Shown here: in pieces, positions 1 through 36,953 of the stretch
Numbering within the stretch: the stretch's first letter is position 1
Layout of the letters: each line of letters starts with the position of its first letter
IMG/VR virus record: IMGVR_UViG_3300035670_000675
Location: 1-36,953 of that record
DNA: 36,953 nt
Direction: 5' to 3' (one strand)
From: a virus
Translations under genes and position numbers: made by a program
Notes under the pieces: model-generated
Seen by the model: only the letters and a program-made list of their open reading frames with translations
Databases searched by the model: none
Told to the model about the DNA's origin: nothing

Positions 1-96
1 ATTTACATTAGTTCACAAACAAAAGGTCAGGCAACAGTATCTCACTTTGCTAACGATACTGCAGATAAGACTTACAAATACTTAGTTGTAGGATAA
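1..96 (+). CDS. C-terminal fragment of a virion protein (repeat of the gene at 35865-36665)
   Basis: These 31 codons plus stop are the last residues of the tail-associated protein encoded in full at 35865-36665. The fragment exists only because the contig runs past one genome unit. It is identical in DNA to 36570-36665. Its TAA overlaps the ATG of the next gene (TAATG). Confidence 0.9.
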   Translation: MYISSQTKGQATVSHFANDTADKTYKYLVVG

Positions 97-384
97 TGTT
101 AAATTTAAGAATAGTTCCATCTACTCATATTCAACAGACTTGGGGTGAAGTAGAACATATGTTGGCAAGTGCTATGGTGCATTCTGCTGGCGAATATAAC
201 CTAGATCAGTTAAAAGTAATGCTAGTTGAAGGCAGACAGGTATTATTAGTTTTAGTTGATGAAGAGAACAAGATCCAGACAGCATTTACAGTTGAGTGGA
301 TTAATCATCCTAATGAGCGTATAGCGTTCATGACAGGAATAGGCGGTAAGACAGACGTAAACGCATTTAATCAGTTTAAGGACT
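1..384. repeat. Terminal repeat, left copy (matches 36570-36953)
   Basis: Bases 1-384 align without gaps to 36570-36953. I count 11 mismatches, at 128, 131, 137, 155, 162, 173, 185, 194, 287, 302 and 305 in this copy. All lie in the gene starting at 96 and all are silent. The first 127 bases and the last 79 are identical. The overlap shows that the molecule is circular or circularly permuted with a unit of about 36,569 bp. The mismatches suggest that two co-occurring variants were joined at the ends. Confidence 0.93.
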
Positions 385-506
385 GGGTGAAGGCAAGTGG
401 CGGCACTAAGGTACAAGGTGCAGCTTTTGAATCAGTTGCTAGGCTTTGGAAAAGAAAGCTTGGATTTGAGAATAGGTACATAATCGTGGAGTACAAAATA
501 TCATGA
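96..506 (+). CDS. GNAT-like phage virion-associated protein
   Basis: This 136-residue protein has the look of the acetyltransferase-like proteins often found among podovirus tail genes. An N-terminal helix pair leads to beta strands (a run of V and L at residues 49-54), then a segment with MTGIGGKTD, then a helix and a C-terminal strand ending IIVEY. I do not see a clear acetyl-CoA binding loop (Q/RxxGxG/A), so an enzymatic role is not shown. It follows a tail gene with a TAATG overlap and overlaps the next gene by 4 bases (ATGA), so it is translationally coupled inside the late operon. A second, partial copy at 36665 is the same gene seen again through the terminal overlap. Confidence 0.6.
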   Translation: MLNLRIVPSTHIQQTWGEVEHMLASAMVHSAGEYNLDQLKVMLVEGRQVLLVLVDEENKIQTAFTVEWINHPNERIAFMTGIGGKTDVNAFNQFKDWVKASGGTKVQGAAFESVARLWKRKLGFENRYIIVEYKIS

Positions 507-1618
507 AACATTACAATCCAATTTTGCATGGCAATGCTAATTCATGGGCTGAACAAAGTAAGAAGTTTAAAGGTGGCGGTGGCGGTGGCAGCTCTGAAAC
601 AAAACAGGGCATTGATCCTCTATTAGCTCCATATGTAAGCTATGGTCTTACAGAAGCCCAGAAGCTTTACCAAACAGACTCACCAGAATACTACGCTGGC
701 CAAACATATGTAAGCCCATCACAACAAACACAACAAGCCCTAACAGCAGCACAGAATCGTGCAATTGCTGGCAATCCATTGTTACCTGCAGCACAAGGTC
801 AACAACAGGATGTAATTAGCGGAGCTTACCTACAAAACAATCCATACTTCAATCAAGCATTAGCTGGTGCATCTCAAGGTGCTACACAAGTATATAATGA
901 TGCAATTGCAAAGGCACAAGGTACTTCAGCATTGGCTGGCCGTTATGGTTCAAACGTATCTGCAGACTTGCAAAATCGTGCAGCGACAACACTTGCTAAC
1001 ACATTGGCTAACAAATACGGTGAATTGGCATACCAAAACTATGCTGGTGAACGTGCTATGCAAAATCAGGCAGCTCAATACGCACCAACATTGGCACAAG
1101 CTGATTACAATGACATTAATCAATTGTTGCAAACTGGTCAGGCTCAAGAAGAATATCAAAAGACTGCACTACAAGCTGACATTGATCGCTTTAACTTTGA
1201 GCAAAATAAACCTTACGCCAAGCTACAAACATTCTTGTCAAGCGTTTATGGCGCTCCACAAGGATCTGTGTCAACTACTACGCAATCTGGCGGTGGCAAA
1301 ATCGTATGTACAGCAATGAATCATGTATATGGATTTGGTAGCTTCCGTCAAAAAATATGGCTTGCACAATCTAAAGACTTGCATCCAGCGTACGAGAAAG
1401 GTTATCATACAGTCTTCATGCCAATCATTTTCTTTGCTTACGCTAAGAATCAAAACTTTATCCGCACAGCAGTTCGTAACGTACTTGAACACATTGCTCG
1501 TCATCGTACTGCAGACATCTGGAAACAAAAACACGGTAAGCGTGACACACTAGGCCGCATCTATCGTGCAATCATCGAACCTACTTGCTTTGTAGTTGGC
1601 AAGTTGAAAGGGGCTTAA
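503..1618 (+). CDS. Probable internal virion / DNA-ejection protein with conserved C-terminal domain
   Basis: This 371-residue protein has a poly-Gly linker (residues 24-30) and a long Q/A-rich helical middle (about 60-250). A distinct basic C-terminal domain (about 265-371) carries the motifs YGFGSFR, IARHRTADIW and YRAIIEPTC. That C-terminal module occurs in several phage proteins of unknown function, from general knowledge. The Ala/Gln-rich middle and the place between tail genes and other Ala/Gly-rich proteins fit a protein carried in the capsid and ejected with the DNA. It overlaps the preceding gene by 4 bases and is followed one base later by the next ATG. Function is inferred from composition and context. 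Confidence 0.55.
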   Translation: MKHYNPILHGNANSWAEQSKKFKGGGGGGSSETKQGIDPLLAPYVSYGLTEAQKLYQTDSPEYYAGQTYVSPSQQTQQALTAAQNRAIAGNPLLPAAQGQQQDVISGAYLQNNPYFNQALAGASQGATQVYNDAIAKAQGTSALAGRYGSNVSADLQNRAATTLANTLANKYGELAYQNYAGERAMQNQAAQYAPTLAQADYNDINQLLQTGQAQEEYQKTALQADIDRFNFEQNKPYAKLQTFLSSVYGAPQGSVSTTTQSGGGKIVCTAMNHVYGFGSFRQKIWLAQSKDLHPAYEKGYHTVFMPIIFFAYAKNQNFIRTAVRNVLEHIARHRTADIWKQKHGKRDTLGRIYRAIIEPTCFVVGKLKGA

Positions 1619-1619
1619 T

Positions 1620-2363
1620 ATGTTTCAATTTGCACCATTGTTATGGGGAGCTGGCTTAGGCGCACTTGGCGGATTGCTTACTGGACAAGATCCAATTAAA
1701 GGCGCTGCTATTGGTGGCGCTACTGGTGGTCTGTTTGGAAACCTTCCAGCAGGCGCATGGGGCGGAGGTGCTGCTGAGGTAGCTAAAACTGGCGCTCCAA
1801 ATATTGCAGCAGGTGCAACTCCAGTAACATTGGGAAGTGCCTCAACCGTTCCTACAGCTTCTGAACTAGGAGTTGGTTTTGGATACGGTAGCGCAACTCC
1901 TGTAGCTTCTTATTTACCTACAGAAATGGCTGCTAATTATGCTGCATCAGCAAGCGCAGTTCCAACTGTAGCTCAATCATTTAACCCATATACTGGCTTA
2001 TATGATGATGCATTAAATGCAAGTGAGTCATATATTGACAAAGGTTTTATTGGTAGCACTAACTTTAATCCAGTAGCTAACATTGGAGCAAGTTCACAGC
2101 AGACTCCATTCTTTTCTGGAAATGAAGTTATTAAGGATGTAGGCATTCCAGAAGAGTCTTTGTTAGATAAAATTAAACCATACGCTAATGTTCAAAACTT
2201 AGTTGGCGCATCATCAATCATGAATCAATACTCTCAACGCAAACCGTTACCTACAGCACCATCTGGCGGCGTATCTCGTGGTCAAGCTCCACAAGGCACA
2301 GACGTTATGGCATTATTGGCAAGTGTTAAGCCTCGTGAACAAAGACGTATCTCTCTATTGTAA
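1620..2363 (+). CDS. Probable internal virion protein, Gly/Ala-rich
   Basis: The 247-residue protein begins with a hydrophobic Gly/Ala-rich segment (residues 7-55, with GAGLGALGGLL and GGATGGLFG) that could insert in or span a membrane. A low-complexity Ala/Ser/Pro/Thr region follows. Such glycine-zipper N-termini are common in short-tailed phage ejection proteins that form a channel in the host envelope. It sits in a tight operon between two other presumed ejection proteins. No enzymatic motif is visible. Confidence 0.5.
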   Translation: MFQFAPLLWGAGLGALGGLLTGQDPIKGAAIGGATGGLFGNLPAGAWGGGAAEVAKTGAPNIAAGATPVTLGSASTVPTASELGVGFGYGSATPVASYLPTEMAANYAASASAVPTVAQSFNPYTGLYDDALNASESYIDKGFIGSTNFNPVANIGASSQQTPFFSGNEVIKDVGIPEESLLDKIKPYANVQNLVGASSIMNQYSQRKPLPTAPSGGVSRGQAPQGTDVMALLASVKPREQRRISLL

Positions 2364-2372
2364 GGAAACAAA

Positions 2373-3902
2373 ATGGCAAACGATTTTTTAGGATTACTTG
2401 GTAGCGCTCTAGGCACTACACCGCCTTCTTACATGGAAGGTCTTTTAGGAGCTAAACAAACAGAAGATCTACAAAAGCGATCAATTGGTACTGGCCTTGT
2501 CAATGCATTAATTGGTTATGCTGCGATGCCTAAGAATCAAAACTTAGGCTTAGGTCGTATCTTGGCTGGTGCAGCACAAGCTGGCATTCAAGGCGCTCAA
2601 GGCGTTTATTCTGGCGCAATTGAAGACTACCAAACAAAGGCTAAGATTGATGAGATGCAACGTCAGCGAGCTTTAGCTGATCGTGAGTTACGCAGACAAA
2701 CAGAGATGGAAGCTCTGGCTCCACAATTAATTAAGACAGTTCCTGCACAATATGAAGAAGTTCAAGGTCAACCTTACAGCATTCCTAAACCTGCAGCAGA
2801 AGGTGCTGTTGCTCCAGAATATGGTTTGCAACAAGTAATGCCTGATCCTACTCGCAGATTGGTAACTCCAGAACAGCGTACTATTGACATGGCTGTTGTG
2901 CAACGTATGGCTGGTTTATCTAAAGATCCATTAGCTACATTGAAGACAAGCGCTGAGTTAGTTCCTGCGTTACGCAAGGCTGGTATGTTACAAACTGGTC
3001 AAGTAGACAATCCATTTACAGTATGGGCGCAAACAGCTACTAACCCACAAGTGCAAACATTAGCAAAACAATATGAAAAATCATATGCAAGTGGAACTAT
3101 TGATCCAGAAAAAGCAGATAAATATTCTGAAATTTTAGCTAAACAAGAAGATAGTTACATTAATCGTCAAGATACTGCAACAGCACGAAAATTAGAAGCT
3201 GATCGTCAATTTGCTTTAAGAGAACAACTAATAGCTGGTCAAATATCTCAACAACAATTTAACCAGCAAATTGCTCAAGGTAATCTTGATTTGCGTAAAC
3301 AACTTGCTGCAGGAAAAGATCAAAAAGTATTGCCAGCAGGTGCGCTTAAACTTGAAAGCGAAAACATTACTTCTGCTTATGAAGCTGCAGGGTTGGCTAA
3401 CCAAGTTGATTCACAAATTAAATCTCTTATTTCTTCTAAGCTTGAGTTTAGTCCAATCAAGAATGCTCAATTGGCTACTCAATCAGCACTTGGATCAACA
3501 TCTCCAGAAGTTCTTGCATACAATGATTTCAATCAATTTAGAATTAAACTTGTTAATGACACATTGCGTCTTAACAAGGGTACTCAAACTGAAAGTGATG
3601 CAGTTCGTGCGGCAAATGAGCTTACAAACGCTCGCAGTACGCAAGATGCTATTAGATCATTGCAAAAAATTCGTGATATTAATGCCAAAGCTGTTGCTAT
3701 GCAGAATCAAATTGTTACTTCACGCAGAAAATCTGGCGGTTTAACAGAAGATCGTGGCTATTCAGCTCCAGAGCAAGTGCCAGTTCCGCAATTTATGCCA
3801 GTAATATTTACTGACAAGAGTGCAGACTACAAGAAATTGCCAGTTGGCAGCACTTATATTAATGGCGTTACTGGCCAAACAATGACAAAGACTAAAGACT
3901 AG
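2373..3902 (+). CDS. Probable internal virion protein, long helical/coiled coil
   Basis: The 509-residue protein opens with a Gly/Ala-rich segment (about 1-75, with two hydrophobic patches). Long charged, Gln-rich helices follow (about 85-120 and 250-320). It ends in a short beta-type tail (YINGVTGQTMTKTK). A Shine-Dalgarno (AAGGAAAC) lies just before the ATG. Size, composition and position match the second of three ejection proteins in P22-like podoviruses, but no sequence family was recognised. Confidence 0.5.
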   Translation: MANDFLGLLGSALGTTPPSYMEGLLGAKQTEDLQKRSIGTGLVNALIGYAAMPKNQNLGLGRILAGAAQAGIQGAQGVYSGAIEDYQTKAKIDEMQRQRALADRELRRQTEMEALAPQLIKTVPAQYEEVQGQPYSIPKPAAEGAVAPEYGLQQVMPDPTRRLVTPEQRTIDMAVVQRMAGLSKDPLATLKTSAELVPALRKAGMLQTGQVDNPFTVWAQTATNPQVQTLAKQYEKSYASGTIDPEKADKYSEILAKQEDSYINRQDTATARKLEADRQFALREQLIAGQISQQQFNQQIAQGNLDLRKQLAAGKDQKVLPAGALKLESENITSAYEAAGLANQVDSQIKSLISSKLEFSPIKNAQLATQSALGSTSPEVLAYNDFNQFRIKLVNDTLRLNKGTQTESDAVRAANELTNARSTQDAIRSLQKIRDINAKAVAMQNQIVTSRRKSGGLTEDRGYSAPEQVPVPQFMPVIFTDKSADYKKLPVGSTYINGVTGQTMTKTKD

Positions 3903-3910
3903 GAGTTATT

Positions 3911-5818
3911 ATGGGATGGGATACAGATCAACCTGTAGATGAAAGTATTACCAGAACTCCAGAGGGTTATTTAGTTAATGCCCCTACAGTTCCAGTTACA
4001 ACAAAACGATTTACACCAGAACAAATTGCAGCAGAAAATGCCTCACTAGATGGAGTTCCATATAGTGGTGGTGCTGAGGCCGCTCGTGCTTTAATTGGTC
4101 AAGGTCTAGGCATGGGCTTTGGTGAAGAGATTGAAGCTGGCATTCGTGCGCCATTTAGTGATGAAGACTACAAAACAATCCGTGATCGTTTAAGAGCGCA
4201 ACAAAAACAATTTGGTGAAGACTATCCAGTTACACAGACTGGACTTGAAATTGTTGGTGGATTAGGATTGCCTATTGGCGCTGCTGGTACAGCTATTAAG
4301 GCTGGTAAAGGTATCTTAGGTGCAAGTAAAGCTGGTGCTATTGCTGGCGCTGGCACAGGTGCTGTTACAGGTGCTGGTGTTGCTCCAGAGATGGGTGATA
4401 TTCCTGCATCTGCTGCTGGTTATGGGGCTGCTGGATTGGCATTAGGTGCTACAGTTCCTGCTGCTGTTAAGCTTGGCGGTACTGCTATCAGAAATATTTT
4501 TGATGCTGCTGGCTTTACTAACGCAAATAAAGTTGCTACACGCAAGCTACAAGAATACTTTGAGAAAGAAAACTTAACACCAGATCAAGTAACTCAGATG
4601 CTTGATGAATATCGTAGACTTGGCGTTCCTAGCCCAGTTATTGCTGATATTGGTGAGAACTTGCGTGGCGCTGGCTATGCATCATACATCGTACCTAGCA
4701 CACAAAAGACAGCAACTGCTAAATTCTTAGATAGCAGACAAGAAGAGCTTGCTAACAATTTAGTTAAAGGCTTAGAAGAGAAATCTGGTGTAAAATCACA
4801 AGGTAAATTTGGCTTTGACTATGTAACAGAATTAGCTGATGCACAAGATGCTGCTGCTAAGAAAGCGTACCCTAAAGCATACGCAAAAGACTTACCTGCT
4901 ACACCATTCAGAAAGTACGTTGACCGTGATGTCTTTGCTAAAGCATATGACGAGGCAGTAAAACGTGCGGATGTATATGGCCAAAAACTTCCAGCTTTAG
5001 ATCAAATTCGTAACGCTCAATATATCAATACTCAGATCCTTCATGAAATTAAGAAGGGGCTTGATGACGTAATTGAAAAAGAAACAGACAAGCTAACTGG
5101 CAAGATGTCTGGATACGGTTCAGACGTTGCTAAGATCAAAAAAGAGTTTAATGACATCATTAAATACTACAATAAAGACTACGCCAACGCTAACGCTAAG
5201 TTTGCAGACATTGCAAAACTAAAATCATCTTACAATGATGGCTTAGATTACATGAAGATGGAAACATCTGAGCTTGCAGCCAAGCTTAAAAAGATGACTC
5301 CAGCAGAAAAAGAATCTTTCCGTGTTGGTATGCTTTCAGACATCAAGGATAAGATGTCAAAATTCAAGGGTGGCGATCCAACTCGCTTGGTATTCAAATC
5401 AGAACGTCAAAAAGAATCTTTAAAATATGCCTTTGATTCTGAAGGACAATATAAAGACTTTGTACGTCAAGTCGATGCACAAGGCGAATTGATGAAGACA
5501 TACAAGAAGGTTCGTGGCGGATCTGAAACACAAGAACGTGCAACAATCACAGAAGATCTTGGAATGATGACTGACGTTGCTAGAGGTGACTTTGGTGGTG
5601 CAGCCATGAGAGCAGTTCGTCAAGGCGCATCAAGAGCTGGTGGAGTAAGACCAGACGTTGCTGCAATTATGCAACAAAGATTATTTAATCCAAACGCTTT
5701 AGAGCAGTCAAAAATTCTACAGATGATGCAGTCTGGTGGTAGAGGCGGCATTGCAACAAATCCTGCAACCTATGGTGGGCTGCTAGGAGAATTAACAGCA
5801 CTACAAGGCGGCCAATAA
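3911..5818 (+). CDS. Probable DNA-transfer / internal virion protein (largest)
   Basis: This is the largest protein of the ejection block (635 residues). Residues about 55-210 are rich in Gly and Ala with several possible membrane-interacting stretches (GLGLPIGAAGTAI, AGAIAGAGTGAVTGAG). Residues 210-600 are strongly helical and Lys/Glu/Asp-rich. The Shine-Dalgarno AGGAG is 6 bases before the ATG. P22 gp16-like and T7 gp16-like ejection proteins are similarly the longest of their set, but I see no lysozyme or peptidase motif here. The stop (TAA) overlaps the next ATG by one base. Confidence 0.5.
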   Translation: MGWDTDQPVDESITRTPEGYLVNAPTVPVTTKRFTPEQIAAENASLDGVPYSGGAEAARALIGQGLGMGFGEEIEAGIRAPFSDEDYKTIRDRLRAQQKQFGEDYPVTQTGLEIVGGLGLPIGAAGTAIKAGKGILGASKAGAIAGAGTGAVTGAGVAPEMGDIPASAAGYGAAGLALGATVPAAVKLGGTAIRNIFDAAGFTNANKVATRKLQEYFEKENLTPDQVTQMLDEYRRLGVPSPVIADIGENLRGAGYASYIVPSTQKTATAKFLDSRQEELANNLVKGLEEKSGVKSQGKFGFDYVTELADAQDAAAKKAYPKAYAKDLPATPFRKYVDRDVFAKAYDEAVKRADVYGQKLPALDQIRNAQYINTQILHEIKKGLDDVIEKETDKLTGKMSGYGSDVAKIKKEFNDIIKYYNKDYANANAKFADIAKLKSSYNDGLDYMKMETSELAAKLKKMTPAEKESFRVGMLSDIKDKMSKFKGGDPTRLVFKSERQKESLKYAFDSEGQYKDFVRQVDAQGELMKTYKKVRGGSETQERATITEDLGMMTDVARGDFGGAAMRAVRQGASRAGGVRPDVAAIMQQRLFNPNALEQSKILQMMQSGGRGGIATNPATYGGLLGELTALQGGQ

Positions 5819-5819
5819 T

Positions 5820-5999
5820 ATGACTCCAGAAGAACAGAAAGAAATACACAAGCAAGCTATCAAGGAAGCTATTTCTGAGTGGCTAGACAAGCAGTTTACA
5901 GCAGTAGGCAAGCTGACTGTCAAGGGACTTGCTTCGATGGGTTTAGCAGCGTTATTTTACTTATGGGCTGCATCACACGGATGGAATATTAAATTGTGA
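5820..5999 (+). CDS. Small single-TM protein, holin-like
   Basis: A 59-residue protein with a charged amphipathic N-terminal half (residues 4-27, rich in E, K and Q). One hydrophobic segment follows (about 35-51, with LASMGLAALFYLWAA) and then a short tail. It starts in a TAATG overlap with the preceding gene, and its stop overlaps the next start (GTGA). Small phage proteins of this shape next to lysis genes are often holins or holin accessory proteins. That role is inferred from topology and position only. Confidence 0.5.
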   Translation: MTPEEQKEIHKQAIKEAISEWLDKQFTAVGKLTVKGLASMGLAALFYLWAASHGWNIKL

Positions 6000-6175
6000 A
6001 ACAATCTTTTATTAATCGTATAACGTTATGCGATAAATGTAATACGGCCTTCATCATCAATGTTGAGGGCGATGAAAATACCTGTGACCTATGCCTTGCC
6101 GACAATGAGCTGACACTTGAGCTAATTGATGAGGGCGTTTTGATAGAGATGCCTAATGACCGTTCACAAACTTAG
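5996..6175 (+). CDS. Small zinc-ribbon protein
   Basis: A 59-residue protein with two CxxC pairs (C12/C15 and C30/C33) separated by 14 residues, the spacing of a zinc ribbon, and an acidic C-terminus. The GTG start overlaps the stop of the previous gene (GTGA), which decides the start. Its last 20 bases overlap the next gene. No function can be assigned. Confidence 0.55.
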   Translation: MKQSFINRITLCDKCNTAFIINVEGDENTCDLCLADNELTLELIDEGVLIEMPNDRSQT

Positions 6176-6347
6176 AGGTACAGCTCAAGAATACTTCGAG
6201 AGCATGGTAGGTAGGACTATCGAAGAGGTAGCAATCTTTGATGATGAACTTGTCATATTCTTGGATGACGGAAAAGAAGTATGCCTCTGGGATAACGGAA
6301 TGGGTTTAGCAATGCAAATTAATGAAAGGCCAGAGTTTAATGATTAA
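6156..6347 (+). CDS. Hypothetical small acidic protein
   Basis: A 63-residue acidic protein with alternating hydrophobic and charged residues (VAIFDDELVIFLDDGKEV, a likely beta hairpin). It overlaps both neighbours, as is common in this dense block. I recognise no family. Confidence 0.45.
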   Translation: MTVHKLRGTAQEYFESMVGRTIEEVAIFDDELVIFLDDGKEVCLWDNGMGLAMQINERPEFND

Positions 6348-6825
6348 AAAGCACTTAATATGGTGGCTTCTGCTGCTAAATGTCATTGTTTATTCTTTCG
6401 TGTGTCGCGATGTTTTCGCAGAAGATACAACCATTAACTACAAAGGCCAGCCAGTTCCGAGCGCTATGTCACCATCTATGTCTGCATTCTCACAAGATGT
6501 CTGCGGTATTGGTGTATCAGCAGCAGCTAACGGTGGCGTGTTTTCTTTTGCTGGTGGCACAATGATTACGGACACAAACTGTGTAAAACTAAAATGGTCA
6601 AAATTCTTACACGATAGCGGTCTAAAGGTTGCAGCAGTTTCAGTTGCCTGTTCTGCAGATCATTCTGTATGGGAAGCTATGGAGATGAGCGGTTCGCCTT
6701 GTCCCATTGGTGGTGCTGTAGGCGATGCAGCAAGGAGAGCATGGTTTAAACTTCATCCAGAATGGTTTGAAAAGTTATATGGTAAAAACTTTACTTTTAC
6801 TAGTTCTATTATTAATAAGGAGTAA
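6340..6825 (+). CDS. Secreted/periplasmic phage protein with four or more cysteines
   Basis: A 161-residue protein with a clear signal peptide: charged MIKKH, a hydrophobic core (LIWWLLLLNVIVYSF) and a probable cleavage after VFA near residue 28. The mature part has conserved-looking motifs (SMSAFSQDVCGIG, TNCVKLK, GSPCPIGGAVGDAARRAW) with cysteines likely to form disulphides. The ATG at 6340 is preferred over 6322 because AAAGG sits 9 bases before it. Similar proteins occur near lysis genes in aquatic podoviruses, from general knowledge, without an assigned function. It may act in the periplasm during lysis or superinfection exclusion; that is a guess. Confidence 0.55.
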   Translation: MIKKHLIWWLLLLNVIVYSFVCRDVFAEDTTINYKGQPVPSAMSPSMSAFSQDVCGIGVSAAANGGVFSFAGGTMITDTNCVKLKWSKFLHDSGLKVAAVSVACSADHSVWEAMEMSGSPCPIGGAVGDAARRAWFKLHPEWFEKLYGKNFTFTSSIINKE

Positions 6826-7768
6826 TGCATATGCGTATTGTTATGCAACTGAGTGGCAAAATGGCATCCCTGTTTACTCGTCTTTGGGCGTGGCTTACAA
6901 CACAACTATGGAATCTTGTCAGCAACTTGCGTGTAGTATTTTTCCAAGTATCCCTGAGTGCGGCCAACCACCTGAACCGCCTTGTCAAGATATTGTCGAA
7001 TTTCAAAGCCTTGCTTGCGAACCTAATTATAGTGGTGCAATCAATCAAACTCGTACTAAAACGTGCAGTAATAATCAATGGACAGATTGGACAACAACTT
7101 CTAACAATTGCTCGCCAAATCCCCCAACTTGTCAAACAAGCGTTGAAGAAAGACAAGTAGCCTGTAGCGAAGGTTACTCAGGTTCAATTACAGAGCAAAG
7201 GCAATCACAATGTCCAGATCCATACGGTCAACCTATTTTTGGAGCGTGGGCAGAGATAAGCAGAAGTTGTCAGATGACAACCAGCAATCCAATGAATGTG
7301 AGCAGTCCTGTCAGTCCGATAAGTCCGTTGTCTGCTACACCTCAGGAAACTCCTGTGTTAGAAGCCCAACCTGTGATGAATATGGACTCCCCTGCAGGCA
7401 TAGCGGAAACACCGAAAGTAGAAGCATCATCATCGGCAACAACGTCATCATCACAGACTGCTACTAGCACAACAGAAACAAAACAAGAAGCACCACAAAA
7501 AATAGAAGTACCAAAGGGTAAAGAATTAGTTGGTGGTTTTGGTTTAGTAATGTCATTAGAGATACTAAACAACCCTATTACATTTCAACAACAACAGCTA
7601 GAAATAGCATTAGATTATTCACAGGAGCTACCATATGAGCTTAGAGGAAATCAAGGAGTCCTTCTCCAGTTTATCACCGAAAGCAATACTGCTGACACTT
7701 TCAATCGTATTGCCAGCGATAGGTGGAACAGCCTACGTCGCAATTACGAAGTACAACCAAATTACTGA
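6779..7768 (+). CDS. Secreted Cys-rich protein with two tandem thrombospondin-like repeats
   Basis: A 329-residue protein with a signal peptide (VKTLLLLVLLLIRSNAYA, cleavage near residue 20). Two tandem Cys repeats follow (about 65-115 and 120-168), each with C..(N/G)YSG.I....R...C....W..W/A.....C. A Pro/Ser/Thr-rich linker (about 170-255) and a compact C-terminal domain (about 260-329) complete it. It overlaps the preceding secreted-protein gene by 47 bases and the next gene by 134 bases in different frames. The start at 6779 is chosen because it begins the signal peptide; an upstream ATG at 6725 would bury it. Function unknown; an envelope or cell-surface role is inferred. Confidence 0.55.
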   Translation: MVKTLLLLVLLLIRSNAYAYCYATEWQNGIPVYSSLGVAYNTTMESCQQLACSIFPSIPECGQPPEPPCQDIVEFQSLACEPNYSGAINQTRTKTCSNNQWTDWTTTSNNCSPNPPTCQTSVEERQVACSEGYSGSITEQRQSQCPDPYGQPIFGAWAEISRSCQMTTSNPMNVSSPVSPISPLSATPQETPVLEAQPVMNMDSPAGIAETPKVEASSSATTSSSQTATSTTETKQEAPQKIEVPKGKELVGGFGLVMSLEILNNPITFQQQQLEIALDYSQELPYELRGNQGVLLQFITESNTADTFNRIASDRWNSLRRNYEVQPNY

Positions 7769-8099
7769 GTTAGTTGAAAATTATTCACCATACAATGATG
7801 CAGAACTTCGGAGAGAACTGTCAGAAACTAAGGCGCAACTTGCTGGACTACAAAGCTCAGTAAACAACATCAAGGATGGCATGGTACTTACATCAAATCA
7901 GTTGGTGTCTGTATCAGAAAAAGCATCAACAGCTAAGGGCGAAGCAATGGAAGCTAAGGCTATTGCTAACGGTAACGCTCGTGAAACACAAGCAGCACTT
8001 GGTGGTGTTCGTGAAGAAGTCAAGGCTACTCGTGAAGGCATCGAAGCTAAGATGAAGGCACTACAACGAGCAACTACAAATCCATTATCAAGTAATTAA
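7635..8099 (+). CDS. Membrane-anchored coiled-coil protein, lysis region (spanin-like topology)
   Basis: A 154-residue protein with a single N-terminal membrane segment (about 17-38, AILLTLSIVLPAIGGTAYVAI) followed by a long coiled coil (about 45-145, rich in A, E, K and Q). This N-in, periplasm-facing coiled coil resembles inner-membrane spanins (Rz), but no embedded outer-membrane lipoprotein gene was found. The ATG at 7635 lies inside the end of the previous gene (134-base overlap) and is preceded by AGGAG. It sits directly before the holin and endolysin genes. Confidence 0.5.
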   Translation: MSLEEIKESFSSLSPKAILLTLSIVLPAIGGTAYVAITKYNQITELVENYSPYNDAELRRELSETKAQLAGLQSSVNNIKDGMVLTSNQLVSVSEKASTAKGEAMEAKAIANGNARETQAALGGVREEVKATREGIEAKMKALQRATTNPLSSN

Positions 8100-8133
8100 G
8101 TTTTTTGCAAAAATCTTTAATTAGGAAAAATTT

Positions 8134-8631
8134 ATGTTAAGTATTTTATCAGGTCTATTAGGTATCGGATCATCTGCACTACCATCAATCTTAGGGTTCT
8201 TTCAACAGAAGGGTGACCAAAAGCATGAGATGGCTATGGCTAAGCTGCAAACAGAACGTGAGATGGCTATGGCTGCTGCTGGCTTTGCATCACAAGAAAA
8301 GATTGAGGCTATTAAGTTAGATGAGATTGAGATGCAAACATACGCTCAGGAACGTGAGGCATTGTACGCACACGACATGAAAATGATGGACAAGGCATCT
8401 CAGTCTACAGTAGACTTAAACGCTCGTGTACGGCCTTATATTGCGTTTACGTTTGTAGGTTTATTGGTTGCTGTAGACATTGTTGGTTTAGGTTGGGCTA
8501 TCTACACAGGCGTAGACTTTACTGTTGCTATGAATAACTGTTTTAGCGATGATGAGATGGCTATTGTGTCATCAATCATTGGCTTCTACTTTGGTTCTCG
8601 TCAATGGGAAAAACATCGTGAAGGTAAGTAA
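8134..8631 (+). CDS. Putative holin of the 3TM (GTA_holin) type
   Basis: A 165-residue protein with an N-terminal hydrophobic stretch (about 1-22), a charged Met/Ala-rich helical middle (30-95), and two membrane segments near the C-terminus (about 101-125 and 143-155). A terminal FGSRQWEKHREGK follows. The layout and the FYFGSR motif resemble the 3TM holins used by gene-transfer agents and phages. The endolysin start lies inside its last codons, a typical holin-endolysin arrangement. Shine-Dalgarno TAGGAAA precedes the ATG. Confidence 0.62.
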   Translation: MLSILSGLLGIGSSALPSILGFFQQKGDQKHEMAMAKLQTEREMAMAAAGFASQEKIEAIKLDEIEMQTYAQEREALYAHDMKMMDKASQSTVDLNARVRPYIAFTFVGLLVAVDIVGLGWAIYTGVDFTVAMNNCFSDDEMAIVSSIIGFYFGSRQWEKHREGK

Positions 8632-9094
8632 AAAACTACTTGATATGCTAAAGCACCATGAAGGTGTAAGATATAAACCGTATCAATGCCCTGCATTATT
8701 ATGGACTATTGGTGTAGGCCATGTGTTGTACCCAGATCAAGCTAAACTTCCTATGGGTGAACGTAAGGCATATCCATTAAAACCACAAGATAATCGAACA
8801 TGGAGCAAAGAAGAAGTTGACTCACTATTGGCTAAAGATGTCGAAAGATTTGAGCGTGGGGTTGCCAAATTTATACCTATCAAACTTACACAAGGTGAAT
8901 TTGATTGTGCTGTCAGTTTTAGCTTTAACTTGGGTCTTGGTACACTACAGCGCTCAACCTTCCGTCAGGCGCTTCTGCGTGGCGATAAAGTTGGTGCTAT
9001 ACAGAGCCTTCTCAAATATAATAAAGCTGGTGGTAAAGTCTTGAAAGGATTAGACAATCGCAGGAAAGACGAGGCTGCACTTTTTAATTCTTAA
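8618..9094 (+). CDS. Endolysin, glycoside hydrolase family 24 lysozyme
   Basis: A 158-residue muramidase that cleaves peptidoglycan glycan strands at lysis. The catalytic set follows the GH24 spacing E-8-[D/C]-5-T: E15, C24 and T30, in HEGVRYKPYQC...LLWTIGVGH. The Cys variant at the second position is known in P22-type enzymes. Other family marks are the AVSFSFNLGLG motif and the final GLDNRRKDEAALF. The GTG at 8618 is chosen because GGGAA lies 7 bases upstream; the ATG at 8645 would leave few residues before the catalytic Glu. There is no signal peptide, so release depends on the holin. Confidence 0.88.
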   Translation: MKVSKKLLDMLKHHEGVRYKPYQCPALLWTIGVGHVLYPDQAKLPMGERKAYPLKPQDNRTWSKEEVDSLLAKDVERFERGVAKFIPIKLTQGEFDCAVSFSFNLGLGTLQRSTFRQALLRGDKVGAIQSLLKYNKAGGKVLKGLDNRRKDEAALFNS

Positions 9095-9103
9095 TGAGAG
9101 ATC

Positions 9104-9880
9104 ATGGAAACTAAAAAACCAATTACTCATGTCGTAATTCCAGACGTACAAGCAAAGCATGGAAACGATTTTACATACCTAAAGTGCTTAGGTAACTTTA
9201 TAGTACAAAAGAAGCCCGACACAATAATTTGCATAGGCGATTTCGCGGACATGGAATCGTTGTCGACTTATGACAGGGGTTTAAAATCTTTTGAGGGTAG
9301 AAGCTACAATAAAGATTTATGGGCTGCTCGTGAGGCTATGGATGCATTGCTGACACCTTTATATCAGTTTAATGCCAAAGCTAAACGTAACAAAGAAAAA
9401 CAATATAAACCTCGCATGGTTTTAACACTAGGTAACCATGAACATCGAATTGATAGAGCAATTAATGAAGATCGTAAACTTGACGGTCTTATTACTACCG
9501 ATGATCTACCTTATCAGGACTGGGAAGTAATACCGTTCCTAGAGGTAATTACCATAGACGGAATAGCGTACTCGCACTATTTTACGTCAGGGGCTATGGG
9601 CAGACCAATAGGATCTGCTCAACAACTTATTAATAAAAAACATATGTCATGTTTTGCTGGTCATCAACAAGGCAGACAAATTGCATATGGAAAACGTGCA
9701 GATGGAAAAGAAATTACTGCGATTATTTGCGGTAGTTTTTATGAGCATAATGAAAACTATTTAGGCGCTCAAGGAAATGAACATTATCGTGGATTTTATG
9801 TATTACACGATGTTAGAGATGGAAGTTTTGACGAGATGGCTGTTTCCATTCGTTTTTTAAAAGAACGATATAATTATTAG
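9104..9880 (+). CDS. Calcineurin-like metallophosphoesterase
   Basis: A 258-residue protein with the metal-ligand motifs of the calcineurin-like phosphoesterase fold in order: PDVQAKH (D14, H19), GDFAD (45-49), GNHEH (110-114) and, near residue 188, GHQQGR. These bind two metal ions and hydrolyse phosphomono- or diesters. The substrate cannot be told from the sequence; a nucleic acid or nucleotide is likely in a phage. It lies 9 bases after the endolysin and 9 bases before an ADP-ribosyltransferase-like gene, so the three are probably co-transcribed late. Confidence 0.8.
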   Translation: METKKPITHVVIPDVQAKHGNDFTYLKCLGNFIVQKKPDTIICIGDFADMESLSTYDRGLKSFEGRSYNKDLWAAREAMDALLTPLYQFNAKAKRNKEKQYKPRMVLTLGNHEHRIDRAINEDRKLDGLITTDDLPYQDWEVIPFLEVITIDGIAYSHYFTSGAMGRPIGSAQQLINKKHMSCFAGHQQGRQIAYGKRADGKEITAIICGSFYEHNENYLGAQGNEHYRGFYVLHDVRDGSFDEMAVSIRFLKERYNY

Positions 9881-9889
9881 AGGTGCATT

Positions 9890-10918
9890 ATGGCAGTATT
9901 AATTGATAGACAAACTGGACAGATCTTTGATCCTAGCATTCCTACTGCTATGGCATTATCAAGGCGCAAACCAGATCCAGCACAATTTAATACAGGCCGC
10001 AATGTAACTGGTGTATTAGGTGAATTATGGGATGCAAGTAAGCTTCAAGGTTTAGCTCCTGAGATGACTCCTTTGGGTAGCTTGCCTAATTTACCTATTG
10101 CTGCAAAGACTGCTACAAATGCAATTGGTACTGGCGCTAAAGCTGGTGCAAGAGAAATTGCTCGTCAAATTGAAACTGGCACAGGCATATTTGGTAAAGG
10201 CACTATTGATCCTCGTGAATACATTACTGCTTATCATGGAACTCCACATGAAATTGTTGGTGGTAAATTTGATTTATCAAAAATTGGAACTGGTGAAGGA
10301 AATCAAGTATATAGTCATGGATTATATTTTGCAGAACATCCATCTGTTGCTCAAACATATAAAATGCCAAGTAGAGGTGCTGAAGCAACAGCAGCAAGCA
10401 CATTAAAAATGTATAAAACTCCTGAAAAAGCTATTGAAATACTTGAAGATTCTTTGTCATCTACACTTACTGAACTTGGAAAAAAACATACACAAGAGGC
10501 AATTGATTTACTTAAATCAGGAAAAGCAACAACTGGTAATTTATATAAAGTAGATATTGAGGATAAATCATTAGGAAAAATGCTTAATTGGGATGATCCA
10601 ATATCAGAACAAAACAAATTTATAAAAAATGTTACAAAAAAAGAAATTAAAAAAATAGGTGGAAGTGCAAATACTGGTGGTGATTTTTACAAAGAAATGA
10701 TTTTTGATGAAAGAATGAAAGCATTGCGACAAGGATTAAGGCCAACACAAAAAGAACTAGAAGTCTTAGCAACAAATAGATTAAAAAATTTAGGAATATC
10801 TGGAATGAAATATTTAGATGCTGGATCAAGAGGTAATGTAGGATCAACGTCTAATTATGTTGTATATAACCCAGAAACTATTAAAATACTTGAAAAAAAT
10901 GGATTATTATTTCCATAA
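9890..10918 (+). CDS. ADP-ribosyltransferase-like protein (PARP/ART fold candidate)
   Basis: This 342-residue protein has an unstructured N-terminal 110 residues. The rest resembles the ART-like domain seen in phage polyvalent proteins: YHGTPHEI (H116), GTGEGNQVYSHGLYFAE (Y146) and a C-terminal MKYLDAGSR...SNYVVYNPETIKI (N322, E329). H116 and Y146 match the first two residues of the H-Y-x NAD-binding triad; the third is probably N322 or E329. Such enzymes would transfer ADP-ribose from NAD+ to a host macromolecule. The second half is clearly more AT-rich (many AAA/AAT codons) than the structural genes, a sign of separate acquisition. A terminator-like hairpin follows at 10970-10995. Confidence 0.6.
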   Translation: MAVLIDRQTGQIFDPSIPTAMALSRRKPDPAQFNTGRNVTGVLGELWDASKLQGLAPEMTPLGSLPNLPIAAKTATNAIGTGAKAGAREIARQIETGTGIFGKGTIDPREYITAYHGTPHEIVGGKFDLSKIGTGEGNQVYSHGLYFAEHPSVAQTYKMPSRGAEATAASTLKMYKTPEKAIEILEDSLSSTLTELGKKHTQEAIDLLKSGKATTGNLYKVDIEDKSLGKMLNWDDPISEQNKFIKNVTKKEIKKIGGSANTGGDFYKEMIFDERMKALRQGLRPTQKELEVLATNRLKNLGISGMKYLDAGSRGNVGSTSNYVVYNPETIKILEKNGLLFP

Positions 10919-10969
10919 TTAATGATTATCCTGATGCGTACTGTTTAAAATAGGTTCAAACTGTAAACT

Positions 10970-10995
10970 AATAGTTGAGATCTCAGCTATTTTTT
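10970..10995 (+). terminator. Near-perfect palindrome with T-run, probable terminator of the ADP-ribosyltransferase-like gene
   Basis: AATAGTTGAGA (10970-10980) faces TCTCAGCTATT (10981-10991), an 11+11 inverted repeat with a single G-U pair, merging into six T (10990-10995). It ends 52-77 bases after the ADP-ribosyltransferase-like stop and 17 bases before the pqqA-like ATG. It reads as an intrinsic terminator, but the perfect two-fold symmetry would also suit a protein operator. Confidence 0.6.
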
Positions 10996-11012
10996 AAACT
11001 AAGGAGAACATT

Positions 11013-11084
11013 ATGTGGACACGCCCAGAAGTTTGTGAAATGCGTTTCGGAATGGAAATCACCGCATACGTGATGAACCGTTAA
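11013..11084 (+). CDS. pqqA: PqqA-like PQQ precursor peptide (23 aa)
   Basis: The peptide begins MWTRPEV and contains RFGMEITAYVMNR at its end. PqqA peptides are about 22-24 residues, begin with a short (M)xWTKP-like segment and carry a Glu-x-x-x-Tyr core. The Glu and Tyr side chains are cross-linked by the radical SAM enzyme PqqE to start pyrroloquinoline quinone synthesis. Here E15 and Y19 fall exactly at the positions used in the 23-residue Klebsiella peptide. A strong Shine-Dalgarno AAGGAG (11001-11006) precedes the ATG by 6 bases and an intrinsic terminator follows 8 bases after the stop. No other pqq gene is visible, so the product would feed host PqqB-E. It is too short for most gene callers. 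Confidence 0.85.
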   Translation: MWTRPEVCEMRFGMEITAYVMNR

Positions 11085-11092
11085 GAAACAAG

Positions 11093-11115
11093 AGCCCCTT
11101 AATTGGGGCTTTTTT
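11093..11115 (+). terminator. Intrinsic terminator after pqqA
   Basis: AGCCCC (11093-11098), loop TTAATT, GGGGCT (11105-11110), then a T-run to 11115. It closes the rightward late/cargo transcription and sits at the meeting point with the leftward operon ending at 11118. Confidence 0.88.
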
Positions 11116-11117
11116 AT

Positions 11118-11579
11118 TTACGCTGCTTTTGCAAAATCTTTATGATTATCTAATATAAATTTAACATAAGCATTATGAGCATCTTTTGGATATTTAAAAT
11201 ATCCTAAATGAATAGATTTTTTGTTTAAATATCCAGTAGCTTTCCATTTATTTTTATAAGCAGATACTCCTTTATATCCACTTTTATTATTTTTTTTTAT
11301 TCCAACATTCAGATTATTTTGACTTTTTGTTGCTTCTCTTAAATTTTCAAATCTATTATCATCTTTTATTCCATTTATATGATCAATGCAATCTTTTGGC
11401 ATTTCACCTGTCATGTAAAGCCAAGCTAAACGATGTGCAAAATATCCTTTGCTATTAATTTTTAATTTAATATATCCATTTTCATAATAGCCAGCTACAT
11501 TTCCTAATGGAAGTCTTATAAAATAACCTTCTTTTGGAAAGTATATTAATTTTTCTTTTAACTGTTCTTGTGTGAGCAT
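11118..11579 (-). CDS. HNH homing endonuclease with AP2-type DNA-binding domain
   Basis: A 153-residue protein with an HNH core (FAHRLAWLYMTGEMP, then DHINGIKDDNRFENLREATKSQNN, residues about 47-92). An AP2-like C-terminal domain follows (GYKGVSAYKNKWKATGYLNKKSIHLGYF, about 101-130). This is the standard build of free-standing phage homing endonucleases, which cut an unoccupied allele and are copied in by repair. It is notably AT-rich. AAGGAT lies just before the ATG. It occupies the distal end of the leftward operon and looks like a recent insertion. Confidence 0.85.
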   Translation of the reverse strand: MLTQEQLKEKLIYFPKEGYFIRLPLGNVAGYYENGYIKLKINSKGYFAHRLAWLYMTGEMPKDCIDHINGIKDDNRFENLREATKSQNNLNVGIKKNNKSGYKGVSAYKNKWKATGYLNKKSIHLGYFKYPKDAHNAYVKFILDNHKDFAKAA

Positions 11580-11684
11580 GATGTATCCTTGTACGATATT
11601 GAGTGAGTGTGTCGGCTATCTAATGGTACAAGCAAAAGATACTTACCTGCTCTCCAGCAACCGACAGTTAATTATATATATTAA

Positions 11685-11909
11685 TTAATCATAATGCAAA
11701 CCTTCATTGCCATTTTTTCCAATAGTATCAATTCTCTCTTCTGGCCAGTCCTGATCAGGATACTCGTTAAGTGGTAAAGGCGGTGGAGTCCAGCCTCCGT
11801 TAGTTTTCTTTTTCTTCTCACCAAAGATACGATCAAACGATTTAGCTCCCTCTTCTGTAAGAGTTCGTGAAACTAAAGCATCCCCAGTTACGTCATTGTA
11901 CGTTGCCAT
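11685..11909 (-). CDS. Hypothetical small acidic protein
   Basis: A 74-residue protein with a Lys cluster (KKKK, about residues 32-35) and a Pro-rich segment (WTPPPLPLNEYPDQDWPEER). GGAGG sits a few bases before the ATG. I recognise no family. Confidence 0.55.
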   Translation of the reverse strand: MATYNDVTGDALVSRTLTEEGAKSFDRIFGEKKKKTNGGWTPPPLPLNEYPDQDWPEERIDTIGKNGNEGLHYD

Positions 11910-11917
11910 ATTGCCTC

Positions 11918-12412
11918 CTAATCAAATCCTGTTGCAGCATCAAACATTCCCCATGTGGATGCTATGCCTCTATTTACTTTACTCTTTAGTCCAGACTTAA
12001 AGTAGTCTTTCCCTTTTGTATCTAGCAGCGATGTTTTACCATGAAACTTACGCAAGTTAGGGTTAGCTGCAATCAACTCATCAAACTTGCCTTTAGCAAC
12101 CTTTCTATTCTGGTTAGCAATTGACTCCTTCAAGAACTCAAGCGACTCTTCGTATGTTTTTGCTTGGAACTCTTTGCCTGTCAATGCAAACTTTAGCACC
12201 CATCTCTTAGTATCATCACAGAAGACTTTGGTTTCAGACAGTACGCCATCATCAATCATACGCTTTGCTGTGTTAATGCTATGAAACTTGTCAAGGCCAG
12301 TTGCCTTCATTAGCTCTGAAGACGTTAGCTGCCTGTTAGCTTTTACTGCATCATATATCAACTGCTTTTTTTGATCTGACTGGTAGATCTGTTTTGCTCT
12401 GCTGTTATTCAT
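11918..12412 (-). CDS. Probable HTH DNA-binding regulator
   Basis: A 164-residue basic protein. Residues about 15-65 look like a winged-helix or HTH unit (QLIYDAVKANRQLTSSELMKATGLDK, then a wing-like VLSETKVFCDDTKRWVLKFAL). The C-terminal half is basic and of unknown fold. It lies downstream of ssb across a 175-base gap that holds inverted repeats, so its expression may be separately controlled. A role as an early repressor or activator is an inference. Confidence 0.5.
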   Translation of the reverse strand: MNNSRAKQIYQSDQKKQLIYDAVKANRQLTSSELMKATGLDKFHSINTAKRMIDDGVLSETKVFCDDTKRWVLKFALTGKEFQAKTYEESLEFLKESIANQNRKVAKGKFDELIAANPNLRKFHGKTSLLDTKGKDYFKSGLKSKVNRGIASTWGMFDAATGFD

Positions 12413-12587
12413 AATACTCTCGCAAGTGGTGGGGTACTAACAGGTTCAATAAAATAATCACAAGATATTGAAGTCTTAGCGATCCAAACTAATATGCTTT
12501 CCCCCATAAAAAGGTGGCCTACTCACGGCTACCCCCGTAAACGCTTTCGGCCTTGATGCTTATCTCTATACTAGCAGTCTATTGGCA
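12413..12587 (-). other. Intergenic region with nested inverted repeats
   Basis: The 175 bases between ssb and the HTH gene hold several inverted repeats, read on the minus strand. TGATGC/GCATCA closes a hairpin directly at the ssb stop. Next, GGCC...ACGG-gggtag-CCGT...GGCC is followed by a CACCTTTTTA tract. This could be a terminator for the ssb message or a structured leader of the next gene. No known riboswitch consensus was recognised. Confidence 0.4.
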
Positions 12588-12968
12588 TCAAAAAGGAATA
12601 TCTTCTTCAAAATCTTCTGCTGCAGGTTGTGCTACTTTTGTAGGACTTTTTTCTGCTGCATCTTTCTTGCCTAGCAATGTTACGCTGCTCACATTAAGCT
12701 CAATAGACGATTTATTTGTGCCATCCTTAGCGACATATTCATTTAAAGAAATCTCGCCATTTACGCCTACCTGTGTGCCTTTCTTGAGGTACTGTGCAAT
12801 CTTTTCTCCACGTTCACCAAACATATTGCAGCGAACCCAGTTTGTTTTCTCAGATTTGCCAAAGCCAGAGGTTACTGCTACTGACCATGATGTTACTACC
12901 GTACCGCTTGCCGTGTGACGTACTTCTGCATCACTACCGATATTGCCTGTTGCTGAGAGGTTGTTCAT
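12588..12968 (-). CDS. ssb: Single-stranded DNA-binding protein
   Basis: A 126-residue OB-fold protein. The N-terminal part (1-100) has the SSB pattern (ATGNIGSDAEVRHTASGT, WVRCNMFGERGEKIAQYLKKG, GEISLNEY). The tail is disordered and ends in the acidic tip DFEEDIPF (119-126), which recruits partner proteins. It coats single-stranded DNA in phage replication and recombination. AGGAG precedes the ATG. It lies downstream of the annealing protein gene in the same leftward operon. Confidence 0.92.
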   Translation of the reverse strand: MNNLSATGNIGSDAEVRHTASGTVVTSWSVAVTSGFGKSEKTNWVRCNMFGERGEKIAQYLKKGTQVGVNGEISLNEYVAKDGTNKSSIELNVSSVTLLGKKDAAEKSPTKVAQPAAEDFEEDIPF

Positions 12969-12991
12969 ATATTGCTCCTGTTATTGAACCG

Positions 12992-13135
12992 TTATTGTAC
13001 TCTTGGCATAGATTTTGACAAGAGGTATTTGTGTCCTAGTTGTTTCTTTAACTCTTCAATCATATGGTTGCGTTTTGCAACCGCCTCAACTGGTGGCGGA
13101 GGAATATTTCTAAAGTCAATTAGTCGTTCAAACAT
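12992..13135 (-). CDS. Small hypothetical protein (47 aa)
   Basis: The protein starts MFERLIDF and has a Pro run (IPPPPVEAV) followed by a helical Lys-rich segment (NHMIEELKKQLGHKYLLSK). Its ATG overlaps the stop of the upstream gene (TAATG) and AAGGAGA lies 5 bases before it, so translation is very likely. No family recognised. Confidence 0.6.
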   Translation of the reverse strand: MFERLIDFRNIPPPPVEAVAKRNHMIEELKKQLGHKYLLSKSMPRVQ

Positions 13136-13398
13136 TACTTTCTCCTTAGTGGGTGAATAGTACGCTTTGTAATACTACACTTACGCTTATCTGCTTCTTC
13201 TATATAATTAGCTTTTTTAAGCTCATTACAGCGACCAGATACTGCATTGATAGGAATACCAGTCTTAGCACTAATCTCTTGCAATGAATAGTCTACATCA
13301 CGATCCATAGCATCAAGTATTGACTGTGCTTGCTGACCAATTAATCCGCTTGCTTGAATATCAACATACGTTTCTTTACTTGTATCTCTAACTGACAT
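13135..13398 (-). CDS. Small winged-helix DNA-binding protein
   Basis: An 87-residue protein. Residues about 22-80 form a winged-helix pattern (QSILDAMDRDVDYSLQEIS, TGIPINAVSGRCNELKKAN, then IEEADKRKCSITKRTI as the wing). It resembles small phage regulators that act on host or phage promoters. It overlaps its upstream neighbour by 11 bases and its downstream neighbour by one base. Confidence 0.6.
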   Translation of the reverse strand: MSVRDTSKETYVDIQASGLIGQQAQSILDAMDRDVDYSLQEISAKTGIPINAVSGRCNELKKANYIEEADKRKCSITKRTIHPLRRK

Positions 13399-13792
13399 TT
13401 TTTCTAGCCTCCATCATTGCATCTGCAATCTCATAACATGAAACTGCACATTCATTATCATTTTCACCAATCCACGAAAAATTTTGCATAGCTGCTGCAG
13501 CAAAGTAATCTCTTATTGATATATCCAAAATGGTAGATCTGTTTGCACATTGATCTTCATATGCTCCAAGCCAAGCTGCAATTTCTTTATGGCTTTTTCT
13601 TCCTAAGTTTGGAATCTTTCTAAGTTCCGACATAGTATAATCAATATGAAATAAATCTTGTACTTGCTGTTTTGTAAACAAAGCTTCAGATAAAAGGCAA
13701 TTCTTAGTTCTAATAGTTAATCCTTCAAATTCTTTATCTGCAATTCTTCTTTCATGATCTTCTAAATATGTATATCCAAATTTAGTTATCAT
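13388..13792 (-). CDS. RNA polymerase alpha-CTD-like DNA-binding protein
   Basis: A 134-residue protein whose residues 22-76 match the C-terminal domain of the bacterial RNA polymerase alpha subunit. The segment LTIRTKNCL corresponds to the region of E. coli R265-N268-C269-L270, and IPNLGRKSHKEI to N294-G296-K298-S299. In alpha these residues bind the UP element and contact activators. The second half (about 88-134: SIRDYFAAAAMQ, then CYEIADAMMEARK) is a small domain common in phage proteins. The phage may use it to bind UP-like DNA or to interfere with host transcription; that is inferred. Confidence 0.72.
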   Translation of the reverse strand: MITKFGYTYLEDHERRIADKEFEGLTIRTKNCLLSEALFTKQQVQDLFHIDYTMSELRKIPNLGRKSHKEIAAWLGAYEDQCANRSTILDISIRDYFAAAAMQNFSWIGENDNECAVSCYEIADAMMEARKNVS

Positions 13793-13794
13793 GA

Positions 13795-14442
13795 TTATCC
13801 TTTTAATGAATTAATATGTTTTGTAATAGCTGTGCGAACATAAGATGGTAGTAATGACCAAGCATAAACTTTGTAATCATTATTTATTTCACCAGTATCG
13901 TCTTTTGATGCTTCCTGCAATCTATCATTAGCAGCTTCAACATTTCCCATATCAATATCTGCAATAATTTCCATTGCTTGATCATTTATATACTGTGTAA
14001 TTTCTGCATCTAAATTATTACCAGCTCCAGCAGTAGGAGTGATTCCTTTAGGAGCTTTAACTTTTTCTTCTTTAACCTTATCTTCTTGTGGAATATCTTC
14101 ACCAGCATAGATGTACAGGCCAATGCCATGTAGTGCAATTGCTTTAGCTAAACAGCGTTGCATTGCTGTGTTGACTGCCATTGCATCTGGGTTAGGAATT
14201 GCTTTGTTACGGAAGTCAATAACTGGGAGCTGCGATGTCATAGACTTACCAAACGCTGTGACTGTACAGAACACCATCACAGTTTCACCAAACTTAACTG
14301 GCTCACCGTATGACCACGTTGCTGCTGGATCATTTTGCAATAGCTGATCTACTGCCCATGCCCATGATAGGTACGTTAAACCGTTTTTCTTTTCTGTGTG
14401 TTGGTTTACATTAATCTTGCTTAGTTCTTTAAAGTTACTCAT
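13795..14442 (-). CDS. Single-strand annealing recombinase, Sak3/DUF1071 family
   Basis: A 215-residue protein. Residues 1-120 carry the family pattern: YLSWAWAVDQLLQNDP, the motif TVMVFCTVTAFGKS, then PNPDAMAVNTAMQRCLAKAIALHGIGLYIYAGED. This family includes lactococcal Sak3-type proteins that anneal complementary single strands and promote phage recombination. The C-terminal part (125-215) is less conserved and helical. It is encoded upstream of ssb, its usual functional partner. AGGAGA lies before the ATG. Confidence 0.85.
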   Translation of the reverse strand: MSNFKELSKINVNQHTEKKNGLTYLSWAWAVDQLLQNDPAATWSYGEPVKFGETVMVFCTVTAFGKSMTSQLPVIDFRNKAIPNPDAMAVNTAMQRCLAKAIALHGIGLYIYAGEDIPQEDKVKEEKVKAPKGITPTAGAGNNLDAEITQYINDQAMEIIADIDMGNVEAANDRLQEASKDDTGEINNDYKVYAWSLLPSYVRTAITKHINSLKG

Positions 14443-14453
14443 TTACTCTTCTC

Positions 14454-14627
14454 CTAATCTCTTGTATGACAAAAATGTACTTCACCACAACAACTTGTCC
14501 AATTATTAATCTTTGGACTACCACAATAGACACATACTTCTTCTAACTCACGATCTACGATGTCAGATGGATAATCATCCATTGCTAACTCATCCATTAC
14601 TTCTGCTTGAAATTGTTGTTCGCACAT
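14454..14627 (-). CDS. Small zinc-ribbon protein
   Basis: A 57-residue acidic protein with a C-terminal metal-binding cluster (CVYCGSP, then SCCGEVHFC). The ATG at 14627 is preferred to an upstream TTG at 14654 because the stop of the preceding small gene lies there and GGAAAT precedes the ATG. No function assigned. Confidence 0.5.
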   Translation of the reverse strand: MCEQQFQAEVMDELAMDDYPSDIVDRELEEVCVYCGSPKINNWTSCCGEVHFCHTRD

Positions 14628-14628
14628 A

Positions 14629-14724
14629 TTATTTCCAATCAAAAAATTTTGCAAGCAGTTCGCCTACAAGTAATAAAGCGATAAAAATAACTAATCCAAC
14701 CACAAAGATTAATAAGTTTTCCAT
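14629..14724 (-). CDS. 31-residue single-TM peptide
   Basis: The peptide begins MENLLIFVVGLVIFIALLLV and ends ELLAKFFDWK, one membrane helix with a charged C-terminus. AGGAGAG lies a few bases before the ATG, and its stop is one base from the next gene's start. Expression is therefore likely. The role is unknown. Confidence 0.55.
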   Translation of the reverse strand: MENLLIFVVGLVIFIALLLVGELLAKFFDWK

Positions 14725-14732
14725 ATACTCTC

Positions 14733-15056
14733 CTACTCGTTGCTGTAGCCAAGTTTTTGATTCTCACGATACTGTGCATCGCTGCAAGCTAATGTATGTG
14801 ATAACGCTTCTGTATAACCAGCAGCAATATATCTAGCTTTATCTGCTGCAAACAATCTGTTGTATTCTTTTAATTCTGCTGCATCATTGTCAGCTTTTAG
14901 TTCATCTACTGCTGCTTTTAAGATGGCAGCACGAGCTTTCCATTCATCATTAATACGTTTGTCTTCTGCTTTACGATCTGCATAATAAGCATTTAAATTA
15001 GCTTCTTGTTTTGCAATTTGTTCTGGTGTATTAAAGTAAGTATCATAATCAAACAT
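14733..15056 (-). CDS. Hypothetical helical protein, first gene of the leftward operon
   Basis: A 107-residue Ala/Lys/Glu/Asp-rich protein predicted to be mostly helix (about 20-80), beginning MFDYDTYFNTPEQIAKQ. The ATG at 15056 is chosen because AGGAGAAG lies just upstream. The longer reading from 15086 would start at or before the predicted transcript start. As the first early gene it may have a host-takeover role; the sequence itself does not show one. Confidence 0.55.
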   Translation of the reverse strand: MFDYDTYFNTPEQIAKQEANLNAYYADRKAEDKRINDEWKARAAILKAAVDELKADNDAAELKEYNRLFAADKARYIAAGYTEALSHTLACSDAQYRENQKLGYSNE

Positions 15057-15093
15057 TTTCTTCTCCTGTGTTAATATGTAGTGCATGAATAGA

Positions 15094-15121
15094 ATTATAC
15101 TGATATAAAAAAGTATTGCAA
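15094..15121 (-). promoter_or_regulatory. Leftward early promoter (sigma70-like)
   Basis: On the minus strand TTGCAA (15121-15116), a 16-base spacer and a perfect TATAAT (15099-15094) precede the leftward operon. Transcription would start near 15087. The -35 box overlaps the first of two direct repeats, so it could be repressed or activated from there. Confidence 0.75.
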
Positions 15122-15153
15122 CAATTATTTACCAGAATTTTAACAATTATTTA
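15120..15153. promoter_or_regulatory. Operator-like 12-bp direct repeats in the divergent control region
   Basis: AACAATTATTTA occurs at 15120-15131 and again at 15142-15153, exactly 22 bp apart (about two helical turns). The pair sits between the leftward promoter and the rightward gene starting at 15169. This is the arrangement expected for a protein bound twice on the same DNA face. No clear rightward -10/-35 pair was found here. Confidence 0.5.
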
Positions 15154-15168
15154 AATTGGCAGGCAAAT

Positions 15169-15507
15169 ATGTATAAGAAAACTAAATACAACAATAAAAT
15201 CACAGAGTTAGATGGCATTAAGTTCCATTCACGCAAGGAATCTGTGCGTTATTCTCAGCTAAAATTGTACGAAAAAGGTGGATTAATTAAGGATCTTAGG
15301 CTGCAAGTTCCGTATGAGCTGATCCCTAAACTGGTAATTAATGGTAAGACCGAACGTGCTATTAAATATGTAGCAGACTTTGTATATATAGATATGGTAA
15401 ACAATAAAGAAATCGTAGAAGACTGCAAAGGTATGCGATTAGATGTATATAAGATTAAGTACAGGCTAATGAAGCAAGTGCATGGTATTGACATCAAAGA
15501 AACGTAG
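15169..15507 (+). CDS. DUF1064-type PD-(D/E)XK nuclease-like protein
   Basis: A 112-residue protein with the DUF1064 pattern: KYNNKITELDGIKFHSRKE (first acidic residue E24), then YVADFVYID (D70) and IVEDCKG (E84-D-x-K). E/D/ExK in this order suggests a PD-(D/E)XK nuclease fold, possibly a structure-specific nuclease in replication or recombination. AGG lies before the ATG. It is the first rightward gene and is followed by a structured leader and the replication genes. Confidence 0.7.
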   Translation: MYKKTKYNNKITELDGIKFHSRKESVRYSQLKLYEKGGLIKDLRLQVPYELIPKLVINGKTERAIKYVADFVYIDMVNNKEIVEDCKGMRLDVYKIKYRLMKQVHGIDIKET

Positions 15508-15527
15508 GCGTATATTATAGATCAAGT

Positions 15528-15571
15528 GGCATGATTAATGGCTTGGTCAAGAAGTCAAAATTAATGATGCC
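15528..15571 (+). repeat. Inverted repeat upstream of the replication-gene terminator hairpin
   Basis: GGCATgATTAAT (15528-15539) pairs with ATTAATgATGCC (15560-15571), giving 11 pairs around one G/G mismatch and a 20-base loop. The loop contains the palindrome CTTGGTCAAG (15542-15551). Together with the next hairpin it makes a two-hairpin leader between two early genes. Confidence 0.6.
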
Positions 15572-15580
15572 TCTGGTATC

Positions 15581-15630
15581 AGGGTTGTTATTTAGGTGCT
15601 TGACCCACCTATCTAGCAGCCCTTTTTTTT
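15581..15630 (+). terminator. Strong intrinsic terminator/attenuator directly before the replication gene
   Basis: AGGGTTGTTA (15581-15590) pairs with TAGCAGCCCT (15614-15623), with two G-U pairs. A 3x3 internal loop separates it from an upper stem AGGTG/CACCT (15594-15598 with 15606-15610). Eight T follow (15623-15630). The next Shine-Dalgarno (GGAG at 15631) begins right after the T-run. No promoter fits between the hairpin and the next gene, so downstream expression needs read-through. Confidence 0.8.
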
Positions 15631-15641
15631 GGAGCAAAGAT

Positions 15642-16295
15642 ATGGCTGAACGTAGAATGTTTGCAAAGACTATCATTGATAGCGATGCATTTTTAGATAT
15701 GCCGTTATCAACACAGGCGCTGTACTTTCATTTATCTATGAGAGCTGATGATGATGGATTCATTAATAACGCTAAGAAGATCCAGCGTATGCTTGGATGT
15801 GCTGATGATGATCTAAAGATATTGCTATCTAAAAACTTTATCATTCCTTTTGAAACTGGAGTATGCGTAATTAAGCATTGGAAGATACACAATTTAATAC
15901 AAAAAGATAGGTACAAACCTACTGTTTACGTTGAGCATAAAGAACAATTATCTTTAAAAAACAACAATGTATATACAATGGATACGGTATGTATCCAAGA
16001 TGTATCCAAAGTGGAAGCGCAGGTTAGTATAGGTAAGGCTAGTTTAGGTCAGGATAAAAACACATACACCGAAGATTTTACAATCTTCTGGTCTGCGTAT
16101 CCAAAAAAGACAGGCAAGGATGCAGCATACAAATCATGGACTAAATACAAACCTAGACTTGATGATGTAATGTATGCGTTATCTTGGCAGCAGGATAGTG
16201 ATCAATGGAAGCGTGGATATATACCAAACCCAGCTACTTACTTGAATCAAGGTAGATGGAAAGATGAAGAACCAATAGAAGGAGTACCATTTTGA
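15642..16295 (+). CDS. Replication initiator-like protein
   Basis: A 217-residue protein. The N-terminal half (ERRMFAKTIIDSDAFLDMP, then YFHLSMRADDDGF, then KIHNLIQKDRYKPT) is the winged-helix domain found in phage replication proteins and DnaD-like initiators. A variable linker follows. The C-terminal domain (FTIFWSAYPKKTGKDAAYKSW, about 147-217) is common in phage replisome organisers. It would bind the origin and help recruit helicase. The ATG at 15642 is chosen because GGAG is 7 bases upstream and the family N-terminus begins here. The next gene encodes a probable helicase loader. Confidence 0.75.
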   Translation: MAERRMFAKTIIDSDAFLDMPLSTQALYFHLSMRADDDGFINNAKKIQRMLGCADDDLKILLSKNFIIPFETGVCVIKHWKIHNLIQKDRYKPTVYVEHKEQLSLKNNNVYTMDTVCIQDVSKVEAQVSIGKASLGQDKNTYTEDFTIFWSAYPKKTGKDAAYKSWTKYKPRLDDVMYALSWQQDSDQWKRGYIPNPATYLNQGRWKDEEPIEGVPF

Positions 16296-16717
16296 TAGAA
16301 CATGATAAAAAACAATTTAAGTCCATGATGACAGCGCTAACTGTTCTCTATGGTAAACGTGAACTAGATCAGGAACTATTACGTATCTGGTACGGCAAGC
16401 TTAAACGCTTTGACATAGATATGGTAAGCAAGGCATTCGACAAGTGGGTAGACAACAACAAGTATATGCCATTGCCTGTAGACATAATTGATCTATGCAA
16501 GGCACAAGAGGCTCGTGTGATTACTGCAGCGTTACCTAAACCTACACACACGCCAGAGCAGATCAAAGAGAATCAGGAAAGACTCAACCGTGAGTTAGCT
16601 AAGATGAAACCAAAGCGTGATCACAAGGCATGGGCTAAGGACATCATGAAGACACCAGAGAAGTTCCCAGATATTTCATTAAGATTTGCAAAAGAAGCAT
16701 TGCACATAATGGAATAA
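16292..16717 (+). CDS. Probable replicative helicase loader
   Basis: A 141-residue helical protein. The N-terminal region (KSMMTALTVLYGKRELDQELLRIWY, then FDKWVDNNKYMPLPVDIIDLC) has the pattern of G39P/lambda P-type helicase-loading proteins. A basic helical tail follows. The TTG start overlaps the previous stop (TTGA) and has AAGGAG 7 bases before it, which supports this rare start. It pairs functionally with the replication gene just upstream, as lambda P does with O. There is no phage helicase gene, so the host DnaB is the likely partner. Confidence 0.68.
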   Translation: MIEHDKKQFKSMMTALTVLYGKRELDQELLRIWYGKLKRFDIDMVSKAFDKWVDNNKYMPLPVDIIDLCKAQEARVITAALPKPTHTPEQIKENQERLNRELAKMKPKRDHKAWAKDIMKTPEKFPDISLRFAKEALHIME

Positions 16718-16727
16718 CTGATATAAT
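16700..16727 (+). promoter_or_regulatory. Rightward sigma70-like promoter
   Basis: TTGCAC (16700-16705), 16 bases, then a perfect TATAAT (16722-16727), with a start expected near 16734. It lies at the end of the helicase-loader gene and would drive the series of small genes downstream. The TTGCA(A/C)-16-TATAAT form matches the leftward promoter at 15094-15121. Confidence 0.72.
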
Positions 16728-16748
16728 GTATTGCACAAGGAGAAGATT

Positions 16749-16892
16749 ATGGATAACAAACTTTTAATACTATGCATTGTGATGGCGTTCATCATTGGGA
16801 TGTACACGGCAGTTCTTATCACAAAAGATCGCGGATGTACTGTAACGTATGCTAAAGACAAAGAGGTTCATGTGATGGTGGGAAGACTATGA
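16749..16892 (+). CDS. Small single-TM protein (47 aa)
   Basis: The peptide has one membrane helix near its start (KLLILCIVMAFIIGMYTAVLI), then a basic and polar tail with one Cys. AAGGAGAAG precedes the ATG, and the stop overlaps the next ATG (ATGA). It is the first gene after the promoter at 16700. No family recognised. Confidence 0.6.
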   Translation: MDNKLLILCIVMAFIIGMYTAVLITKDRGCTVTYAKDKEVHVMVGRL

Positions 16893-17170
16893 ATAAGAAT
16901 GATTTCAATATAATTGCAACGGTGATTATCTGCATCTTGTTATTAGTTACAGCTATATGCGCTAAAGCAGAGAACAAAGCAATTAGCGACATACTAGGTG
17001 CATATGCTAAACAACCAACTGTAATCTATGTGCAGCCATATAGCCAATATCCACAGCCACCAGCATACTTGCCACCAGTAAGAGGTCAGGTGCTAGAGCA
17101 AGCAGACTTTGGTGGTGCAAGGTTACATGAAACAGAATCAATTAACTTACTAGGAGAGAGTGATGAGTAA
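16889..17170 (+). CDS. Secreted or membrane-anchored Pro-rich small protein
   Basis: A 93-residue protein with an N-terminal hydrophobic segment (IIATVIICILLLVTAICAKA, residues 8-27). The end looks like a signal-peptidase site. A Pro/Tyr-rich stretch (YVQPYSQYPQPPAYLPP) and an acidic tail follow. It overlaps both neighbours by a few bases. Function unknown. Confidence 0.55.
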   Translation: MNKNDFNIIATVIICILLLVTAICAKAENKAISDILGAYAKQPTVIYVQPYSQYPQPPAYLPPVRGQVLEQADFGGARLHETESINLLGESDE

Positions 17171-17354
17171 ACATTTTGAAGAAGCAAGGTTGGTAATTAC
17201 GGCAGACATTGTTTATGATCCAGATGGTCTAGATTTGCCAAAAGAATTTTATCAAGCAATAGATAAAGATTTAATATTTCATTTAACTAGATTTAATATC
17301 TTATCTAAAAATACAAAAGTTGAACTACAAGGATTTATCTGTGATGGAAAATAA
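17163..17354 (+). CDS. Hypothetical small protein
   Basis: A 63-residue protein with a mixed charged sequence (FEEARLVITADIVYDPDG). The ATG at 17163 is chosen over the adjacent GTG because AGGAG lies 6 bases upstream. It overlaps the gene before and after. No family recognised. Confidence 0.5.
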   Translation: MSKHFEEARLVITADIVYDPDGLDLPKEFYQAIDKDLIFHLTRFNILSKNTKVELQGFICDGK

Positions 17355-17514
17355 AAAGGGGCGCAAGCCATACCCAGTTGAGATGAGATGTGTGACTACA
17401 TCATTACGATTACGGCCAGATCGCTTGGCTAAGTATAAAGAGCTAGGTGGAGTTCAATGGCTTAACGGTATGTTAGATATGATCAAGAAGGATAAAGAGC
17501 ATGGCACAGCATAA
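17344..17514 (+). CDS. Hypothetical small basic protein, possibly DNA-binding
   Basis: A 56-residue basic protein (NKKGRKPYPVEMRCVTTSLRL, then RPDRLAKYKELGGVQWLNGMLD). The Arg-rich strand followed by two helices recalls a ribbon-helix-helix unit. The start at 17344 is favoured by AAGGAT about 10 bases upstream. DNA binding is inferred from this shape only. Confidence 0.5.
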   Translation: MENKKGRKPYPVEMRCVTTSLRLRPDRLAKYKELGGVQWLNGMLDMIKKDKEHGTA

Positions 17515-17782
17515 ATGGCATAAAGAAATAAAAGCATGGGCTGATGGTGTAGCAATTGAATCGAAAGATTTGCATGGTAGATGGTATGAGGTAAAGGGTA
17601 CACCATTTTGGGATGATTATGAATTCCGCATTAAACCACAGCCTAAAGAGCCACAGTATTTGTATGCGTATGCGTATAAAGATGATTCAGTTTGGTTATT
17701 TAATAAACCACAAACTTGCTTGGATGGGATAATAGGCAAAATTAAACTAGAGGTAGAAGATGAATCCACCAATTCCAACTAA
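17501..17782 (+). CDS. Hypothetical phage protein with W..W/YRIKP-type fold
   Basis: A 93-residue protein with the pattern IKAWADGVAIESK, RWYEVKGTPFWDDYEFRIKP, which I recognise from many small phage proteins of unknown role. AAGGAT precedes the ATG. It overlaps the previous gene by 14 bases and the next by 23. Confidence 0.6.
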   Translation: MAQHKWHKEIKAWADGVAIESKDLHGRWYEVKGTPFWDDYEFRIKPQPKEPQYLYAYAYKDDSVWLFNKPQTCLDGIIGKIKLEVEDESTNSN

Positions 17783-17870
17783 ACAATGTTTTAAATGCGG
17801 AATGCTAACAAACGCCATCCAATGTGTTTATGGCATATCCTGCAGATCATGTTTTAACAAAGCTATATGA
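17760..17870 (+). CDS. 36-residue zinc-ribbon peptide
   Basis: The peptide has four cysteines in two CxxC pairs (C10/C13 and C28/C31), the pattern of a minimal zinc ribbon. It starts inside the end of the upstream gene and its TGA overlaps the next ATG (ATGA). The coupled arrangement supports translation. Confidence 0.5.
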   Translation: MNPPIPTKQCFKCGMLTNAIQCVYGISCRSCFNKAI

Positions 17871-18046
17871 AGTGGATACAGGTAGACAATTACCACATTA
17901 AATGCAACACCCCGACAGCTATATTTTATATAAGCAAATCAATGATATACGATAAGGTTATATACGAGCTGTGGAATGGTAATAAATGGTTATATAAATC
18001 GGAGAAGATAGAAGATGCAAAAGAATATGCAGAGCGTTATTATTAA
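17867..18046 (+). CDS. Hypothetical small protein (59 aa)
   Basis: The protein is rich in Tyr, Lys and Ile, with a likely beta hairpin (VIYELWNGNKWLYKSEK) and a terminal helix (IEDAKEYAERYY). Its ATG overlaps the stop of the gene before it, and its end overlaps the methyltransferase start by 32 bases. No family recognised. Confidence 0.5.
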   Translation: MKWIQVDNYHIKCNTPTAIFYISKSMIYDKVIYELWNGNKWLYKSEKIEDAKEYAERYY

Positions 18047-18656
18047 GAACTGCACTTTATACAACATGGACTGCATGGAATACATGAAGTCATTGCCTGA
18101 TAATGCTTTTGATTTAGCTATTGTTGACCCACCTTATCGCGATGAAAATCAGCCAACAAAAGATATGCGAAATAATGGCAGTATGAAAAGTTTAGAAGGC
18201 CGACCGTCAAAAGAATATTTTTTTCAATTAAATAGGATAAGCAAAAATCAAATAATTTGGGGGGCTAATAATTTTGAATTGCCACAATTTATGGGATTTA
18301 TAGTTTGGAGAAAGTTAACAATATCTGAAGAATTTACTATGAGCATGGCTGAAATCGCTAGTTTAAGTGCTGGTCTTGGGACAGTTTCAAAAATTTTTGA
18401 ATTGCAACCGCAAGGAACAAAAAAAGACCCAAGAATTCACCCAACCCAAAAGCCAGTTAAACTATATGAATGGCTACTAACAAACTACGCTAAACAAGGT
18501 GACAAGATACTAGACACACATTTAGGTTCTGGTTCACACGCTATTGCTTGCAATAACTTGGGATTTGAATTAGTTGGATGTGAATTAGATGCAGATTATT
18601 TTCAAGCATCATGCAAGCGAATAGAAGCTGAAGCATTGCAAGAAAGGTTGTTCTAA
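18015..18656 (+). CDS. DNA methyltransferase, beta-class (DPPY first), adenine-N6 or cytosine-N4
   Basis: A 213-residue amino-methyltransferase. The catalytic DPPY is at residues 38-41. The AdoMet-binding motif appears late as KILDTHLGSGSHAIACNNLG (about 168-187), and HPTQKPVKLYEWLL precedes it. Catalytic motif before binding motif makes it beta-class. There is no partner restriction gene, so it is an orphan enzyme, likely protecting phage DNA from host restriction or acting in regulation. GGAG lies about 10 bases before the ATG. A second ATG at 18027 is possible. Confidence 0.87.
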   Translation: MQKNMQSVIIKNCTLYNMDCMEYMKSLPDNAFDLAIVDPPYRDENQPTKDMRNNGSMKSLEGRPSKEYFFQLNRISKNQIIWGANNFELPQFMGFIVWRKLTISEEFTMSMAEIASLSAGLGTVSKIFELQPQGTKKDPRIHPTQKPVKLYEWLLTNYAKQGDKILDTHLGSGSHAIACNNLGFELVGCELDADYFQASCKRIEAEALQERLF

Positions 18657-19018
18657 TGCAAAAACATAAACCTTTTAATATCAGCAAAAGCAACCTACCA
18701 GTCCTATTCCAAAAGCTAAATGATTTAGTAGAGGTAGAGGGTAACTGGCAAGTGTTGATTAAAGAACGCAATAGTGATCGCAGCGTAGAGCAGAATGCAA
18801 GGCTATGGGAGCTATATAGCAGCATAGGCAATTATCTGGGTTATACAGCAGAAGAGATGCATGACCTGATGGGATATAAGTTCTTGCTGATTGAAAAGAA
18901 TATTGGCAGAGAAAAGGTGACAAAAGTTCAAAGTACGACTAAACTATCGGTTAAGGATATGGGCGAGTATCAAGAGAAGATACAAGCATGGGCAAGTAAC
19001 TTAGGATGGAGCTGGTGA
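18656..19018 (+). CDS. ninB: NinB / Orf-family recombination protein
   Basis: A 120-residue protein with the NinB hallmark SDRSVEQNARLWELYSSIG followed by GYTAEEMHDLMGYKFL. Lambda NinB (Orf) binds single-stranded DNA with SSB and helps load annealing proteins in phage recombination. Here the annealing protein and SSB are encoded in the leftward operon. It overlaps the methyltransferase stop (TAATG) and the next gene (TGATG). Confidence 0.82.
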   Translation: MQKHKPFNISKSNLPVLFQKLNDLVEVEGNWQVLIKERNSDRSVEQNARLWELYSSIGNYLGYTAEEMHDLMGYKFLLIEKNIGREKVTKVQSTTKLSVKDMGEYQEKIQAWASNLGWSW

Positions 19019-19152
19019 TGTGGGTACTACTAGACGATGAAGGTCAGCCTGTTAGATACTTTGACTATCCTGCTGAGGGTACAGTTGAGGTTGTTGAGCC
19101 TAAGCTGACTTTTGACGAGATGATGGATAAATTCGGAGAAGCGTTACTATGA
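19018..19152 (+). CDS. Hypothetical acidic 44-residue protein
   Basis: The protein begins MWVLLDDEGQPVRYFDYPAE and is strongly acidic. Start and stop overlap its neighbours (TGATG and ATGA), giving good grounds for translational coupling. The DDEG.PVRYFDYP pattern is seen in small phage proteins of unknown function. Confidence 0.55.
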   Translation: MWVLLDDEGQPVRYFDYPAEGTVEVVEPKLTFDEMMDKFGEALL

Positions 19153-19544
19153 ATAAAGACGAAGCATTAAAGATGGCGATTGATTTATTAGAATCAATGA
19201 AAACTGGAGCAGAAACATTTCAACAATCAAGTATTCATATTGTTTGTAGTATCTGTGAAGAAGCACTAGAGGCAGAGCAAATCTTCCAAGCGCAAGAACC
19301 TGTAGCGTATCTTAGCGAAGATAAAAAGTCTGTAATTACTAGGCTTATGAGAGTTCGCAGGACTGAAGATGAAATGAATGGAAAAGTGATAAAAGACTTT
19401 CCAATGCCACTCTACACCCACCCTCATCAATGGCAAGGATTAACGGATGAAGAGATACGGCATTGCTTATATGAATTTAATACGCAAGACTTTATTCAGT
19501 TTGCTCGTGCTATTGAACAAGCATTAAAGGATAAGAACACATGA
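19149..19544 (+). CDS. Modular small phage protein, paralogue A
   Basis: A 131-residue protein built from three pieces: an N-terminal helix pair (DEALKMAIDLLESM, residues 4-17), a middle QEPVAYLSEDK...PMPLYTHPHQWQGLTDEEI (49-102), and a C-terminal AIEQALKDKNT. The QEPVAY...LY.HP....GLTDEEI pattern is widespread in phages with no known role. Its first and last pieces recur almost exactly in the next gene. It overlaps its neighbours by 4 bases each. Confidence 0.6.
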   Translation: MNKDEALKMAIDLLESMKTGAETFQQSSIHIVCSICEEALEAEQIFQAQEPVAYLSEDKKSVITRLMRVRRTEDEMNGKVIKDFPMPLYTHPHQWQGLTDEEIRHCLYEFNTQDFIQFARAIEQALKDKNT

Positions 19545-19819
19545 ATAAGCAAACACAAGAAGCATTAAAGATGGCGATTGAAGCGTTGGAACACGCAAGT
19601 GAACGAAGCATAATAATAAATGCGTATGAAGAAGTAATCAACGCTTGCAAAGAAGCACTAGAACAACCAGCATGGCAAGGATTAACGGATGATGAGATAG
19701 ATGACATCATAAAAAATGTATTTAGTAAAAGTACAATAGAGTTAAACGGAGTAAAAACTTGTTCTGTGCGTGATGGTGTTAGAGCCATTGAACAAGCGTT
19801 AAAGGATAAGAACACATGA
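19161..19819 (+). repeat. Three sets of DNA repeats linking two adjacent small genes
   Basis: A 23-base repeat coding for EALKMAI lies at 19161-19183 and 19559-19581. A 20-base repeat coding for WQGLTD lies at 19431-19450 and 19673-19692. A 33-base repeat coding for the terminal IEQALKDKNT plus stop lies at 19512-19544 and 19787-19819, with one mismatch. They appear in the same order, so gene B is a shortened duplicate of gene A. Confidence 0.85.
19541..19819 (+). CDS. Modular small phage protein, paralogue B
   Basis: A 92-residue protein that shares the N-terminal TQEALKMAIEALEH, the WQGLTDDEIDD segment and the C-terminal AIEQALKDKNT with the preceding gene. It lacks the QEPVAY...LYTHP part. 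It overlaps both neighbours by 4 bases. It is most simply a duplicate that lost the middle section. Function unknown. Confidence 0.6.
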   Translation: MNKQTQEALKMAIEALEHASERSIIINAYEEVINACKEALEQPAWQGLTDDEIDDIIKNVFSKSTIELNGVKTCSVRDGVRAIEQALKDKNT

Positions 19820-20001
19820 TTGATGAAGTGCCAACATTAAAGCTACATGGCCATTGCAAATTTACACCAGCACAGGTGCGAGAGATTAGATCTAAGTTAG
19901 ATGCTGGAGTTCTTGGTAAGGTTATTATGATTGACTACGACATGGATAGAATGACATTGACTAGAATCAAATACAACAGAACATACAAGGGAATTGTATG
20001 A
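19816..20001 (+). CDS. Small HTH-like protein
   Basis: A 61-residue protein with the pattern KFTPAQVREIRSKLDAG...MIDYDMDRMTLTRIKYNRTYKGI. It resembles the small HTH units of homing-endonuclease-associated proteins (qV.eIr...g....I...Y..s...i..I..g..y). It overlaps both neighbours by 4 bases. Confidence 0.5.
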   Translation: MIDEVPTLKLHGHCKFTPAQVREIRSKLDAGVLGKVIMIDYDMDRMTLTRIKYNRTYKGIV

Positions 20002-20186
20002 AAAAAGAAATACAACCATATATAGATATGATGTCTTCTTATGCCAGCAAAAGAAAATGGAAGTCATTAGATGACCATGAGATTGCAAGATTAATACTTA
20101 TTAATGAGTTAGATAACACAGGTGATGCTGGCCTTATTAGATTGGTTGATAAAGCGTTAAGGAATAAGAATGCTGATAACAGTTAA
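19998..20186 (+). CDS. Hypothetical small protein with a tail like paralogues A and B
   Basis: A 62-residue protein (YIDMMSSYASKRKWKSLDDH, then LIRLVDKALRNKNADNS). The terminal KALRNKN resembles the QALKDKNT end of the two modular genes upstream, and the DNA is recognisably related. It may be a more diverged family member. Confidence 0.45.
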   Translation: MKKEIQPYIDMMSSYASKRKWKSLDDHEIARLILINELDNTGDAGLIRLVDKALRNKNADNS

Positions 20187-20322
20187 GGACTACCTGCTGT
20201 GCTACTCACCAGCTTATGCGTTAGGTGTTGCGACAGGGTTGCTGTTAGCTATAGCGCTAAGACACAGACCAAGCAAATCATCTATGTGGAGGCGCAAAAA
20301 TGTCGGTAAACGAGTTTATTAA
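20170..20322 (+). CDS. Small single-TM protein with basic tail (50 aa)
   Basis: The protein has one membrane helix (SPAYALGVATGLLLAIAL, about residues 13-30) and a strongly basic C-terminus (RHRPSK, WRRKNVGKR). It overlaps the gene before by 17 bases and the one after by 23. Positive-inside topology suggests a cytoplasmic C-terminus. No family recognised. Confidence 0.5.
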   Translation: MLITVKDYLLCYSPAYALGVATGLLLAIALRHRPSKSSMWRRKNVGKRVY

Positions 20323-20485
20323 GAACATGGCTGCAGCAGGATTTACTGGAAGCTTCAGGGCTTCTAATGGTGAACAGTCATATCGTGGCATAATTAACTC
20401 AGATGGAACGATAGAAAAGGTTAAGGTAAGAACTGTAGCCGAAAGCAGAGCAGAAATCGACAGGATATTACATGGTAAAAAGTAA
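20300..20485 (+). CDS. Hypothetical small protein
   Basis: A 61-residue protein (SVNEFIKNMAAAGFTGSFRA, then TIEKVKVRTVAESRAEIDRIL). GGAGG lies 7 bases before the ATG. It overlaps the HExxH gene by 14 bases. No family recognised. Confidence 0.5.
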   Translation: MSVNEFIKNMAAAGFTGSFRASNGEQSYRGIINSDGTIEKVKVRTVAESRAEIDRILHGKK

Positions 20486-20888
20486 ATGGATTGACAGGGC
20501 ATTAATTATTTCGCCAGTATTTTATACGCTGTGTACTGATGAAGCTGACTTCTACAGGCTAATGAAAAATATTAAGATGCCAATTGTAGATCAGCCAGAG
20601 TTTATGATAGCTGGATCTGGAGCTACAACTCACACATTTAGAACTGAAGAATATCCAGTTGCCATTGTATGTATGAACTTAGATAACGATGCAACAAACG
20701 CCCAGCTTAGTGCAATGATTGCTCATGAGGCTGTTCATGTATTTCAATATATACTAGAATGTATTGGCGAGACAGATCCAAGCGTAGAATTTGAGGCATA
20801 TTCAATACAGATGATTACTCAGCAGTTAATTTTAGAATACGAAAGACAGAGAGATTTAGTATATGGCAATCAAACTAACAAAAACTGA
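20472..20888 (+). CDS. HExxH zincin-like phage protein
   Basis: A 138-residue protein with AMIAHEAVHVFQ (HEAVH at 85-89), which gives two His ligands and the catalytic Glu of a zinc metallopeptidase. A likely third ligand lies in SVEFEAYSIQ (E106 or E108), about 20 residues on, as in gluzincins. It could cleave a host or phage protein, but substrate and activity are unknown. It overlaps the next gene by 26 bases. Confidence 0.65.
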   Translation: MVKSKWIDRALIISPVFYTLCTDEADFYRLMKNIKMPIVDQPEFMIAGSGATTHTFRTEEYPVAIVCMNLDNDATNAQLSAMIAHEAVHVFQYILECIGETDPSVEFEAYSIQMITQQLILEYERQRDLVYGNQTNKN

Positions 20889-21084
20889 AGAGCAAATAAA
20901 TATTCATGTAATGTTTGGATACAGCATTAAACAATTAGCAGATTTATTTGATGTAACAGAATCACAAATTAAACGTCATCTTGGAAACATATACAAAAAG
21001 CGTGGCGTTGCTAATAGAACTGAACTGATGGCTAAAGAAATACTAAAGCTAATTAACAGAATAAGAGAGATGGAGAATGAATAA
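20863..21084 (+). CDS. LuxR/GerE-type HTH protein
   Basis: A 73-residue protein that is almost only a LuxR-type HTH: LTKTEEQINIHVMFGYSIKQ, ADLFDVTESQIKRHLGNIYK, KRGVANRTELMAKEI. The GYS.KQLAD.....S.IK.HL.NIYKK.GV.NR.EL pattern is diagnostic. It lacks any receiver or ligand domain, so it may act as a constitutive phage regulator. The target is not known. Confidence 0.78.
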   Translation: MAIKLTKTEEQINIHVMFGYSIKQLADLFDVTESQIKRHLGNIYKKRGVANRTELMAKEILKLINRIREMENE

Positions 21085-21370
21085 AGATGAACGCAATCAC
21101 TATGGGCGTATTGCTGACATTGGGTGTGTTGTATGCTTGCTGGCTGGCTATGGTCATAGTCCTTGTGAGATACACCATATTCGTACTGGTACAGGAGCGG
21201 GGCAGAAAAGCCATTGGAGTAAAGCCATTGGGTTATGCCCTACTCATCATCGTCTGGGCGGTCATGGTGTTGCCATTCATGCTGGCATACGAGCTTTTGA
21301 AGATGCTATTGGCATGAGTGAGGTAGAACTGCTATCAAAACAACTGGATCTATTAAATGGCACAACTTAA
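21077..21370 (+). CDS. HNH nuclease of the Ref (RecA-dependent nuclease) type
   Basis: A 97-residue protein with an HNH/zinc pattern: IGCVVCLLAGYGHSPCEIHHIRTG, then GLCPTHHRLGGHGVAIHAG. The HHIR...CP.HH....GVAIHAG...FE set matches phage Ref-like nucleases, which in P1 cut DNA only with RecA present. The location near recombination genes fits. An overlapping hydrophobic reading frame at 21087-21317 is judged spurious. Confidence 0.75.
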   Translation: MNKDERNHYGRIADIGCVVCLLAGYGHSPCEIHHIRTGTGAGQKSHWSKAIGLCPTHHRLGGHGVAIHAGIRAFEDAIGMSEVELLSKQLDLLNGTT

Positions 21371-21402
21371 TACTCAAACCTATTAACCTATGGAACTTAC
21401 CA

Positions 21403-21723
21403 ATGAAATCAATATCACTTGACCAAGTGTGGAACGAAGACGAAGAGAGAGAATGGGATTCATTCTTTAAACGCTCAGATGCAGCGCTTGCAGAAGCTGG
21501 CTTGCCTGTGCCTAAAGACAACATCAATCCTAATCACTACAAGCAAGGTGGCGTTGAGTGCATTGATGCGCTAGAGGCTGCAACTGTGAACTTAAAGGGC
21601 ATCGAGGCTGTCTGTACCGCTAACGCTATTAAGTACCTGTGGCGCTGGAAAGAAAAGAACGGACACGAGGATTTGGAGAAGGCATTATGGTATATCAACA
21701 GGTTGTTGCATAAAAAGAAATAA
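21403..21723 (+). CDS. DUF3310 phage protein
   Basis: A 106-residue protein with NPNHYKQGGVECIDALEAAT followed by ANAIKYLWRWKEKNGHEDL and KALWYINRLL, the DUF3310 signature. The family is widespread in phages, is sometimes called nucleotide-kinase-like, and has no settled activity. The ORF is complete, so the following RNA-like region does not interrupt it. Confidence 0.82.
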   Translation: MKSISLDQVWNEDEEREWDSFFKRSDAALAEAGLPVPKDNINPNHYKQGGVECIDALEAATVNLKGIEAVCTANAIKYLWRWKEKNGHEDLEKALWYINRLLHKKK

Positions 21724-22060
21724 CTGTGGTATATTCGGTTTACCAGAAATGGTACTCTCCTCCGAGTGTTCTTGGACTTCGATAGGTGGATGTGACCAAG
21801 CACGATGAAACCTATCACTTTTTGAATATTGCTAGTTGCCTGATCCGCAACGGCAATCGTGGGATAACGAGAGATGATCACCTACGTTATGATGAATGCT
21901 AGATACATCCAAGCTCCGAGATGGCTTGCCCATGAAAATCTCCTGATTAACTTTTCTACTGGGAGTTCCCTGTGGAATTTGCGAAAGCGGATGCTGTGAA
22001 CCATAACTGTAGACGCTAAATGTTTGTAGTAGCTATGAGAGTAAGACTACGAACCACAGT
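21723..22060 (+). ncRNA. Candidate structured non-coding RNA (about 338 nt)
   Basis: This gene-free stretch has many consistent helices. The ends pair: ACTGTGGT (21723-21730) with ACCACAGT (22053-22060), 8 bp. Inside are TATTCGG/CCGAGTG (21732-21738 with 21762-21768) enclosing TACCA-GAAA-TGGTA (a GNRA tetraloop, 21741-21754). CTTGG/CCAAG (21771-21775 with 21796-21800) interlocks with GATAGGT/ACCTATC (21781-21787 with 21810-21816) as a pseudoknot. A nested hairpin joins ATTGC/GCAAT and GTTGC/GCAAC (21828-21857). Another GAAA loop closes TTTGC/GCGGA near 21978-21991. A possible promoter TTGCAT-18-TATATT (21706-21735) overlaps the 5' end. It is a free-standing RNA or a long leader of the next gene. 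Confidence 0.62.
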
Positions 22061-22094
22061 GCAGCGAGTAGCAACCTATTATTAAGGCAGATAT

Positions 22095-22493
22095 ATGATT
22101 AAAGGCTTACTAGATACTAAAACCACAATCCCATCTGCCAAAGAGATTGCAAAGAATACAGAGAATGCAATCAAAAACTTTGCATTAGCACCACAAAACC
22201 CATCATTGCCTAACACAGCCTACTGGAAAAAGATGGCTGATATGTGGCGCATCACACCAGCTCAAGCAGAACGCAGACGTTGCGGTAACTGCGAATACTA
22301 CGAGAACACACCAGATATGCTTGAAGCGATGGAAGCGATTCCGTTGAACAAGTACGATCTATATGACGGCCAAGCACAGCGTGGCTACTGTCACAAGCTA
22401 GACTTTATCTGCCATAACTCTCGTGTCTGCAGCGTATGGGAAGAGAAAGAATACGAACAACCAGAAGATGAGATGGAGTCAGAAGATGCGTAA
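22095..22493 (+). CDS. Hypothetical Cys-rich phage protein upstream of terminase
   Basis: A 132-residue protein. Its second half has RRCGNCEYYEN, GYCHKLDFICHNSRVCSVWEE: five or six Cys in a CxxC...C...C...C pattern that could bind zinc or an iron-sulphur cluster. It is acidic at the end. It follows the RNA-like region and precedes small basic proteins and terminase genes. Role unknown. Confidence 0.55.
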   Translation: MIKGLLDTKTTIPSAKEIAKNTENAIKNFALAPQNPSLPNTAYWKKMADMWRITPAQAERRRCGNCEYYENTPDMLEAMEAIPLNKYDLYDGQAQRGYCHKLDFICHNSRVCSVWEEKEYEQPEDEMESEDA

Positions 22494-22650
22494 CATGGAT
22501 AAAGTAGCTGAGAAGATCGGCAAAGTAATGGGCGAGTATAAAGACAAAGGCTTGCATTCTGGCAAGGGCGGTAAGATTGTAAAGAACCGTAAGCAAGCAA
22601 TTGCGATTGCAATGTCTGAAGCTGGCATGGCTAAGAAAGGCAAAAAATAA
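22486..22650 (+). CDS. DUF6496-like small basic protein
   Basis: A 54-residue basic protein with KVMGEYKDKGLHSGKGGKIV, KNRKQAIAIAMSEAG. This is the DUF6496 pattern (LHSG..GK.V.nRkQAIAIalSEA), widespread in phages and bacteria with no known function. The start at 22486 is favoured by GGAG upstream. It overlaps its neighbours by 8 bases and 1 base. Confidence 0.72.
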   Translation: MRNMDKVAEKIGKVMGEYKDKGLHSGKGGKIVKNRKQAIAIAMSEAGMAKKGKK

Positions 22651-22793
22651 TGCGTGACTTAACTAAAGTAGCAGAAAAGATTGACAAGCTTTGGGCTGGT
22701 GGCAAGTTCCATCCAGTTAAACCTACAAAGCAAGCTCCAACTACAGACCAAGCTATTGATAAAGCAATGGCACAATTCCAAAAGAAAAAATAA
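22650..22793 (+). CDS. Small basic protein (47 aa), N-terminus like its neighbour
   Basis: The protein begins MRDLTKVAEKIDKLWAGGKF and ends AMAQFQKKK. The start matches MRNMDKVAEKIGK of the gene before it, suggesting a partial duplicate. TAATG overlap with the previous stop. Function unknown. Confidence 0.55.
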   Translation: MRDLTKVAEKIDKLWAGGKFHPVKPTKQAPTTDQAIDKAMAQFQKKK

Positions 22794-22827
22794 CACAAGG
22801 ATCACCAACCTTCGGGAGTGATAACAT

Positions 22828-23070
22828 ATGGCAGCAAGATTAAATCCACGACATAGCGATATGGTTCGTGCAAAAATACAAGCAAGCGAACTAATTAATG
22901 TTTTACAAGATCATGCTATGGGGATAACAGAAGAGTTATCCAGCAGCAGAATGAAGGCTATTGAGATATTGCTCAAGAAGTCAGTTCCTGATCTATCAGC
23001 AGTAGAGCTAACTGGAGATCCAGAAGCTCCTGTTGTAATGAAAGTTATTACAGGCGTACCTAATGACTGA
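22828..23070 (+). CDS. Terminase small subunit-like protein
   Basis: An 80-residue protein. The pattern HSDMVRAKIQASELINVLQDH, then SSRMKAIEILLKKSVPDLSAVEL is typical of small DNA-binding proteins encoded immediately before large terminases in podoviruses. It would recognise phage DNA for packaging. It overlaps the large subunit gene by 8 bases, and a small UUCG-loop hairpin lies just upstream (22801-22823). Confidence 0.7.
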   Translation: MAARLNPRHSDMVRAKIQASELINVLQDHAMGITEELSSSRMKAIEILLKKSVPDLSAVELTGDPEAPVVMKVITGVPND

Positions 23071-24370
23071 TGAAGTATTAGAGTACAAAGAAGTTGAAAG
23101 TCCACCAGACTTAGGGTACAGACCAAGAACGCCTCAACTTGAAATTCATCATGCAGTAAACAAGCATAGGTTTACTGTTGTTGTTGCACACAGGCGTATG
23201 GGTAAGACTGTTTCAGCTATCCTACATCTTATTAACGCTGCACTAAACAGCGAAAAGAAAAACCCAAGATACGCATACATTGCGCCAACATACTCACAGG
23301 CCAAGCGTGTAGCGTTTGACTATCTTGTTGAATACACGAGGCCGCTAGGTGCAAAGGTAAACATTCAAGAGCTTAGGGTAGACTTCTTAGGTAGACGTAT
23401 TAGTTTATACGGATCAGAAAACCCAGACTCATTGCGTGGCCAATACTTTGATGGCGTAGTGCTAGATGAGATCGGTGACCAGAATCCAAAGATATGGACT
23501 GAGATTATTATTCCTGCACTAGAGGATAGGAATACAGAAGATCAGCCAACTTGGTGTTTATTTATTGGCACACCAAAGGGTAACAATCACTTTGCTGCAT
23601 TTAAAGAACGTGCGCTTAAAGGCGATGGATGGAAGTTCTTAGAGTTCAAGGCAAGTGAAACAGGAATATTGAACCACGAAGCTCTAGCAAAAGCTAAAGC
23701 CGAGATGGGTGAAGACAAGTACAGACAAGAATTTGAATGCTCCTTTGATGCACCAGTAGAAGGCGCTTACTATGGCCAGTTACTGAATGAAGCAGATGAA
23801 CAGAATCGCGTTACGACTATTCCTAAAGACAACCTTGCTCGCATTGTTTGCTCTTGGGATTTGGGTGTTAGCGATAGCACTTGTATCTGGGTAGCACAGA
23901 TTGTCGGTAAAGAAGTACAATTGATTGATGCAACAGAGAATCATGGTGTTGGCTTAGATTACTATGTTAGCTGGTTGCGTGAACGTGGCTATGACAAAGG
24001 TCAGCAGATATTGCCACATGACGTAAGAGTTCGTGAGCTGTCAACAGGTAAGAGTCGACAAGAGGTGCTGATGGAGGCGGGGCTAGATGTTACAATAGCG
24101 CCAAGCCTATCAGTTGCTGATGGCATTCAAGCGGTAAGACGTTTATTGCCTCGCTGCTGGTTCGATAAAGAAGGCACGAAGCAAGGTCTGTCTGCACTAC
24201 GAAACTATCGCAGGGTGTTCGATGAAAAGCGTAACGTATTCTTTGATACGCCATTGCATGATTGGGCATCACACTATGCTGACAGCTTTAGGTACTTAGC
24301 AATTGGATTGAATGAGGTAGACTCCGACTGGGGTAAACCAATTAATGTAAATAATAAATGGGTGGTGTAA
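23063..24370 (+). CDS. terL: Terminase large subunit
   Basis: A 435-residue packaging motor with an N-terminal ATPase and C-terminal nuclease. Walker A is AHRRMGKT (42-49), Walker B is VVLDE (132-136), and the coupling motif is IGTPKGNNHF (168-177). The RNase H-like nuclease begins at CSWDLGVSDST (D266). It pumps DNA into the prohead and cuts it. Its position between small terminase and portal is standard. Circular permutation of the assembly fits headful cutting. Confidence 0.95.
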   Translation: MTDEVLEYKEVESPPDLGYRPRTPQLEIHHAVNKHRFTVVVAHRRMGKTVSAILHLINAALNSEKKNPRYAYIAPTYSQAKRVAFDYLVEYTRPLGAKVNIQELRVDFLGRRISLYGSENPDSLRGQYFDGVVLDEIGDQNPKIWTEIIIPALEDRNTEDQPTWCLFIGTPKGNNHFAAFKERALKGDGWKFLEFKASETGILNHEALAKAKAEMGEDKYRQEFECSFDAPVEGAYYGQLLNEADEQNRVTTIPKDNLARIVCSWDLGVSDSTCIWVAQIVGKEVQLIDATENHGVGLDYYVSWLRERGYDKGQQILPHDVRVRELSTGKSRQEVLMEAGLDVTIAPSLSVADGIQAVRRLLPRCWFDKEGTKQGLSALRNYRRVFDEKRNVFFDTPLHDWASHYADSFRYLAIGLNEVDSDWGKPINVNNKWVV

Positions 24371-26445
24371 TGGCTAAACTTTCAGAAGAAGAGATTTTAA
24401 ATAAGTGTCAGCTTGAGATTGATAATGCCATTGGCTATCTCGAAACTGAAACAGTTGCTGCTAGAGCTGAGGCGATGGAGTATTACCTCCGCAAGCCATA
24501 CGGCAATGAGGTCGATGGCCGATCTGCAGTCGTAACTGGTGAGGTTGCTGAGGCAATTGATGGCGCTTTGCCACAACTAATCCGTGTATTTACTAGCAAC
24601 GAAGATGCTGTGCAGTTTGAGCCAGTCCGTGATGGTGATGAACCATTAGCTGAACAAGCTTCAGACATGGCTAACTGGGTATTCTATAAAGATAATGATG
24701 GCTTCTTGATCCTGCATAACTGGTTCAAGGATGCATTACTCCAAAAGGTAGGTATCGTTAAGGCTTACTGGAGCGAAAAGAAAGACATCACTAAAGAGAA
24801 GTACAAAGGCTTGACTGATGATGAGCTAACCATGCTATTGATGGATGGCGAGTTTGAGGTTGTAGCACAGCAAACAGACACAACTATCGGTGCAGATGGC
24901 ATTCCATACAGCACACATAACATCACAATCCAACGTACAGATGATAACAGCCGAGTTGTTATTGAAAACGTACCACCAGAAGAGTTCTTAATCTCTAAAG
25001 ATGCTCGTACTATTGCTGATTCACCGTTCGTAGCACATCGCAGGATGGTTGATCGTGGTGACTTGGTAGCAATGGGCTTCAGTAAAGAGGTTGTTGAGCG
25101 TATTCCTGCTGGTGACCGCCTAGAATACAGCCCAGAACGCTTGGCACGTTATGATCGTGATGAGTTACCTGACTATGCAATCACTAATGATGTAGAAGTT
25201 TTCGAGTGCTATATCAAGATTGACACAGATGGAGATGGCATTCCAGAGATGCGTAAGGTTATGTTCGCTGGCAACGAGATTTTATCGAATGAAGAGTGCG
25301 ATTATGTGCCTTTCCATTCAATTTGCCCTATTCCGATCCCACATTTATTCTTTGGTCAGTCATTGGCCGACAGAACAATGGATATTCAGATCGAAAAATC
25401 CACAATTTTACGTCAGATGCTAGATAATTTGTACTTAACTAATAATTATCGTGTTGGTGCAGTCGAAGGACAGGTAAATCTTGATGATTTATTGACATCT
25501 ACAGCAGGCGGCGTGGTTCGTATGAAGAACCCTAACGCAATCGTACCATTAACCGTACAATCTACTGCTAGTCAGTCATTCCCTATGATGGAATACTTAG
25601 ATGCATCAATGGCCAAGCGTACAGGTGTGTCTGATATGCAGCAAGGTCTAGATCCTAACGTACTTCAGAACGTATCTGCGACTGCTGTTGCAGCAATGAC
25701 ACAACAAAGTGCAGGAAAGCTTGAGCTAATAGCTCGTATCTTTGCAGAAACAGGCGTGAAGAGCTTATTTAAGGGAATCCTACAGCTACTATGCAAGTAC
25801 CAAAATCAACCGCGTACGGTGCGAATGCGTGGCCAATGGGTAAACTACGATCCTCGTGAGTGGTCTAACCAATATGACGTAACAATTAACGTAGGCTTGG
25901 GTAACGGTAACCGTCAAGAGCAGATTGCTATGCTACAGATGATTCTTGCAAAACAAGAAGAGATCATTGGCAAGTATGGCGCTAATAACCCATTAGTAAC
26001 TGTGACTCAGTACCGTAAGACACTAGGCCGTATGATTGAGATGGCTGGCTTCAAGGATACAACAGCGTTTATCAATGAGATTACGCCAGAAGTTGAGCAA
26101 CAAATTGCACAGCAAGCTTCACAAGCGCCAACAGATCCTACAAGTGAGGCTGCTAAGATGTATGCCGAAGTTGAGAAGGCTAAGGCAGAGCTTAAAGCAC
26201 AATCTGATGCAGCTAAGAATGATCTTGACCGTCAGAAGATGGAACTTGACAATGCTCGTAAGCAATTAGAGCTAGAGCAAAAATCTGCTAAGGACAATGC
26301 AGAGCTTGCACTAAAAGAGCTTAAATTGCAGCTTGAGGCTCAGGCAATGGACAAAGAAACGCAAACAAATCAAATGGATGCTGTCATGAAGGCAATTAAA
26401 CAATTGCATGATATGTCGAAAGGTGGTATAAATGGCACTAACTAA
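24370..26445 (+). CDS. Portal protein
   Basis: A 691-residue protein. The N-terminal and central parts (KPYGNEVDGRSAVVTGEVAE, RVFTSNEDAVQFEP, WFKDALLQKVGIVKAYW, GVSDMQQGLDPNVLQNVSAT) match P22-like/podovirus portals. A long C-terminal coiled coil (about 575-670) may form a barrel inside the capsid. Twelve copies should form the DNA channel. The ATG at 24370 overlaps the terminase stop (TAATG) and is chosen over 24358. Confidence 0.88.
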   Translation: MAKLSEEEILNKCQLEIDNAIGYLETETVAARAEAMEYYLRKPYGNEVDGRSAVVTGEVAEAIDGALPQLIRVFTSNEDAVQFEPVRDGDEPLAEQASDMANWVFYKDNDGFLILHNWFKDALLQKVGIVKAYWSEKKDITKEKYKGLTDDELTMLLMDGEFEVVAQQTDTTIGADGIPYSTHNITIQRTDDNSRVVIENVPPEEFLISKDARTIADSPFVAHRRMVDRGDLVAMGFSKEVVERIPAGDRLEYSPERLARYDRDELPDYAITNDVEVFECYIKIDTDGDGIPEMRKVMFAGNEILSNEECDYVPFHSICPIPIPHLFFGQSLADRTMDIQIEKSTILRQMLDNLYLTNNYRVGAVEGQVNLDDLLTSTAGGVVRMKNPNAIVPLTVQSTASQSFPMMEYLDASMAKRTGVSDMQQGLDPNVLQNVSATAVAAMTQQSAGKLELIARIFAETGVKSLFKGILQLLCKYQNQPRTVRMRGQWVNYDPREWSNQYDVTINVGLGNGNRQEQIAMLQMILAKQEEIIGKYGANNPLVTVTQYRKTLGRMIEMAGFKDTTAFINEITPEVEQQIAQQASQAPTDPTSEAAKMYAEVEKAKAELKAQSDAAKNDLDRQKMELDNARKQLELEQKSAKDNAELALKELKLQLEAQAMDKETQTNQMDAVMKAIKQLHDMSKGGINGTN

Positions 26446-26920
26446 AGATTCTACTGGTTACTATTTAGAACCAACGACAGGCCAGTATTATTCACCGTAC
26501 ACAGCGCCAGTAGTTCAATCTAATCCATATGGTTATATGGGGATGGGTGGGTTTCAATCTCAACCTAACTACGCTTTTGGCGGAATGGGCGGAATGAATA
26601 GCGCTCCAGCAGCACCAGAAGGTTTATTAACTGTAGATGGTCAGTCATATGTTCCATTTACTGGAAGCTCTGCAGGTATCAGTCAAGGCAAGCGCTCAGT
26701 AGTGGATGCAATGATTGGTGGCAGACAGCCATACGAATACAACGTGCCTTCATTGGCAAGTTTATTCCCAAGTATGCAAGGCGCAACACAGACGGCAGCA
26801 ATGCCTCAAGGTAATGCAGGTGCTGGCAGATTCATGGGTGGATTACTAGGCGCTATGCCTACACCAGTTTCAACAACGACAACACAAGCTCCATCAAGTG
26901 GGGCAGGGCGATACTTATAA
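26432..26920 (+). CDS. Hypothetical Gly/Met/Pro-rich virion-region protein
   Basis: A 162-residue low-complexity protein (YYLEPTTGQYYSPYTAPVV, then GMGGF, GGMGGMN and a Thr-rich end). It overlaps the portal gene by 14 bases, so it is coupled to it. Such proteins between portal and scaffold are probably minor head components, inferred from position. Confidence 0.45.
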   Translation: MALTKDSTGYYLEPTTGQYYSPYTAPVVQSNPYGYMGMGGFQSQPNYAFGGMGGMNSAPAAPEGLLTVDGQSYVPFTGSSAGISQGKRSVVDAMIGGRQPYEYNVPSLASLFPSMQGATQTAAMPQGNAGAGRFMGGLLGAMPTPVSTTTTQAPSSGAGRYL

Positions 26921-27151
26921 ATGACTAAATCTGATTGGGCAAACAATCTCATCAATGATGAACACTTTGCCACAGTATTTAAGGAATTACAGGAAGTGCA
27001 GCTAAACAGAATTATCAACTCAAAAGAGCATGATATTCAAGAGCGTGAGGCGGCATATACTAAACTAAGTGCGATCCAAGATGTCTTAGCACATATTGAA
27101 TCAATGGCAGATCAGCGTAAGATTAACGAAAAGCGCTGGAAGATTTTTTGA
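26921..27151 (+). CDS. Hypothetical small head-region protein
   Basis: A 76-residue helical protein (FATVFKELQEVQLNRIINSK, then ERE AAYTKLSAIQDVLAHIE). The pattern of N-terminal helix plus REEAY.kL.A...v is common in phages next to scaffold genes, with no known function. A terminator-like hairpin follows at 27157-27176. Confidence 0.5.
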   Translation: MTKSDWANNLINDEHFATVFKELQEVQLNRIINSKEHDIQEREAAYTKLSAIQDVLAHIESMADQRKINEKRWKIF

Positions 27152-27156
27152 TTTCT

Positions 27157-27176
27157 AACTGAACAACCAGTTTTTT
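27157..27176 (+). terminator. Terminator-like hairpin before the capsid operon
   Basis: AACTG (27157-27161), loop AACAAC, CAGTT (27168-27172), then T to 27176. The stem is short, so termination would be partial. It separates the packaging genes from the scaffold/capsid genes. Confidence 0.55.
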
Positions 27177-27182
27177 AGCTAA

Positions 27183-27222
27183 CACCGTGAGGTGCAGCTC
27201 TAATGTAAGTTGATTTTACATT
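27183..27222 (+). promoter_or_regulatory. Two leader hairpins upstream of the scaffold gene
   Basis: CACC-GTGA-GGTG (27183-27194) has a GNRA loop. AATGTAA/TTACATT (27202-27208 with 27216-27222) makes a second hairpin, ending about 25 bases before the scaffold ATG and just before its Shine-Dalgarno (AAAGGA). They may stabilise the capsid mRNA or bind a regulator. Confidence 0.45.
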
Positions 27223-27247
27223 GGAATAGATAAAGGAAATTATCAAA

Positions 27248-28234
27248 ATGGAAAACACCAACCCTCAGGGGAGTGAAAACCAGTCGCAAGGTACAACCGT
27301 ACAAGATGCAGCAAATTCTTTCTTAGGTTTTATGGATGCAGCAGAAGCACCCGAAGGGCAAGTAGAAGCTCAACCAGAACAGCCAGAAGAAGAATTAGTT
27401 AGTGAAGATGAGCAACAAGATTGGCAAGATGAAGGCGAGCAAGAAGAGTCTGAGTATGAGCCAGAGGAACAAGAGGAAGAGCAACGCTTTTCTGTCAAGG
27501 TTTCTGGTGAAGACAAAGAACTAACTTTAAGCGAACTTAAATCACTTGCACAGCAAGGTGCTGATTACACTAAGAAAACGCAACAAGTGGCCGAACAGCG
27601 CAAGGCTCTAGAAGCTGAAGCAAAGGCCATCGAAGAAGCTAAGTATTTACGAGATGCTTATGCCCAACGATTGCAAGCAATGGAGCAATTGCTGAACTCT
27701 CCAGAGCAAAATGAGGACTTGGAATATCTCAAGGAATCAGATCCTATTGGTTACGCAGTACGAGTAGCAGAAAAACAACAACAGCGAGAGCAACTCCAAG
27801 CAGTACAGTTAGAACGTCAACGCATTGCTGAACAGCAACAAGCGGAATACGCTCAACAGATGCAAGGATACTTAGCTCAACAAGCTGAACAGTTGGCTAA
27901 AGTGCTACCAGAATATACTGATCCAGTTAAGGGTGAGGCGTTACGATCAGAATTGCGAAGCTTCGCAAAATCTAATCTAGGCTTCTCTGATGAAGAGCTA
28001 TCAATGGTTCGTGACTCTCGTCAAGTAATAGCGCTGCATAAAGCAATGTTATACGACAAATTACAACAAGCTAAACCTAATGTAAACAAAAGGGTTAGCG
28101 AAGCGCCTAAGACATTGAAGAGTGGTAACAGCGTAAAACCTGCGACATCTGAACAAGTCAAGCGCCAATCAATTCAACTTAAACAGACTGGCCGTGTCCG
28201 TGATGCAGCTAAACTGTTTGAAAACTTTATTTAA
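27248..28234 (+). CDS. Scaffolding protein
   Basis: A 328-residue highly charged protein. Residues 25-78 are very acidic (Glu/Gln-rich), 80-105 form a short folded unit (FSVKVSGEDKELTLSELKSL), and 110-230 are Gln/Glu/Ala helices. A basic C-terminal helix (VRDAAKLFENFI) could bind the coat. This composition and the position directly before the major capsid gene are typical of podovirus scaffolds. Confidence 0.82.
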   Translation: MENTNPQGSENQSQGTTVQDAANSFLGFMDAAEAPEGQVEAQPEQPEEELVSEDEQQDWQDEGEQEESEYEPEEQEEEQRFSVKVSGEDKELTLSELKSLAQQGADYTKKTQQVAEQRKALEAEAKAIEEAKYLRDAYAQRLQAMEQLLNSPEQNEDLEYLKESDPIGYAVRVAEKQQQREQLQAVQLERQRIAEQQQAEYAQQMQGYLAQQAEQLAKVLPEYTDPVKGEALRSELRSFAKSNLGFSDEELSMVRDSRQVIALHKAMLYDKLQQAKPNVNKRVSEAPKTLKSGNSVKPATSEQVKRQSIQLKQTGRVRDAAKLFENFI

Positions 28235-28243
28235 GGAATTAAC

Positions 28244-29191
28244 ATGGCTACATATCAAACCTATACCGCTGTTGGTCAACGTGAAGATTTATCTAACGTG
28301 ATCTACAATATTTCTCCAACAGATACACCATTCATGAACTCAGTAGGCAAAACTGGCGCTACTGCTGTTCTTCACGAGTGGCAAACAGACTCATTGGCTG
28401 CTGCTAATGCTTCTAACGCTGTAATCGAGGGTGCAGATGCTGGTTCATCTACTCTTGCTCCTACAGTTCGTGTTGGTAACCGTACACAAATCTCTAACAA
28501 AGTTGTTAAGATTTCTGGTACTTTGGAAACTGTAAACAAAGCTGGCCGTCGTTCAGAAAAAGCTTACCAATTGGCTAAAGCTTCTAGCGAACTTAAACGC
28601 GACATGGAAACAATCTTGTTGAGCAACCAAGTTGCTGCTGCAGGTGACGGTTCTACTACTGCTCGTACATTGGGTGGCTTACAAACATGGTTAAACAGCA
28701 ACTACTCAGGTGGTTCTGGTGGTACTGCTGGTAACTTGGGTACAACTGCTCGTGTGACTGGTACAGATCGTGCTTTCACATCAACATTGTTGAACACAGT
28801 AATCCAATCAGCATACACAAACGGTGGTTCACCTACAATGTTGTTGGTAACTCCAGCACAAAAAGTAGTTGCATCAACATTCACAGGCATTGCTACACGT
28901 TTCCGTGATGTTCCTGCTAACCAACAAGCACAAGTTATTGCTGCTGCTGACGTTTATGTTTCTGATTTCGGTATCATCCAAATCGTTCCAGATCGTTTCA
29001 TTCCTAACTCAGACAATGATGATTGCGCTTTCTTGTTAGATCCAGAGATGGCTGCAGTTGCATACCTACGCCCATTCCAAACTTTAGAATTGGCAAAAAC
29101 AGGTGACAGCGAAAATACTGAGCTTTTAGTAGAGTACACACTAGAAGTTAAGAACCAAGCTGCTCACGGTATCATTGCTGACTTGACCTAG
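28244..29191 (+). CDS. Major capsid protein, SU10-like HK97 fold
   Basis: A 315-residue protein with the N-terminal pattern YTAVGQREDLSNVIYNISPT, DTPFMNSVGKTGATAVLHEW of the SU10-type major capsid family. RKVVKISGTLETV-like strands and a C-terminal LVEYTLEVKNQAAHGIIADL follow. Codon use is strongly biased to T-ending codons (GCT, GTT, GGT), as expected of the most highly expressed gene. A stable UUCG-loop hairpin lies directly downstream. Confidence 0.92.
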   Translation: MATYQTYTAVGQREDLSNVIYNISPTDTPFMNSVGKTGATAVLHEWQTDSLAAANASNAVIEGADAGSSTLAPTVRVGNRTQISNKVVKISGTLETVNKAGRRSEKAYQLAKASSELKRDMETILLSNQVAAAGDGSTTARTLGGLQTWLNSNYSGGSGGTAGNLGTTARVTGTDRAFTSTLLNTVIQSAYTNGGSPTMLLVTPAQKVVASTFTGIATRFRDVPANQQAQVIAAADVYVSDFGIIQIVPDRFIPNSDNDDCAFLLDPEMAAVAYLRPFQTLELAKTGDSENTELLVEYTLEVKNQAAHGIIADLT

Positions 29192-29202
29192 TATTAAGGA
29201 TA

Positions 29203-29222
29203 GGGGGATCTTCGGATCTCCC
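29203..29222 (+). other. Stable UUCG-loop hairpin after the capsid gene
   Basis: GGGGGATC (29203-29210), TTCG, GATCTCCC (29215-29222) forms eight pairs closed on a UUCG tetraloop. Only a short pyrimidine tract follows. This suits a 3' stability element or a leaky terminator that keeps capsid mRNA abundant. Confidence 0.65.
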
Positions 29223-29232
29223 TTCTCTAACC

Positions 29233-29559
29233 ATGACAAAATCAATTAATAATGGCAACACCACAACATCGTTTATTGACAACGGTGACCAACTAATTAT
29301 TGAGCAGAAGCAAGATATTAGTGCAATTATTGAACACAATAAGGCATTGTATAACCAGTCTATGGATCGTAAGGGCTGGAACGGTAACAATGCTTTCGCA
29401 CCTGAGAACAAGGTTGCATCAATTCCTCTAGTCGTATTTGCCGAGCTTGAAAAGCAAGGGATTACACGAGGATTCCAAGTATTAGACATGGATCGCTTTA
29501 AGGCTTTCCTAAACAATCCTGACAATCAGGTATTCAGAACACGAATGGGAACTGTATGA
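29233..29559 (+). CDS. Hypothetical head-region protein
   Basis: A 108-residue protein with DNGDQLIIEQKQDISAIIEH, NKALYNQSMDRKGWNG, then VVFAELEKQGI. It recurs after the capsid gene in many podoviruses from general knowledge, without a settled role. It overlaps the adaptor gene by 4 bases. Confidence 0.55.
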   Translation: MTKSINNGNTTTSFIDNGDQLIIEQKQDISAIIEHNKALYNQSMDRKGWNGNNAFAPENKVASIPLVVFAELEKQGITRGFQVLDMDRFKAFLNNPDNQVFRTRMGTV

Positions 29560-30176
29560 GCATAACAAATTATTCAGACCTGCAGAGTACAATTGCTAGT
29601 TACTTAGCTCGTACTGATTTAACTGCTCAGATTCCAGACTTCATTCAGTTAGCAGAAACTCGTTTACGCAGAGAATTGCGTATCCGTCAGATGCTAAAAG
29701 TAGTAACAACAACAACCACAGGAAGCGATGGCACAGTTGAGTTGCCTTCAGACTTCTTGCAGATGCGTGACTTGCATATCAACACAAACCCTATACAGGT
29801 AGTTGAGTACATCTCACCAAGTAACTTTTATAGAAATACATGGTCTACATCTGTAGGACTTCCACGCCAATATACAATCTTAGCGCAAGAGTTTCAATTT
29901 GCGCCTAAGCCTGATACAAGCTATACGTTGCAGATGATGTACTATTCTGCTCCGCCATTCTTGAGTAATACAAATCCATCAAACGCATTCTTGGCTACCT
30001 GCCCAGATCTATTGCTTTATGGTGCGCTAGGTGAGGCAGAGCCTTATCTAATGAACGATGCTAGATTAGCAACATGGGCGCAGATGTATGAAAGAGGGCT
30101 ACAAGCACTAACAGTATCAGACGATCAGGGTGAATACTCAGGCTCACCAATTGCAATTACAACATCTTTACGTTAA
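29556..30176 (+). CDS. Head-tail adaptor protein
   Basis: A 206-residue protein with helical N-terminus (YSDLQSTIASYLARTDLTAQ, IPDFIQLAETRLRRELRIRQ). A beta region ending ELPSDFLQMRDLHIN, then YYSAPPFLSNT and a C-terminal helix (YGALGEAEPYLMNDARLATW) match the gp4/SU10-type adaptor that docks below the portal. Position after the capsid genes agrees. Confidence 0.75.
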   Translation: MSITNYSDLQSTIASYLARTDLTAQIPDFIQLAETRLRRELRIRQMLKVVTTTTTGSDGTVELPSDFLQMRDLHINTNPIQVVEYISPSNFYRNTWSTSVGLPRQYTILAQEFQFAPKPDTSYTLQMMYYSAPPFLSNTNPSNAFLATCPDLLLYGALGEAEPYLMNDARLATWAQMYERGLQALTVSDDQGEYSGSPIAITTSLR

Positions 30177-30185
30177 GGAATAATC

Positions 30186-30572
30186 ATGGCTGAAATGTCA
30201 AACTATTTAGAGAATGCGCTTATTAACGGCACAATTCGTGGCACTACATACACAGCGCCAAGCACAGTTTATGTGGGTTTATACACAACAGATCCGACAG
30301 ATGCTAACACAGGCACAGAAGTTTCTGGTGGCTCATACGCTCGCGTAGCAGTTACCTTTGCAGCACCTTCTAACGGTGTTACAACTAACAACGCTGACGT
30401 AACATTTACGCAAGCAACAGCATCATGGGGTACTGTTGGTTGGATTGGTATTCTTGATGCATCAAGTAGCGGTAACTTGCTATACCACACACCATTAGAT
30501 GTTGCTAAGACAATTGATTCTGGCGATATTTTTAAGATTGCTACAGGCAGTTTAAGCGTAACTTTAGCGTAA
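30186..30572 (+). CDS. Tail-associated structural protein (Gp80-like)
   Basis: A 128-residue beta-rich protein with SNYLENALINGTIRGTTYTA, PSTVYVGLYTTDPTDANTGT, EVSGGSYARVAVTF. This small domain is common near phage tail fibre genes. It is probably a virion surface or fibre-linked component; the exact place is not known. Confidence 0.62.
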   Translation: MAEMSNYLENALINGTIRGTTYTAPSTVYVGLYTTDPTDANTGTEVSGGSYARVAVTFAAPSNGVTTNNADVTFTQATASWGTVGWIGILDASSSGNLLYHTPLDVAKTIDSGDIFKIATGSLSVTLA

Positions 30573-30584
30573 TAGGAGCTAATT

Positions 30585-31061
30585 ATGGCTCTAATAGTCA
30601 AAGATAGGGTACGAGAGAATAGCAGCACTACTGGTACTGGAACGCTTACGCTATCTGGTGCTGTGAGTGGCTTTCAAACATTCTCTAGCGCCATTGGTAA
30701 CACAAATACTACCTACTACGCCATTGTAAACAACACAGAGTGGGAAGTTGGTCTAGGTACAGTCGGTGCTGGCACACTATCAAGAGATACGGTGTTAGAA
30801 TCAACAAACTCTGGCGCTTTAGTAAACTTCAGCGCTGGCACTAAGGATGTATTCTGTACTTATCCTGCAGAGCAATCAGTATCATTTAACGCACCAAACA
30901 AGGTAGCAATTACTGGTGGCGCTATCTGGGAAAATACAAACGCTATCGCTTCAAACTATACTATCTCAACAAATACCAACGCAATGAGTGTTGGGTCTGT
31001 TACTGTGAATAGCGGTGTTACTGTAACAATTCCATCTGGCAGTAGATGGGTTATCGTTTAG
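30585..31061 (+). CDS. Tail fibre protein 1 with shared C-terminal module
   Basis: A 158-residue beta-rich protein. The N-terminal part (IVKDRVRENSSTTGTGTLTL, GAVSGFQTFSSAIGNTNTTY, SRDTVLESTNSGALVNFSAG) is a widespread phage fibre domain. The last residues ([18 protein letters not shown]) recur at the end of the next gene. Shine-Dalgarno AGGAG precedes the ATG. Confidence 0.72.
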   Translation: MALIVKDRVRENSSTTGTGTLTLSGAVSGFQTFSSAIGNTNTTYYAIVNNTEWEVGLGTVGAGTLSRDTVLESTNSGALVNFSAGTKDVFCTYPAEQSVSFNAPNKVAITGGAIWENTNAIASNYTISTNTNAMSVGSVTVNSGVTVTIPSGSRWVIV

Positions 31062-31070
31062 GAATAAATT

Positions 31071-31955
31071 ATGGCAAAAAATAAAGTAAGTGAATGGAGC
31101 GCCACCGCAGCCAGTAATACTGATATAGGTGGTATTAATCTTGGCGAGGGTATGCTTCCTTCAGACGTAAATAATGCCATGCGTGAAATGATGGCTCAGT
31201 TAAAGGATCAGCAAGCTGGTACAGATGGCGATAACTTTACTGTAGGTGGTAACTTAGCAGTTGCTGGAAATACTACTATCACAGGCACTACTACAATGAC
31301 AGGGAATGCTACTGCATCAGGTAGTTTGACCGTATCTGGTACACTAGCAATTAATGGAGGTCTTACAGCAGATGATGAACTATCTATTAATAATGCAGTA
31401 ACGATTACTCGCACTAACTTTGCTGGCACAGGTTCAATTACAGGTACAACGCTAGACATTACTGTAGCTACAAGTGGTGCTTTGTATGTAGGCTCATTGA
31501 TTACAGGCACAGGCGTTACTGCTGGCACTACAATCTCCGCCTTCTTAACAGGCACAGGTGGTACAGGCACATATACTGTCAACACATCACAAACAGTAGC
31601 AAGCACAGCAATCACAGGTACAGTCAATGATGCTACATTAGAGATTAACTCTACTGATGCTATCTTAGTTCCTAGAGGCACAACAACACAACGACCATCT
31701 ACAGGTGTTGAAGGTTATATTCGTTATAACTCTACACTAGACCGTTTTGAAGGTTACTCAGACGGTGCATGGGGTCAACTTGGTGCAGGTGCAACAGGCG
31801 GTGGTTCTGATAACGTATTCTTTGAGAATAGCTTAACTGTAACTACAGACTACACAATTACTGCTGGTAAATCTGCATCATCTACTGGTGATATTACAAT
31901 CAACTCTGGCGTAACGGTCACTATTCCTAGTGGCTCACGTTGGGTAATACTTTAG
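31071..31955 (+). CDS. Tail fibre protein 2
   Basis: A 294-residue protein. The N-terminal virion-binding-type region ([22 protein letters not shown]) is followed by Thr/Gly-rich strand repeats ([20 protein letters not shown]), a segment [20 protein letters not shown] seen in many fibres, and a C-terminal [18 protein letters not shown] like that of the previous gene. A role in receptor recognition is inferred. Confidence 0.75.
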
Positions 31956-31967
31956 AGGGAAAACATT

Positions 31968-32360
31968 ATGCCTTATGGTAATTTATTAGCGGATGTGGTT
32001 CAAGGCTCAACAGCCAATACCCCACCAGTATTTAAAGATGGAAACGGCACAGCAATTGGTACGCTATGTCGTGCTTGGGTAAACTTTAATGGTACAGGTA
32101 CAGTAGCAATTAGAGCTTCGTTTAATGTAAGTTCTATTACAGACAATGGTACAGGTTTATATACAGTAAACTTTACTACAGCTATGTCTGATGCTAATTA
32201 TGCAACTTTATCAACAGGAACTCCTCCTACTGAAAATATTGGAATAGTTTGTTTAAAAAACGGTGGTACATATTCCACATCTGCTGTTCAAATACGTTGC
32301 GGAACGCCAGGAGTAGGTTTTGAAGATTTCTCAATTATTAATGTATCTATTTTACGTTAA
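31968..32360 (+). CDS. Fibre-module protein, copy 1
   Basis: A 130-residue beta-rich protein with the module RAWVNFNGTGTVAIRASFNV, SSITDNGTGLYTVNFTTAM, also present in the next gene. The module is frequent in phage fibres and in receptor-binding parts. It follows 12 bases after the previous gene with its own Shine-Dalgarno (GAGGGAAA). Confidence 0.65.
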   Translation: MPYGNLLADVVQGSTANTPPVFKDGNGTAIGTLCRAWVNFNGTGTVAIRASFNVSSITDNGTGLYTVNFTTAMSDANYATLSTGTPPTENIGIVCLKNGGTYSTSAVQIRCGTPGVGFEDFSIINVSILR

Positions 32361-32375
32361 TTAAAAGGACAAAAA

Positions 32376-32789
32376 ATGGCTTCAATAATTAATGCAGTAA
32401 GCGGAAGTGGGATAACCTCAACCGCAGATGGTTCTGGAATCATCAAAATTCAGTCTAATTCGGTTACCACCAACGCACTAGCATGGGTAAACTTTAACGG
32501 AACTGGTACTGTAGCTATCCGTAGCTCTTACAATGTGTCTAGTATTACTGATAACGGTACAGGTGACTATACTGTAAACTTTACTACAGCATTGAGTGAT
32601 GCTAATTATGCTTTTGGTTTAGGTGGGCATGGTAATACATCTGCATCTACACTTGGCTATGTAACTGGTAAGGCTTCTGGAGCAGGCGGCTACACTCCTA
32701 CAACTACAGGATTGCGTGTATCAAGTGCAAATGGTGCAAATGGTGCTGTAGATATAGAAACTGTTACAGTAACTATTCACGGTAATTAA
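32376..32789 (+). CDS. Fibre-module protein, copy 2
   Basis: A 137-residue protein with LAWVNFNGTGTVAIRSSYNV, SSITDNGTGDYTVNFTTAL, nearly the same as copy 1 at the protein level but clearly diverged in DNA. The C-terminal third differs, ending ETVTVTIHGN. It may be an alternative or partner fibre piece. Confidence 0.65.
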   Translation: MASIINAVSGSGITSTADGSGIIKIQSNSVTTNALAWVNFNGTGTVAIRSSYNVSSITDNGTGDYTVNFTTALSDANYAFGLGGHGNTSASTLGYVTGKASGAGGYTPTTTGLRVSSANGANGAVDIETVTVTIHGN

Positions 32790-32805
32790 TTTAAAGGAAA
32801 ACAAA

Positions 32806-33273
32806 ATGAGCGTAATTGCATACAACACAAACGATGGCTTAGCTATCACAATTCCTACAGGTGAGTTACCTATCGAGCAGGTGCTCTCAAAAGATTGCCC
32901 AGCAGGTGCTGTCATTGTAGACACACTACCAGCAGAACGTGACTTCCGTAACGCTTGGGAATTATCAGGTACAGACATTACTGTCAACTTTGGTAAGGCT
33001 CAAGAGATTACTAAAGACCGCCTTCGTGCTGAACGTCAACCATTACTAGAAGCTCAAGACGTAGCTTTCCAACGTGCTTTAGAAGAAGGTGCTGATACTT
33101 CTGCTATTGTTGCTGAGAAGAATCGCTTGCGTGATGTTACAGGCTTGGTTGATGGTGCTACAGAACTATTCCAACTACGAGCATTGACTTGTGCTTCTAC
33201 AGCATTAGAGCCAATTCCTGCTGTTGAGGTTGTAGCTCCTGTTGAAGAAGTTGCACCAGTAGAAGGGGCTTAA
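32806..33273 (+). CDS. Probable tail fibre assembly/chaperone-like protein
   Basis: A 155-residue protein. After a small beta domain (NDGLAITIPTGELPIEQVLS) comes AQEITKDRLRAERQPLLEAQDV, then a helix with NRLRDVTGLV, the pattern seen in DUF4376-like and fibre assembly proteins. The tail is Pro/Val/Glu-rich. It sits inside the fibre cluster, which supports a role in fibre folding or attachment. Confidence 0.6.
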   Translation: MSVIAYNTNDGLAITIPTGELPIEQVLSKDCPAGAVIVDTLPAERDFRNAWELSGTDITVNFGKAQEITKDRLRAERQPLLEAQDVAFQRALEEGADTSAIVAEKNRLRDVTGLVDGATELFQLRALTCASTALEPIPAVEVVAPVEEVAPVEGA

Positions 33274-33275
33274 TT

Positions 33276-33800
33276 ATGTCTTTAACATTAAGTGGTGATA
33301 GTCCTAAGATTAGTGCTGATGGCACAGGTGTAATTACAAGTGGTACTGCTGTAACTGCTAGTGGTACTTCTGTAGACTTTACAGGTATTCCTTCATGGGT
33401 AAAGCGTATTACTGTGATGTTTAGTGGGGTAAGTACGAATGGTGCGTCTCCTGTAATTATTCAAATTGGCTCAGGAAGTGTAACAACTTCTGGGTATGCT
33501 GGTGCTAATTTTGTAACAAATGCAGGAACATCTAATGGAAATTATTCTACTGGATTTATGATTGATTTTGCAGGTGGAAACACTACAGCAGCAGCAGTTA
33601 GACATGGAATGTCAACAATAGTAAATTTCTCAAGTAATACTTGGGTAGAGTCTCATTTAAATGGATACTCAAACAATTCGTCATCATACTATGGAGCAGG
33701 CTCTTTGGCATTAGGTGGCGTACTAGACCGTATTCGCATTACTACAGTAAACGGTACAGATACATTCGATGCAGGTTCTATCAACATTCTTTACGAATAG
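33276..33800 (+). CDS. Receptor-binding-type fibre protein
   Basis: A 174-residue beta-rich protein with DFTGIPSWVKRITVMFSGVS, TNGASPVIIQIGSGSVTTSG, and a C-terminal LDRIRITTVNGTDTFDAGSI. These motifs recur in phage fibre tips and appear widely exchanged between phages. The stop at 33800 is 8 bases before the next gene. Confidence 0.68.
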   Translation: MSLTLSGDSPKISADGTGVITSGTAVTASGTSVDFTGIPSWVKRITVMFSGVSTNGASPVIIQIGSGSVTTSGYAGANFVTNAGTSNGNYSTGFMIDFAGGNTTAAAVRHGMSTIVNFSSNTWVESHLNGYSNNSSSYYGAGSLALGGVLDRIRITTVNGTDTFDAGSINILYE

Positions 33801-33808
33801 GATAATCT

Positions 33809-34462
33809 ATGTTCGGGATTGCCTCATTTTCACAAGTAGCGTTTAGCTCTTTAGCAAGTGGTGTTGTACTAGGCACAGCTTCTATTACTGCTGATGCTAC
33901 TGTTACTGCTGATGCAACTCGCATAAGAACAAATAGTGCAGCTATTACTGCAAATGCTACTGTAACAAGTAGTGCTATTCGCACAAGAACAGCATCAGGA
34001 AGCGTAAACGGAACTGCTTTAGTATCAGCTTATGCTTATGCAATTAGAGAGGCTTCTGGCGCGATTACAGGCGTTTGTACTGTATCTAGTGGTTCAGTAG
34101 TAATTAAGACTTCTAGTGGTTCTATTACTTGTGATGCAACTGTAACTGCTGATGCTCAAAAACTTGTCATTGGTACTGCATCAATATTTGGCGATGCGAC
34201 TGTAACTGCTAACGGTGGTATTCAGTATGCAGGTGAAGGTCACATTACTTGCGATGCTACTGTTTCATGTAACGCAGGAGTGATATGGGATGGCTCAAGC
34301 AATATTACAGGTAACGCTACAATCATTGTTAATGGTCATGTAATAGGTGATAACTGGTCTACTACAACATTTAATACAAACACATGGACTGAGATTAATC
34401 CAAGTCCGAATACATGGACAACTGTAACAGGGAATAATAATACATGGCTACGACAAGGATAG
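33809..34462 (+). CDS. Repeat protein of the tail cluster
   Basis: A 217-residue protein with about eight imperfect repeats of roughly 18-26 residues, seen as ITADATVTAD, ITANATVTSS, ITGVCTVSSG, ITCDATVTAD, IFGDATVTAN, ITCDATVSCN and ITGNATIIVN. These would stack as strands. The C-terminus has three Asn-Thr-Trp units (NTWTEIN, NTWTTVT, NTWLRQG). It overlaps the next gene by 19 bases. A structural tail role is inferred from position. Confidence 0.6.
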   Translation: MFGIASFSQVAFSSLASGVVLGTASITADATVTADATRIRTNSAAITANATVTSSAIRTRTASGSVNGTALVSAYAYAIREASGAITGVCTVSSGSVVIKTSSGSITCDATVTADAQKLVIGTASIFGDATVTANGGIQYAGEGHITCDATVSCNAGVIWDGSSNITGNATIIVNGHVIGDNWSTTTFNTNTWTEINPSPNTWTTVTGNNNTWLRQG

Positions 34463-35868
34463 TATTAGGTGAATGGCTACCAGACCAACCTTCAGTAATT
34501 GAATCACTAAAAGATGCTACAAATGTAGTACCTGCTGCTGTTGGCTATATTCCATTTGCTACACCTGTAGCTTATTCAAATGCAGCATCAGAAGATTTGC
34601 TGAATACGTTCGCTGGTAAATTCAACAACACTACACAATTATTTGCTGGTAGTGCATCAAAGCTATACAAATTCAATGCAGCAACGCTAAATCTTGATGA
34701 CGTTTCAAAGTCTGGTGGATATGGCGCAACTGACTGGGAGTTTACACAGTTCGGTAACACGCTTTTAGCGGCCAATAACGCCAATAAAATTCAATCTTGG
34801 ACTGTTGGTACATCCACAGCCTTTGCTGACGTTTCTGCAAGCGCTCCTGTGGCTAAGTACATCACAATTGTGCGTGACTTTGTTGTTGCAGCAAATCTAA
34901 ATGGTGGAACTGACTCCAACAAGGTTCAATGGTCTGACATCAACGATGAAACTGACTGGACTTCTGGTGGGGCATCTCAGTCTGACTTCCAATTGATTCC
35001 AGATGGCGGCAACATAACTGGATTGACTGGTGGCGAGTTTGGATTAGTATTCCTAGAACGTGCGATTGTTCGCATGACCTATATCGGCTCACCATTTTTC
35101 TTCCAATTTGACACAATTTCACGCAATTTAGGTTGCGCTACAGGCGGATCTGTTGCACAATACGGAAATACATCTTACTTCTTGTCTGATAACGGTTTTT
35201 TTGCTTGCGATGGTCAAACAATCTCAGCAATTGGCACAGAAAAAGTAGATAAGTATTTTTACGACAACGCAGACACTAGCAGACTTGACACAATGAGTAC
35301 AGCTATTGATCCAGAGCGTAAGCTTGTTATCTGGAATTATCCAAATATTTCTAATGGCCGTTCATTGATTATCTATAACTGGCAAGTTAAGAAGTGGTCA
35401 CAAGCAGAAACGACAACTGATCATATCTCACCAATTGCTACTGCTGGATTTTCGCTAGATGATTTAGATGTATTCGGTACACTTGACTCACTAACAACGT
35501 CACTAGACAGCGTGTTATGGTCAGGCGGCAAGTATATGTTTGCTGGTGCTACTGGCAACAAGATTGTGACATTTACAGGCGCTTACGCTACACCTAGTTT
35601 AATTACTAGCGATATTGAGCAAGGTTATAATTCTGTAGTTACGCTAACAAGGCCACAGATTGATAACGGATCTTGCACAGTAGCAGTTGCATCTCGTAAA
35701 GAATTAGACGATCCAATTAACTTTGGATCTGCAGTACCAATGACATCTGAAGGTAGAGTATCAATGCGATCTGCTGGCCGTTACCATAGATTTAAGATTG
35801 TGCCTAATGGCTTGTGGACTAACGCAATTGCAATAGATGTCGATGCTCAACAACAAGGCACTAGATGA
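34444..35868 (+). CDS. Tail nozzle / packaged-DNA stabilisation protein (P22 gp10-like)
   Basis: A 474-residue beta-rich protein with the opening LGEWLPDQPSVIESLKDATN, VVPAAVGYIPFATPVAYSN and repeated propeller-like strands. Motifs such as LIPDGGNITGLTGGEFGLVF, GSPFFFQFDTISRNLGCATG and RKLVIWNYPNISNGRSLIIY are typical of P22 gp10-like and podovirus nozzle proteins that seal the portal. It overlaps both neighbours by a few bases. Confidence 0.75.
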   Translation: MATTRIVLGEWLPDQPSVIESLKDATNVVPAAVGYIPFATPVAYSNAASEDLLNTFAGKFNNTTQLFAGSASKLYKFNAATLNLDDVSKSGGYGATDWEFTQFGNTLLAANNANKIQSWTVGTSTAFADVSASAPVAKYITIVRDFVVAANLNGGTDSNKVQWSDINDETDWTSGGASQSDFQLIPDGGNITGLTGGEFGLVFLERAIVRMTYIGSPFFFQFDTISRNLGCATGGSVAQYGNTSYFLSDNGFFACDGQTISAIGTEKVDKYFYDNADTSRLDTMSTAIDPERKLVIWNYPNISNGRSLIIYNWQVKKWSQAETTTDHISPIATAGFSLDDLDVFGTLDSLTTSLDSVLWSGGKYMFAGATGNKIVTFTGAYATPSLITSDIEQGYNSVVTLTRPQIDNGSCTVAVASRKELDDPINFGSAVPMTSEGRVSMRSAGRYHRFKIVPNGLWTNAIAIDVDAQQQGTR

Positions 35869-36665
35869 CAATCGTTAATCAACAATACAGAAAGCTTAAT
35901 CCTGCTGGCGCACAGCCTCGTGAAATATCTGAGGTAGTGAACAATTTAATGGATGGCAAGTCAAATAATGTTGGTTACGTTACATTAAATACAGGTTGGG
36001 CTACAACTACTACAATCTATAACGAGCGTATTGGTTACGACTCAATCATCCTGTTATCACCATCTACTGATGCGGCAGAAAGTGATGCAGCACCTTATGG
36101 GTCATTTAGTAACAACACAGACCAAACAGCTCCAAGCGTAGGTTCTACTGCAGTTGTTGTTTATGACACGACAGAAGAGTCTAGTGGTGTTTATTTAGCA
36201 AGCTCATCACGTTTATATGTACGCAACTATGGAATTTATAACGTGCAGTTCTCATTGCAGTTAGTAAACCAAGACAACGTGGCTCAATATGCTGACGTAT
36301 GGTTTAGAGTAAATGGAACAGACGTGCCTAGAAGTGCAAGCCGCTTTGATATTCCAGCTAGAAAATCATCAACAGACTGGAGTCATGTAGTTGGCACAGT
36401 AAATATATTTGTAGAATTACAGGCTGGTGACTATGTTGAGGTTGCAGGTACTACATCTAGCACATTGGTTGCTTTAGAGTCATATCCTGCTGATGCTGTT
36501 ATTCCTAGACCTGCTATTCCTGCTGCCATCGTAACTATGCAATACATTGCACCACTATCTAGTGACAATATTTACATTAGTTCACAAACAAAAGGTCAGG
36601 CAACAGTATCTCACTTTGCTAACGATACTGCAGATAAGACTTACAAATACTTAGTTGTAGGATAA
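35865..36665 (+). CDS. Virion protein with jelly-roll-like C-terminal domain
   Basis: A 266-residue protein. Residues about 115-240 have a TNF/jelly-roll-like pattern common in phage tails: YNVQFSLQLVNQDNVAQYAD, VWFRVNGTDVPRSASRFDIP, then a GDYVEV strand. The end (PAIVTMQYI) matches the usual final strand. It overlaps the nozzle gene by 4 bases, and its stop overlaps the ATG of the GNAT-like gene. The first 96 bases of the window are its 3' end. Confidence 0.62.
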   Translation: MTIVNQQYRKLNPAGAQPREISEVVNNLMDGKSNNVGYVTLNTGWATTTTIYNERIGYDSIILLSPSTDAAESDAAPYGSFSNNTDQTAPSVGSTAVVVYDTTEESSGVYLASSSRLYVRNYGIYNVQFSLQLVNQDNVAQYADVWFRVNGTDVPRSASRFDIPARKSSTDWSHVVGTVNIFVELQAGDYVEVAGTTSSTLVALESYPADAVIPRPAIPAAIVTMQYIAPLSSDNIYISSQTKGQATVSHFANDTADKTYKYLVVG

Positions 36666-36953
36666 TGTTAAATTTAAGAATAGTTCCATCTACTCACATA
36701 CAACAAACTTGGGGTGAAGTAGAGCATATGCTGGCAAGTGCGATGGTGCATTCCGCTGGCGAGTATAACCTAGATCAGTTAAAAGTAATGCTAGTTGAAG
36801 GCAGACAGGTATTATTAGTTTTAGTTGATGAAGAGAACAAGATCCAGACAGCATTCACAGTTGAGTGGATCAACCATCCTAATGAGCGTATAGCGTTCAT
36901 GACAGGAATAGGCGGTAAGACAGACGTAAACGCATTTAATCAGTTTAAGGACT
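36570..36953. repeat. Terminal repeat, right copy (matches 1-384)
   Basis: This copy contains the last 96 bases of the jelly-roll virion gene and the first 289 bases of the GNAT-like gene. It differs from 1-384 at 11 silent sites in the GNAT-like gene, so it probably comes from a second variant in the same population. Confidence 0.93.
36665..36953 (+). CDS. GNAT-like phage protein, partial (variant copy of 96-506)
   Basis: The first 96 codons are present before the window ends. The translated residues are identical to those of the gene at 96 despite 11 base changes. It is the same gene met again on the circular map. Confidence 0.9.
   Translation, partial: MLNLRIVPSTHIQQTWGEVEHMLASAMVHSAGEYNLDQLKVMLVEGRQVLLVLVDEENKIQTAFTVEWINHPNERIAFMTGIGGKTDVNAFNQFKD

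Follow-up and report, generated by a model that had tools for sequence, protein, structure and literature searches.

Why would a phage carry a gene for PqqA, the precursor peptide of PQQ, and does its product feed PQQ synthesis in the host or compete with it? The question was raised by the window analysed here, a stretch of 36,953 nucleotides (positions 1 to 36,953 of IMG/VR virus record IMGVR_UViG_3300035670_000675), in which a preliminary description made from the sequence alone had reported a 23-codon PqqA-like ORF. Coastal and lake waters abound in OM43 and LD28 methylotrophs, whose energy supply depends centrally on the oxidation of methanol by PQQ enzymes.

Identity and surroundings of the phage pqqA gene

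The ORF was found exactly as reported, at 11013-11084 on the plus strand, and encodes the 23-aa peptide MWTRPEVCEMRFGMEITAYVMNR followed by a stop, with E15 and Y19, the residues joined by PqqE, in place. A search with the PqqA profile, proposed earlier as a check, gave a clear match to PF08042 with 40.7 bits against the Pfam cut-off of 21.1 (E = 8e-11 when six frames of the whole record were searched, and E = 2.1e-10 for the peptide against all of Pfam). The NCBIfam equivalog TIGR02107 was matched with 39 bits against a cut-off of 20 (E = 4.8e-10). A PqqA DNA pattern with 17 specified bases had one match in the window and none in 100 shuffles. The match is far above chance level and, judged by family membership, the ORF at 11013-11084 is a true PqqA gene.

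The signals around the ORF also agreed with the preliminary description. The strong Shine-Dalgarno sequence 6 nt 5' of the ATG is AAGGAG at 11001-11006 (+), and an AGGA or AGGAG motif of this kind precedes nearly all phage pqqA copies. The downstream terminator corresponds to a hairpin at 11090-11113 (+), which begins 5 nt 3' of the pqqA stop and has 9 pairs (5 GC) and a T-run (shuffles gave a mean of 0.1). This intrinsic terminator is predicted to be usable from both sides, and the HNH endonuclease gene at 11118-11579 (-) is convergent to it. An Rfam search of the window returned no RNA families.

The same 37-kb record encodes portal, large terminase, scaffold, endolysin and virion proteins and, by this gene content, is a genuine phage genome. 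Within it pqqA stands isolated between a gene at 9890-10918 (+), with weak similarity to ART-PolyVal, and the HNH gene. The portal is related to those of podoviruses of several hosts and of Pelagibacter phage HTVC106P, and 11 window proteins, mostly from virion genes, have relatives in the examined stretch of phage Venkman; no close phage emerged when window positions 1-25000 were compared with INPHARED at the nucleotide level. No integrase was found among the window proteins scanned. Neither PqqD nor PQQ enzymes were found in the phages tested, so that the PqqA peptide must act via host enzymes. Elsewhere in the window, a protein encoded at 13388-13792 (-) matches the C-terminal domain of RNA polymerase alpha (PF03118, 33 bits); its gene adjoins those of a winged-helix protein (13135-13398) and a Sak recombinase, and a part in redirecting host transcription is possible.

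Distribution of pqqA among phages

The preliminary description had also proposed looking for the gene in related phage contigs, and it recurred widely. PqqA scored above the Pfam cut-off in 15 of 50 related records collected via the portal protein, including eight of the nine near-full-length relatives of 34-36 kb. The PqqA DNA pattern was present in at least 120 IMG/VR contigs, which are related to one another, so that copy counts do not equal independent events. As a negative control, the same pattern with its spacing one base short had no match in all IMG/VR contigs. In a tblastn search of 50,697 INPHARED records, PqqA was found in nine cultured methylotroph phage genomes, namely P19250A, Venkman, MEP301, MEP401, MEP402 and four of Melnitz. 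Besides these, it matched only a single phage genome of metagenomic origin and a pair of records labelled Acinetobacter phage MD-2021a. Of the latter, CAKLQF020000010.1 is a bacterial chromosome in which pqqBCDE follow pqqA, and it was set aside together with the second record, CAKLQH020000055.1.

The isolates comprise a member of Zobellviridae (MEP402), Kyanoviridae (Melnitz), a siphovirus (P19250A) and an HTVC010P-like phage (MEP301), besides Venkman; on this classification, pqqA is carried by several unrelated phage types. The methylotroph host suggested earlier is strongly supported, as all matching INPHARED phages, except the metagenomic genome and the two Acinetobacter-named records, infect Methylophilales/Methylophilaceae. 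A viral contig of 356 kb (IMGVR_UViG_3300023174_000036) also bears PqqA.

That so short a gene would be hidden from annotation was correctly anticipated. Phage copies are almost always unannotated, since annotation pipelines miss a gene of only 23 codons. In the five isolate records examined, pqqA was either unannotated or opposite a mis-called ORF, and the metagenomic INPHARED genome likewise had no PqqA annotation. Antisense hypothetical ORFs drawn over pqqA at 76100-76195 of MZ577097.1 and at 2067-2195 of MW202481.1 are likely wrong calls. In several isolates phage pqqA is antiparallel to its neighbours and would therefore need a promoter of its own.

A proposed PQQ box shared by phages and hosts

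In hosts, a 17-bp palindrome, CTMATGAWWWTCATKAG, lies upstream of scattered pqqA copies and of pqqB. The window carries a matching sequence, TTAATGATTATCCTGAT, at 10919-10935 (+), hereafter the PQQ box. When both strands of the whole window were scanned with a PWM built solely from host pqqA upstream regions, 10919-10935 was the best site with 17.3 bits, and the runner-up reached 9.9. The 17-bp motif scored at least 12 bits in 97 of 126 phage pqqA upstream regions and in none of the shuffles, mostly 75-95 nt 5' of the ATG. A phage-trained PWM reached at least 12 bits in 86 of 168 host pqqA upstream regions, as compared to 0.3 in shuffles, and the host-trained PWM at least 10 bits in 64 of the 126 phage regions, as compared to 1.0. 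With the host-trained PWM the Melnitz box scored 21.6 bits and was the top site of its stretch; about a third of phage copies had a weak box (35/119 below 7 bits). Three relatives without pqqA had no box like that of the window. The box was also absent from phage genes of a second PqqA type with phenylalanine at position 20 (n=7), perhaps because their phages infect other PQQ-making hosts.

The complete 1.3-Mb genome of OM43 LSUCC0665 contains two exact box sites, both before pqqA, and the palindrome with one mismatch before pqqB. Methylophilus methylotrophus has an exact box 169 nt 5' of pqqB and near-exact boxes before its solo pqqA copies, and pqqB of another Methylophilaceae genome (1.2 Mb) is likewise preceded by a near-exact box. 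Since the box stands before both pqqA and pqqB in hosts, it resembles an operator and predicts a PQQ regulon in Methylophilaceae. No description of such a box turned up in the papers searched, and its sharing between host and phage appears new. A match in Methylopumilus (C1:22313) lies inside a bioF-like ORF and was taken as chance.

Promoter and leader region

The stretch that runs from the box up to the ATG, including a predicted promoter and leader region at 10936-11012 (+), was recognised by spacing and by conservation in relatives. Over these 94 bp (10919-11012), two relatives, L202 and L203, are 96-98% identical to the window, whereas their pqqA coding sequences are only 65-67% identical and the flanks do not align; the conserved block in this comparison starts at the box. 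The higher conservation of the leader may reflect either stronger selection on the regulatory part or replacement of the coding sequence. In the largest phage class (32 genes), a TATAAT-like -10 element starts 38 nt after the start of the box, and from this spacing we infer that the box would be centred near -42, the site of an activator overlapping -35. The window itself has no distinct -10. A near-perfect 20-bp palindrome, ATAGTTGAGATCTCAGCTAT, at 10971-10990 (+), with a T-run to 10995, lies between box and start codon; it is identical in L202 and L203, is found only in this small group, and is possibly a weak terminator/attenuator or an operator. The RNA fold of the leader was no better than that of shuffles (z -0.35). 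A leader peptide, MIILMRTV, starting within the box was dropped because its ATG would precede the likely transcription start.

Constraint on the phage peptide

To keep the search non-circular, phage peptides were scanned with residues 1-13 of PqqA as the only query. This gave 119 complete phage peptides, 53 of them distinct, and one extra match which runs off a contig end. All 119 were 23 aa long and none was interrupted. E15, T17 and Y19, none of which had been used in the search, were invariant in all 53 distinct peptides; conservation of E15 and Y19 in related phages, which the preliminary description had singled out as a check, was thus borne out. Equally, no frameshifted or interrupted pqqA was found among ~130 phage copies examined. 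The pN/pS ratio of pqqA was 0.23 in phages and 0.21 in hosts.

Host genomes were also compared, as suggested earlier, and of 128 phage copies 44 encode exactly the peptide of some host PqqA. Among the bacterial matches listed for the pattern MWTxPxxxxxRFGFE[VI]T, all were from methylotroph taxa or unnamed proteobacterial MAGs. The window PqqA is among the more divergent, with F14M, V16I and M18A. Its GMEITAY form was shared with a few phages (four contigs) and was found in none of 300 Burkholderiales genomes. The second type, with phenylalanine at position 20, was seen in nine phage contigs. A bias to C-ending codons in phage pqqA (38% vs 31%, p 0.016) was discarded as an argument, the effect being only slight.

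Probable role of phage pqqA during infection

Methylophilaceae carry between 1 and 12 copies of pqqA per genome (120/120 genomes), and multiple pqqA copies with a single pqqBCDE have been published for Lake Washington ecotypes of this family (PMC4109929). In work cited in PMC11317620, the rate of PQQ formation in Methylovorus MP688 was reported to be determined by the availability of PqqA. In host genomes of matching PqqA type pqqB and the next gene are present.

The observed family membership, breadth, E15/Y19 invariance, host-identical peptides and shared box led us to favour the following reading, to which we assign a probability of about 0.8, jointly with the assignment of the window to a tailed phage that infects a methylotroph of Methylophilaceae type: the phage adds a host-type pqqA unit, raises the supply of PqqA and so sustains PQQ-dependent methanol oxidation in infection. 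The stretch 10919-11113 would form a complete pqqA transcription unit that stands alone and is built on the host pattern, with PQQ box, promoter, leader, pqqA and terminator. A putative host PQQ regulator would bind the box and, with host RNA polymerase, would bring about expression of the gene during infection. Host PqqD/PqqE would then take the 23-aa peptide and cross-link E15 and Y19, and host enzymes would carry the cross-linked peptide on to PQQ, one peptide being spent per PQQ. The phage peptide would boost a precursor which is apparently limiting in hosts with 1-12 pqqA copies, and the benefit to the phage would be a PQQ supply to XoxF/MxaF methanol oxidation kept up while host genes are shut down.

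Among the alternatives, the one that survives best is that the unit is a passenger, repeatedly captured from multi-copy host genes or serving as a target for recombination or integration, and matters little for infection. Capture would be easy from hosts in which as many as 12 solo copies, with promoters of their own, are dispersed, and a leader much more conserved than the coding sequence looks as if parts had been exchanged. However, purifying selection on pqqA is equal in phages and hosts, the gene is present in most near-complete relatives as well as in the nine cultured methylophage genomes, genes without use are seldom retained in small phage genomes, and no integrase was detected in the window proteins scanned; we therefore regard this explanation as improbable.

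Whether the peptide would supply PQQ synthesis or compete with the host precursor had been left undecided in the preliminary description. Here supply is favoured and competition disfavoured, because the cross-linked residues are kept and phage peptides are often the same as host peptides. As a decoy, the phage peptide would compete for PqqD/PqqE and lower PQQ synthesis, for example slowing the host. An excess of short peptide could indeed occupy PqqD, and 8-9 of the 23 residues of the window peptide are not those of common host PqqA. But a decoy would be expected to lose or alter the reacting residues, and E15 and Y19 never vary; moreover, 44 phage copies are letter-identical to host peptides, and the hosts themselves amplify pqqA. 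Interference with PQQ synthesis is thus very unlikely. Least probable of all is that PqqA or PQQ has a role outside methanol oxidation, such as metal (lanthanide) acquisition or redox protection in infection. In its favour, orphan pqqA copies of Methylorubrum are responsive to the solubility of lanthanides, and a part in lanthanide uptake has been suggested (PMC11317620). These observations, however, come from outside the Methylophilaceae, and the box ties the phage gene to PQQ synthesis as a whole, pqqB included.

The supply of precursor to the host also has a wider form, which we hold with less confidence but still consider probable: several unrelated methylotroph phage types would have taken or kept a complete unit of the host PQQ regulon, the host regulator would switch the phage pqqA, which would lift the limiting step of PQQ synthesis, and the gene would be an accessory gene, near-universal yet overlooked, of OM43/LD28 phages. 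If so, a PQQ precursor gene under host control belongs to the regular equipment of these phages, and infection acts directly on C1 turnover. Phages with a PqqA of this type and the box could be recognised as infecting methylotrophs. With 1-12 host copies in addition to the phage copies, limitation of PQQ by PqqA is directly testable in existing isolate systems.

Comparison with known systems

Phage pqqA was not mentioned in the OM43 isolate papers searched, and neither stand-alone pqqA as a common trait of methylotroph phages nor the shared box was found in the open-licence literature searched. A 2026 study reported viral pqqA, pqqD and pqqE in reservoir sediment (PMC13188868). PMC11118758 names PqqA among RiPP families of prokaryote-phage interactions, but it deals with co-expression of host genes with defence genes and is no precedent for phage-encoded PqqA. 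The closest report is VP_266 from Lake Baikal (Coutinho et al. 2020, PMC7678222), in which PqqA was found with methanol dehydrogenase in a putative Methylophilaceae virus and a PQQ boost was proposed. Like the window, VP_266 thus represents a phage PqqA in a putative Methylophilaceae virus, but it is one T4-like metagenomic population, whereas here a stand-alone gene, accompanied by the host PQQ box, occurs in several unrelated phage types, isolates among them. What appears new beyond these earlier reports is how widely phage pqqA occurs, that it stands alone and that it shares its box with the hosts.

The window peptide resembles the PqqA family (PF08042/TIGR02107) in its length and in W2, P5, G13, E15, T17 and Y19, and differs in that its gene lies in a phage, with neither PqqD nor a PQQ enzyme encoded there. 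Solo pqqA genes of Methylophilaceae (PMC4109929) are similar to phage pqqA in standing alone, in the same box and in the same peptide type, many peptides being identical; they are, in contrast, chromosomal, and the host box is a fuller palindrome than most phage boxes. A further parallel is offered by cyanophages, in which pho boxes upstream of pstS place a phage metabolic gene under host-type control. By analogy, phage pqqA would also be a metabolic gene under the regulator of a host pathway, but its cargo is a RiPP-type precursor peptide and its regulator is putative.
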